From: Bacillota bacterium
GTDB taxonomy: Bacteria; Bacillota; Sulfobacillia; Sulfobacillales; Sulfobacillaceae
Direction of reading: 5' to 3'
Assembly (NCBI GenBank): GCA_021797825.1
Contig: JAJZZA010000023.1
Location: forward strand, 1-44,132
DNA: 44,132 bases
This document shows, piece by piece, positions 1 through 44,132 of the stretch. The translations under genes were made by a program, and so were the position numbers. The first letter of the stretch is position 1. Every line of letters starts with the position of its first letter. The notes under the pieces are model-generated. The model was not told where the DNA came from. It made no database searches and was given only the letters and a program-made list of their open reading frames with translations.

Positions 1-15
1 CCCAACGCTGGGATA

Positions 16-63
16 GCCTTTGGGCACAACACCCCTGCGCCCAACTCGTGCCAGTCCAAAGGC
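16..63. other. Imperfect inverted repeat (hairpin)
   Basis: Arms GCCTTTGG (16-23) and CCAAAGGC (56-63) pair perfectly. The next four bases GCAC (24-27) pair with GTGC (48-51), leaving a 4-nt bulge on the right. It lies upstream of the yceD promoter and has no following T-run, so it does not look like a standard terminator. It could be the end of an upstream gene's transcript or a relic repeat. Confidence 0.35.
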
Positions 64-123
64 GCATCGCGGCGTGATCACAATTTTGAGGTGCACCCCC
101 GAGAGACGAGACCGATCGACGGT

Positions 124-153
124 TTGACAGACTTTCTTGCGGCGGGTTATACT
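124..153 (+). promoter_or_regulatory. SigA-type promoter of yceD-rpmF
   Basis: A perfect -35 TTGACA (124-129) is followed 18 nt later by -10 TATACT (148-153). The predicted start of transcription is about 160, only some 20 nt before the yceD start codon. Confidence 0.75.
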
Positions 154-179
154 AAAAACCGTTTTGACGAGGTGTCGCC

Positions 180-689
180 ATGGATGTTCGCGTGTCGGAT
201 GTAAGAAAATGGGCAGGACGCGAGGAGTTCACTCGGGTTGTCGAGCCCTGGCCGCACGAATGCCAGGCCCGGGTCGAGTTTCCGCTGATCAATCCGGCGG
301 ATGTCCGGGTGCGGGTGCGCAATACGGGTGGTGCGCTGGTGGTTGAGGTAAGCGGGGAGGCGGAGTGCCAGGCACAATGCGCCCGATGTCTCGAACCGTT
401 TGGGCTGCGGGTTCCGTTTTCCGCAGTCGAGGAGTTCCGGGAGGAACCCGGGCCCTCCGATCCGAACGGAGATTACAGCCGGTTTACCGGCGATCGGCTG
501 GTGTTGGATGATCTCGTGGCCGACGCGGTAGGGCTGGGTCTCCCGATGGTTTCGGTGTGTTCTCCGCAGTGTCGCGGACTCTGCCCGCAATGCGGCGTGA
601 ATTGGAATCAGGCACCGTGCGAGTGCGTGCCCTGGCCCGATGACCGCCTGGCGGGGTTGCGTGCATTATTGCCCCCTGACCGAACCTAG
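180..689 (+). CDS. yceD: YceD/DUF177 family protein
   Basis: This 169-residue protein belongs to the DUF177 (YceD/YlbN) family, which is nearly always encoded just before rpmF and is linked to large ribosomal RNA or ribosome biogenesis. Its C-terminal third carries the family's cysteine cluster (CSPQCRGLCPQCG and a following CEC), a likely metal site. The ATG at 180 has GAGGTG (169-174) at 5 nt spacing and a strong promoter just upstream. Unusually, 256 nt separate it from rpmF, where the two are normally almost adjacent. Family assignment is firm; exact molecular role is not established from sequence. Confidence 0.88.
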   Translation: MDVRVSDVRKWAGREEFTRVVEPWPHECQARVEFPLINPADVRVRVRNTGGALVVEVSGEAECQAQCARCLEPFGLRVPFSAVEEFREEPGPSDPNGDYSRFTGDRLVLDDLVADAVGLGLPMVSVCSPQCRGLCPQCGVNWNQAPCECVPWPDDRLAGLRALLPPDRT

Positions 690-723
690 ACGGTTGGCAG
701 CGGACGGACCGGCACCGGCGCTT

Positions 724-849
724 GGCGACGGTCGCCAGCGGTTGGACCAGGCTGGCCGACGCAGTGGGCTCGGCGGGTGCCCGGGCTGAAGGGCATGCCC
801 TGGGCAGCGGTGGCACAACCCACCTGAAATCGCCGGGGGGAACCCGGCG
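724..849 (+). other. Serial hairpins in the yceD-rpmF spacer
   Basis: Four GC-rich hairpins follow one another. They are GGCGA/TCGCC (724-736), GCCCGGG/CCTGGGC (779-805, one G-U pair), GGTGG/CCACC (809-824) and CGCCGGG/CCCGGCG (831-849, 5-nt loop). No convincing ORF fills the spacer. It could be a structured leader of rpmF or a decayed insertion. It does not match a riboswitch class I recognise. Confidence 0.4.
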
Positions 850-945
850 GCAGGCGAAAACCGGCGACAAACCCGCGTCACGCATCGCCATTTTTGCCGC
901 AAGGCATGGCCAAATGGTCAAATCGATTTAGAGGAGAGAGTGTCC

Positions 946-1125
946 ATGGCAGTACCTAAGCGCAAATTGACGCGGTCTCGGACCCGCAAGCGTCGTTCGA
1001 CTTGGACCTTGACGGCTCCCCAATGGGTTGAATGCACCCGGTGCCACCGTGACCGGTTGCCGCATCACGTGTGCCCGCACTGCGGCTATTATAATGGTCG
1101 GCTGGTCGTGAACCCGAAGTCCTAG
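946..1125 (+). CDS. rpmF: 50S ribosomal protein L32
   Basis: This 59-residue protein begins MAVPKRKLTRSRTRKRR, the hallmark basic L32 N terminus that binds 23S rRNA. It has a four-cysteine zinc ribbon, C-T-R-C and C-P-H-C, so this is the zinc-binding (C+) paralogue type. The ATG at 946 is preferred over a GTG six bases upstream because the family starts with MAVPK and because GAGGAG (931-936) sits at 9 nt. A strong terminator follows directly. Confidence 0.96.
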   Translation: MAVPKRKLTRSRTRKRRSTWTLTAPQWVECTRCHRDRLPHHVCPHCGYYNGRLVVNPKS

Positions 1126-1140
1126 GCCGCCTGACCAGTC

Positions 1141-1173
1141 AAATTCCATGGTGGTGCGCCATGGAATTTTTTT
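1141..1173 (+). terminator. Rho-independent terminator after rpmF
   Basis: Perfect 11-bp stem AAATTCCATGG (1141-1151) / CCATGGAATTT (1159-1169) with a 7-nt loop and a run of seven T. It separates rpmF from the fapR promoter. Confidence 0.9.
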
Positions 1174-1181
1174 GGTATACT

Positions 1182-1212
1182 TTATGACATAGTCTTAAGA
1201 TAAGGTCATAAT
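1182..1212 (+). promoter_or_regulatory. fapR operon promoter overlapped by a 30-bp palindrome
   Basis: A -35 ATGACA (1184-1189), 17-nt spacer and -10 CATAAT (1207-1212) form a good SigA promoter. The same bases form an imperfect 30-bp palindrome (1182-1211). Its arms are TTATGAC and GTCATAA around a TCTTAAGA core, with 12 of 15 half-site positions symmetric. The geometry suits autorepression by FapR, which binds operators overlapping its own promoter in Bacillus. The base sequence differs from the Bacillus FapR box, so assignment to FapR is inference from position. Confidence 0.65.
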
Positions 1213-1228
1213 AGATAGGGGAGGGGTT

Positions 1229-1813
1229 ATGGTCAAGCTGGGACGGACGGAGCGGCAGCGTCTCCTGGCGGATCTCATTCAGCGCAATCCCTTGCAGACC
1301 GATGAGGACCTGGCGCGGATTCTTGGGGTGAGCGTGCCTACGATTCGGCTGGATCGCGTTCATCTGGGGATACCCGAACTGCGCATGCGATCGGAAGGCT
1401 TGGCCCGCCGGGCGCAATCGGTGCGGGCCATGGGGCGTCAGGAGCTGGTGGGAGACTTGGTGGATTTGGAGCTGGGACGGTCGGCGCGGTCGGTCCTGGA
1501 CACCGACCCGTCGATGGGGTTTCACCGCACCGGGATTCTCCGGGGACACTTTCTGTTTGCCCAGGCAGACTCTTTAGCGTTGGCCGTGGTGGACGGGGAA
1601 GTGGTGTTGACGGGTCTGGCGAACGCTAAATTCAAACAACCGGTGCAGGCAGGTGAACAAGTGGTGGCCACCGCCGAGGTTCTGCGACGGGCTGGAACCC
1701 GCTGGGTGGTGTTGGTGGTCAGTACGGTGCGCGCCCTGCCGGTGTTTCGGGCCAAATTCGTGGTGGTGGCGCTTAATGCCGCCAAGGAATCGGGCGCATT
1801 GGGTCGCATATAG
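1229..1813 (+). CDS. fapR: FapR, malonyl-CoA-responsive fatty acid regulator
   Basis: This 194-residue protein represses fatty acid and phospholipid genes in Bacillota until malonyl-CoA binds. Residues about 6-55 form a DeoR-like helix-turn-helix whose stretch VSVPTIRLDR..LGIPELR closely follows Bacillus FapR. Residues about 75-190 form the hot-dog effector domain, with the family's RGHFLFAQADSLA segment. The ATG at 1229 follows a long AGGGGAGGGG ribosome site. It is the first gene after the rpmF terminator and heads plsX-fabH-degV-fabD, the expected target operon. Confidence 0.95.
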   Translation: MVKLGRTERQRLLADLIQRNPLQTDEDLARILGVSVPTIRLDRVHLGIPELRMRSEGLARRAQSVRAMGRQELVGDLVDLELGRSARSVLDTDPSMGFHRTGILRGHFLFAQADSLALAVVDGEVVLTGLANAKFKQPVQAGEQVVATAEVLRRAGTRWVVLVVSTVRALPVFRAKFVVVALNAAKESGALGRI

Positions 1814-1914
1814 GCGGGATGGCTTCCGCCACTCGGCCAAGCGGTGATCTTGGCGCATGATATCATCGTCTCAACATCCACCAACCAACTTTTTGCGGGG
1901 GAGGCACGTCATTC

Positions 1915-2982
1915 GTGAGAATTGCAATCGACGCGATGGGCGGCGATCATGCTCCGGACTCGCCAGTGGCGGGAGCGCGTGAGGCGGTTCACGCCCATCC
2001 GTCGGTGGAAGCCATTCTGGTCGGCGACCCGAAAAGAATCGGGCGTCTGCTGGGAGAGGACGCCCATCACCCGCGGATTCGGGTGGTGCCGGCGTCGGAA
2101 GTGATTGAGATGGCGGAGTCTCCGGTCCATGCGGTGCGCAAAAAAACCGATTCGTCGATGGTGCGGGCGATTCGCCTCATCCCATCCGGGGCGGCGGACG
2201 CGGTGATTTCGGCCGGGAATACAGGGGCCTTGATGGCTGCCGGCCTCTTCATCCTAGGCCGGATGCCGGGGATCGAACGGCCCGCCTTGACCGCCATCCT
2301 GCCGGTGTTCCAGGGATGGGGCCTATTGCTGCTTGATGTCGGGGCGAACCTGGATCCGAAGCCATCCCAGATGTATCAATACGGCTTGATGGGATCGTTA
2401 TACTGTCACGAGGTGTATGGCATTGATCGACCCCGGGTCGCACTCTTAAACGTCGGGGTGGAGGCTGGCAAAGGGACCCCGCTGGTGAAGGAAACCCACC
2501 ATTTGCTTAAAAAGGACTCCCGGCTGCACTTTATCGGCAACTTGGAAGCGCGCGAACTGTTGCAGGGTAAGGCCGATGTGGTGGTGGCCGACGGATTCTC
2601 CGGCAATATCGCGCTGAAGTTGACGGAGGGATTGGCCCGGGATCTGATGGGCGAGCTTAGGGCCATGTTTTTGGCCAACTGGCGGAGCAAGCTGTCGGCG
2701 TTTTTTCTGCGGGACGGACTTCGAAGGCTAAAAGGCCTGCTGGATTACCAGGAATATGGAGGAGCCCCGTTGCTCGGTCTCGATCAGGCGCTTTACAAGT
2801 GTCATGGTTCGAGCGAGCCCAAGGCCTTTCGCCAAGCCATTCTGATTGCCGAGAAACATTGTGCGCGGGGATCGCAGGCACGGATCCGGGATCGCATTCA
2901 AGAGGGGGATTTTCATGGCCATACGGGCGGTGGTTCGGGGACTTGGGACGTACGTCCCGGAGAAAATTTTGACCAATCATGA
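1915..2982 (+). CDS. plsX: Phosphate acyltransferase PlsX
   Basis: PlsX converts acyl-ACP to acyl-phosphate, the donor used by PlsY to start phospholipid synthesis at the membrane. The N terminus MRIAIDAMGGDHAP is diagnostic, and the ISAGNTGALMAAG and DVGANLDPKP segments agree. The start is a GTG at 1915 behind GGGGGAGG (1896-1904). At 355 residues it is slightly long. Its tail overlaps fabH by 68 nt in another frame, so the last 20 or so residues are probably lineage-specific. Both genes keep intact family sequence, so a frameshift is not indicated. Confidence 0.95.
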   Translation: MRIAIDAMGGDHAPDSPVAGAREAVHAHPSVEAILVGDPKRIGRLLGEDAHHPRIRVVPASEVIEMAESPVHAVRKKTDSSMVRAIRLIPSGAADAVISAGNTGALMAAGLFILGRMPGIERPALTAILPVFQGWGLLLLDVGANLDPKPSQMYQYGLMGSLYCHEVYGIDRPRVALLNVGVEAGKGTPLVKETHHLLKKDSRLHFIGNLEARELLQGKADVVVADGFSGNIALKLTEGLARDLMGELRAMFLANWRSKLSAFFLRDGLRRLKGLLDYQEYGGAPLLGLDQALYKCHGSSEPKAFRQAILIAEKHCARGSQARIRDRIQEGDFHGHTGGGSGTWDVRPGENFDQS

Positions 2983-3907
2983 CCTCGAACGCATGATGGA
3001 CACCAGTGATGAATGGATTGTGACCCGGACCGGAATTCGTGAACGCCATATCGCATCCCCGGAGGAACCCACCTCGGTGTTGGGTTGGCGGGCCGCGCAG
3101 GCCGCGTTGGCGGATGCGGGGCTGGAGATGGACGCCATCGACTTTATTGTGGTTGCCACCAATACCGGAGACACGGTGTTCCCTTCCACGGCTTGCCGGG
3201 TGCAGTCGCAATTAACCCAGCGACCGGTGCCGAGCGTGGATGTGCAGGCCGGTTGCACGGGATGGATCTATGGCATTGCCATGGCTTCGGCCATGATTGA
3301 GAGCGGCACCTTTCGTCGAATTCTGGTCATCGCGGCGGACAAACTGTCCAGCATCACCGATTACCAGGATCGAACCACCGCCGTGTTGTTCGGCGACGCC
3401 GCCGGGGCGATTGTGCTGGAAGGGCGGCAGCAGGCGGAACATGGCGTGCTGGCCTCCTTTCTGCAAGCGGACGGCAGCGGGGGGGACCTGCTTAGCATGC
3501 CAGCGGGCGGGTCGCTACTGCCCGCCACCCATCAAACCGTGGATGAAAGGCTGCATTATCTCAAAATGAACGGCAACGACGTGTTCCGGTTTGCGGTCAA
3601 GGCGATGCCGGAAGCCATCGAGGAAGGGTTGCGGCGCGCCGGCCTGGGCGTGGACCAGATCGATCTGTTGGTTCCGCACCAAGCCAACCAAAGAATTATT
3701 GACGCGGCCATGCGCCGGTTTCACCTGGATCCCAGCCGGGTCACCAATAACATTGCGCGCTACGGGAACACGTCGGTGGCAACCATCCCCGTCGCGCTTT
3801 GGGAAGCGCGCCAAGAAGGGCGCGTAAAACCTGGGGATGTGGTGGTGCTGGTCGCCTTCGGAGCCGGTTTGACGTGGGGATCCAACGTCATCCGGTGGGG
3901 CGCGTAG
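2915..3907 (+). CDS. fabH: Beta-ketoacyl-ACP synthase III FabH
   Basis: FabH makes the first condensation of acetyl- or branched acyl-CoA with malonyl-ACP. The protein is 330 residues, normal for the family, and has the full Cys-His-Asn triad: C114 (QAGCTGW), H255 (PHQANQRI) and N285 (YGNTSVAT). The ATG at 2915 is chosen over in-frame upstream starts because the family begins here and AGAGGGGG (2901-2908) precedes it. The gene starts inside the plsX tail and is followed 6 nt later by degV. Confidence 0.97.
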   Translation: MAIRAVVRGLGTYVPEKILTNHDLERMMDTSDEWIVTRTGIRERHIASPEEPTSVLGWRAAQAALADAGLEMDAIDFIVVATNTGDTVFPSTACRVQSQLTQRPVPSVDVQAGCTGWIYGIAMASAMIESGTFRRILVIAADKLSSITDYQDRTTAVLFGDAAGAIVLEGRQQAEHGVLASFLQADGSGGDLLSMPAGGSLLPATHQTVDERLHYLKMNGNDVFRFAVKAMPEAIEEGLRRAGLGVDQIDLLVPHQANQRIIDAAMRRFHLDPSRVTNNIARYGNTSVATIPVALWEARQEGRVKPGDVVVLVAFGAGLTWGSNVIRWGA

Positions 3908-3912
3908 ATTCC

Positions 3913-4845
3913 ATGCGGATCGCGGTGGTGACGGATTCGACCGCGGATTTGGATGCGGGCTGGCTACGCCAGCATGGGGTGCGAACGGTGCCATTGACGG
4001 TGGAATGGGGCGGGGAGAGTCTTCGCGACCGGATCGATTTGACGCATGATGACTTCGTGCGCCGGTTGCAATCCTCCCGCGATCTGCCCCGCACCGCCGC
4101 TCCCGCTCCGGGGGTGTTCGCCGCTTTGTACCGGACGCTCTTGGTGGAGGAAGCCTACGACCGTATTCTGTCAATTCATATCGCGGGAAGCCTCAGTGCG
4201 ACCGTGCGCGCCGCGGAGCTGGCCGCGCGCTTGACCGATAAGGAGCGGATTACCGTCATTGACGGCCAGTCCGCGAGTCTCGGCACAGCCATTTTGGTAT
4301 GGTGGGCGGTACGGCGGACGGCGGCGGGGGCGGATCCCGCACAGATCGCGGAGGAAGTGGCGATCCTCTCCCAACGCACCGTGCTGGTGCTGGCACCGGT
4401 GACTTTGGAGTATCTGGCCCGTGGCGGCCGAATTGGCCAGGCGGCGCATCTGGTCGGCAAGCTGCTCAATATGACGCCGATTTTGGAACTGGATCACGCC
4501 ACCATCCGGCCGGTGCGCAAGGTCCGCGGAGAACGCCAGATGGTGCCGGCGATTTTGCAGCAGATCCGGCTTAAGGTGCCCGAAAACAGCCCGGTGCTGG
4601 CGGCGTTGTCGCAAAGCCAAAATGCGCTCGCGGTCAAGGAGCTGGAGGCGGGCTTGCGGGCTTCCTACCGGCTGGCAGGTCTGTTACAAGGGACAATCGG
4701 CCCGGTGATTGCCACCCATGTTGGGCCTGGCGCCTATGGCGCCATCGTCTGTCCGCTCACCCCGCAGGATTTAGCTAAGTGGCAGTTGGGGGACGACGCG
4801 CCGGATTCGCCGCCCGCGACGGGCCCGCGAAGAGAGGATGGATAA
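3913..4845 (+). CDS. DegV family fatty-acid-binding protein (FakB-like)
   Basis: This 310-residue DegV protein starts MRIAVVTDSTADL and carries the family's RGGRIGQAAHLVGKLLNMTPIL segment in two overlapping halves (ARGGRIG, then LLNMTPIL). DegV/FakB proteins bind a single fatty acid; FakB presents it to the kinase FakA, giving acyl-phosphate, the same intermediate PlsX makes. It lies between fabH and fabD, 6 nt after fabH and 2 nt before fabD, so it is clearly co-transcribed with lipid genes. No FakA kinase is in the window. The role in lipid metabolism is inferred from context. Confidence 0.88.
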   Translation: MRIAVVTDSTADLDAGWLRQHGVRTVPLTVEWGGESLRDRIDLTHDDFVRRLQSSRDLPRTAAPAPGVFAALYRTLLVEEAYDRILSIHIAGSLSATVRAAELAARLTDKERITVIDGQSASLGTAILVWWAVRRTAAGADPAQIAEEVAILSQRTVLVLAPVTLEYLARGGRIGQAAHLVGKLLNMTPILELDHATIRPVRKVRGERQMVPAILQQIRLKVPENSPVLAALSQSQNALAVKELEAGLRASYRLAGLLQGTIGPVIATHVGPGAYGAIVCPLTPQDLAKWQLGDDAPDSPPATGPRREDG

Positions 4846-4847
4846 AA

Positions 4848-5780
4848 ATGGCGCGATGGGGTGTGATGTTTCCTGGCCAGGGCGCGCAGTATGTTGGCAT
4901 GGGACGCTCCGTCTATGATCGTTACCAGGAGGCGAGGGAGACGTTCCAAGAAGCCGACGAAGCGCTGGGGTATTCCTTGACGGCTGTCATTTTCAACGGA
5001 CCTGACGACCGGATTCGGGATACGGAGGTGCAGCAGCCGGCCATTTTGACGGCGAGCGTGGCGATTTGGCGGGTGCTTAAGACCTTGCGGCCCGACTGGG
5101 AGCCGGTGTTGGGATTGGGACTGTCATTGGGTGAATACACGGCGTATGTCGCGGCGGGAAGCCTAAGCTTTGCCGATGCGGTCCGTCTTACGCGGATTCG
5201 CGGGCGCGCCATGCAAGAGGCGGTCCCCAAAGGCACGGGGGGCATGCTGGCGGTGCTGGGTCTGGCGGACGATGTCGTCGGCGAACTGTGCCGGCGTGCG
5301 GCGGAGGTGGGGTGGGTGGAGCCAGCAAACTATAACGCGCCTGGCCAGGTGGTGATTTCCGGGGTGAACGAGGGACTGAACGCCGCCGAAACGCTGGTCC
5401 GTCAGGCAGGCGGACGGACAGTCCGGCTGTCGGTCAGCGCCCCCTTTCATTCGCGGCTCTTGGAGTCGGCAGGGCAGGTGGTGGCCGAGGCGCTGAGTGC
5501 CATCACGGTGCTGCGCGCCCGTTTTCCGGTTGTTGCCAACGTCGACAGTGCGCTGGTAACCGAGCCTGGGGAGATTGTTCCACGGCTGGTCCGGCAAGTG
5601 TTTCGGCCGGTGCAATTCGAGCAGGGGGTTCGGCGCACCATCGCGGAGGGGGTAGACGCTTTGGTGGAAGTGGGACCGGGGCGCAGTTTGACCAGTCTGG
5701 TCAAAAAGATTGAGCGACGGTTGACGACCTTGACGGTAGAGGACGTCGAGGGCGTGACACGGGCACTTGAACTGGTCTAG
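4848..5780 (+). CDS. fabD: Malonyl-CoA:ACP transacylase FabD
   Basis: FabD loads malonyl groups from CoA onto acyl carrier protein. The 310-residue protein has the FPGQGAQYVGMG oxyanion motif near residue 8, nucleophile S93 in GLSLGE, R120 in the RGRAMQEAVP segment, and catalytic H201 in APFHSRLL. The usual GHSLGE is GLSLGE here, a known variation at a non-catalytic position. The ATG at 4848 is where the family begins; a longer upstream reading only overlaps degV. The end of the gene contains the likely fabG promoter. Confidence 0.96.
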   Translation: MARWGVMFPGQGAQYVGMGRSVYDRYQEARETFQEADEALGYSLTAVIFNGPDDRIRDTEVQQPAILTASVAIWRVLKTLRPDWEPVLGLGLSLGEYTAYVAAGSLSFADAVRLTRIRGRAMQEAVPKGTGGMLAVLGLADDVVGELCRRAAEVGWVEPANYNAPGQVVISGVNEGLNAAETLVRQAGGRTVRLSVSAPFHSRLLESAGQVVAEALSAITVLRARFPVVANVDSALVTEPGEIVPRLVRQVFRPVQFEQGVRRTIAEGVDALVEVGPGRSLTSLVKKIERRLTTLTVEDVEGVTRALELV

Positions 5781-5795
5781 GTCGGAGGCTATAAT
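5767..5795 (+). promoter_or_regulatory. Putative internal promoter for fabG-acpP
   Basis: TTGAAC (5767-5772), 17-nt spacer, perfect TATAAT (5790-5795). The -35 lies within the last fabD codons. The 84-nt gap before fabG, the largest gap in the fapR-to-acpP stretch after the one before plsX, leaves room for a separate start. Confidence 0.5.
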
Positions 5796-5864
5796 AGCAA
5801 CGAATTGCGGTTGGCCAGCCATTTTCCGGCCTGTTTAACCCAATGCAGACAGGATGGGATATGC

Positions 5865-6614
5865 ATGGAACGGCAGGAGTGGCAGGGACGGGTGGCACTG
5901 GTCACAGGCGCGTCGCGCGGCATTGGCCGGGCGATTGCGTTGCGGCTGGCGGCGGCGGGGATTCGGGTTGCCGTCAACTACCGGGGCAATCGCGAGGCCG
6001 CCGAAGCCACATTGGCGGCGATTTCGCAAGCAGGCGGAGAATGTCTGTTGCATGCGGCCGATGTGTCCGATTTCGAGGCCGCGCAGGCGATGGTAAGCGC
6101 GGTGGTGGACGCCTGGGGACGCCTAGACATCCTGGTGAATAATGCTGGCATTGCCCGGGATATGTTATTGTTGCGGATGCGGCCGGAAGATTGGAACGCG
6201 GTGTTGGCGACCAATCTCACCGGGGTTTACGCTTGTACCCGAGCCGTAACCAAACCCATGATGAAACAACGGTTTGGCCGCATTGTCACCATTTCGTCGA
6301 TAGCGGGAATTTTAGGCAATGCCGGGCAAGCCAACTATGCGGCTGCCAAGGCCGGGGTGATCGGGTTTTCACGGTCGGTGGCGCGAGAACTCGCGTCCCG
6401 CAATATTACCGCCAACGTGGTGGCGCCTGGTTTGATTGCCACCGAGATGAGCCAAGAGATGCCGCAAGCGGCCTATCAGCAACTGATTCAGCAAATTCCG
6501 CTAGGACGGGCGGGACAACCGGACGAGATTGCCGAAGCGGTGTGGTTCCTCATCCAATCCGGTTATATAACTGGACAGACCATCGTGGTCGACGGCGGAC
6601 TGGTGATGGACTAA
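5865..6614 (+). CDS. fabG: 3-oxoacyl-ACP reductase FabG
   Basis: FabG is the NADPH-dependent short-chain dehydrogenase that reduces 3-ketoacyl-ACP in elongation. The 249-residue protein has the TGASRGIG cofactor loop (residues 14-21), NNAG (92-95), catalytic S145, Y158 and K162 (YAAAK), and the VAPGLIATEM segment after it. The ATG at 5865 matches the family start; an ATG four bases earlier is out of frame. It is followed by acpP after 21 nt. Confidence 0.97.
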   Translation: MERQEWQGRVALVTGASRGIGRAIALRLAAAGIRVAVNYRGNREAAEATLAAISQAGGECLLHAADVSDFEAAQAMVSAVVDAWGRLDILVNNAGIARDMLLLRMRPEDWNAVLATNLTGVYACTRAVTKPMMKQRFGRIVTISSIAGILGNAGQANYAAAKAGVIGFSRSVARELASRNITANVVAPGLIATEMSQEMPQAAYQQLIQQIPLGRAGQPDEIAEAVWFLIQSGYITGQTIVVDGGLVMD

Positions 6615-6635
6615 TCTTCACGAAGGAGTGAAACT

Positions 6636-6878
6636 GTGGCAACGACAGAGCAGGTGTACGACAAAGTCAAAGAGATTATCGTGGATCAGTTGGGGGTTGA
6701 CGAAGAAGAAGTGACCCTGGAGGCTTCGTTTATCGGCGATTTGGGGGCCGACTCGCTTGACATCGTGGAGTTGATCATGGCTTTGGAAGAGGAGTTCGGA
6801 TTGGAGATTCCCGATGACGAGGCGGAAAAGATTGCTACTGTGCAGGACGCGGTGGAATATATTCGAGAAAACTCTTAA
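6636..6878 (+). CDS. acpP: Acyl carrier protein
   Basis: This 80-residue acidic protein is the carrier on which fatty acids are built. It has the canonical [10 protein letters not shown] motif, with S40 receiving the 4'-phosphopantetheine arm. The start is GTG at 6636 behind GAAGGAGTG (6622-6629). A terminator lies directly downstream, which may raise ACP messenger levels over fabF. Confidence 0.97.
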
Positions 6879-6883
6879 CGCGG

Positions 6884-6909
6884 AAAGCCCCTCGTAAGAG
6901 GGCTTTTTT
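6884..6909 (+). terminator. Rho-independent terminator after acpP
   Basis: AAGCCCCTC and GAGGGCTT pair with one bulged C around a short loop and run into TTTTTT. fabF follows, so this is probably an attenuating terminator within the fab cluster. Confidence 0.8.
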
Positions 6910-6940
6910 GCCAACTGGCGAGGAGGACCGGGCGAACTAA

Positions 6941-8176
6941 ATGGAACGAGTGGTAATCACCGGGATGGGCGTCATCAGTCCGGTCGGGTCTGGGCTGGAA
7001 GGGTTTTGGCAGGGCATTACCGACGGGATCGGCGGTGTCCGACTGGTCGAACGGCATGATTTGACGGATTACCCGACCCGCATCGCGGCACCGGTGATGG
7101 ATTTCGACCCCGACCAATATTTGGACCGGAAAGACGCGCGGCACATGGACCGGTTTGTCCAGATGGGCGTGGTGGCGGCCCAAATGGCTTGGCAAGATGC
7201 CGCGGTGAAGTCGTTTGATCCGGATCGGACCGGTGTCATGGTGGGCACCGGGATTGGCGGCATGGAGACGTTGACCGATCAGCATCAAATCTTGTTGACC
7301 CGCGGGCCCAGCCGGGTGTCGCCATTTTTCATCCCCAAAATGATTGGCAACATGGCCGCGGGTCAAATTGCCATGCGCCTTGACCTGCATGGCCCCAACG
7401 AAACCGTGGTAACGGCCTGCGCTTCCTCGGGGAACGCCGTGGGAGATGGTCTTCGGGCCATTCAGCACAAAGAGGCCGATATGATGCTGGTGGGGGGAAC
7501 CGAAGCGGTATTGATTCCCATTGCCTTCGCCGGATTCTCTGCGATGAAGGCGATGTCGACCCGCAATGACGACCCCGCGCACGCCAGTCGCCCCTTCGAC
7601 CGTGATCGCGACGGTTTTGTGATGGGCGAGGGTGCCGGATTTTTGGTTATCGAGACATTGTCGCACGCCGAAGCACGCGGGGCCAAAATTTATGCGGAAC
7701 TGGTCGGCTACGGCCGCTCGGCGGATGCCTACCACATGGTGGAACCGCATCCGGACGGCCGCGGTGCGATTTTGGCCATGCAACGCGCGCTGGCCGACGC
7801 CGACCTGCGGCCGGACGAGATTGACTACATCAATGCGCATGGCACGTCCACCCCCAAGGGCGATGTGGCCGAAACCCTGGCCATTAAAAAAGTCTTTGAC
7901 GCTCACGCCTATAATTTGGCGGTCTCCTCCACCAAATCCTCGACCGGGCATCTGCTGGGAGCGGCAGGAGCGGTGGAACTCATCGCGTCGGTCCTGGCCA
8001 TTACCCATCAAATTGCGCCGCCGACAATCAATTTATTCCAGGCCGATCCCGAATGCGATTTGAATTACGTACCGAACCACCCGCAACCGCGGAGAATTCG
8101 GGCTGTCATGTCCAACGCGTTTGGGTTCGGCGGACAAAACGCGAGCCTCGTCGCGCGGGAGCATGCGGTGACATGA
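6941..8176 (+). CDS. fabF: Beta-ketoacyl-ACP synthase II FabF
   Basis: FabF elongates acyl-ACP with malonyl-ACP. The 411-residue protein has the KAS II triad C160 (VTACASSG), H300 (NAHGTSTPKGD) and H337 (SSTGHLLGAAG). The ATG at 6941 has AGGAGG at 6921-6926, a slightly long 14-nt spacing. Its stop overlaps the rnc start (ATGA). No fabZ, fabI/fabK or acc genes are present in this cluster, so the cycle must be completed elsewhere. Confidence 0.97.
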   Translation: MERVVITGMGVISPVGSGLEGFWQGITDGIGGVRLVERHDLTDYPTRIAAPVMDFDPDQYLDRKDARHMDRFVQMGVVAAQMAWQDAAVKSFDPDRTGVMVGTGIGGMETLTDQHQILLTRGPSRVSPFFIPKMIGNMAAGQIAMRLDLHGPNETVVTACASSGNAVGDGLRAIQHKEADMMLVGGTEAVLIPIAFAGFSAMKAMSTRNDDPAHASRPFDRDRDGFVMGEGAGFLVIETLSHAEARGAKIYAELVGYGRSADAYHMVEPHPDGRGAILAMQRALADADLRPDEIDYINAHGTSTPKGDVAETLAIKKVFDAHAYNLAVSSTKSSTGHLLGAAGAVELIASVLAITHQIAPPTINLFQADPECDLNYVPNHPQPRRIRAVMSNAFGFGGQNASLVAREHAVT

Positions 8177-8871
8177 CGGCCGACAAATTAGGACAATGGG
8201 TTCATAATCCGGACCTCCTGCGTCAGGCTCTGACCCATTCGTCATTTGCCAATGAGGGAATGCGGAAAGAGGTTCACAATGAGCGACTGGAGTTTCTCGG
8301 CGACTCGGTTTTGCAGGTCGTGGTCAGCGAGTGGCTCTACCAGCACAACAGCCAATGGACCGAGGGCCAGTTAAGCCAGGGGCGAGCCGCCATCGTCTGT
8401 GAGGAGACTCTGGCCGAAGCGGCGCTGGGGCTTGAGGTCGGTCAAGCGTTAAGGCTGGGGCGCGGCGAGGAACGCAGCGGGGGACGGGCCAAACCGTCCC
8501 TGTTGGCTGACGCGATGGAAGCCCTGATTGGTGCCATCTATCTCGATAGCGGAATCGACGGCGCCCGTCGCTTCATTCTCGAGGTGTTGGATTTCGCCTT
8601 GACCACGGTCGAAGGGCGGGAAACCGGACGCGACCACAAGACCGCGCTGAACGAACTGCTGCGCCGACGGGGCGCCGAAGCGGCGTACCATTTGGTGGGG
8701 GCCTACGGTCCCGACCATGCCAAGAGTTTTGAGGTCGAAGTGACCGTGGGGGGCACGCCGATGGCGCGGGCGGTGGGCCGCAGCAAGAAAGAGGCCGAAC
8801 AGCAGGCGGCTCGCCAACTGTTGAAACAATTAAGCGATGTGGCAGCCTCGCCCGCCAAAGTGGACACCTGA
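8173..8871 (+). CDS. rnc: Ribonuclease III
   Basis: RNase III cuts double-stranded RNA, including rRNA precursors. The 232-residue protein has the signature NERLEFLGDSVL with E40 and D44, and the second acidic pair D113/E116 (ADAMEALIGA). A double-stranded RNA-binding domain follows at residues about 155-222. The ATG at 8173 overlaps the fabF stop; an upstream in-frame ATG would lie deep inside fabF. In related genomes smc follows directly; here accessory block A intervenes. Confidence 0.96.
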   Translation: MTADKLGQWVHNPDLLRQALTHSSFANEGMRKEVHNERLEFLGDSVLQVVVSEWLYQHNSQWTEGQLSQGRAAIVCEETLAEAALGLEVGQALRLGRGEERSGGRAKPSLLADAMEALIGAIYLDSGIDGARRFILEVLDFALTTVEGRETGRDHKTALNELLRRRGAEAAYHLVGAYGPDHAKSFEVEVTVGGTPMARAVGRSKKEAEQQAARQLLKQLSDVAASPAKVDT

Positions 8872-8903
8872 ACCGGGAAACTGGCCATCTGCCGTCCCAC
8901 CCG

Positions 8904-9185
8904 GTGTTGCCGCCTCGCCCCCGACGCACACTAACCAGTCACGAGGTCGCTCACCTGCTGGGGGTGAATATCAAGACGATTCAACGGTGGGACCGGGAGG
9001 GGCGACTCAAACCCACCGGTCGTACCGTCACGGGCTGTCGCTATTATACCGAAGATCAAATCTTGGCCTTCCGACATCAGCGTCCGGCCACGCCAGGTCC
9101 GCGTAAGATCGTGGCCTATTGCCGGGTCAGCAGCCAAAGTCAGCGCCCGGATTTGAACATAATGCCCGCACATTCCCCTTCTTAG
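8904..9185 (+). pseudogene. Truncated IS607-type serine recombinase (N-terminal part)
   Basis: The reading frame (GTG at 8904, 93 residues) begins with a MerR-like helix-turn-helix (SHEVAHLLGVNIKTIQRWD). It then enters the serine-recombinase catalytic domain at KIVAYCRVSSQSQRPDL, where the RVSS serine is the nucleophile. Homology stops right after that motif and the frame closes with unrelated residues. IS607 TnpA proteins are about 190-220 residues, so more than half is missing. No tnpB is adjacent. The break probably reflects insertion of the neighbouring IS200-type element or a deletion. Confidence 0.8.
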
Positions 9186-9752
9186 GCGATAGCCCAGAGG
9201 CGAGCTTTACAGCGGGTACTGGTGGGGTCAAGCGGGCGGCGGCCTCTTGGCCGCCTGGCGGGGTTTTTCTTGCGTCCCTTGAGCCGCGACATAGCGCTTC
9301 ACCGTATCCAAGGATGGCCCTCCGACACCGATGTAATAGGCCCGGTGCCAAAAGTACGGTTTCCAATCAAACTTTCGCAAGTGATCGGCAAAACGGTTCC
9401 GCATCCTCCGCGCACTGGCGGACTTGAGATGGTTAATCAAGATAGAAAGGTTCAGCGCGGGATGGATACCCACCGGCAAATGGACATGATCCGCTTCCCC
9501 CCCGAACTCCATCAGGGTACAACGCCAGGCGCCCAGAATGTCGGCGAACGCCTCGTGCAAGGCCGCGAGGAGTTCTGGCGTTAAGGTCTTCCGTCGATAT
9601 TTGGTCACGAAAACGATATGTAGCCGAAGGGAGTACACGGCATGTGAGGCAGACATCATGTCTGTGTCATTCATAGTAGCTTAATGATATAATGGAAAGC
9701 GACAAGGCGGTCGCCGGGGGCCCGCGGCTTCGGCGAGGCCCCCCGGGCCGCC
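9160..9752 (-). mobile_element. IS200-type element (approximate limits)
   Basis: A single-gene IS200 layout: tnpA on the - strand. A GC-rich fold lies beyond its start (9706-9752; GGCGG/CCGCC outer, GGGGGCC/GGCCCCC inner), and a 7-bp hairpin GGCGGCC/GGCCGCC lies over its last codons (9237-9254). Subterminal hairpins instead of inverted repeats are typical of IS200/IS605. The left limit is placed where the IS607 recombinase homology stops. Exact ends and target site are not resolved. Confidence 0.5.
9228..9674 (-). CDS. tnpA: IS200/IS605-family Y1 transposase
   Basis: This 148-residue protein is a single-strand-DNA HUH transposase. It has the LHIVFVTKYRRKTLTPE opening of the family, the metal-binding pair H63/H65 in EADHVHL, and the catalytic tyrosine Y128 in DTVKRYVAAQ. 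The length is normal and the frame is open, so it may be active. It stands alone without tnpB. Part of its 3' end folds into a hairpin. It interrupts, or sits beside, an IS607 recombinase fragment. Confidence 0.92.
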   Translation of the reverse strand: MNDTDMMSASHAVYSLRLHIVFVTKYRRKTLTPELLAALHEAFADILGAWRCTLMEFGGEADHVHLPVGIHPALNLSILINHLKSASARRMRNRFADHLRKFDWKPYFWHRAYYIGVGGPSLDTVKRYVAAQGTQEKPRQAAKRPPPA

Positions 9753-9785
9753 AGATGCAGTCCTTCCCTGGCTGGTCACGCCGGG

Positions 9786-12362
9786 CTAGGGCGAGCCCGG
9801 TGACGGGGTGGAACTGCTGCTCGTGGACGGCGGTGCCGAGGTCGACGGACTGGAGGACGGACTGGAACTGCTGGGCGAACTGGGGGTGCTCGACGAACTG
9901 GAACTGAAGCTGGCCGGATTACAGGTTTGGGTGGGAGGCCAGTAAATGTGATCAAGCGGCAAGGGCACTCCGCTGTGCCAATCCGAGGCTGGCTTTAAGA
10001 AGACCGAGGTGACCGCTGGACCGCACCCGGGTTGCCAAATCTCGGGCGACGAGGTGGCGGTAACGGCCAACGGGAAATGGCTGTGACCCACCGTGGTCGG
10101 CTGCGTGCCGCGAATAAACCAGGCGCCCTCGATTTGGTTGGCGGGACAATACGGACCGGCGATAAGTCCCGAGGTTATGCTGATGTTGGGAACATAGACC
10201 AGGCCGCTGGGTTGGGGAAAATGTTGGACCGGGATGTTCTCGGCCGCGTTGGTTTTCTCCATAATGGTCTGCCAAATGGGTCCGGCGGCAACGTCTCCGT
10301 AGGCGGGACCCCGACCCGAGACGGTGGAGGGCTGGGGAATTTCGCCCAGCCGATTGCCTTCCCATACCCCTACCGTGAGTTGCGGCTCGTAGCCGATGAA
10401 CCAGGCGTCGGCCTCGCCGTTTTGGGTTCCGGTCTTGCCGGCCGCTGGCCGGCCGATGCCCAGCGCCACCCCGGTCGGATAGGCGCCGGGTCCGATGGAC
10501 GGGATCATGTGGGGGTAGAGGACGCGTTCCATCATTTTCGTCATGATATAGGCGACTTGCGGACTAAATTCCGATTGTCCGTGGGGAGTGTTCTGGTAAA
10601 CCACCGCCCCGTTCTGATTGACCACTTTGGTTACCCAGATGGGCGACATGCGGACACCGTTGTTGGGAAAGGTGGCGTAGGCCTGCGTCATGTCGAGCAC
10701 GTTGACCCCGTTAGTGAGACCGCCAATGGCGATTCCCAGCCCGGCGTTGCGGTCGGCCGCGGTCAGCGGCAAGCCGAATTTTTGCACCGCGAAGTTAAAA
10801 CCGTAATTGAGCCCGATGTCGTGCAGGAGGTGGACCGCCACGTCGTTGTCGGAGATGGCCAGTGCATCTCTTAGGGTCATGTATCCCCGGTATTTGCCGT
10901 CGTCATTCTTGGGCCACCAGGCTTGCCCGTTGACGTTTTGAAAGATGGGAACATCTTGGATGACCGACATTTGGGTGTACCCTTTCGCGATGGCCGGGGT
11001 GTACTCCAAAAGCGGTTTGATGGAGGACCCGGTCGACCGCCCCGCGAAGTTCGTGGTGCCAGGGCGGGCGGTGGCCAAGTTGAGCGGGAACGCGCCGGGA
11101 TGGGTTCTGCCTCCGATGACGGCGTAAATGTACCCGTTATGGGGATTTTCCACCACGGTAGCCGCCTGGTGATAGGGATTGGTGCGGGGCGAGACGCCAA
11201 AGTTGTAATTCATCCAGTAATCCACTGCATTTTGCGCAATGTTGTAGATGGTGGGGTCGAGCGCCGTGTAAATCTTGAGTCCGCCATCAAAAATCTGTTT
11301 TTGGGTGAAGCCTTTTTGCTCCAGCACTTTGACCACCTGATCGATGTACCACGGGTAAGGGTACATTTGATTGGGATTGGTGGAGGCGGCAGGCGTGCTG
11401 TTTAGGTTAAGCGGCGCCCGATAGGCGGCGGAGGCCTCTGCTTGCGTGATGTATCCCCATTTGACCATGGCTTGCAAAACTTGCTGCTGGCGGGCTTTGG
11501 CCAGCTTCAAATTGACGAGCGGGTCATAAGCCGACGGGGCCTGCGGAAGGCCAGCCAAAACGGCCGACTGGGCCAGCGTCAGTTGGCTGGGGGTTTCGTT
11601 GAAATAGCTCTTAGCGGCCGCGCCGATGCCGTACGCCCCGTTGCCCAGATAGACTTCATTGAGGTACATGTCAAGAATTTGGGGTTTGGAGTAAGAGCGG
11701 GCAAGTTCCAGGCCGATGATGAACTCCTGAATTTTTCGAACCAGCGTTTTTTGATCACTGAGGTAAAGATCTTTGGCCAACTGTTCCGTAATCGTGCTGG
11801 CCCCCTGCAAGGCCGCGTGGTGGGTAAGGTCTACGAAGGCGGCGCGAACGATTGACGCCAAGTCGAATCCTTCGTTGTGGTAAAAATTATGATCCTCAAT
11901 GGCGACCAAGGCATGCTGCAAGTTGGGCGAAATTTGGTTGATGGGGACCGTCACGCGGTTTACGAACAGATGCAGGGTGGCGACCTTGTTTCCAAACCGG
12001 TCATAAACTGTCGAATCCTGTCCCGCATTGTTCATGGCGACCATATTGGCTACCGGTGGAAGGGTTGTCCAGGCCTTCCAGAATTCATATCCCGCCGCAC
12101 TGCCTCCAGCCAGGAATACCATGAAGACCGCCAACAGGATGATGCGGAACCATCTTATCCGGCGACGTTTTTTGCCGCCCGAGGATTTTGCGGCGGGGGG
12201 GGACTTGGCACCGGAATGGGTGTCGCCGGAAATGAGGGTCGGCAAATGCTTGCCCCCTGCGGATTTCGTTTTCTTTCCGGGCGGGGCCGTCAGTTTCTTG
12301 CCGCAGAATCGACAGAACTTCGAGCCTTGACCGTTTTCCTGGCCGCATCGTGGACAACGCAC
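9786..12362 (-). CDS. Class A penicillin-binding protein with N-terminal zinc ribbon
   Basis: This 858-residue bifunctional wall synthase polymerises and cross-links peptidoglycan. In order it has: a cytoplasmic zinc ribbon (C3, C6, C17, C20; CPRCGQ and CRFCGK); a basic linker; a membrane segment (about 71-95); a GT51 glycosyltransferase domain with catalytic E156 in AIEDHNFYHNEG; and a transpeptidase with S446-x-x-K449, S504-D-N and K643-T-G. A Ser/Pro/Thr-rich tail of about 40 residues follows. The start is GTG at 12362, just after the stop of the upstream zinc-ribbon gene, so the two are co-transcribed. A hairpin (9781-9800) overlaps the stop codon. A close paralogue lies at 30086-32503. 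The zinc ribbon is an unusual addition to a PBP; metal binding is inferred. Confidence 0.93.
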   Translation of the reverse strand: MRCPRCGQENGQGSKFCRFCGKKLTAPPGKKTKSAGGKHLPTLISGDTHSGAKSPPAAKSSGGKKRRRIRWFRIILLAVFMVFLAGGSAAGYEFWKAWTTLPPVANMVAMNNAGQDSTVYDRFGNKVATLHLFVNRVTVPINQISPNLQHALVAIEDHNFYHNEGFDLASIVRAAFVDLTHHAALQGASTITEQLAKDLYLSDQKTLVRKIQEFIIGLELARSYSKPQILDMYLNEVYLGNGAYGIGAAAKSYFNETPSQLTLAQSAVLAGLPQAPSAYDPLVNLKLAKARQQQVLQAMVKWGYITQAEASAAYRAPLNLNSTPAASTNPNQMYPYPWYIDQVVKVLEQKGFTQKQIFDGGLKIYTALDPTIYNIAQNAVDYWMNYNFGVSPRTNPYHQAATVVENPHNGYIYAVIGGRTHPGAFPLNLATARPGTTNFAGRSTGSSIKPLLEYTPAIAKGYTQMSVIQDVPIFQNVNGQAWWPKNDDGKYRGYMTLRDALAISDNDVAVHLLHDIGLNYGFNFAVQKFGLPLTAADRNAGLGIAIGGLTNGVNVLDMTQAYATFPNNGVRMSPIWVTKVVNQNGAVVYQNTPHGQSEFSPQVAYIMTKMMERVLYPHMIPSIGPGAYPTGVALGIGRPAAGKTGTQNGEADAWFIGYEPQLTVGVWEGNRLGEIPQPSTVSGRGPAYGDVAAGPIWQTIMEKTNAAENIPVQHFPQPSGLVYVPNISITSGLIAGPYCPANQIEGAWFIRGTQPTTVGHSHFPLAVTATSSPEIWQPGCGPAVTSVFLKPASDWHSGVPLPLDHIYWPPTQTCNPASFSSSSSSTPSSPSSSSPSSSPSTSAPPSTSSSSTPSPGSP

Positions 12363-12363
12363 G

Positions 12364-12888
12364 CTACTGGGTCATCTCCTTACCTTCGGTTTGGGTGTCG
12401 GGCTGCGAACCATCGGGGAGGCGCCCCTGCCAGTAAATCGCGCCCAACACCAAAATGATGCCAAATCCAAGCCATCCGGATGCCGGCAGGCGCAACGCGG
12501 CCAGCACGAATCCGACCACCCCAAAGCCGACACCGCCATAAAATAAAACGCCTTCGGTGGGCAGAGATTTTACGCGGAACGCGCTACGGGCCAATCCCGC
12601 CACATCCTGAAAGCCGGGTCGGGTTGATTGGCCAACGCGTTGCGACAGGTTCCAGATCTTCTTGCGCGGGGACCGCCCCCGTTCCGCGGCTGGGCTTGCG
12701 CTGTCGGCGGGGGCGAGACCGTCCAAGTTCCGCAACGGATGGCGTCCGGCCTGATCTCGTATATGAAAACGGCGCAGAGGCCGAGAAGGTTGCGGCGCGG
12801 TGGCGTCGACGCTCAACAGATTTTTTCCGCAGCTCGGACAAAAAACGCTATCGACCGGGATGTTTTCCCCACAGCCTCGACAGAACAT
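12364..12888 (-). CDS. Small zinc-ribbon membrane protein
   Basis: This 174-residue protein starts MFCRGCGENIPVDSVFCPSC, a four-cysteine zinc ribbon at residues 3-20. A basic, probably disordered linker (about 35-105) follows. Two membrane segments lie at about 113-133 and 138-156, with a short polar tail after them. The ATG at 12888 is preferred to longer upstream readings because GGGAGG lies just before it and the ribbon begins there. It is the first gene of a two-gene operon with the zinc-ribbon PBP. No known function; a partner or regulator of the PBP is an inference from operon structure and the shared ribbon. Confidence 0.75.
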   Translation of the reverse strand: MFCRGCGENIPVDSVFCPSCGKNLLSVDATAPQPSRPLRRFHIRDQAGRHPLRNLDGLAPADSASPAAERGRSPRKKIWNLSQRVGQSTRPGFQDVAGLARSAFRVKSLPTEGVLFYGGVGFGVVGFVLAALRLPASGWLGFGIILVLGAIYWQGRLPDGSQPDTQTEGKEMTQ

Positions 12889-13014
12889 GCCATGCCTCCC
12901 TATTCGCCGAACCACCGCTCCCGCCTTTAAGCAGGAACCGTGTAAAAGGCACAGTATCCGGCATACCACATAACAAACGATTGGGGATTATTTTATCACA
13001 CCCCTCCGTATGAT

Positions 13015-13028
13015 TGGATTCTAATCCA
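13015..13028. promoter_or_regulatory. 14-bp palindrome upstream of the zinc-ribbon/PBP operon
   Basis: TGGATTCTAATCCA has perfectly symmetric 6-bp arms around CT. It sits in the 212-bp gap between the HTH gene (ends 13101) and the zinc-ribbon gene (starts 12888). It is a candidate operator, possibly for the adjacent HTH protein; this is positional inference only. Confidence 0.35.
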
Positions 13029-13100
13029 GCGACAAGCGGGAGGCCGGCCAAAGCCGGCGACAGCCCACGCGCCGGCGGAAATGGGGATGCGGGCCAATGC

Positions 13101-13658
13101 CTAAAAGTTGCGGGTCAGTTCGGTAACCGAAAAAAGCAGGCGGGAGGTGCGGTCGACAACGTACAAGGCGGGATCGACGGGGCGAACGATGTCGGAGTCG
13201 TAGAAAACCGCGCGCAATACCAGATGGTGATCCCCATCGATGGCGAGCGCCCAGGCACGGCCGTGGCGCGCATCAAAGGGGGCTAGCCAAATCCAATCAC
13301 CGACCAGAAAACCCGGCAACGCCGGTCCGGGGTAGGCCCAAACCCAGTGCGCTTTGGATCCGGATGGCGCGGGCATGGTGTCTCCCGTGGAAATGGGGTG
13401 TCCCTCGGCCGTGGTGCCCGAAATGACGGGCACGCGGCCGTAGCGAACCCGCGATTCCCGGACCTTAAAGGGGGTTCCGGGTTGAAACTGCCCATTGATC
13501 ACCGCGCGCTTAAAGGCGGTCAAACCCTTAAAATGCGATTTGTCTATCCAGTAGTAGACGGTCTTCTCTTCCGCATAGCCCAGCTTGCGGGCAATGTTTT
13601 TGGCCGTAATATAGGGGTCTTGCAATATCAATTGCGCAATTTTGTCGATGACCCGCAT
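13101..13658 (-). CDS. HTH protein with possible S24-like C-terminal domain
   Basis: This 185-residue protein has an N-terminal helix-turn-helix (about residues 1-50; ITAKNIARKLGYAEEKTVYYW). The C-terminal part has GDTMPAP, then PGFLVGDWIWLAP, then a segment ending in a short strand pattern. That order loosely resembles the LexA/S24 layout (GDSM, then GD-x-hydrophobic strand). The catalytic Ser and Lys positions would be Thr and Arg, so if related it is probably not an active autoprotease. The ATG at 13658 follows GGGGAGG. It lies divergent from smc and upstream of the zinc-ribbon operon, so it could regulate either. Family not recognised with certainty. Confidence 0.6.
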   Translation of the reverse strand: MRVIDKIAQLILQDPYITAKNIARKLGYAEEKTVYYWIDKSHFKGLTAFKRAVINGQFQPGTPFKVRESRVRYGRVPVISGTTAEGHPISTGDTMPAPSGSKAHWVWAYPGPALPGFLVGDWIWLAPFDARHGRAWALAIDGDHHLVLRAVFYDSDIVRPVDPALYVVDRTSRLLFSVTELTRNF

Positions 13659-13852
13659 GGTTGCCTCCCCCGTTCCCCATTCGCAAAAGGCCAGGGCTTC
13701 CCTTTACCGGAATCCTGTACAAAATGTTGCCGAGAGATACCCGAAACATGTATGGTGCCCAGCACCGCGCGAATCGGCAGGAAATCGGGCGCCGCACCCC
13801 GAATGACTGCGAGCATGAGGCGAAAACCAACGACAGGAACAGGTGGTACCGA

Positions 13853-16800
13853 ATGCATTTAAATCGACTTGACATCTATGGCTTTAAATCTTTTGGCCAA
13901 GATGTCCATCTTGAGATTCCGCAGGGTATCACCGCGTTGGTGGGTCCCAACGGTGGCGGCAAGAGCAACATCGTTGACGCCATCCGCTGGGCGTTGGGCG
14001 AACAGCGGATCCGCGATTTGCGGGCCGACCGCTGGGAGGAGTTGCTCTTTAACGGCAGTTCGGGTCGCTCGGCGGCCAAAATGGCGGAAGTGACGTTGAC
14101 GTTTGATAATCAAGACGGCGAGATGCCCGATTGGCCGGAAGCGCTCATGGTCACCCGCCGCTACTACCGGAGCGGCCAATCGGAATATCTCATTAACGGC
14201 CGGCCGAGCCGACTGAAGGATGTTACCGACCTATTTTTGGACAGCGGTCTCGGGCGTTTCAATTACGCTGTGATCGGTCAGGGAAAGGTTGAAGCGGCGC
14301 TGCTGCTCCGGCCGTCTGAGCGCTTGGAACAGCTTGAAGAGGCCGCTGGCGTCTCGAGGTACAAGGTGCGGCGCAAAGAGACCGTGGCGCATCTGGCCGA
14401 GGCTCGCCGGCAATTGGCCCGGGTCGAGGATCTGTTAGCGGAAACGGAACGACAGATGGCCGAGGTAAAAGCCCGAGCCCGCACCGAGGAGCACTACTTG
14501 GGACTGGAAACGGTGCGCCAACAGCTCCGGATCCGCCTTGAGCTGACGTCGTACCGCTTGGCGATGCAACGCGCCCGGGAGCTGGAGGCAGCCCGCAGCG
14601 AGGCCGTTGAGGAGCGGTCCGCACTGCAGGGGGCGGCCCAGGCCATGGAGACCCGGATTGTCGCCGGCCGCGCCGAACTGCAGGCGGTGGATCGCGAACT
14701 GGCGGGATTGCGGGCGCGTTGGCAAACCAGCCATGACGGTTTATTGGCCGCTCAGGCCGAGGCCGAACGTCTCCAAACCGAATTGTCGGGTTTGGAGCGC
14801 GAGAGGGCGCATGTGCAAGATCAGGCCGATTTGTTGCGGCAACAGGCCGCGGAGGCGGAGCAAGGGAGCGGGGAAGCATCCGGACGCGCGGCAGCGGTGC
14901 AAGGAGCGCGCGAACGGGAGGAGGAGTTGGCGAGCCAAGCCGCTCGGGTTCGGGACCAGATGTCCCAGGTTGAGTTGCTGACCCGTAAGCTGGCGGCCGA
15001 ACGGGCTCCGCTGGACGAACAGCGTCAGCAGCGGGAGAGGCAGATCGCGCGTTGGGAGGGGGCGCTGAATCTTAAGGCCGGGGAAGACTTGGGGCGAGTT
15101 TGGCAGATGCGGCGGGAGGAGGCCAAAGAGCTTGAGCGCCTGGTGCGGCAATTGACGCAAGAACTGGTGCGGCTGACCGACCACCGTCAAACGCTCCGGG
15201 ACTTTGGCCAAAAGCTCGAGCGCGAGGTGACCGATTTGCGTATGCAGCTGGCACAGCGCCAGGCTCGCCTGCGGGCCTTGCATCATTTGGAGGCAGAAGG
15301 GGAGGGCCTCCCGGCTGGGGTGCGGGCCGTACTCAAAGCGCAACAAGACGGAATCCTCGGCGGCATCTTGGGAACCTTGGGCAGTTTGGTCGACAGCGAC
15401 CCGGAATTGGGGTTGGCCATCCAAACCGCTTTGGCCGGATCCGCTCTGGACGTGGTGGTGGGGAGCGAAACCGAAGCGCAAGCGGCCGTTCGCCATCTGA
15501 AGACGCACGCGCTGGGACGCGCCACCTTTTTGCCGTTGGACACCATTCGCACAGCCCACGTCCCGGAGCGGGACCGATCCCTCAGTCGGCAACCGGGAGT
15601 GGTCGGCTGGGCCCTGGACTTGGTGAAATTTCCGCGCCCGGTGGCGATGGCGGTCATGCACGCCCTGGGTCGCGTGCTGGTGACACAGAACTTGGAGGTT
15701 GCGGTGCGTTTGGGCCGTCTGCACCATTTCCGATACCGCACCGTGACGCTGGACGGCCAACTGCTGCATGCGGGCGGCGCCATTACCGGGGGGAGTCGCA
15801 CGGGGCGGGAGACGCCCGCCACGCGCAAGGTGGAGATGCAAGCCATCACCCGCTGGGTGGAGGACGAAGGGCGTGTTTTGACCGGAAAAGAAGAGTTGCT
15901 GGCGTCGAGTCGACAGGAATTGGACGGCGTGGATCAGGAAATTGATGCCCTGCGGGAGATTCTGGCCGATCGGCGCAACCGGTGGACCGCAGTCCGCCAC
16001 GAGGTGCAGCAGGAATCCGCGACGGGCGATCCTGCCAGTTGGATGGGGGACTATCGCGCGACGCTTGAGCGATTGGCCGCGATCGACCGGGAACTGGCCT
16101 CGCTGCAAGCGCAAGGCGAGGATTTGCGGGTGGAGTGGCAGCGACAAACGCAAGCGTTGACGGAGGCCGCCCGAGCCCGTGAGCAAGCGGAGGGCCGTTT
16201 GCGGGAATATGAGGCAGTGTCCAGGCGGCAACAGCAGGAACTCTTGCGGATGGCCAGCCAAATCGACCGGCATGCGGAGCAATTGGAAGAACTGGCGCGG
16301 CGTCGCGAGGCATCCCTGGCCAGCCGGGTGCGGGCGCTGGCGGGAATCGAGCAACTTGCCGCGGAACGCGAGGCGTCCAATCGGGGTCAAGCCGATGCGG
16401 CCGCCAGGGCAAACCGCTTACGCGATGACATCTCGCAAGCGGAAAAGCGGCTGCGGACTCTGGAATATGACAGACGCCGACTCGATGGCTTGATTGGGGA
16501 GGTGGACCAGCAGTTGATTCGGCTCCGCACGCGCTGGGAATCGTACCGGGCGGAGGAGGGCGTGGAACCATTTGACTCCGCCGAAGTCAAAACGGCGGAG
16601 GAGCGCGTGACCGAGGTCGAGGGGCAACTAGCGCAAATTGGGCCAGTGGTCGCGGGCAGTCTGGCTCTTTACCGGCAGTTGGAGGAACGGTTTCGCTATC
16701 TTTCGTCGGAACGCGATGATGTGCTGCACGCGGAGACGGAGTTGCAGGAGACCCTGGCAGAACTTGACCGGGAAGTGGAGCGCCGGGTCGGGGAGACGGC

Positions 16801-17248
16801 AGAACGGGTTGAACAGGCGTTCAAAGCGGCTTGCCGGACCCTCTACGGCGGGGGAGATGCCGGCTTTCTGTGGGGTCAGGGACAGGCTGACGCCGGGCTG
16901 GAGCTCTGGGTTGAGCCCCCCGGCAAGCGCCGGAGCAATATTGCATTGCTTTCGGGGGGAGAAAAGGCCTTAGGCGGGATCGCCTGGCTATTTGCCCTCT
17001 TGTATGTCAGGCCGGCCCCGTTCGTGGTTCTGGATGAGGTCGAGGCGTCGCTGGACGAAGCCAATGCGGCGCGTTTTGCGCAATTAGTGACGGCTAACCG
17101 GACGGCCAGCCAGTACATGATTGTGACGCATCACAAGGTGACGATGGAAGCGGCCGACGCGCTTTGGGGCGTGGCTGGCGACGGTAAGGGCATGAGTCGC
17201 TTGGTATCAGTCATGTTGGAGCGGGACAAGACCCCCGCGGAAGTGTAG
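13853..17248 (+). CDS. smc: Chromosome partition protein SMC
   Basis: SMC is the ATPase that compacts and helps segregate the chromosome with ScpA/ScpB. The 1131-residue protein begins MHLNRLDIYGFKSF and has Walker A GPNGGGKSN (31-39). A coiled coil follows, then a hinge at about 486-640 rich in small residues, and a second coiled coil. ABC signature LLSGGEKALGG is at about 1033 and Walker B FVVLDEVEASLDEAN at about 1060. The ATG at 13853 is the family start; AGGTGG lies at 13841-13846. It is 9 nt from ftsY. Length is near normal (about 1150-1190). Confidence 0.96.
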   Translation: MHLNRLDIYGFKSFGQDVHLEIPQGITALVGPNGGGKSNIVDAIRWALGEQRIRDLRADRWEELLFNGSSGRSAAKMAEVTLTFDNQDGEMPDWPEALMVTRRYYRSGQSEYLINGRPSRLKDVTDLFLDSGLGRFNYAVIGQGKVEAALLLRPSERLEQLEEAAGVSRYKVRRKETVAHLAEARRQLARVEDLLAETERQMAEVKARARTEEHYLGLETVRQQLRIRLELTSYRLAMQRARELEAARSEAVEERSALQGAAQAMETRIVAGRAELQAVDRELAGLRARWQTSHDGLLAAQAEAERLQTELSGLERERAHVQDQADLLRQQAAEAEQGSGEASGRAAAVQGAREREEELASQAARVRDQMSQVELLTRKLAAERAPLDEQRQQRERQIARWEGALNLKAGEDLGRVWQMRREEAKELERLVRQLTQELVRLTDHRQTLRDFGQKLEREVTDLRMQLAQRQARLRALHHLEAEGEGLPAGVRAVLKAQQDGILGGILGTLGSLVDSDPELGLAIQTALAGSALDVVVGSETEAQAAVRHLKTHALGRATFLPLDTIRTAHVPERDRSLSRQPGVVGWALDLVKFPRPVAMAVMHALGRVLVTQNLEVAVRLGRLHHFRYRTVTLDGQLLHAGGAITGGSRTGRETPATRKVEMQAITRWVEDEGRVLTGKEELLASSRQELDGVDQEIDALREILADRRNRWTAVRHEVQQESATGDPASWMGDYRATLERLAAIDRELASLQAQGEDLRVEWQRQTQALTEAARAREQAEGRLREYEAVSRRQQQELLRMASQIDRHAEQLEELARRREASLASRVRALAGIEQLAAEREASNRGQADAAARANRLRDDISQAEKRLRTLEYDRRRLDGLIGEVDQQLIRLRTRWESYRAEEGVEPFDSAEVKTAEERVTEVEGQLAQIGPVVAGSLALYRQLEERFRYLSSERDDVLHAETELQETLAELDREVERRVGETAERVEQAFKAACRTLYGGGDAGFLWGQGQADAGLELWVEPPGKRRSNIALLSGGEKALGGIAWLFALLYVRPAPFVVLDEVEASLDEANAARFAQLVTANRTASQYMIVTHHKVTMEAADALWGVAGDGKGMSRLVSVMLERDKTPAEV

Positions 17249-17256
17249 GAGGAAAC

Positions 17257-18192
17257 ATGGCAGGATTTTGGGAACGGTTGAAAAACGGGATGACCCGAAC
17301 CCGGTCGGGATTTGGCGACAGGATTCGCGGCCTGGTCATGGGGCGCGAGTGGAGTGAGGATTTATGGGACGAACTGGAGGCCATCTTGTATGAAGCCGAT
17401 CTCGGGCCGGAGGTGGTGGAGATCCTGCTTGGCCGATTACGCAGCCGCTTGCGACATGAACGCGCCCGCACCGCCGAGGAGGTGCTGACGGTCCTGCGAA
17501 CCGTCATGGCGGAGATGCTGGCGGTCGGGGACACCGAACGGCGGGATCCGTACCAGCTTACCTCAGACGGGCCGGAAGTGTGGATGCTGGTTGGGGTCAA
17601 CGGAACCGGAAAAACCACGACCGCCGGAAAGTTGGCGCGGCAAATGTCCCAAAGGGGCCACCGCGTGGTGTTGGGAGCCGGCGACACGTTCCGTGCTGCG
17701 GCGATTGAACAACTGCAGGAGTGGGGAATCCGCGCCGGAGTGGAGGTCGTGCACCAAAGCCCCGGGGCGGACCCGGCGGCGGTCGCATTTGATACGGTGC
17801 GGGCAGCGGGGGCCCGCCATTTGGACCTGGCTCTGATTGATACCGCGGGCCGTCTGCACAACAAGGCCCACCTGATGGAAGAGCTGAAAAAAGTGGTGCG
17901 CGTGATCAGGCGAGAAAATCCTGGGGCGCCGCATGAAGTCTTGTTGGTGATCGACGCGACCACCGGCCAAAACGGCCTGACTCAGGCGGCGGTGTTTACC
18001 GAGGCGGTACAAGTGACCGGAATAGTCTTGACGAAACTGGACGGAACGGCCAAGGGCGGGGTGGCGTTGGCCATTGCCCACCACCTGCAACTGCCGATCC
18101 GGTTTGTGGGAGTAGGGGAATCGGCCGACGACTTGCTGGTCTTCGACCCGGACTCGTATCTTCAGGCAATCCTCGGGGAACTGCACGGGTGA
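17257..18192 (+). CDS. ftsY: Signal recognition particle receptor FtsY
   Basis: FtsY is the membrane-associated GTPase that receives ribosome-SRP complexes. The 311-residue protein has the helical N domain (1-90), then the G domain with GVNGTGKTTTAGKLA at about 112, DTAGRLHNK at about 194 and TKLDGTAKGG at about 258. It lacks the long acidic A domain of E. coli, as usual in Gram-positives. AGGAGG overlaps the smc stop codon. In relatives ylxM-ffh follow directly; here about 5 kb of accessory DNA separates them. Confidence 0.97.
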   Translation: MAGFWERLKNGMTRTRSGFGDRIRGLVMGREWSEDLWDELEAILYEADLGPEVVEILLGRLRSRLRHERARTAEEVLTVLRTVMAEMLAVGDTERRDPYQLTSDGPEVWMLVGVNGTGKTTTAGKLARQMSQRGHRVVLGAGDTFRAAAIEQLQEWGIRAGVEVVHQSPGADPAAVAFDTVRAAGARHLDLALIDTAGRLHNKAHLMEELKKVVRVIRRENPGAPHEVLLVIDATTGQNGLTQAAVFTEAVQVTGIVLTKLDGTAKGGVALAIAHHLQLPIRFVGVGESADDLLVFDPDSYLQAILGELHG

Positions 18193-18197
18193 ACCGG

Positions 18198-18226
18198 TTG
18201 CAACCCGCCGCGGCCCGCCGTATACT
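18198..18226 (+). promoter_or_regulatory. Promoter of the c-di-AMP riboswitch transcript
   Basis: TTGCAA (18198-18203), 17-nt spacer, TATACT (18221-18226). The predicted transcript start at about 18233 coincides with the first base of the riboswitch P1 stem. Confidence 0.75.
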
Positions 18227-18232
18227 GGAAGT

Positions 18233-18356
18233 ACCTTGAAAACGCCGAGTTCGCAAGGAGCGGAGGATCCAGTCTTGTGGGGTGAATTGCGTAAGCAAGG
18301 GGCAGTCCACGGCCCTAACCCGTCAGCTAACTTCGTAGGCGTTGGGGGCTCAAGGT
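18233..18356 (+). promoter_or_regulatory. Cyclic di-AMP riboswitch (ydaO/yuaA class)
   Basis: The conserved ydaO core is readable in order: CGCCGAGTT, GGAGCGGAGGATCC (18257-18270), GGGGTGAAT (18279-18287), and ACCCGTCAGCTAAC followed by TTCGTAGGCG (18318-18341). The closing helix is perfect: ACCTTGA (18233-18239) with TCAAGGT (18350-18356), plus ACGCC (18242-18246) with GGCGT (18338-18342). ydaO RNAs bind c-di-AMP and usually turn transcription off. A terminator follows at 18380, and the G-run at 18344-18348 could pair with its C-run as an antiterminator. It controls the glycosyltransferase/phosphatase pair downstream. Confidence 0.9.
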
Positions 18357-18379
18357 GAACACCAATTCAACTCCTCTCC

Positions 18380-18402
18380 CCCAGGGTGCCCTGGGTTTTT
18401 GT
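18380..18402 (+). terminator. Riboswitch-controlled terminator
   Basis: Stem CCCAGG (18380-18385) / CCTGGG (18390-18395) with a GTGC loop, followed by TTTTTGT. It lies 24 nt after the aptamer and 30 nt before the start codon, the standard place for a transcriptional expression platform. Confidence 0.85.
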
Positions 18403-18431
18403 GGCCAGGGCGATGGGAGGCTTTGTCGTTC

Positions 18432-19655
18432 ATGGTTCGGCGCGTCTTACAACTTTCGTTGCAGGCCGATCCCCTTAATCTGCTTGATGGCGGGGACGTT
18501 GGCGGCCAACAAATTTTTGTTCGCAAAGTGGCGCGGTATATTCAATTCCAAGGCTACGGAACCGACGTGGTTACCGTCCGGCGCAGTCCCGAGGCCCCGG
18601 TCCGTTTTAGCCTGGGCCATTTAGGGCAAGTCCTCCGGATGGATCTGCCGCTCGTGCCCGTTAGCGACGAGGGATGGGCGGCATCCGCCCCCGAACTGGC
18701 CGCGCGGGCGTTGGCGCTGATCCGTCAAGAAGGCCGCGCTTACCAGATGATTCACTCCCATTATTGGATATCCGGGCTGGTGGCGGAGCAACTGGCGGCG
18801 GAGTTGGGGATTCCCTGGATTCATACCCCGTACAAACTGGCCCAGTGGGTCGCCCGCACCGGCGACGTCATTTCCCCGGTTCGCGCCGCAGCTGAACGGA
18901 AAATTTTGAACCAGGCGGACGCGGTGGTGGTGTCCTATCTGGGCGAGGGCGATCTCATTCGTCGCCTGTCACCGGATGTCACGATTTATGTGGTCCCTCC
19001 GGGGGTCGAACCGACCCAGTTTTTCAGCCGCGATGCGGGTCCGGTATTAAAGCGGCTAAATCTTCCGCGCAGACCCGCCATCTATGTGGGGCGTCTGGCC
19101 GCAGGCCGTGGACTCGAGGGCCTCTTGAGCACACTGGGTGAGATTCGGCTGCCGGACGAATTTCGTTTCTTGGTGGTCGGAGGCAATTCCGGTGAAGTCG
19201 AGCAGGGCCGTCCCCAAGACGCGCGTCTTAAAGCACTGCGCGATCGGCTCGGACCACATGTGGAGTTTTTGGGAGCGATGCCGCATCGCGCAGTCGCTCC
19301 GTTTCTGGCGGCGTCGTCGGTGATGGCGGCCCCCAACCAGGGACCTACGCTCGGAATGGCGGTGCTGGAAGGGATGGCGTCGGGGTTGCCGGTGGTGGGG
19401 ACCGCCGTGACCGGCATTCAGGACTGGATTGCCGACGGGACCGACGGGGTGGTGGTGGCCCCCGGCCGGCTGGATTTGATGGCCGAAGCCCTATTGCGGC
19501 TTTGGAGTGACACCGCCCGGGCCCGTCGGATGGGCACGGCGGGACAAAACCGAATTCATCGGCACTATACCGGGGAAAAAATGGGGAGCCAGTTGGCTCG
19601 AGTCTACCGGGAGGTGATGGGACATGAGCGGCATTCGGCGGGTTCTGGCTACTGA
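18432..19655 (+). CDS. Sucrose-phosphate-synthase-like glycosyltransferase (GT4)
   Basis: This 407-residue GT-B enzyme opens with the donor/acceptor loop DGGDVGGQQIFVRKV, the form seen in sucrose- and related disaccharide-phosphate synthases. It continues with HSHYWISG, PPGVEPTQF, a GRLAAGRGLEGLL segment, and the GT4 motif with conserved Glu in LEGMASGLPVVGT. The ATG at 18432 follows GGGAGG (18415-18420). The next gene, a sucrose-phosphatase-like HAD, overlaps its end by 32 nt, forming a complete two-step disaccharide pathway. A c-di-AMP riboswitch in front fits osmolyte synthesis. The product could instead be mannosylfructose or a glucosyl compound. Confidence 0.82.
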   Translation: MVRRVLQLSLQADPLNLLDGGDVGGQQIFVRKVARYIQFQGYGTDVVTVRRSPEAPVRFSLGHLGQVLRMDLPLVPVSDEGWAASAPELAARALALIRQEGRAYQMIHSHYWISGLVAEQLAAELGIPWIHTPYKLAQWVARTGDVISPVRAAAERKILNQADAVVVSYLGEGDLIRRLSPDVTIYVVPPGVEPTQFFSRDAGPVLKRLNLPRRPAIYVGRLAAGRGLEGLLSTLGEIRLPDEFRFLVVGGNSGEVEQGRPQDARLKALRDRLGPHVEFLGAMPHRAVAPFLAASSVMAAPNQGPTLGMAVLEGMASGLPVVGTAVTGIQDWIADGTDGVVVAPGRLDLMAEALLRLWSDTARARRMGTAGQNRIHRHYTGEKMGSQLARVYREVMGHERHSAGSGY

Positions 19656-20379
19656 TATCGATGGCACCCTGGTGGGATTTGGCGGGGAAAACGATTTGGC
19701 CGACTATTTGGCGCGTCGTTCGGACATCGGAGTCATCTACCTGACCGGGCGCACCCGCCACAATGCGGAAGGGTTGATTCATCGCCACAACCTGCCGGGG
19801 CCGGTGGCACTTGTGACCGATACCGGGGCGGAGGTCTACTGGGGCCGAGAGTTGCGGGCGGATGACCGGTGGGCGTTTCAGCAGCGCAAGGATTGGTCAC
19901 CGCGCCGGGTACAGGATGCCTTGACTTCCGTGCCCGGGGTGTCGTACGCGGGCCGTAGTTCACACTGGCGCTTGGCCTATCGGGTAGAGAGCGAGGACGG
20001 GCTGTCGAGCGCGCGGACCCATCTGATCCGGGCGGGCGTGCCTGCGCGGACGTTGTGGGATCCAGCCGATGGCCGTCTCGATGTGATTCCGCGAGGAGCG
20101 CTAAAAGGGCGCGCGCTGCGTTACGTGTTGCAAAACCTGCGGATTACAGCGCATCATTGTTTCGTGGCGGGGGATGCCGAAAATGACAGCGACATGCTGC
20201 AGGGCCGCTATCAGGGGGTGTTGGTGGCCAACGGCTCGGCGGAACTGACCCTGCATCTTTCGGACCGCATTTATCGAGCCAACTATCCCGGGGCGCAAGG
20301 CGTCTTAGAAGGCCTGCGGCGCTGGCTCAAGGATGATGCCGCGCGACCATTGGCGTCGCCTCCGGGCTTTGTCTCGTAG
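19624..20379 (+). CDS. Sucrose-phosphatase-like HAD phosphatase
   Basis: This 251-residue HAD (Cof/SPP type) enzyme has the nucleophile motif DIDGTLVG (D11, D13) and the motif II threonine region YLTGRT. The lysine segment PRGALKGRAL and motif GDAENDSDML come next. These are arranged as in sucrose-6-phosphate and mannosyl-3-phosphoglycerate phosphatases. It overlaps the glycosyltransferase by 32 nt, so translation is probably coupled. Expected job: remove phosphate from the disaccharide-phosphate made by the upstream enzyme, pulling the reaction forward. Confidence 0.83.
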   Translation: MSGIRRVLATDIDGTLVGFGGENDLADYLARRSDIGVIYLTGRTRHNAEGLIHRHNLPGPVALVTDTGAEVYWGRELRADDRWAFQQRKDWSPRRVQDALTSVPGVSYAGRSSHWRLAYRVESEDGLSSARTHLIRAGVPARTLWDPADGRLDVIPRGALKGRALRYVLQNLRITAHHCFVAGDAENDSDMLQGRYQGVLVANGSAELTLHLSDRIYRANYPGAQGVLEGLRRWLKDDAARPLASPPGFVS

Positions 20380-20755
20380 CGGAGAGCCGGATGGTTAGAC
20401 TTTGCTAAATGGCCCACAGGTTTTGTCCGTGCCTTGAGCCAAGACCGGCGCTAGGCCGCATTCTCCCTGCCGTTTGCCTGGCCTTTGGCTGGGACCCCGT
20501 TAGAGTGGCCGCCTTATCGGGTGCCGGCCGGCCAGACAGGTCTCGGGCGATCATGTGCGTGGTGGTGTTTGGGAAAGCAATGTGGTGGCCCGGATCCCGC
20601 GTTGTCGTCGTTCCGAGCGGCTGGCGACGGGGGATTTATCGGGACGGGGGTGGTTTGGCAACCGCTCGGGCTTTTCCTGAGATAAACCATGCGATATCAT
20701 GCGTTTGTAGAGCCTCGACGGAAGGGGCCAGACAGGGAGCGGAAGGTGGTAGCGG
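20380..20755. other. Gene-free interval before iclR
   Basis: No protein with family features is visible; an open frame at 20409-20774 looks like GC-rich noise. A weak promoter-like TTGGCA (20655-20660) and a GATATC-centred partial symmetry near 20690 precede iclR. Neither is strong. Confidence 0.4.
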
Positions 20756-21562
20756 GTGGGGCGTGGTTTATTAGCGGGCGGCGCGGAGACCGGCGTATCG
20801 GTGCAATCCGTGGAGCGTGCGGTAAGGATATTGGAGGCACTGGCGGTACGGGCGCAGATGCCGCTGGGGCAAGTGGCGGAGGAGGTGGGCATTCACAAAA
20901 GCACCGCCTATCGCCTGTTGCATGCCCTGATGCAGTTGGGGTATGTGGAGCAAGACGGTGAACAGGGTCCTTACCGGGTGGGTATCCGGCTGGTGGAAAT
21001 GGGGGCGCGGGCCATGGGTTCGTGGCCTCTTGCCCGGGCCGCCGAGCCGATTATGGATGCTTTGGCGGAGCAATTGGGCGAGGCGGTCAATTTGGCGGTC
21101 GAAGACGACCTGAGCATGGTCTACGTCGCCACGGTGGACGCCCACAACCTCCTGCGCATGCAGCTTAACGTGGGCCGCAGGGCGCCCATCCACTGCACCG
21201 CGGTCGGTAAGGCGATGCTGGCCAACCGGGACGAACTGCGTGGGTTGTTAAAGCAGAGCCATCCGCAATTGGCCGCGAACACGGCCAATACCATTACGGA
21301 CTGGTCCTTGCTGGAAGCCGAACTGGAGTTGGTGCGCCAGCATGGTTATGCCGTGGACAATGAAGAACAGGAAATCGGGGCGCGTTGCGTAGCGTCACCC
21401 ATTACCGACCGCCGCAACCGAATTGTGGCGGCCCTGGGCATTTCCGCCCCCACCGCCCGCCTTTCCGCAGGGAAGGCCCAAGAGTTCGGGCCCATTATCG
21501 CGCAGGCTGCGCAGAAGGTCTCCGAACGCCTGGGATCGGCCGCCGTCCTCAACGGCCGCTGA
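20756..21562 (+). CDS. IclR-family transcriptional regulator
   Basis: The N terminus has the winged helix of IclR proteins (VQSVERAVRILEAL, then VAEEVGIHKSTAYRLLHAL), about residues 15-75. Residues about 85-260 form the GAF-like effector domain, with GRRAPIHCTAVGKAMLA and the GYAVDNEEQEIGARCVA segment typical of the family. The GTG at 20756 gives 268 residues; a GTG at 20801 would remove a 15-residue leader and match many family starts, so the start is uncertain. Ligand unknown. It lies upstream of a decayed LysR/permease pair that may once have been its neighbour target. Confidence 0.9.
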   Translation: MGRGLLAGGAETGVSVQSVERAVRILEALAVRAQMPLGQVAEEVGIHKSTAYRLLHALMQLGYVEQDGEQGPYRVGIRLVEMGARAMGSWPLARAAEPIMDALAEQLGEAVNLAVEDDLSMVYVATVDAHNLLRMQLNVGRRAPIHCTAVGKAMLANRDELRGLLKQSHPQLAANTANTITDWSLLEAELELVRQHGYAVDNEEQEIGARCVASPITDRRNRIVAALGISAPTARLSAGKAQEFGPIIAQAAQKVSERLGSAAVLNGR

Positions 21563-21815
21563 ACATCCGGCGGATGGGTTTGACATGCGCGGGCGGCTGG
21601 CTAAAGGGCGTGAAGGGCGCGGTGGTTCCGTGCATTGTGGCTTGCCCCGGGGTGTGTCGGGCAGCGGGACGGGCTGGCGCCCCCGCCGTTGACTGCCACC
21701 ACGGGGGCGGAGCCGCCTAATCCCGTTGCCTTCAGCTGGGGAAAAGGACGCCTTCGCAAAACGGGGTCCCCGGGCGCAATGGGTTCGTCTGTTGCCGAAG
21801 AGCGTCTGGCGGTGG

Positions 21816-22250
21816 CTAAGTGGCTTGCTGGCAGGGCGCTTTGAGTTCTGCGGGCGTCATCTCCAAAAATGCCCGGAGCGCCGGAGATTGCCATTTGTCC
21901 TTGTGCCAGCACAATTGCGTGACAATCGGAAAAGGCGGTCCCTGCCAGGGGAGAGCCGCCAGCGCACCCTGTCCGACCTCACGCGCTACCGCCATCTGCG
22001 GCAATATGGCGAGGCCGAGTCCGGCCACAAGGCATTGCTTGATGGCCTCCAAGCTGGCAAACTCGATTTTCCGGTGAGCGGTGACGCCCGCGTCCGCCAG
22101 CGCCCGCTCGAAAAGTTCCCGATAACTGCAGCCCCGCTCGGTCACCAGGATGGTTTCGTCCGCCAGCTCCTGCGGCTCTACCCGCGCCTTGTCTCTCAGC
22201 GGATGGCTAGAACCGACGAGGACCAGCATGGGTTCTGCGCGCAGCGTTTG
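21816..22250 (-). pseudogene. LysR-type regulator, C-terminal remnant
   Basis: On the - strand, about 140 residues match the second half of a LysR substrate-binding domain: LVLVGSSHPLRDKARVEP, then FASLEAIKQCLVAGLGLAILPQ. The DNA-binding domain and the first half of the effector domain (about 160 residues) are absent. Homology ends abruptly near 22250, where permease homology on the opposite strand begins. The frame is open but starts inside the domain, so this is a 5'-deleted gene. Confidence 0.85.
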
Positions 22251-23203
22251 ACCAGCGTGCTGGCGATGCCCGCCTGGACCGCGGTCTGGCTGGCGGCCGG
22301 CATGTTGTCGGCGTCACTGTGGCTCAATGTTCGGGGAGTGCAGGTGGCGGGCTGGATGCAAGTGGCCTGGCTGGCGCTTATTGTGTTGCTGGTGGTGACG
22401 GCGATCGTGGGGGCAGTGCCGTATGTGCGGGCGGCCGCGTTTCATCCGTCTTTCCCTGACGGCTGGCTATCCGTCGGATCGTCGGCCGTGATCATTTTCT
22501 GGAGTTTTGTGGGTTGGGAGATGGTTGCCCATTTGGCGGAAGAGTTCCGCGATCCGCGCCGGGATCTGCCGCGCACATTTATCCTGGCGCAGACCGTGGT
22601 CGGCGTGTTGTATACGGCATTGGCGGTGGTCACGGTGGGCACCGGAGCGTATCGGCATGCCCGGGGATTGGCCCCCTTGAGCCGCCTGGTGGGCTTAGGG
22701 TTTGGCGGAGCGGGCGCAGCGGTCACCAGGGTGGTGGCGCTTTTGGTGACGGTGGTGGCCATTGATGGCAATGTTTGCGGGTTTTCCCGGATGCTCTATG
22801 CGCCAGCGCGGTTGGGCGAGTTTCCGGCCGTGTTCGGCCGCTTGCATCCGCGCCATCACACGCCGGTAGGTGCGCTAGCGGGGCTGGGAGTGGATTTTGC
22901 CCTGGTGCTCGGGGTGTACGGGGGCTGGCGGGTGAATCTGGGGACGTTGGTGCGTTGGCCCCGCACAATTTTTCTGGTGCCGTACATTATGGCGATGGCG
23001 TCGGCGCTGCGGCTGTTGCGGGGAGAACCGGCGGCTCAAATCATGGCCCTGATACCCCTATCATCTGCTTGGGGCTGCTCCCGTTTAGCGGATGGGCATT
23101 ATTGTATCCGCTGACTCTCACCGCGGTCGGGAGTTTGTTCGCGACCGGCCAGGATGGGGTCGGCGCGGGGGCGCCTGGAACCGGGCCGAGCGAGGGGAAT
23201 TGA
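22245..23203 (+). pseudogene. APC-type amino acid permease, 5'-deleted and frameshifted
   Basis: Starting near 22245 the + strand encodes the later membrane segments of an amino acid/polyamine permease: VWLAAGMLSASLWLNVRG, then a segment with IIFWSFVGWEMVAHLAEEF, RDPRRDLPRT and later helices. The first third is missing and no start codon with family sequence exists; the open frame that runs upstream to 21726 is only a shadow of LysR. Near 23045-23065 the frame shifts: the coding thread continues in another frame as PIICLGLLPFSGWALLYPL and ends about 23203. Non-functional. Confidence 0.85.
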
Positions 23204-23255
23204 CCGGTCCCCGGCGCCATCCGGCTGCGCGGGCGCTTGACGGTCTCGGGATGGT

Positions 23256-23284
23256 TTGACAACGGTCGATAAGTGCCGTAGAAT
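23256..23284 (+). promoter_or_regulatory. Strong SigA promoter of ylxM-ffh
   Basis: Perfect TTGACA (23256-23261), 17-nt spacer, TAGAAT (23279-23284). It makes ylxM-ffh-rpsP independent of ftsY, as expected after the insertion of block B. Confidence 0.8.
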
Positions 23285-23293
23285 TCCCCTGTC

Positions 23294-23315
23294 TGTCAAG
23301 TAATTGTCCTTGACA
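23294..23315 (+). promoter_or_regulatory. Inverted repeat in the ylxM leader
   Basis: TGTCAAG (23294-23300) and CTTGACA (23309-23315) are separated by 8 nt, just downstream of the predicted transcript start and ending 2 nt before the GGAGGT ribosome site (23318-23323). It could be an operator or an mRNA hairpin affecting ylxM translation. Confidence 0.5.
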
Positions 23316-23331
23316 CTGGAGGTGCTGACGG

Positions 23332-23682
23332 GTGGACTGGGTGGACGCGTCCCTGCTGTTTGATGTGTATGATGAGTTGTTGACGGATCATCAACGGGAA
23401 GTATGGCGTCTTTACTACCTGGAAGACTGGTCGTTGGCGGAGATTAGCGAGGCCAAGCGCATCTCCCGCTCGGCTGTGCATGATTTGCTGGAACGGACCG
23501 AGCGGGTGTTGGGAGAATATGAAGAGAAACTACGGTTGTTGGCGGCGTTGCGGCGGCGCCGGGAGGGGGTGCATCGCCTGATGGCGGCGCTGGCCCAGGC
23601 ACCCGCTCGGGGCCAATGGTATGAGGAAGCCATGCGGATCGCACAATGGTTGGCCGAGGAGGAGGGCGCGGCCGATGTTTGA
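23332..23682 (+). CDS. ylxM: YlxM/UPF0122 SRP-associated protein
   Basis: This 116-residue protein is the small helix-turn-helix partner of Ffh found in Gram-positive SRP operons. The sigma-70 region 4-like motif is clear (LTDHQREVWRLYYLEDWSLA, then EISEAKRISRSAVHDLLER). Known homologues bind SRP components and modulate Ffh GTPase. Start GTG at 23332, GGAGGT at 8 nt. It overlaps ffh by 8 nt. Confidence 0.92.
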   Translation: MDWVDASLLFDVYDELLTDHQREVWRLYYLEDWSLAEISEAKRISRSAVHDLLERTERVLGEYEEKLRLLAALRRRREGVHRLMAALAQAPARGQWYEEAMRIAQWLAEEEGAADV

Positions 23683-25009
23683 TGCATTAACCGAGAAACT
23701 GCAGCAAACGTTTAAACGCTTGCGCAACAAAGGCCGGCTGACCGAAGCCGATGTGCAAGAAGCCCTGCGCGAAGTGCGCATGGCCTTGCTGGCGGCCGAC
23801 GTCAACTTTAAGGTGGTCAAGCAGTTCCTCGCCCAAGTCGAGGCGAAGGCCATCGGCCAAGACGTGTTGACCAGTCTAACGCCGGCTCAGGCCGTCATTC
23901 GCATCGTCCGCGACGAACTGACCGCGCTGATGGGAACCAGCCTGGAACGGGTGCGGATGGCCTCAAATCCTCCCACTGTGATTTACCTGGTGGGTCTGCA
24001 GGGTTCCGGCAAAACCACCACAGCCGCGAAGCTGGCGCGCATGCTGGTACACCAAGGGCGTCAGCCGTTGCTGGTGGCGGCGGACGTCTACCGGCCGGCG
24101 GCCGTCGAGCAACTGACGGCGCTGGGCGCTCAGATCAAGGTGCCGGTGGCTTATGAGACGGGCCGCGATCCGGTGGCTCTGGCCGAGTTGGGCATCGCGC
24201 GGTCGCGGCAATTGGCCCGGGACGTGGTGATTATCGACACCGCCGGCCGCCTGCATGTGGATGACACGCTGATGGAAGAATTGACCCGCATGCAGGCCCG
24301 GGTTCCCGGCCACGAAACCCTGCTGGTGGTGGATGCCATGACGGGGCAGGACGCCGTGCGCGTAGCCGGAACATTTAACCACAAACTGCCACTTACCGGG
24401 GTAATCCTGACAAAACTGGATGGTGACTCCCGGGGCGGGGCGGCGCTGTCGATCCGGAGTGTGACCGGACTGCCCGTCAAACTTATCGGGTCAGGGGAAA
24501 AAGTTGACGCGTTGGAGCCGTTTAATCCCGATCGGATGGCGTCTCGCATCCTCGGCATGGGCGATGTCCTGTCCTTAATCGAAAAGGCGGAGAGTACCAT
24601 GGACCGCGAGGGGACGGCGGAGCTGGCCAAAAAAATCGGCCACGCCGAATTTACGCTTGAGGACTTCAAAAACATGCTCGCCCAGGTTAAGAAAATGGGG
24701 CCGCTGTCCAAACTGGTGGATATGATGCCGGCGATGCCCGGCATGACCAAACCGAAAGGGGCCATCGACGATCGGAGCGTGGTCCGCACCGAGGCGATTT
24801 TGTCGTCCATGACCCGCCAAGAGCTCCGGCGGCCGGACGTCCTCGACGGCAGCCGCCGCCGGCGCATTGCCCGGGGCAGCGGGACCACCGTCCAAGAGGT
24901 CAACCGGCTGCTCCGCCAATACGAAGAGATGCGCAAGGTGATGCGTCAGATGAAAGGGACCAAAGGCAAGCGCGGCATGCCCAAAATGCCGTTTCCTCCG
25001 CTGGGTTAA
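23675..25009 (+). CDS. ffh: Signal recognition particle protein Ffh
   Basis: Ffh binds signal sequences and 4.5S/SRP RNA and docks to FtsY. The 444-residue protein has the N domain (1-95), G domain with [15 protein letters not shown] at about 107, [10 protein letters not shown], and [15 protein letters not shown] methionine-containing M domain (about 300-440) ends in a basic RNA-binding segment ([20 protein letters not shown]). The ATG at 23675 overlaps the ylxM stop and follows GGAGGAGGG. No SRP RNA gene was seen in the window. Confidence 0.97.
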
Positions 25010-25049
25010 GGCGATGATGTTGGCAAGAGGTGCGAAAGGAGGGACACAC

Positions 25050-25337
25050 ATGGTAAAAATTCGTCTCCGTCGGATGGGTGCGAAGAAGCGGCCGTTTTAT
25101 CGCGTGGTGGTGGCCGATTCACGGTCGCCCCGGGACGGGAAGTTTCTTGATGAGATCGGGTACTACGATCCGACCAAGGAGCCAGCCGTCATTCATATCG
25201 ACGAGGCTAAAGCCGTACGTTGGATCGGCAACGGGGCGCAACCGACCGATACCGCCCGTTCGATCCTGCGCAAGGCGGGTGTGCTGAGAAAGATCCAAGA
25301 AGCCAAACAAACCGCGGCTCACGCGACGCATGAGTAG
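25050..25337 (+). CDS. rpsP: 30S ribosomal protein S16
   Basis: This 95-residue protein starts [18 protein letters not shown], diagnostic for S16, an early assembly protein of the small subunit. AAAGGAGGG (25035-25043) precedes the ATG at 25050. It overlaps rimM by 8 nt. The khpA (ylqC) gene that often sits between rpsP and rimM is absent. Confidence 0.97.
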
Positions 25338-25860
25338 GGTGAAGGACGCCTGGCCGGGGTATGTGGTGGTGGGCGAGATTACCTCCCCCCACGGCATTGA
25401 CGGATCTTTCCGGGTGCTGCCGATGACGGATTACCCCCAACGGCTGTTAAACCGTCGGACGGTTACCATCGACAAACTGGGGATGGCGGTTCGGGTGCTG
25501 ACGGCGCGCGAGCATGGCCGCCTGATGGTGATGCGGATTGCCGGCACCGACAGCCGGGAATTGGCGGAAAAACTGCGCGGCGGGAAACTGATGGTGGCCG
25601 CAGCGGAGTTGCCGGCGTTGCCCGAGGATCAATTTTATTGGCACCAACTGGTGGGATTGACGGTGATCGAGGCGGACAGCGGACGGGTGCTGGGGGAGAT
25701 TGGGCATATCATCCGAACTGGCGGCGGAACAGACGTTTTCGAGGTCCGCCGGGCCGCGGAGAAGCCGCTGTTGATTCCGGCGCTGCGCTCGGTGGTGCGC
25801 CAAGTGGACCTGGTAGCCCGCAAGATGGAGGTTGAACTCTTGCCGGGGCTTGAGGAGTAG
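25330..25860 (+). CDS. rimM: Ribosome maturation factor RimM
   Basis: RimM helps mature the 30S head and binds S19. The 176-residue protein has the N-terminal beta-barrel ([19 protein letters not shown]) and the C-terminal PRC barrel ([18 protein letters not shown], then [15 protein letters not shown]). Length is normal. It starts within rpsP and ends 1 nt before trmD, so the four genes rpsP to rplS form a translationally coupled run. Confidence 0.95.
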
Positions 25861-25861
25861 C

Positions 25862-26629
25862 ATGGTCATTTCCGTGGTTACGCTGTTTCCCGACATGTTT
25901 TCCGGGGTGTTTGGCGCCAGCATGGTTAAACGCGCCCAGACCCGGGGCCTGGTGGACGTGCGGCTGGTCCCGTTACGGACGTTTGGAGTGGGGCCCCGGC
26001 GCGCGGTGGACGACTATCCCTTTGGCGGAGGGGTCGGGATGTTGATGCGGGTCGACGTGGTGGTGCCGGCCGTGGAGTGGGCCATCGCGCACGTGGCGGC
26101 CCCGGCGGAGATTCTTATCACGTCCGCGCAAGGGGAACGGTTCGACCAGGCTATGGCCGAGGATTTGGCGCACAAACCCCACGTGGTGGTGGTGGCGGGT
26201 CATTACGAAGGTATCGACGAACGGGCACGGCAGATTCTCGGCGCCCGTGAGGTTTCGGTGGGCGACTACGTGTTGACCGGCGGGGAGATTCCGGCGATGA
26301 TTTTAGTCGATGCGCTGATCCGGTTGCTGCCGGGAGCACTGGGCGCGGAGGCGGGCGCGCGGCAAGACTCCTTTAGTCGTCCGGGCGGCGGGCTGGAAGG
26401 TCCACAATACACTCGACCGGAAGAATATCGGGGATGGCGTGTGCCGCCCGTGTTGCTGTCGGGTCATCACGAGCGGATCCGGGCCTGGCAGGAGGCCGAA
26501 GCCGAGGAGCGCACGCGTCAGCGGCGCCCCGACTTGTTGTCGGCAGGCGGACCGGATCCGGCCGGGTCGGTAACCTTGGACGAATCCGTGCGTTTAAAAG
26601 GGGGGAAAGAAGGCAATGGATTACATTAA
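25862..26629 (+). CDS. trmD: tRNA (guanine-N1)-methyltransferase TrmD
   Basis: TrmD makes m1G37 in tRNAs reading CNN-type codons, preventing frameshifts. The 255-residue protein has the SPOUT trefoil knot ([10 protein letters not shown], then [17 protein letters not shown]) and starts [13 protein letters not shown]. The ATG at 25862 follows GAGGAG (25852-25857). It overlaps rplS by 14 nt. Confidence 0.96.
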
Positions 26630-26957
26630 GTTGCTCGAAGAGGATCAGATGCGCCACGATCTTCCCGATTTCCGGGCTGGCGACACGGTGCGCGTGGCGG
26701 TGCGCATTAAGGAGGGAAACCGGGAACGGACCCAGATGTTTGAGGGTGTGGTCATTTCCAAGAAGGGGACGGGGTTGTCCAAGACTTTTACGGTCCGGCG
26801 GGTCAGTTATGGAGTGGGGGTCGAAAGGACCTTCCTGCTGCACTCGCCACGGCTGGAAAAGATCGAGGTCATGCGGCGCGGAAAGGTGCGGCGGGCCAAG
26901 TTGTACTACTTGCGCAACCTCCGCGGGAAGGCAGCCCGGATCAAAGAACGGCGGTAG
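26616..26957 (+). CDS. rplS: 50S ribosomal protein L19
   Basis: This 113-residue protein matches L19 throughout ([20 protein letters not shown], then [20 protein letters not shown]). It lies at the 30S-50S interface. The start sits inside trmD behind a purine-rich AAGGGGGGAAAG stretch. A strong terminator follows. Confidence 0.97.
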
Positions 26958-26967
26958 GCTACGATCA

Positions 26968-27001
26968 GCGAAGACGCCGAGAGGGCGTCTTCGCCTTTTT
27001 G
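26968..27001 (+). terminator. Rho-independent terminator after rplS
   Basis: Perfect 11-bp stem GCGAAGACGCC (26968-26978) / GGCGTCTTCGC (26984-26994), 5-nt loop, then CTTTTTG. Ends the ylxM-rplS operon. Confidence 0.92.
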
Positions 27002-27033
27002 ACGCCTTTCATGCAGGGGAGGGAACTGGGCGG

Positions 27034-27549
27034 GTGAAACGAAGGCGCGGCGGGTTTCGTGAGCTTGTGGAGACGCTCTTGCTGGCATTGGTGCTGGCGT
27101 TTTTGATTCGCACGTTTGTGTTGGAATCCTTCCAAGTACAGGGCACGTCCATGCTGCCCACTTTGCATAACGGGGACCGTGTGCTGGTGAACAAACTGGC
27201 CTATATCTTTGGTCCTCCCCAAACCGGCCAGGTGATTGTCTTTCAATCGCCGGTGATCCCCAGTCAGGACTGGATAAAGCGGGTCATCGGGGTCCCGGGC
27301 GACACCGTGAGTGTGCAAAATGATGTGGTGTACATCAACGGCAAACGCTATCCCGAACCATTCTTAAAGTATCGTCAGTCCGGCAATGTGCCGCCCACCA
27401 AGATTCCCCCGGGTTATCTCTGGGTGGAAGGCGACAACCGCCCCAAGAGTTACGACAGCCGCATGTTTGGACTTTTGCCGATGGCTAACATCCGGGGCCG
27501 TGCGCTCATGGTCTGGTGGCCCCCGGCCGATATGCAGTGGCTGCCGTGA
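27034..27549 (+). CDS. lepB: Signal peptidase I
   Basis: This 171-residue S26 peptidase cleaves signal peptides of exported proteins outside the membrane. One N-terminal membrane segment (about 10-30) is followed by the catalytic S39 (QGTSMLPTL) and general-base K82 (DWIKRVIGVPGD), then GDNRPKSYDSRMFG. The start GTG at 27034 with AGGGGAGGG upstream is chosen because the open frame's longer N terminus only shadows trmD and rplS. Its TGA overlaps a GTG that could start rbgA. Confidence 0.94.
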   Translation: MKRRRGGFRELVETLLLALVLAFLIRTFVLESFQVQGTSMLPTLHNGDRVLVNKLAYIFGPPQTGQVIVFQSPVIPSQDWIKRVIGVPGDTVSVQNDVVYINGKRYPEPFLKYRQSGNVPPTKIPPGYLWVEGDNRPKSYDSRMFGLLPMANIRGRALMVWWPPADMQWLP

Positions 27550-27557
27550 GCGGGACG

Positions 27558-28346
27558 ATGGACAAAACGCGCGGCTGGTATCCGGGACATATGGTGGCGA
27601 CGCAAAAGACCATCCGGGAGCTGGCGCCTTATCTGACGGCCTTTGTGGAGGTGGTCGACGCGCGAGCGCCGGAGGCAACGCGCCATCGCCCGCTTGACGG
27701 CTGGATCGGCCGCACGCCCAAGGTGGTGGTGTTGAACAAAGCGGACTTGGCAGACCCCCGGGTCACCCAAGCCTGGCTGGGCTGGTATCGCGCCCAAGGC
27801 ATGGTGGCGGTGGCGCTCAATGCCGAGGCGAATGGTGCCGATGGCGTGCTGCGAAAGCGTTTGAGCGCCCAGTTTGCTTCCCCGTTTCGACTGGCGGTGG
27901 TGGGATTGCCGAATCTTGGCAAGTCCACGCTGCTGAACCGAATGGTCGGCACGCGGCGAGTGGCCACCGGAGCCCGACCGGGCATCACCCGCGGACCGCA
28001 GTGGATCCGGTTGCCTGGCGGGTGGGAGTGGCTGGATCTGCCTGGGGTGGTGACACCGGCCAAGTCGCGGGATGCGCGGTTTAAAATATTAGGGGTGGTT
28101 CCTTACCAAGCGGATGAATCCGAAGATTTGGCGGCCATCGCCTGGGCATTCCTTCACCCGCAAGGGCCGGATGTGGCATCCGGCGAGGAATGGCTGGACT
28201 ATGGACGCCTTCGCGGGTTTTTGAGCACGGGAGGCGCGATCGATCGGCAACGGACCGCGGAGGCCATTTTGGCGGGATTCCGCAAGGGAACATTCGGCCG
28301 CCTCAGTCTCGAGCGGCCGGGGACGGCTCACGATGAAAAGCCGTGA
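27558..28346 (+). CDS. rbgA: Ribosome biogenesis GTPase RbgA (YlqF)
   Basis: RbgA is a circularly permuted GTPase needed for late 50S assembly. The permutation is visible: G4 NKAD comes first (about residue 54), then G1 GLPNLGKSTLLN (about 116) and G3 DLPG (about 161). The start MDKTRGWYPGHM matches the family. A GTG at 27546 that overlaps the lepB stop would add four residues and cannot be excluded. The C-terminal ANTAR-like helix region is present. It overlaps rnhB by 14 nt. Confidence 0.95.
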   Translation: MDKTRGWYPGHMVATQKTIRELAPYLTAFVEVVDARAPEATRHRPLDGWIGRTPKVVVLNKADLADPRVTQAWLGWYRAQGMVAVALNAEANGADGVLRKRLSAQFASPFRLAVVGLPNLGKSTLLNRMVGTRRVATGARPGITRGPQWIRLPGGWEWLDLPGVVTPAKSRDARFKILGVVPYQADESEDLAAIAWAFLHPQGPDVASGEEWLDYGRLRGFLSTGGAIDRQRTAEAILAGFRKGTFGRLSLERPGTAHDEKP

Positions 28347-28989
28347 CCTCACCCGATGGGAACGCGCCTGGTGGGCCGACGGGCTGGTGGTGGCCGGGGT
28401 GGATGAGGTCGGGCGGGGCCCGTTGGCGGGACCGGTGGTGGCGGCGGTGGTGGTGTTTGAGCGGCATTGCCCGGTGGCTGGCGTCAATGACTCCAAACAA
28501 CTTAGCGAGCGGCAGCGCGAGATGCTCTTCCTCCGCATTTTGGACGGAGCACGCGCGGTCGCGGTCGGTGCCGCAGGTCCGCGCACCATTGAGGCGATTA
28601 ACATTCTTGAGGCTTCGCGCGTGGCTATGCTCCGGGCGCTTGGCTATCTTGGCAACCCGCCGGATGTGCTGCTGACCGACGCCGTCGCGTTGGGGGGACC
28701 CTGGCGCGAGGCCGCGATCCTGCAGGGCGACGCAACCTCCGCGTCCATTGCCGCGGCATCCATCGTGGCCAAAGTGGTTCGCGACCGCTACATGCGCGAA
28801 TTGGCCCGGCAATTCCCCGCCTACGGGTTTGATCGACATAAGGGGTATGCGACCCGGAGCCACCGCGACGCGATTTTGCGGCATGGGCCCTGCGAAGCGC
28901 ATCGCCGCACGTTTTTACGCAAGTTGCTGCTGGCGGATCCGGCCGTGGCCGAAAGCCGGCCGCCGAACCCGGTGCCCGGCGCCGGCTGA
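28333..28989 (+). CDS. rnhB: Ribonuclease HII
   Basis: RNase HII removes ribonucleotides and RNA from RNA-DNA hybrids. The 218-residue protein has the catalytic DE pair D24/E25 in GVDEVGRGPLAGP, D116 in LLTDA, and D133 in the GDATSASIAAASIVAKV segment. The C-terminal YGFDRHKGYAT motif is intact. It overlaps rbgA. After it, accessory block C replaces the dprA-topA continuation seen in many relatives. Confidence 0.96.
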   Translation: MKSRDLTRWERAWWADGLVVAGVDEVGRGPLAGPVVAAVVVFERHCPVAGVNDSKQLSERQREMLFLRILDGARAVAVGAAGPRTIEAINILEASRVAMLRALGYLGNPPDVLLTDAVALGGPWREAAILQGDATSASIAAASIVAKVVRDRYMRELARQFPAYGFDRHKGYATRSHRDAILRHGPCEAHRRTFLRKLLLADPAVAESRPPNPVPGAG

Positions 28990-29238
28990 GTGGCGCCAAG
29001 GCGGCCGACGGACCTGGCGCAATGCGGTTCCAAGATGGCATAATGGCCGGAATATGCTCATTAGGTGTGCAGTGTGCGCGAGTGACGGGCGGGCTGCCCG
29101 CGAGGGGTCCGCATCCCCCGGGCCGGTCAGCGGCGCCGCCATCGTGCCGCCCGCATTGTCTCATGATGCGCCCAGGGCGGGAATCGGGTGCTGGCCCAAC
29201 CTGTGCCCGGCAGCACCCCGCGGGCCCTCGCTTGGCGG

Positions 29239-29958
29239 CTACCACCCCAACTCGGCTCCATGCTGGCGCAGCCACTGCTTTTCAGCCAAAAATTCCGGCA
29301 GCACCCGGCCCACCGCGTCCCAGAAGGCGGGGCGATGATGCGGGTGGCGCCGATGAGTCAGTTCATGCACAATCACGTAGTCGATAACGGACAGGGGCGC
29401 CTGGATGACGCGCCAATTCAAGGCGATGAGGCCATCTTCCCGGCAGAAGCCCCAACGGGATTTGTATTCGGCTATTTTGAGCCGGGTGGCACCGGCTCCG
29501 ACCAACGGGGCATAGTGGTGGATGCGCGCGGAGAACAGCGTCAGCGCTTCTTCGCGGTACCACTTGATGATGGTCTCCCGGATCAGGATCGGCGCCCCCG
29601 CCGGCGCCGGCAACGGGATGGTCACCATCAGCGTGCGCTCGCTTACGGCGAGGCGCCGGTCCGCCTGCTCCGCGCCGATGACTTGCAGCCGCAGCCGGTC
29701 CCCCTTAAGCCAGAAACTTTCCCCGTTGACAAATTGCTTGGCAGACGGGGCCGCGAGCAAGGGCGGGGTGGTCCAGTGCTTCACCAGCCAGCGGGATTTG
29801 CGCTGCAACAGCTCCTTCACGTGGTCGGGGTCAAAACCGCGGGGAACCAAGACCGTAACCTGCCGATTGGCATCGATCCGGATGGCTGGATGCTGACGGC
29901 GGGGCCGCTCTTCAATGGTATACGGAATAACCGTCGATCCGATGGCGAAGGTCGGCAT
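29239..29958 (-). CDS. YgjP/DUF45-type metallopeptidase
   Basis: This 239-residue protein is a member of the YgjP-like (M48/SprT-related) family. It has the zinc site H198-E-L-T-H202 with further His at 207-208 (VHELTHRRHPHHRPAFW), and the conserved KSRWGFCREDGLIALNW segment before it. It is probably cytoplasmic, since no signal peptide or membrane segment is seen. Substrate unknown; in other bacteria such genes are often near restriction or wall genes. AAGGAGCG precedes the ATG at 29958, and a TACAAT (29987-29982 on the - strand) lies upstream. Confidence 0.87.
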   Translation of the reverse strand: MPTFAIGSTVIPYTIEERPRRQHPAIRIDANRQVTVLVPRGFDPDHVKELLQRKSRWLVKHWTTPPLLAAPSAKQFVNGESFWLKGDRLRLQVIGAEQADRRLAVSERTLMVTIPLPAPAGAPILIRETIIKWYREEALTLFSARIHHYAPLVGAGATRLKIAEYKSRWGFCREDGLIALNWRVIQAPLSVIDYVIVHELTHRRHPHHRPAFWDAVGRVLPEFLAEKQWLRQHGAELGW

Positions 29959-30085
29959 GGTGGTCTCGCTCCTTTTTGGGTATTGTAGCGAACGGCGCGG
30001 TTTTCATCGACTGTGGGTGGTGTCGGCTTACGGCCGGCGGCGATCCGGGGCGCCCGGCCTGGCGGGCTCGGGGCGCGGCTGAGGA

Positions 30086-32503
30086 TTAGTGCTTAGGGTG
30101 GCGGTGAAGATGTTTGCCGGGTTTGGTGGAGGGGAACCCGGAGGGTTGGTTCGGGGTACACGTGGTGGTGGGCGCCCAATAGATGGAGTCCCAAGGCCGC
30201 GGCACGCCTGCGTGCCAGTCGGATTCCGGGTGCAGGAAATTGGCGGTAAGGTACGGACCGCAACCGGGTTGCCAGAGCGTCGCCGGGTTGTTGGCGGAGA
30301 TCTTCACCGGGTAATGGCTGCTGCCGGTGGTGGTCGGCTGCGTGCCTTGGATAAACCAGGCCCCTTGCACATCTTGCGCAGGGGCGTAGGGACTGGCCAA
30401 TTGACCGGACGTGATGCTGACGCGAGGGACGAACACGAGCCCCGAGGGTCTGGCGAATGGGCGCGGGGGCAGTTGCAGAGCGTGGTTCAACTGGGTCATG
30501 ATTTGCCGCCAAATGGGCCCGGCGGCGACGTCGCCGTACGCCGGCCCCTGGCCGTCCAGGGTGAAGGGCTGGGCGATTTCACCAAATTGGTCTCCCTCCC
30601 ATACACCGCAGACCGCCTGCGGTTCGAAACCCACAAACCAGGCATCGGCCTCGTTATTGTTGGTTCCGGTCTTTCCAGCCGCTGGCCGTCCGATGCCCAA
30701 GGCAAAGCCGGTCGGCAAGGACCCGGGACCGATGGCGGGCAGACTGTGGGGGGTTAGCACGCGCTGCATCATTTGCGTCATGATGTAAGCGACTTGCGGA
30801 CTGATTTCCCGGGTTCCGTGAGGCTGGCTCTGATAGACCACCTGGCCTTTGGGGTTGACGACTTTGGTGACGATGATGGGTTGCATGCGAACACCGCCGT
30901 TGGCGAAAGTGGCATAGGCCTGGGTCATGAGATAGGCGTTGGAGTTAACCCCCAGCGCGATGCCGAGACCTTGTTTGGCTTGTGCGGGGGAGATTCCCAG
31001 GCCAAATTTTTGGTTGGCAAAATTGACCGCGTAGGGGATTCCGATGTGGTTTAGCAGGTGCACCGCCACGTCGTTGTCGGAAATGGCGAGCGCATCTCGC
31101 AAGTCCAGGTATCCCCGGTACAGGTTATTGTCGTTAGCGGGCCACCAACTCTGACCATGGGTGTTGGCGAAAATGGGCACATCCTGGATGACCGACATTT
31201 GGGTGTAGCCCTTGACCAAAGCGGGCGTGTAATCGAGCAGCGGCTTGATCGCGGACCCGGTTGAGCGGGAAGCCTGGGTGGCGAAGTTAAACGGCATGAT
31301 GCCGAGATGGACCCGCCCGCCAATAATGGCCCAGATATGGCCGGTCTTAGGGTCTTCCACCACCGCCGCCGCTTGGTGGGCGGGGTTGGGGTGTTGGGCG
31401 GGGCCGAAGTTTTTGTTCATCCACTGATCCACTGCCTGCTGTGCGATGTCGTAGACCTGTGGTCGTAAGGCGGTGTAGATTTTTAGGCCGCCATTGTTGA
31501 TTTGGCTCATGGAGATGCCGGCCTGGCGCAACACGTGGATAACTTGGTCCAGGTACCAGGGATAGGGATAGGGCTGTTTGGCCGGGGAGGGGGATGCCGG
31601 GTGAAAAGCCAGCGGGGTCCGATAGGCGGCGGCGGCTTGGGTTGCGGTGATGTCGCCATAGCGGACCATGGCTTGCAGGACCAGCCACTGCCGTTGCCGA
31701 GCCAAATGATAGTTGACCAGCGGATCATACAGCGAAGGCGCTTGCGGCAGACCAGCCAGCAGGGAGGCCTGGGCGAGCGTCAGTTGCGATGGGGTTTCGT
31801 TGAAATAGGTCTTGCTGGCGGCATAGATGCCGTTGGCGCCCTGACCGTAATAGACTTCGTTAAGGTACATGGCCAGGATCTGATTTTTGGAATACCGGTG
31901 CGCCAACTCCAGTCCAATGATAAATTCGCGGACCTTGCGGACTAATGTTTTTTGGTCGCCTAAATAAAGGTCTTTGGCCAATTGTTCGGTGATGGTGCTC
32001 GCGCCCTGTACGGGGGCCTGGTGAATCAAATCGACCAGCGCGGCGCGCAGAATGGATCGGAAATCAAATCCCGGATTGTGGTAAAAGTTGTGGTCCTCAA
32101 TCGCTACAATGGCTTGCTGCATGGTCTGCGAAACCTGACTGAGGGGCACCGGCCGGCGATTGCTGACTCCGTGAAACACGGCCACCGGTTGGCCGCCCAG
32201 ATCATAGACGGTGGATCCCTGACCTTGCGCCAACGTTGACACCAGATCGCCGACCGGCGGAAGGTTGCTCGCCGCCTGGACGACCGTCGAGCCGACGTCG
32301 ATGGCCACAGCCAGGGTGACCAGGAGAAACAACAACAGCATAACGCGTCCCCAGCGCACGCGCCGGACGGGTTTGGCGATCGCCGGATTTTGGCGAGAAG
32401 GCCGCAGAGTGCGCGCTGGTCGGCTCTCCGTAAACGGCGTTCCGCAGAAACGGCAGAAGCGGGATCCTGCCGTATTCAGGCGGCCGCACTGGGCACAGTT
32501 CAC
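30086..32503 (-). CDS. Class A penicillin-binding protein with N-terminal zinc ribbon (second copy)
   Basis: This 805-residue bifunctional PBP is a paralogue of the one at 9786-12362, with long identical stretches in the glycosyltransferase domain (for example ASTITEQLAKDLYL). It has a zinc ribbon (C3, C6, C17, C20), a membrane segment (about 52-72), and GT51 catalytic E136 in AIEDHNFYHNPG. The transpeptidase has S417-x-x-K420, S475-D-N and K611-T-G. It lacks the long Ser-rich tail of the first copy and ends in a basic His-rich stretch. The start is GTG at 32503 after GAGGTGATT. No zinc-ribbon partner gene precedes this copy. It has its own extended -10 promoter. Confidence 0.93.
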   Translation of the reverse strand: MNCAQCGRLNTAGSRFCRFCGTPFTESRPARTLRPSRQNPAIAKPVRRVRWGRVMLLLFLLVTLAVAIDVGSTVVQAASNLPPVGDLVSTLAQGQGSTVYDLGGQPVAVFHGVSNRRPVPLSQVSQTMQQAIVAIEDHNFYHNPGFDFRSILRAALVDLIHQAPVQGASTITEQLAKDLYLGDQKTLVRKVREFIIGLELAHRYSKNQILAMYLNEVYYGQGANGIYAASKTYFNETPSQLTLAQASLLAGLPQAPSLYDPLVNYHLARQRQWLVLQAMVRYGDITATQAAAAYRTPLAFHPASPSPAKQPYPYPWYLDQVIHVLRQAGISMSQINNGGLKIYTALRPQVYDIAQQAVDQWMNKNFGPAQHPNPAHQAAAVVEDPKTGHIWAIIGGRVHLGIMPFNFATQASRSTGSAIKPLLDYTPALVKGYTQMSVIQDVPIFANTHGQSWWPANDNNLYRGYLDLRDALAISDNDVAVHLLNHIGIPYAVNFANQKFGLGISPAQAKQGLGIALGVNSNAYLMTQAYATFANGGVRMQPIIVTKVVNPKGQVVYQSQPHGTREISPQVAYIMTQMMQRVLTPHSLPAIGPGSLPTGFALGIGRPAAGKTGTNNNEADAWFVGFEPQAVCGVWEGDQFGEIAQPFTLDGQGPAYGDVAAGPIWRQIMTQLNHALQLPPRPFARPSGLVFVPRVSITSGQLASPYAPAQDVQGAWFIQGTQPTTTGSSHYPVKISANNPATLWQPGCGPYLTANFLHPESDWHAGVPRPWDSIYWAPTTTCTPNQPSGFPSTKPGKHLHRHPKH

Positions 32504-32538
32504 ACAATCACCTCGCTCGCAGCCGTTGTCGGAAATCT

Positions 32539-32547
32539 ATTGTAGCA
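32539..32547 (-). promoter_or_regulatory. Extended -10 promoter of the second PBP
   Basis: On the - strand TGCTACAAT (32547-32539) matches an extended -10 (TG-n-TATAAT with one change), about 36 nt upstream of the GTG start. No good -35 is seen. Confidence 0.5.
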
Positions 32548-32611
32548 TGAGCTGTTCTGACTGGTAGGATTCCCCACTCCCGGGCGATTATGAGAGGGCG
32601 TCCGCGCGCAG

Positions 32612-32646
32612 CAAAAAAAGGGGGCCGGTCTTGGCCCCCTTTTTGC
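32612..32646 (-). terminator. Terminator after the NlpC/P60 gene
   Basis: GGGGGCC/GGCCCCC stem with a 6-nt loop flanked by A7 and T6, so it works on either strand. It lies directly downstream of the wall hydrolase and upstream of the second PBP promoter, keeping them separate. Confidence 0.88.
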
Positions 32647-32662
32647 CTAACGCACGCCGTTC

Positions 32663-33808
32663 TTACGGATTCACGCGTCCCGCTCCCACGAAGTGGGATT
32701 GCCAGTAGGGGGCGTTGAAATTCATGATCATCACCCGCTGTCCCGGTGCCGGGGCGTCAATGAAGGCTTGACTATACCCCTGGGCGGGGTCGGCTCCGAT
32801 ATATATCCCCACATGGCTGGCCCCCGCCCCGTACGTGGAAAAGAACACCAAGTCTCCAGGCTGCAGCGCGGAGCGGGGAATCTTGGTCACCGCGGCGAAC
32901 TGGGCCCACGACGTGCGGGGGAGGGAGACCCCGTTTTGGGCAAACACATATTGCACGAGCCCCGAACAGTCAAAGCCGGCCGGACTGGCCCCACCCCAGA
33001 CATAGGGATCGCCCAGGTAACGCCGGGCAGTGGCCGCAATCGCCGCACCGAAAGTCTGGCTGGGGGCGTTGGCCGGCAGACTGACGCTGGCGGAGCCGCT
33101 GCCCGCCTGTTTAGCCGGGATCGATGGCGCTGAGGCCGGGGAGCCGGGAATCATCAGCACCTGGCCCACATGAAGCCAATTCGGGTTGGCCAGATGGTTG
33201 ACGGCGGCCAAGGTAGGCCACGCGATTCCGAAACGGGCGGCAATTTGGCTTAAGGTATCGCCCGGTCGCACCACGTAGCGGCCGGCACCCGCTGGGTTTG
33301 AGGATCGCACCGCTGCCGACGCAGCCGCGGCAGGGCTGCCCTGTGCGGGCAGCAACAAGACTTGGCCGATTTGCAGCCAATTCGGGTTGGCCAAATGGTT
33401 AAGCGCCGCCAGCGTCGCCACCGACGTGTGAAATCGGCTGGCAATGCCTCCCAAGGTATTTCCGGCTTGCACTGTGTAACGCGTGGCGGTAGGTGATGAG
33501 GAGGGGGCTGCAGTGGCGTTAAGCGAGCGGTTCAGCGCGGATTCGGTTTCCGGGCCGACGATGCCGTCGGTGGCCAAACCGTGTTTGGCTTGGAAAGTTT
33601 TTACGGCAGCTTCCGTCACAGGGCCAAAATATCCGGTGGGAGCAATATGGTAACCGAGATGATCCAAGTCGGTTTGGAGCAGGCGAACCATCGCACCGGA
33701 CTGGCCTGGGCTCCAGTATCCGGTCACCGTGGCGGCATGCGCCAGCGGTCCGGCCCAGAGCGCCGCCGAGGCGGCAGCGGCCGTAAGGGTTGTCCATGTT
33801 TTCGGCAA
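32663..33808 (-). CDS. Secreted NlpC/P60 peptidoglycan hydrolase with LysM repeats
   Basis: This 381-residue endopeptidase cuts stem peptides of peptidoglycan. In order it has a signal peptide (cleavage likely after A23-H-A25), a peptidoglycan-binding-1 domain (about 34-95) and two LysM modules (about 110-155 and 177-222). The LysMs are almost identical in the LNHLANPNWLQIGQVLLLP part. A NlpC/P60 domain follows, with C281 (GFDCSGLVQYVF) and H332 (SHVGIYIG). The start is TTG at 33808 behind AAGGAAGGGAG. It is preceded by a c-di-AMP riboswitch, as known for several wall hydrolases. Confidence 0.93.
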   Translation of the reverse strand: MPKTWTTLTAAAASAALWAGPLAHAATVTGYWSPGQSGAMVRLLQTDLDHLGYHIAPTGYFGPVTEAAVKTFQAKHGLATDGIVGPETESALNRSLNATAAPSSSPTATRYTVQAGNTLGGIASRFHTSVATLAALNHLANPNWLQIGQVLLLPAQGSPAAAASAAVRSSNPAGAGRYVVRPGDTLSQIAARFGIAWPTLAAVNHLANPNWLHVGQVLMIPGSPASAPSIPAKQAGSGSASVSLPANAPSQTFGAAIAATARRYLGDPYVWGGASPAGFDCSGLVQYVFAQNGVSLPRTSWAQFAAVTKIPRSALQPGDLVFFSTYGAGASHVGIYIGADPAQGYSQAFIDAPAPGQRVMIMNFNAPYWQSHFVGAGRVNP

Positions 33809-33831
33809 GAGACAGGCTCCCTTCCTTCAGG

Positions 33832-33957
33832 TATTGCCTCCGAGGTTAGTTGGCGGCTCGGGCTGAAGGAGCCCTACGGGGGTAACCCGATTCACCATGG
33901 GCCAAGCCCATTAATCCCCCGTACGCGCGTTTGGGCGTGATTCGGCAGACAGGAGTC
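33832..33957 (-). promoter_or_regulatory. Cyclic di-AMP riboswitch (ydaO/yuaA class), second copy
   Basis: Read on the - strand, the ydaO core appears in order: GCCGAATC (from 33946), GGGGGATTAATGGG (33920-33907), GGTGAATC (33896-33889), AGGGCTCC, CCCGAGCC and CAACTAACCTCGGAGGC (33852-33836). The conserved blocks match the copy at 18233. No terminator lies between it and the gene. The ribosome site (33827-33817) abuts the 3' side of the aptamer, and CTCCT near the RNA 5' end could pair with it, so control is more likely translational. That last point is inference. Confidence 0.85.
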
Positions 33958-33964
33958 GAATCGC

Positions 33965-33994
33965 ATCATAGCGGGATGATAACCGGCTTGTCAC
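33965..33994 (-). promoter_or_regulatory. Promoter of the second riboswitch
   Basis: On the - strand GTGACA (33994-33989), 18-nt spacer, TATGAT (33970-33965). Transcription would begin at about 33958, right at the riboswitch 5' end. Confidence 0.7.
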
Positions 33995-34057
33995 CTCGAG
34001 TATTGGAGCTTCGCGGCCGGTGACGGGTTCTCTGCGGGGAAGAGGGTCGATCTGTGG

Positions 34058-34075
34058 CATATTGCGCGCAATATG
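34058..34075. promoter_or_regulatory. Perfect 18-bp palindrome between nlpC/P60 and topA
   Basis: CATATTGCGCGCAATATG is fully self-complementary. It lies about 64 bp upstream of the riboswitch promoter and about 50 bp upstream of the topA -10, so it could be an operator acting on either divergent transcript. No known regulator site is recognised. Confidence 0.55.
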
Positions 34076-34123
34076 GTATGGGTGGAAGAGATGCCCAATG
34101 CCGGATGGGAGCTTGCACCGGTT

Positions 34124-34132
34124 TGCTATAAT
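34124..34132 (+). promoter_or_regulatory. Extended -10 promoter of topA
   Basis: TGCTATAAT is a perfect extended -10 (TG-n-TATAAT), 26 nt before the topA start. A proper -35 is not evident. Confidence 0.7.
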
Positions 34133-34158
34133 ATAGAAACGCTTAGGGAGGTGAGGGA

Positions 34159-36255
34159 TTGGCCAAGCCAAAGCCGCTCATCATCGTGGAATCGCCGGCC
34201 AAGGCCAAGACCATTAGCCGGTTTTTGGGCAACCGATACCAGGTCAAAGCCTCGATGGGGCATGTCCGGGATTTGCCTAAAAGCCAGTTCGGCGTCTCCG
34301 TTGATAAGGGGTTTTTACCGCGCTACATTACCATTCGGGGTAAGGGCCCGTTGCTTAAAGAGTTGCGGGACGCGGCCAAGAAGACGGACCGCGTGTTCCT
34401 GGCCACAGACCCTGACCGGGAAGGCGAGGCGATTTCCTGGCATTTGGCGGAGTCCTTGGGGATTCCCGTGGACAAAGCCAGTCGCATCGAATTCCACGAG
34501 ATTACCAAAGATGCCGTGACTCAGGCGATACGGCAGGCCCGGCCCATCGACATGCGGCTGGTGGATGCACAGCAAGCCCGCCGGGTGTTGGACCGGATTG
34601 TGGGCTATCAATTGTCGCCGTTGTTGTGGCGCAAGGTCAGGCCCGGACTCTCCGCCGGTCGCGTCCAGTCCGCCGCCCTGAAGATTCTGCTGGACCGCGA
34701 GGATGCCATCCGGGCCTTTGTTCCGGAGGAGTATTACACGGTGGCCCTGGAGGCAATGACCGGGGGGAAAACCATTTCGGCGGATTATACGGGACCGTTG
34801 GGTGCTCGCGGGCGGATCAGCCAGGCCGATGCCGAATCCGTGCTGGGGGGGATCGCCGCCGGATCGACCGTGACCGTCACCGCGGTCAAAACCCGGGAGC
34901 GCCGGCGTTTTCCGGCATTGCCGTTCACCACCTCCACGCTGCAGCAGGAAGCGTCGCGACGACTGGGCTTCTCGGTGAAGCGAACGATGAGCCTGGCCCA
35001 ACAATTGTATGAAGGACTTGACGTGGCGGGAGAAGGAACGGTGGGCCTGGTCACCTATATCCGCACCGACTCGACCCGGGTCTCGGAGGGGGCGCAGGTC
35101 GAAACCCAAGCCTATATTGAAGCAGTGTTCGGGTCCGGGTACCGGAAAATTCCGGGGGCGGGTCGGGCGGAAAAGGCCCGGCCGGGGGTTCAGGACGCGC
35201 ACGAAGCAATTCGACCGACGGTGGTGGCGCGCCACCCGGATCATTTGAAATCCAGCCTGGGCCGCGACCAGTTCCGGCTCTACCGGCTCATCTGGGAGCG
35301 ATTCGTGGCCAGCCAAATGGCGCCCGAGGTCTACGACGCCACCTCCGCCGACTTTACCGCGGGCGGCGCGTTGTTTCGGGCCAAGGGGGTGGTGGTCAAG
35401 TTCAAGGGGTTCACCGAGCTCTACCAGGAGAGCACGGAAGGGGACGAACCGGCCGAAGATGGACGGGCGCCGCTGCCGCCGCTGGAGGAGGGGGAGAGAC
35501 TGACGGTCGCGGCCATCGTTGCCGAACAGCACTTTACCGAACCTCCTCCGCCGTTTACCGAAGCCAGTCTGGTCAAGACTTTGGAGGAGTTGGGCATTGG
35601 CCGGCCTTCGACCTATGCGCCGATTATTGACACGCTCTTGCAGCGGACGTACGCGGAACGGCTTCAAAAACGCCTGATGCCTACCGATTTGGGCCGGGTG
35701 GTGGTCGATCTCCTCAAGAAATATTTTCCCGAAATCGTCGACGTCTCGTTTACCGCCGCCGTGGAAGGCCAACTGGATCAGGTGGAGTCGGCGGAGGTCG
35801 CGTGGCAGCACGTGCTGGAACGGTTTTACCGGCCATTTGCGGAGGAATTGGCCAAGGCCGAGCAGGATGTTGAAAAAGTCTCCCTGCCCGAAGAGACCAC
35901 CGATGAAGTCTGTGCCGAATGTGGTCGGCCAATGGTGGTCAAGTACGGGCGCTTCGGCAAGTTTTTGGCCTGTTCGGGCTATCCGGAGTGTACCCAAACC
36001 CGCCCTTACCTGGAAAAGACCGGAGCCATCTGTCCGAAGTGCCATAAAACTCTGGTGGTGCGCAGAACGCGCAAGGGCCGCACGTTTTACGGGTGCCAAG
36101 GGTATCCGGACTGCGATTTTGTGACCTGGAACCGGCCCAGTGACCGGACCTGTCCCCGCTGCGGATCACATATGGCGCAAAAGAAAAAAGGCCACCGGGA
36201 GAGCCTCTTCTGTTTGAAGGAGGGCTGCGGTTATGAAGAACAACAGGCCCAGTAA
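34159..36255 (+). CDS. topA: DNA topoisomerase I
   Basis: TopA relaxes negative supercoils. The 698-residue protein has the TOPRIM domain with E11 (IIVESPAKAK) and D84-x-D86-x-E88 (ATDPDREGE), and the active-site Y300 in GLVTYIRTDSTRVS. Three C-terminal four-cysteine zinc fingers follow from about residue 583 (CAEC, CPKC, CPRC sets). The start is TTG at 34159 behind GGGAGGTGAGG. It overlaps trmFO by 23 nt. Confidence 0.97.
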   Translation: MAKPKPLIIVESPAKAKTISRFLGNRYQVKASMGHVRDLPKSQFGVSVDKGFLPRYITIRGKGPLLKELRDAAKKTDRVFLATDPDREGEAISWHLAESLGIPVDKASRIEFHEITKDAVTQAIRQARPIDMRLVDAQQARRVLDRIVGYQLSPLLWRKVRPGLSAGRVQSAALKILLDREDAIRAFVPEEYYTVALEAMTGGKTISADYTGPLGARGRISQADAESVLGGIAAGSTVTVTAVKTRERRRFPALPFTTSTLQQEASRRLGFSVKRTMSLAQQLYEGLDVAGEGTVGLVTYIRTDSTRVSEGAQVETQAYIEAVFGSGYRKIPGAGRAEKARPGVQDAHEAIRPTVVARHPDHLKSSLGRDQFRLYRLIWERFVASQMAPEVYDATSADFTAGGALFRAKGVVVKFKGFTELYQESTEGDEPAEDGRAPLPPLEEGERLTVAAIVAEQHFTEPPPPFTEASLVKTLEELGIGRPSTYAPIIDTLLQRTYAERLQKRLMPTDLGRVVVDLLKKYFPEIVDVSFTAAVEGQLDQVESAEVAWQHVLERFYRPFAEELAKAEQDVEKVSLPEETTDEVCAECGRPMVVKYGRFGKFLACSGYPECTQTRPYLEKTGAICPKCHKTLVVRRTRKGRTFYGCQGYPDCDFVTWNRPSDRTCPRCGSHMAQKKKGHRESLFCLKEGCGYEEQQAQ

Positions 36256-37588
36256 GCGGATTGCGGTGGTTGGCGGGGGACTGGCCGGATGCGAAGCGGC
36301 GTGGCAGTTGGCGGAGCGCGGGGTGGCGGTGGATCTGTGGGAAATGCGTCCCTTGGTTACCACCGCCGCCCATGTCACCGGCAATTTGGCGGAGTTGGTC
36401 TGTTCCAACTCGCTGGGCGGCGATCAAGGGGTGTCGCCGGCCGCCGCCTTAAAAGATGAAATGCGGCTTTTCGGATCCCTGGTACTGGAAGTGGCCGAGG
36501 CGGCCCGGGTGGCGGCGGGCTCGGCTTTGGCGGTGGACCGCGAGCGCTTCAGTCAAGCCGTGACGGACCGCATCGTCGCCCATCGGCTGATTACGGTGCA
36601 CCGCCAGCTGGTGACGTCACTGCCGGCGGGGCCCGCGATTATCGCGACCGGCCCCCTCACCCACGCGGACCTTAGCCAAGCGCTGGTCGAATATTTCGGT
36701 GATGCCCCGCTCTCCTTTTTCGATGCGGCCGCCCCCATCGTGTTTGGGGAGACCATCGACCTGGCCAGCGCGTTTTGGGGATCGCGCGAAGGCGGCACCG
36801 ATTACATCAATTGTCCCTTGAGCCGGGCAGAGTATGAAACGTTCTATCAGGCGCTCTTGACGGCGGAGGAGCATCCCCGCCATGACTTCGAGGAGACCCG
36901 GTATTTTGAGGGGTGTCTGCCCATCGAGGAATTGGCGCGCAGGGGACCGAAGACTCCGCTGTTTGGTCCCCTTAAGCCGATAGGCTTGCAAAATCCGGGG
37001 GAGGGCGGCAGGCGGCCTTATGCCGTGGTGCAACTGCGCCGGGACAACGCGGCGGGATCCTTATGGAGTTTGGTGGGGTTTCAGACCAATCTCCGGTGGG
37101 GCGAGCAAAAGCGGGTCTTTAGCTTGATTCCCGCCTTGGCGCGCGCCGAGTTTGCCCGTTACGGCGTGATGCACCGCAACACGTACCTGAAATCGCCCCG
37201 GATCTTGACACCCTCGCTGGCAACCAGAAAGCGGCCGGATCTTTGGCTGGCGGGCCAAATGATCGGGGTGGAAGGCTATATGGAATCGGCCGCCGCAGGC
37301 ATCGTGAGCGGAGTCAATGCCGCACGCTGGACCTATGGTCGTGAACCGTTGGTGTTGCCCCGGGAGACGATGCTGGGGGCCTTGCTGCATTATGTCACCC
37401 ATGCCGACCCCGATCGCTTCCAGCCGATGAACGCCACCTTCGGCCTGTTTGAACTGCCGCCGGAATTGATTGGGGTCAAGGACAAGAATACCCGGCGGCG
37501 TTGGTTTAAGGACCGCGGAGTGGCCCGCTTAGTTGCCATGCTGGCAGACTCGGGGGAGAGGGTGGCGCGACATGCCGAACACGGCTAA
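36233..37588 (+). CDS. trmFO: tRNA m5U54 methyltransferase TrmFO
   Basis: TrmFO uses methylene-tetrahydrofolate and FAD to make m5U54 in the tRNA T-loop, the Gram-positive alternative to TrmA. The 451-residue protein has the FAD loop VVGGGLAGCEAAW (from residue 12), the AELVCSNSLGG segment, and GVEGYMESAAAGIVSG near the C terminus. The ATG at 36233 lies inside topA after AAGGAGGG. It overlaps xerC by 17 nt. Confidence 0.96.
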   Translation: MKNNRPSKRIAVVGGGLAGCEAAWQLAERGVAVDLWEMRPLVTTAAHVTGNLAELVCSNSLGGDQGVSPAAALKDEMRLFGSLVLEVAEAARVAAGSALAVDRERFSQAVTDRIVAHRLITVHRQLVTSLPAGPAIIATGPLTHADLSQALVEYFGDAPLSFFDAAAPIVFGETIDLASAFWGSREGGTDYINCPLSRAEYETFYQALLTAEEHPRHDFEETRYFEGCLPIEELARRGPKTPLFGPLKPIGLQNPGEGGRRPYAVVQLRRDNAAGSLWSLVGFQTNLRWGEQKRVFSLIPALARAEFARYGVMHRNTYLKSPRILTPSLATRKRPDLWLAGQMIGVEGYMESAAAGIVSGVNAARWTYGREPLVLPRETMLGALLHYVTHADPDRFQPMNATFGLFELPPELIGVKDKNTRRRWFKDRGVARLVAMLADSGERVARHAEHG

Positions 37589-38462
37589 CCCGTCGGATCC
37601 CGCCATCGAGGGGTTCCTGCAATATCTTAACGCGGCGGAGGGTTGTTCGCCGCACACGCTGCGCGCCTACCACAGCGATTTGCAGAATTACGCGGCAGCG
37701 GTGGGTAATGTGCGGCAAACCGACGCCAAGCGGATTCGTCATTATCTTTTGGAATTGGGGGAACGCGGGCTGTCGGCGCGCAGTGTGGCGCGCAAACTCT
37801 CGGTCCTGCGCTCTTTTTACCGCTATGTGGAACGGGAGGGGCTCCGTCCCGACAACCCGGCCCGGCGGCTCCTGGCCCCGCGAGTGGGACGTTCCCTGCC
37901 GCGGGTCTTGACCATTGAGGAAATGACGCGTTATATCGAGGCAGCGACGCGTGAACACGGGCCGCTGGGCTTGCGCAATTGGGCTTTGCTGGAAGTGCTG
38001 TATGGCGCGGGCCTGCGCAGCCAGGAAGCGGTTGACCTGGATTTGGCGGATGTGGATTTAGCGGCCGGGATGGTCAAGGCCAAAGGCAAGGGACGCAAGG
38101 AGCGGCTGGCGCCGATCGGACGAAAGGCGGCTGAAGCCTTAAACCAGTATCTTGAGGTGCGTCCCGGTTTGCTGCGGCGGCCGTCCCGGGCGGTGTTTGT
38201 CAACGCCCGCGGCGGCCGGCTGACCACCCGCAGCGTGCGCCGGATCGTGAAGGCGACCATGGTGAAGTCGGCCGTGGGACGCAACATCAGCCCGCATTGG
38301 CTGCGGCACTCCTATGCCACCCATTTGCTGATGAACGGCGCCGACTTGCGGGTTGTGCAGGAGCTGCTTGGCCATAGCAGTCTGCGCACAACCCAAATTT
38401 ATACGTATGTTTCCCAAGAACAATTGTCGCGTATCTATCAGAAAGCCCATCCCCGCGCCTAA
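37572..38462 (+). CDS. xerC: Tyrosine recombinase XerC
   Basis: XerC resolves chromosome dimers at dif with a partner recombinase. The 296-residue protein has the SAM-like N domain (to about 100) and a complete catalytic set: R149 (GAGLRSQE), K173, H242 and R245 ([13 protein letters not shown]), H268 ([10 protein letters not shown]) and nucleophile Y277. Position between trmFO and hslV is the classical Bacillota order, which supports XerC/CodV rather than a phage integrase. The ATG at 37572 overlaps the trmFO end. Confidence 0.94.
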
Positions 38463-38538
38463 ATGGGCGGAAGCGGGGGTTACTACGGACCGCGCGGTGA
38501 AAGGGCTCTTGCGGCGCGCGGAGGGAGGCGAACAAGCG

Positions 38539-39087
38539 ATGAATCCCCCTGAATTTCATGGCACCACCATTTTGGCGGTGGTGCGTAATCAACGGGCTGT
38601 GTTGGGTGGGGACGGCCAAGTGACCTTCGGGCAAAACACCGTGATGAAACATACCGCCAAGAAGGTCCGCCGACTTTACCATGGCGCGGTGTTGGCCGGA
38701 TTTGCCGGCGCCGTGGCGGACGCCCTGACGTTGTTTGAGCGGTTTGAAGGCAAGCTGGAGGAGACTCGCGGCAACCTACCGCGGGCGGCGGTGGCGCTTA
38801 GCCGGGACTGGCGGACCGACCGCACGCTATACAAGCTGGAAGCCTTGCTGCTGGTGGCGGACCGTGACAATTTGCTGTTGCTGTCCGGGTCGGGAGAAGT
38901 CATTGAGCCCGATGACGGCATCGCCGCGGTCGGGTCCGGCGGCTCGTATGCGCTGGCGGCCGCCCGTGCGCTGTTGTCCGTCGAAGGCGGCATGCACGAG
39001 ACCGAGGTGGTCCGCCGGGCGATGGGCATCGCCGCCGATATCTGCGTGTTTACCAACCACCACCTGACCATCGAAACCTTGGAGTAA
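38539..39087 (+). CDS. hslV: ATP-dependent protease subunit HslV
   Basis: HslV is the proteasome-like peptidase that works with HslU. The 182-residue protein has an 8-residue propeptide ahead of T9-T10 ([10 protein letters not shown]), the expected N-terminal nucleophile after processing, and the [10 protein letters not shown] motif. The ATG at 38539 follows GGGAGG (38523-38528); longer in-frame starts would overlap xerC. Two threonines are present, unlike Bacillus CodW, which uses serine. Confidence 0.95.
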
Positions 39088-39123
39088 GGCAGTCAGGCCA
39101 CAACGTCATGAGGAGGCAAGACG

Positions 39124-40527
39124 ATGGATGAGGCCATATTCACCCCTAAACGCATTGTCGAGGAACTCGACAAACACATTGTCGGTCAAACGGAGGCCAA
39201 ACGGGCGGTGGCGGTGGCGCTGCGGCACCGCTGGCGGCGCGGGCGCCTCGACCCGGAGTTGCAAGAAGAGATTACCCCCAAGAATATCCTCATGATCGGG
39301 CCGACAGGGGTGGGGAAGACCGAGGTGGCGCGACGCTTGGCCCGGCTGTTGCGGGTTCCGTTCATCAAGGTGGAAGCGACCAAGTTTACCGAGGTGGGCT
39401 ATGTGGGCCGCGATGTTGACGCGATGATCCGGGACTTGGTGGAGATCAGTGTGCGGATGGTCAAAGAAGAACGCGCGACCTCGGTGCAAGACCGGGCGGA
39501 ACATCAAGCGGAGGACCGGATCGTGGAAGCGATGGTGCCCTGGCCGGAAGAGGAGGGCCCCGCCCGCAACCCCTTTGAAATGCTGTTTGGCGGCGGTCAG
39601 AACCAGGGGGTGCGCAAGGCGCCCAACTTGGAAGAGCGGCGCCGGGTCGAGGATGAGCGCCGGCTGGTGCGCGAAAAGATCCGCATGAAGGCGATGGAGC
39701 ACGAGGTCATCGAAATTGAGGTTGAGGACCAGACCCCGATTCTGCCGATGATGGGCGGCATGGGCGGGATGGACAGTCAAATGAACCTGGGGGAGATGTT
39801 TCAGGGTATTCTGCCCAAGCGCACCAAACGCCGCAAGATGACCGTGGCCGAAGCTCGCAAGGTGCTGACCCAGGAAGAGGCGCAGAAGTTGATCGATACC
39901 GATGCGGCCAATGCCGATGCAGTCTGGCGGGCTGAGCAGCAAGGGATTATTTTCATCGACGAATTTGACAAAATTGCCGCGTCGCGGCGCGAGGGCGTCG
40001 GTCCCGACGTTTCCCGGGAAGGGGTGCAGCGGGATATTTTGCCCATCGTGGAGGGATCGACCGTTCAAACCAAGTACGGGCCGGTGCGGACGGATCACAT
40101 TTTGTTTATTGCCGCCGGGGCGTTTCATGTGGCCAAGCCCAGCGATCTCATCCCGGAATTGCAGGGGCGGTTTCCCATCCGGGTGGAACTCCAGTCATTG
40201 ACCGAAGAGGATTTTTACCGGATCCTGACGGAACCCCGGAACTCCCTGATATTCCAATATAAGGCGCTGTTGGGCGCCGAGGGGGTGACGGTGGAGTTTG
40301 ACGAGACGGCCTTGAGGACCATGGCGCGATTTGCCGACCAAGTCAACAGCGATACCGAGAATATTGGGGCGCGGCGCCTACACACCATATTGGAACGGGT
40401 GCTGGAAGAACTGAGCTTTAACGCGCCGGATCTGGCGGGCCAGACCATCCCGATTACCGCCGCCTACGTGGAACAACGCCTGGCCGGGGTGGCGGAGAAC
40501 ATTGACATCAATAGATATATTCTCTGA
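39124..40527 (+). CDS. hslU: HslU ATPase subunit
   Basis: HslU unfolds substrates and threads them into HslV. The 467-residue AAA+ protein has Walker [16 protein letters not shown] at about residue 59, a Gly/Met-rich I domain (about 110-245) and Walker [12 protein letters not shown] at about 275. The C-terminal tail ends RYIL, the form that docks into HslV. AGGAGG (39111-39116) precedes the ATG. Confidence 0.97.
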
Positions 40528-40562
40528 ATAGTCCTCTTCGTTATCACTTTGCAACGACTTTG

Positions 40563-40571
40563 TGGTAGAAT
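40563..40571 (+). promoter_or_regulatory. Extended -10 promoter of codY
   Basis: TGGTAGAAT matches an extended -10 with one change, about 51 nt upstream of the codY start. TTATCA 19 nt upstream is a weak -35. No clear CodY box (AATTTTCNGAAAATT) is seen. Confidence 0.5.
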
Positions 40572-40622
40572 AAAGGAAGTGGTAGATTCGGACGATTTCT
40601 AACGATATAGGGGGATCGAGGC

Positions 40623-41405
40623 GTGCAGCAGCTGTTAGAGCGTACGCGGCGGATAAACCGCCTGTTGCAACGTTCCGCAGGCCATCCGGTCAATTTTGAG
40701 GAGATGGCGAAGATTCTTAGTGAGCTGATCCATGCCAATGTGTACGTGGTCAGCCGACGCGGGAAGATTTTGGGATACGCGTTGCTTGATTCGTTTGAAT
40801 GCGACGTGATGGTTAAAGAGGTCTTGGCTCCGGAACTGTTCCCCGCGGGGTACAATGCCGGGTTGCTGAAGGTGGACGAAACATTCCCCAACGTGTCGCA
40901 GCAAAAGAAGCAGTGCGTGTTTTTTCAGGATAAGCCGTGTCTGTACGAAAACAAGATTACCACCATTGTGCCGGTCAACGGCGCCGGGGATCGTTTGGGC
41001 ACGCTGGTGGTTTCGCGTTTCGGACGGGAATTTAAGGACGAGGATTTTATCTTGGCGGAGTATGGGGCCACCGTGGTGGCGATGGAGATTCTGCGGTCTA
41101 AGTCCGATGAGCTCGAAATGGAAGCGCGTAAAAAGGCCGCAGTTAAGGTGGCGATTGACACCTTAAGCTATTCCGAGCTGGAAGCGGTGCAACACATTTT
41201 TGAGGAGCTGGGCGGTCCCGAAGGACTGTTGGTCGCTTCTAAAATTGCCGATCGGGTCGGCATTACCCGCTCCGTGATAGTCAACGCGCTGCGCAAATTT
41301 GAATCGGCCGGGGTAATCGAGTCGCGCTCGCTCGGCATGAAGGGAACCCACATCCGGGTGTTAAATGACCGGTTGATGGGGGAGTTAAAGAAACTTCAGC
41401 GGTAA
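40623..41405 (+). CDS. codY: Global nutritional regulator CodY
   Basis: CodY senses branched-chain amino acids and GTP and represses starvation genes. The 260-residue protein has the GAF-type N domain (1-155) and a C-terminal winged helix whose recognition stretch ([20 protein letters not shown]) is nearly identical to Bacillus CodY. The start is GTG at 40623 after GGGGGAT. It follows hslU, the standard order. Downstream, flagellar genes usual in Bacillus are missing. Confidence 0.97.
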
Positions 41406-41428
41406 GGGCGGTTTGCCAACGGGCTGAG

Positions 41429-41451
41429 GCGGCGGAGACAATCTCCGCCGC
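41429..41451 (+). terminator. Hairpin after codY (probable terminator)
   Basis: Perfect 10-bp stem GCGGCGGAGA (41429-41438) / TCTCCGCCGC (41442-41451) with a CAA loop, followed by a T-poor TTGGGTTGT, so a weak intrinsic terminator. Confidence 0.6.
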
Positions 41452-42485
41452 TTGGGTTGTGCGGGGGACCGGGGAAGTCTTCACCAAGTTTTTCCGGCGG
41501 GCGCTGGGAGAGAGCCCGCGAAAGGCATGCGGACGGCTTTGGAAGCCTCCCTAAAGGATGGCATCACCGGGGTTGGACCACCATCCCCTCGGGAGTGGCG
41601 GTGAAATCGGCTAGCGTGCGGCATCGGAGCCGGGACACTACGGCGTGCGTTTTTCACCTGGCTCACCGTGACAAGTCGGTCGCGTAAACCATGCCGCCGG
41701 CCCCTTCACTTGCAGGGGCGATGCCGCGCCAAAGAACCGCTCAGGCGGCCCCGCTGGGCTGGAGTTGCTCAAGGCTTATGATGTGCTGGGCGGAGCGGAC
41801 CCGATAGCCATCCTCGTATTTTGAATGAGCCCGAAAAATGTACCATTGGCAGGGGAACACCGCTGATGGCGTTACCGCACCGCAACCCCGGGATTCTTTT
41901 GGACATTCCAGGCACCGACCACTGGAGGAATCCAAGTCCACCGGATGGGCTGGCATCCGCGTCGCACCTCGCACGCGCGCATGTTCCCAGGCAACGCGGA
42001 GGATATAACCCATCACACCTCGACACGAAACCGCCGCACCACAAACAAGCCCGCCCCGACCAAACCGTTCCCCCGAATCCTGCGGAATGTTCCACCCACC
42101 GGTTTCCGCCCGCAACGGGATGGGGGTGCGGACCGGCACGGTCGGGGACGAGGGGGCAGGGGGACGGCAAGTCCAGAGTGGGTCGGGGCTTCCCTTCTCT
42201 TCCGGACCGGAAGGGGACTTTGGGATCATGGTCGTCGTGGGCGATCATCATTTCATGGCTTCGCGGACCAAGATGACACCGAACGGTTGGTTCAGTATCC
42301 TAGAGGCACCGGCGAGCCCGCCGATCGGTGTCGGCGGTGTAACCTCGCCTGATGGGCTGGTTGGTGGCGCCGACGCCGCGAGGGGTCAGGCGCTAGGTCG
42401 GCAGCTGACAAATGTTGCGGCCTAACGGTTCCGGCCAGCGGGGCGCTGAAGGGGATCAGAGCCGTAACCGGCGGGCCGGAAGACG
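41452..42485. other. About 1 kb without a recognisable gene
   Basis: Several open frames exist on both strands (for example 41741-42229 on -, 42087-42425 on +), but none shows family motifs or a matching ribosome site. Near 41530-41575 a stretch with GGAAGCCTCC and GGCATCAC after a GCGGGC/GCCCGC hairpin resembles right ends of IS605-type elements. A CCCCT/AGGGG hairpin lies at 41701-41718. The interval looks like decayed mobile or gene remnants. Confidence 0.45.
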
Positions 42486-42497
42486 GGAGGGTTTTGG

Positions 42498-43421
42498 ATG
42501 CCGCTCCATCGAGACGCCATCGAGTACTTAAGAACCGTTGGGCAGGACCCTCCGTGGGCAGATGTGGGGATTGACCTGGCCAGGGAGCGACGTGCGGCGC
42601 GCAATGTCATCTGGAAGGACACGGTTGAACCGGTGTTTGCGGTGCACGAGCTTGCGGTTGACGGCCCGGCCGGTCCCATTCCCATCCGGGTCTATCGCCC
42701 CGCGGGAACAGCGCTGGTCCCGGTGCTGGTCTATCTCCATGGCGGTGGGTGGGTGTTGGGCAATCTCGAGCAGGTCGACGCGCTCTGTCGCATGCTGTGC
42801 AACCGGACGCCCGCCTTGGTTGTCTCGGTTGACTACCGTTTGGCTCCCGAGTCGCGCTTTCCGATCGCGGCGGAAGAAGCCTACGCGGTATTGCAATGGG
42901 CATCCCAACACGCTCCTGGGTTTGGGGGAGATGGCGGCCGTTTGATGGTGGGTGGTGACAGTTCCGGTGGGAATCTGGCCGTGGCCGGCGCGCTAATGGC
43001 TTGCGATCGCGGCTCGCCCGGGCTTGCCGCGATGCTCTTGGCATATCCCGTGTGCCGCCCGGATTTCGATACCGCGTCCTACCGAGAATATGCTGCGGGG
43101 TATGGTTTGACCCGAGACGACATGCGCTGGTTCTGGTCTCAATATCTTGCCAGCCCGGATGATCGCACCAATCCCTATGCCGTCCCCTTGGCCCGCGCGG
43201 ATTTTTCAGGGTTGCCTGCGACCCTGATTATTGTGGCCGAATATGATCCCCTGCGGGACGAAGGGGAAGCGTTGGCGGAGCGCTTGCGGCAGGACGGGGT
43301 TTTGGTGCGCACGACCTTGGTCAAGGGTATGGTGCATGGATTTTTTGCTTCCGCCTGGGCTGCGACGCATCGTCGCCAGACCGTAGAGTGGGTGGCCTTG
43401 CATCTCCAGCGGCTGCCATAA
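42498..43421 (+). CDS. HSL-family (alpha/beta hydrolase-3) esterase
   Basis: This 307-residue carboxylesterase has the oxyanion motif HGGGW (81-85) and nucleophile S155 in GGDSSGGNLA. Catalytic D250 lies in YDPLRDEGE and H280 in KGMVHGFF, all in hormone-sensitive-lipase order. It would hydrolyse short acyl esters in the cytoplasm; no signal peptide is present. The ATG at 42498 follows GGGAGGG. It stands alone among decayed sequence, suggesting an acquired gene. The natural substrate cannot be told. Confidence 0.93.
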   Translation: MPLHRDAIEYLRTVGQDPPWADVGIDLARERRAARNVIWKDTVEPVFAVHELAVDGPAGPIPIRVYRPAGTALVPVLVYLHGGGWVLGNLEQVDALCRMLCNRTPALVVSVDYRLAPESRFPIAAEEAYAVLQWASQHAPGFGGDGGRLMVGGDSSGGNLAVAGALMACDRGSPGLAAMLLAYPVCRPDFDTASYREYAAGYGLTRDDMRWFWSQYLASPDDRTNPYAVPLARADFSGLPATLIIVAEYDPLRDEGEALAERLRQDGVLVRTTLVKGMVHGFFASAWAATHRRQTVEWVALHLQRLP

Positions 43422-43999
43422 GCGAAAGGCAGGGCCCCCGATCGCTAGCGGTGGGTGAACGCGTATTGTCCCGGAGTCGCCGCTGGGCGAAAGGAGTTTG
43501 GCCGCACCGGCGGTGTTGGAACAAGCGAGCGGTGGGAAGCGGGGGCTCTCCTCATCGGTTGGCGAGGTCTCGGGGCAACCGCAGGGTCGAAGCGACAGGC
43601 GTTGCGAAAACAGCCAAATTGTGATTGTAGGTGAAGGCTCATGGCGGTAATAGCTTGCGGCAACCGGGAGGGGATGGCTTCGCCGCGGGGCGCTGTCATC
43701 CCGGAGTTGCTCACCCAGGACGGCCATTGGGCGACGGGGCCGTCGCTCATTATTGGCAGAGAGCGGAGATCCGGTAGTGCATGCAGGAGGCTATCAACCG
43801 CAAGGTTTTGGCCCGCTTCAGCGACGTATGCGACAAGCAGTTCTCCACTCTGACGGGTAACCGCGAACGCATACGGCCGTTTATAATAGACAGTTTGAAG
43901 ACATGACGAAAAACCCAACCCTAGTTTCTTGGGCAGGTAGAACGCGGCCTCGAGGCTTGGCTGTGATAGCGAGTTTCTCTTGGGCCGCGAACCCCTTCA
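43422..43999. other. Interval with an unidentified - strand fragment
   Basis: No complete gene is recognised. On the - strand, 43918 down to about 43615 encodes about 100 residues with a protein-like pattern (KRPYAFAVTRQSGELLVAYV, then AEAGQNLAVDSLLHALPDL). The only start is a TTG and no family is recognised; it may be a broken transposase or intron-host gene. A TATAAT lies at 43882-43887 on the + strand without a good -35. Confidence 0.35.
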
Positions 44000-44032
44000 G
44001 AACCGGACGTGCGCAATTAACGCATCCGGCTC
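44000..44032 (-). ncRNA. Group II intron domain V
   Basis: On the - strand this 33-nt element begins GAGCCGGATGCG and ends GCACGTCCGGTTC. It folds as domain V: a 9-bp lower helix from GAGC, a two-base AC bulge, a short upper helix, and a terminal loop. The loop is UAAUU-like rather than GNRA, so it is slightly atypical. Downstream on the - strand (43990-43940) CGCGGCC/GGCCGCG arms could be domain VI. The intron body and any reverse transcriptase would lie to the right, outside the window. Confidence 0.65.
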
Positions 44033-44132
44033 CCCAAAACACTCACACGCGATAGTCCGCGGGCCGTTGCGTCACCCGCGGCGTGGCCAGCCGAAACCAG
44101 GGAGGCCGGAGCCAGGCGGCCCAGCTGCGTGC

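Follow-up and report, generated by a model that had tools for sequence, protein, structure and literature searches.

A conserved c-di-AMP riboswitch precedes a putative glycoside osmolyte operon in the Sulfobacillaceae

A c-di-AMP riboswitch stands directly before a two-gene operon in the window analysed here, the 44,132-nucleotide contig JAJZZA010000023.1 from a member of the Sulfobacillaceae (assembly GCA_021797825.1; 3.59 Mb in 156 contigs). The best reading of this arrangement is a transcriptional OFF switch that would allow a two-step phospho-glycoside pathway to operate when c-di-AMP is low. We consider it probable that the operon serves synthesis and dephosphorylation of a phospho-glycoside under c-di-AMP-responsive control, most likely yielding sucrose or a sucrose-like compatible solute. 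The response to the ligand and the direction of control are those that we infer from the riboswitch family. One diadenylate cyclase domain was detected in the genome (PF02457, 141.5 bits). All of the elements named in the original prediction (promoter, aptamer, G-run, terminator, and two enzymes) were found within a few bases of where it had placed them.

The operon consists of a 407-amino-acid GT4 glycosyltransferase (positions 18432-19655, forward strand), identified by its open reading frame, profile, and fold, and a 251-amino-acid HAD-IIB phosphatase of the sucrose-phosphate phosphatase (S6PP) family (19624-20379, forward strand), identified by its open reading frame and profile. The end of the transferase gene overlaps the start of the phosphatase gene by 32 nt, and all 20 orthologous pairs that were measured have the same overlap. 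Among 34 Sulfobacillaceae genomes, the named relatives including Sulfobacillus harzensis, S. thermotolerans Kr1, and metagenome-assembled genomes labelled S. acidophilus and S. benefaciens, the phosphatase is present in 24 (at 270 bits or more). The switch-gene pair noticed originally in a single genome recurs in every one of these: RF00379 lies about 1.3 kb 5' of the phosphatase on the same strand, and only one 1.2-kb gene, the GT4 transferase, lies between them (24/24). Identity to the window's proteins is 48-54% for the transferase orthologs and 49-62% for the phosphatases, and the leader promoter, aptamer, GGGGGC, and CCCC elements are kept despite this protein divergence. Most of the loci adjoin ftsY and/or ffh, a single chromosomal place; the 24 pairs are therefore largely one inherited arrangement, not independent events. 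The ten genomes that lack the phosphatase come mainly from genera g2, g5, and g11 and retain other copies of RF00379.

The aptamer (ydaO/yuaA class, RF00379; 18233-18356, forward strand) matched the Rfam covariance model over its full length (model positions 1-134) in a search of the window, with a score of 83.7 bits (E 3.6e-18) that is well above the cut-off of 38, and it is the best-scoring of the genome's five RF00379 copies. Direct reading places helix P1 at AACGCC (18241-18246) and GGCGUU (18338-18343), outside which CCUUGA (18234-18239) can pair with UCAAGG (18350-18355) in an outer closing helix, P0 (18234-18355, forward strand). Both strands of the outer helix occur in 18 of the 24 orthologous leaders as counted by script, and by eye in L009 too; the five leaders from genera g3, g4, and g6 have neither. 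The riboswitch is an ordinary member of its class. A sigma-70-like promoter (18198-18226, forward strand; 9 of 12 matches) is formed by the -35 element TTGCAA (18198-18203), a 17-nt spacer, and the -10 element TATACT (18221-18226). The ftsY stop codon ends at 18192, and the -35 element starts 6 nt downstream of that base. The position of the promoter sets the expected transcript start at approximately the first bases of the aptamer, as originally proposed. Pattern scans alone recover promoters (2 found versus 1.2 expected) and terminators (6 versus 4.3) at chance level, and it is conservation across orthologous leaders that lifts both elements above chance. The promoter pattern TT....-16/18-TAT[AT].T precedes the aptamer in 24 of 24 leaders.

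Downstream of the aptamer, pattern scanning and conservation identify an intrinsic terminator-like hairpin, CCCAGGGTGCCCTGGG followed by TTTTT (18380-18400, forward strand). The terminator 5' arm is overlapped by a predicted antiterminator (18342-18384, forward strand) in which UUGGGGG (18342-18348) pairs with CCCCCAG (18378-18384); the G-run GGGGG is read at 18344-18348 and the C-run CCCCC at 18378-18382, both on the forward strand. This antiterminator is both the minimum free energy and the centroid fold of the post-aptamer leader (18336-18431). A Shine-Dalgarno-like GGGAGG (18415-18420, forward strand) lies 11 nt 5' of the ATG at 18432, and GGAGG or GAGGGAGG occupies the same site in most orthologs. 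The GGGGGC element and the CCCC stretch of the terminator arm are invariant in all 24 leaders, and the hairpin with a U-rich tail is found in 23, L018 being without the U run. In the g3, g4, and g6 leaders (n=5) both strands are altered yet still pair (GGGGGCAAAGG with CCUUU..GCUCCCC). The antiterminator-capable G-run and terminator of the original prediction are present and conserved across the family; 3' of the aptamer, the hairpin overlaps the pairing partner of the G-run, so that terminator and antiterminator are mutually exclusive, in the layout of an OFF riboswitch. The energy of the antiterminator pairing does not exceed that of dinucleotide shuffles: in the median leader, 58% of them reach an equal or stronger pairing, as the C-richness of the leader is itself sufficient to produce it. 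In 16 of the 24 leaders, folding without ligand is predicted to favour the terminator state over the antiterminator state. The case for the expression platform is therefore based on conservation and not on energy.

In the mechanism that we propose, P1 and the outer CCUUGA/UCAAGG helix should be held together by the ligand when c-di-AMP is high, which signifies no osmotic distress. The adjacent G-run would then be unavailable to the antiterminator, and the CCCAGGG hairpin would terminate transcription. As c-di-AMP falls, pairing between the G-run and the C-run in the terminator arm would let RNA polymerase read on into the operon. The GT4 enzyme would then couple a nucleotide sugar with a phosphosugar as acceptor, and the translationally overlapped phosphatase would take the phosphate off.

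The assignment of the second enzyme as sucrose-phosphatase-like held up. It scores 146.2 bits against PF05116 (Pfam gathering threshold 20.3), placing it in the S6PP family, and its catalytic site appears intact. The HAD motif I-IV residues D11, D13, T41, K161, N187, and D188 are invariant in 23 aligned family members and in all reference SPPs; some orthologs carry Asn in place of the motif IV residue D184. Also kept are T41-G42-R43, D80, W83, W91, and D153, which are common to the Synechocystis SPP and eight other SPPs. The scores fall under the NCBIfam equivalog cut-offs for SPP (TIGR01485, 82.4 versus 183.65; TIGR02471, 126.7 versus 209.75).

The transferase is less conventional. By sequence profile its nearest solved relative is the Thermosynechococcus SPS, TeSPS (6kih; 191 bits versus 145 for MshA), while a comparison using its AlphaFold2 model (mean pLDDT 89.4) is a tie between TeSPS (Z 46.4, 386 residues aligned, 2.2 A) and MshA (Z 46.4, 379 residues aligned, 2.1 A). 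With TeSPS and the Synechocystis SPP (1s2o), the operon shares the gene pair, the fold, the phosphatase residues, and the transferase GG[QH] loop and HS[HY][YF]WxSG motif. It differs from TeSPS at several active-site positions. The window's transferase reads H131-T-P-Y-K135, has R226 in place of Lys, and has N302-Q-G-P-T-L-G in place of E-x-F-G. Across all 24 orthologs the first Glu of EX7E is absent (Pro or Ala is found there) and NQG[PA]TLG replaces E-x-F-G; Lys stands at the Ser position of HSLG (P-[YVHI]-K); and the Lys of VGR..xKG has given way to R, I, or V. The His of HSLG is changed to Tyr, Val, or Ile in 23 of them and is kept only in L009. These missing residues are retained in TeSPS and in the SPP-linked SPSs of other families in the phylum, and E-x-F-G is also present in MshA. 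Loss of the first Glu of EX7E, which in GT4 enzymes is in contact with the donor sugar, combined with near-complete conservation of the replacement, suggests an active site that has been remodelled rather than one that has decayed.

Family models and phylogeny also set the transferase apart. Its score is far under the NCBIfam SPS cut-off (TIGR02472, 66.8 versus 576), a weak comparison that lacks scores for short TeSPS-type enzymes. It is likewise below the cut-off for MshA (TIGR03449, 142.9 versus 462.5), the D-inositol-3-phosphate GlcNAc transferase; MshA resembles it in being a GT4 enzyme with a phosphorylated acceptor and an equal fold match, but here the partner phosphatase is of the SPP type. 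In a tree with a midpoint root only, the transferase appears on a long branch of its own, apart from the group of TeSPS and canonical SPSs. Since the active-site residues of SPP-linked SPSs are missing, we call it an SPS-like GT4 enzyme and do not file it as an SPS. The original description as sucrose-phosphate-synthase-like stands for the fold and the nearest sequence relative and is weakened by the active-site residues and the branch position. Sucrose as the product is thus only half supported, and the product may be another glycoside.

The direct pairing of switch and operon was compared with 398 genomes of the phylum, in which 13 outside the Sulfobacillaceae have a strong S6PP match. In three genomes from three families (G133, G103, and G485), canonical SPS-SPP genes come directly after the operon for an OpuC-type glycine-betaine transporter and share its strand; the OpuAC domain and proV-subfamily ATPase were recognized by profile in G133 and G103 and by similarity only in G485. 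In G133 (locus L087, contig C1, 1750-8070, reverse strand), RF00379 (96.3 bits) is followed by a gap of approximately 800 nt, the betaine importer operon, and the canonical SPS-SPP pair, so that the opu genes and the long gap separate the riboswitch from the SPP 5.5 kb away. Read by eye, the gap looks like the remnant of an IS110-type transposase or insertion sequence. The pairs of the two further families, at L092 (598-6332, forward strand) and L115 (1798-6705, reverse strand), are likewise canonical and directly 3' of OpuC-type betaine genes, and RF00379 is not in either stretch. None of the other 12 of the 13 outside genomes has RF00379 near SPS-SPP, the pair of G194 being at a contig edge where the upstream side is not visible. 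Within the 398-genome sample, the direct switch-pair arrangement is a Sulfobacillaceae trait. An osmolyte role gains support because SPS-SPP genes follow a betaine importer in three other families, once behind RF00379. Together with the riboswitch class and the SPP-type phosphatase, this leaves the osmolyte pathway of the original prediction plausible but unproven. The literature examined on Sulfobacillus and sucrose or compatible solutes did not settle which solute the family uses.

RF00379 also occurs at other loci. A second copy in the window (58 bits; 33820-33947, reverse strand) precedes a peptidoglycan-binding/LysM/NlpC-P60 cell-wall peptidase (32663-33808, reverse strand). Elsewhere in the same genome, at L002 (707-1645, reverse strand) and L005 (1501-2881, forward strand), it precedes proteins that by eye contain peptidoglycan-binding-like repeats, the L005 copy being at the gathering threshold (38.1 bits). 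In five genomes RF00379 (71.7-85.4 bits) lies directly 5' of comA (phosphosulfolactate synthase, PF02679). One of these loci belongs to the window's own genome (L101, contig C97 of G000, 2504-4822, reverse strand), and the others are L097, L098, L099, and L100. In the window's genome and L100, comA is followed by genes for a D-2-hydroxyacid dehydrogenase and aspartate decarboxylase (panD), and this copy is the only panD found in the window's genome. The SPS-SPP pair is absent from three of these genomes (G006, G030, and G031). A c-di-AMP-controlled sulfonate solute pathway, leading to sulfolactate or to taurine via cysteate, is possible from this gene order; a literature search found no precedent for one.

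Several other explanations of the operon have to be weighed. The same switch and operon logic could serve a product other than sucrose, and we give this a substantial, if somewhat less than even, chance. The divergent GT4 enzyme would make another phospho-glycoside, for example of the mannosyl-fructose, glucosyl-glycerate, or GlcNAc-inositol type, and the SPP-like phosphatase would finish it. The substitutions in the transferase (NQG[PA]TLG in 24/24, the HSLG His lost in 23/24, the VGR..xKG Lys replaced) argue for such a product, as the altered segment hardly varies across the family and so looks selected rather than decayed. The long branch outside the SPS group is in line with this, and MshA fits equally well by structure and better by NCBIfam score (142.9). 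However, the partner phosphatase is closest to SPPs, keeping the D80, W83, W91, and D153 common to all of them, and TeSPS outscores MshA by sequence profile.

A role in the cell envelope, with the GT4-phosphatase pair supplying a wall, capsule, or lipid glycoside behind a genuine riboswitch, appears unlikely. Soluble synthase/phosphatase pairs of the SPS-SPP kind are generally known to produce free solutes, the operon is without a transporter, lipid carrier, or polymerase gene, and SPS-SPP pairs elsewhere adjoin betaine importers. Weighing on the other side are the LysM-NlpC/P60 peptidase behind the window's second RF00379, the two further genomic copies before proteins that read like peptidoglycan-binding ones, and the predominant use of this riboswitch class for cell-wall genes in Actinobacteria (PMC9960051). 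Slightly less probable still is a switch that is inverted, with c-di-AMP raising expression, or translational, with the Shine-Dalgarno GAGGG masked by a CCCUC located before the terminator. Complementarity between CCCUC and GAGGG around the terminator exists in many leaders, and a translational c-di-AMP riboswitch has been proposed in Corynebacterium (PMC9960051), but the hairpin and U-rich tail between aptamer and Shine-Dalgarno sequence in 23/24 leaders form a transcriptional layout, and the transcriptional ydaO switches described in the literature examined are OFF switches (e.g., PMC6488665, PMC9337991).

The original prediction held that direct control of the pathway would tie c-di-AMP to solute synthesis itself; such a tie has precedent. 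Control of ablA (lysine-2,3-aminomutase, for beta-lysine) in Dehalobacter sp. CF by a c-di-AMP riboswitch was shown in vitro (PMC9337991), and a review counts "synthesis and transport of osmoprotectants" among the targets of these riboswitches (PMC7288161); control of osmolyte synthesis by the RF00379 class is therefore already known. As here, the ablA switch shuts off an osmolyte-synthesis gene by termination, and the 3' shoulder of its aptamer can pair with the left arm of the terminator. That system, however, makes an amino-acid osmolyte and has its aptamer in tandem with a Na+ aptamer, whereas the operon described here is of sugar type and has a lone aptamer, which is conserved across the greater part of the family. 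An RF00379 aptamer, a downstream terminator, and the expected OFF logic are also shared with kimA of Bacillus subtilis and with kdpFABC of Bacillus thuringiensis, for which the OFF layout was shown experimentally (PMC6488665), but those switches control K+ importers rather than a two-gene glycoside-synthesis operon. Our literature search, which did not reach the gene lists of Nelson 2013 and Block 2010, found no report of a c-di-AMP riboswitch with a sucrose or sugar-type pathway.

c-di-AMP is known mainly for shutting down uptake of K+ and osmolytes, and beta-lysine is the one osmolyte for which the literature examined documents synthesis under riboswitch control. If the present reading is true, family-wide control of a sugar-type solute by a single aptamer would mean that solute synthesis in acidophiles is set by c-di-AMP; the osmoprotection of these organisms is of importance to bioleaching. 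More tentatively, c-di-AMP might switch a glycoside osmolyte through a remodelled GT4 enzyme in a pathway specific to acidophilic Sulfobacillaceae, which with the RF00379-comA loci would form a set of solute-synthesis routes. The switch and operon make a compact pair, and the altered GT4 active site offers a tangible starting point towards what may be a new solute.
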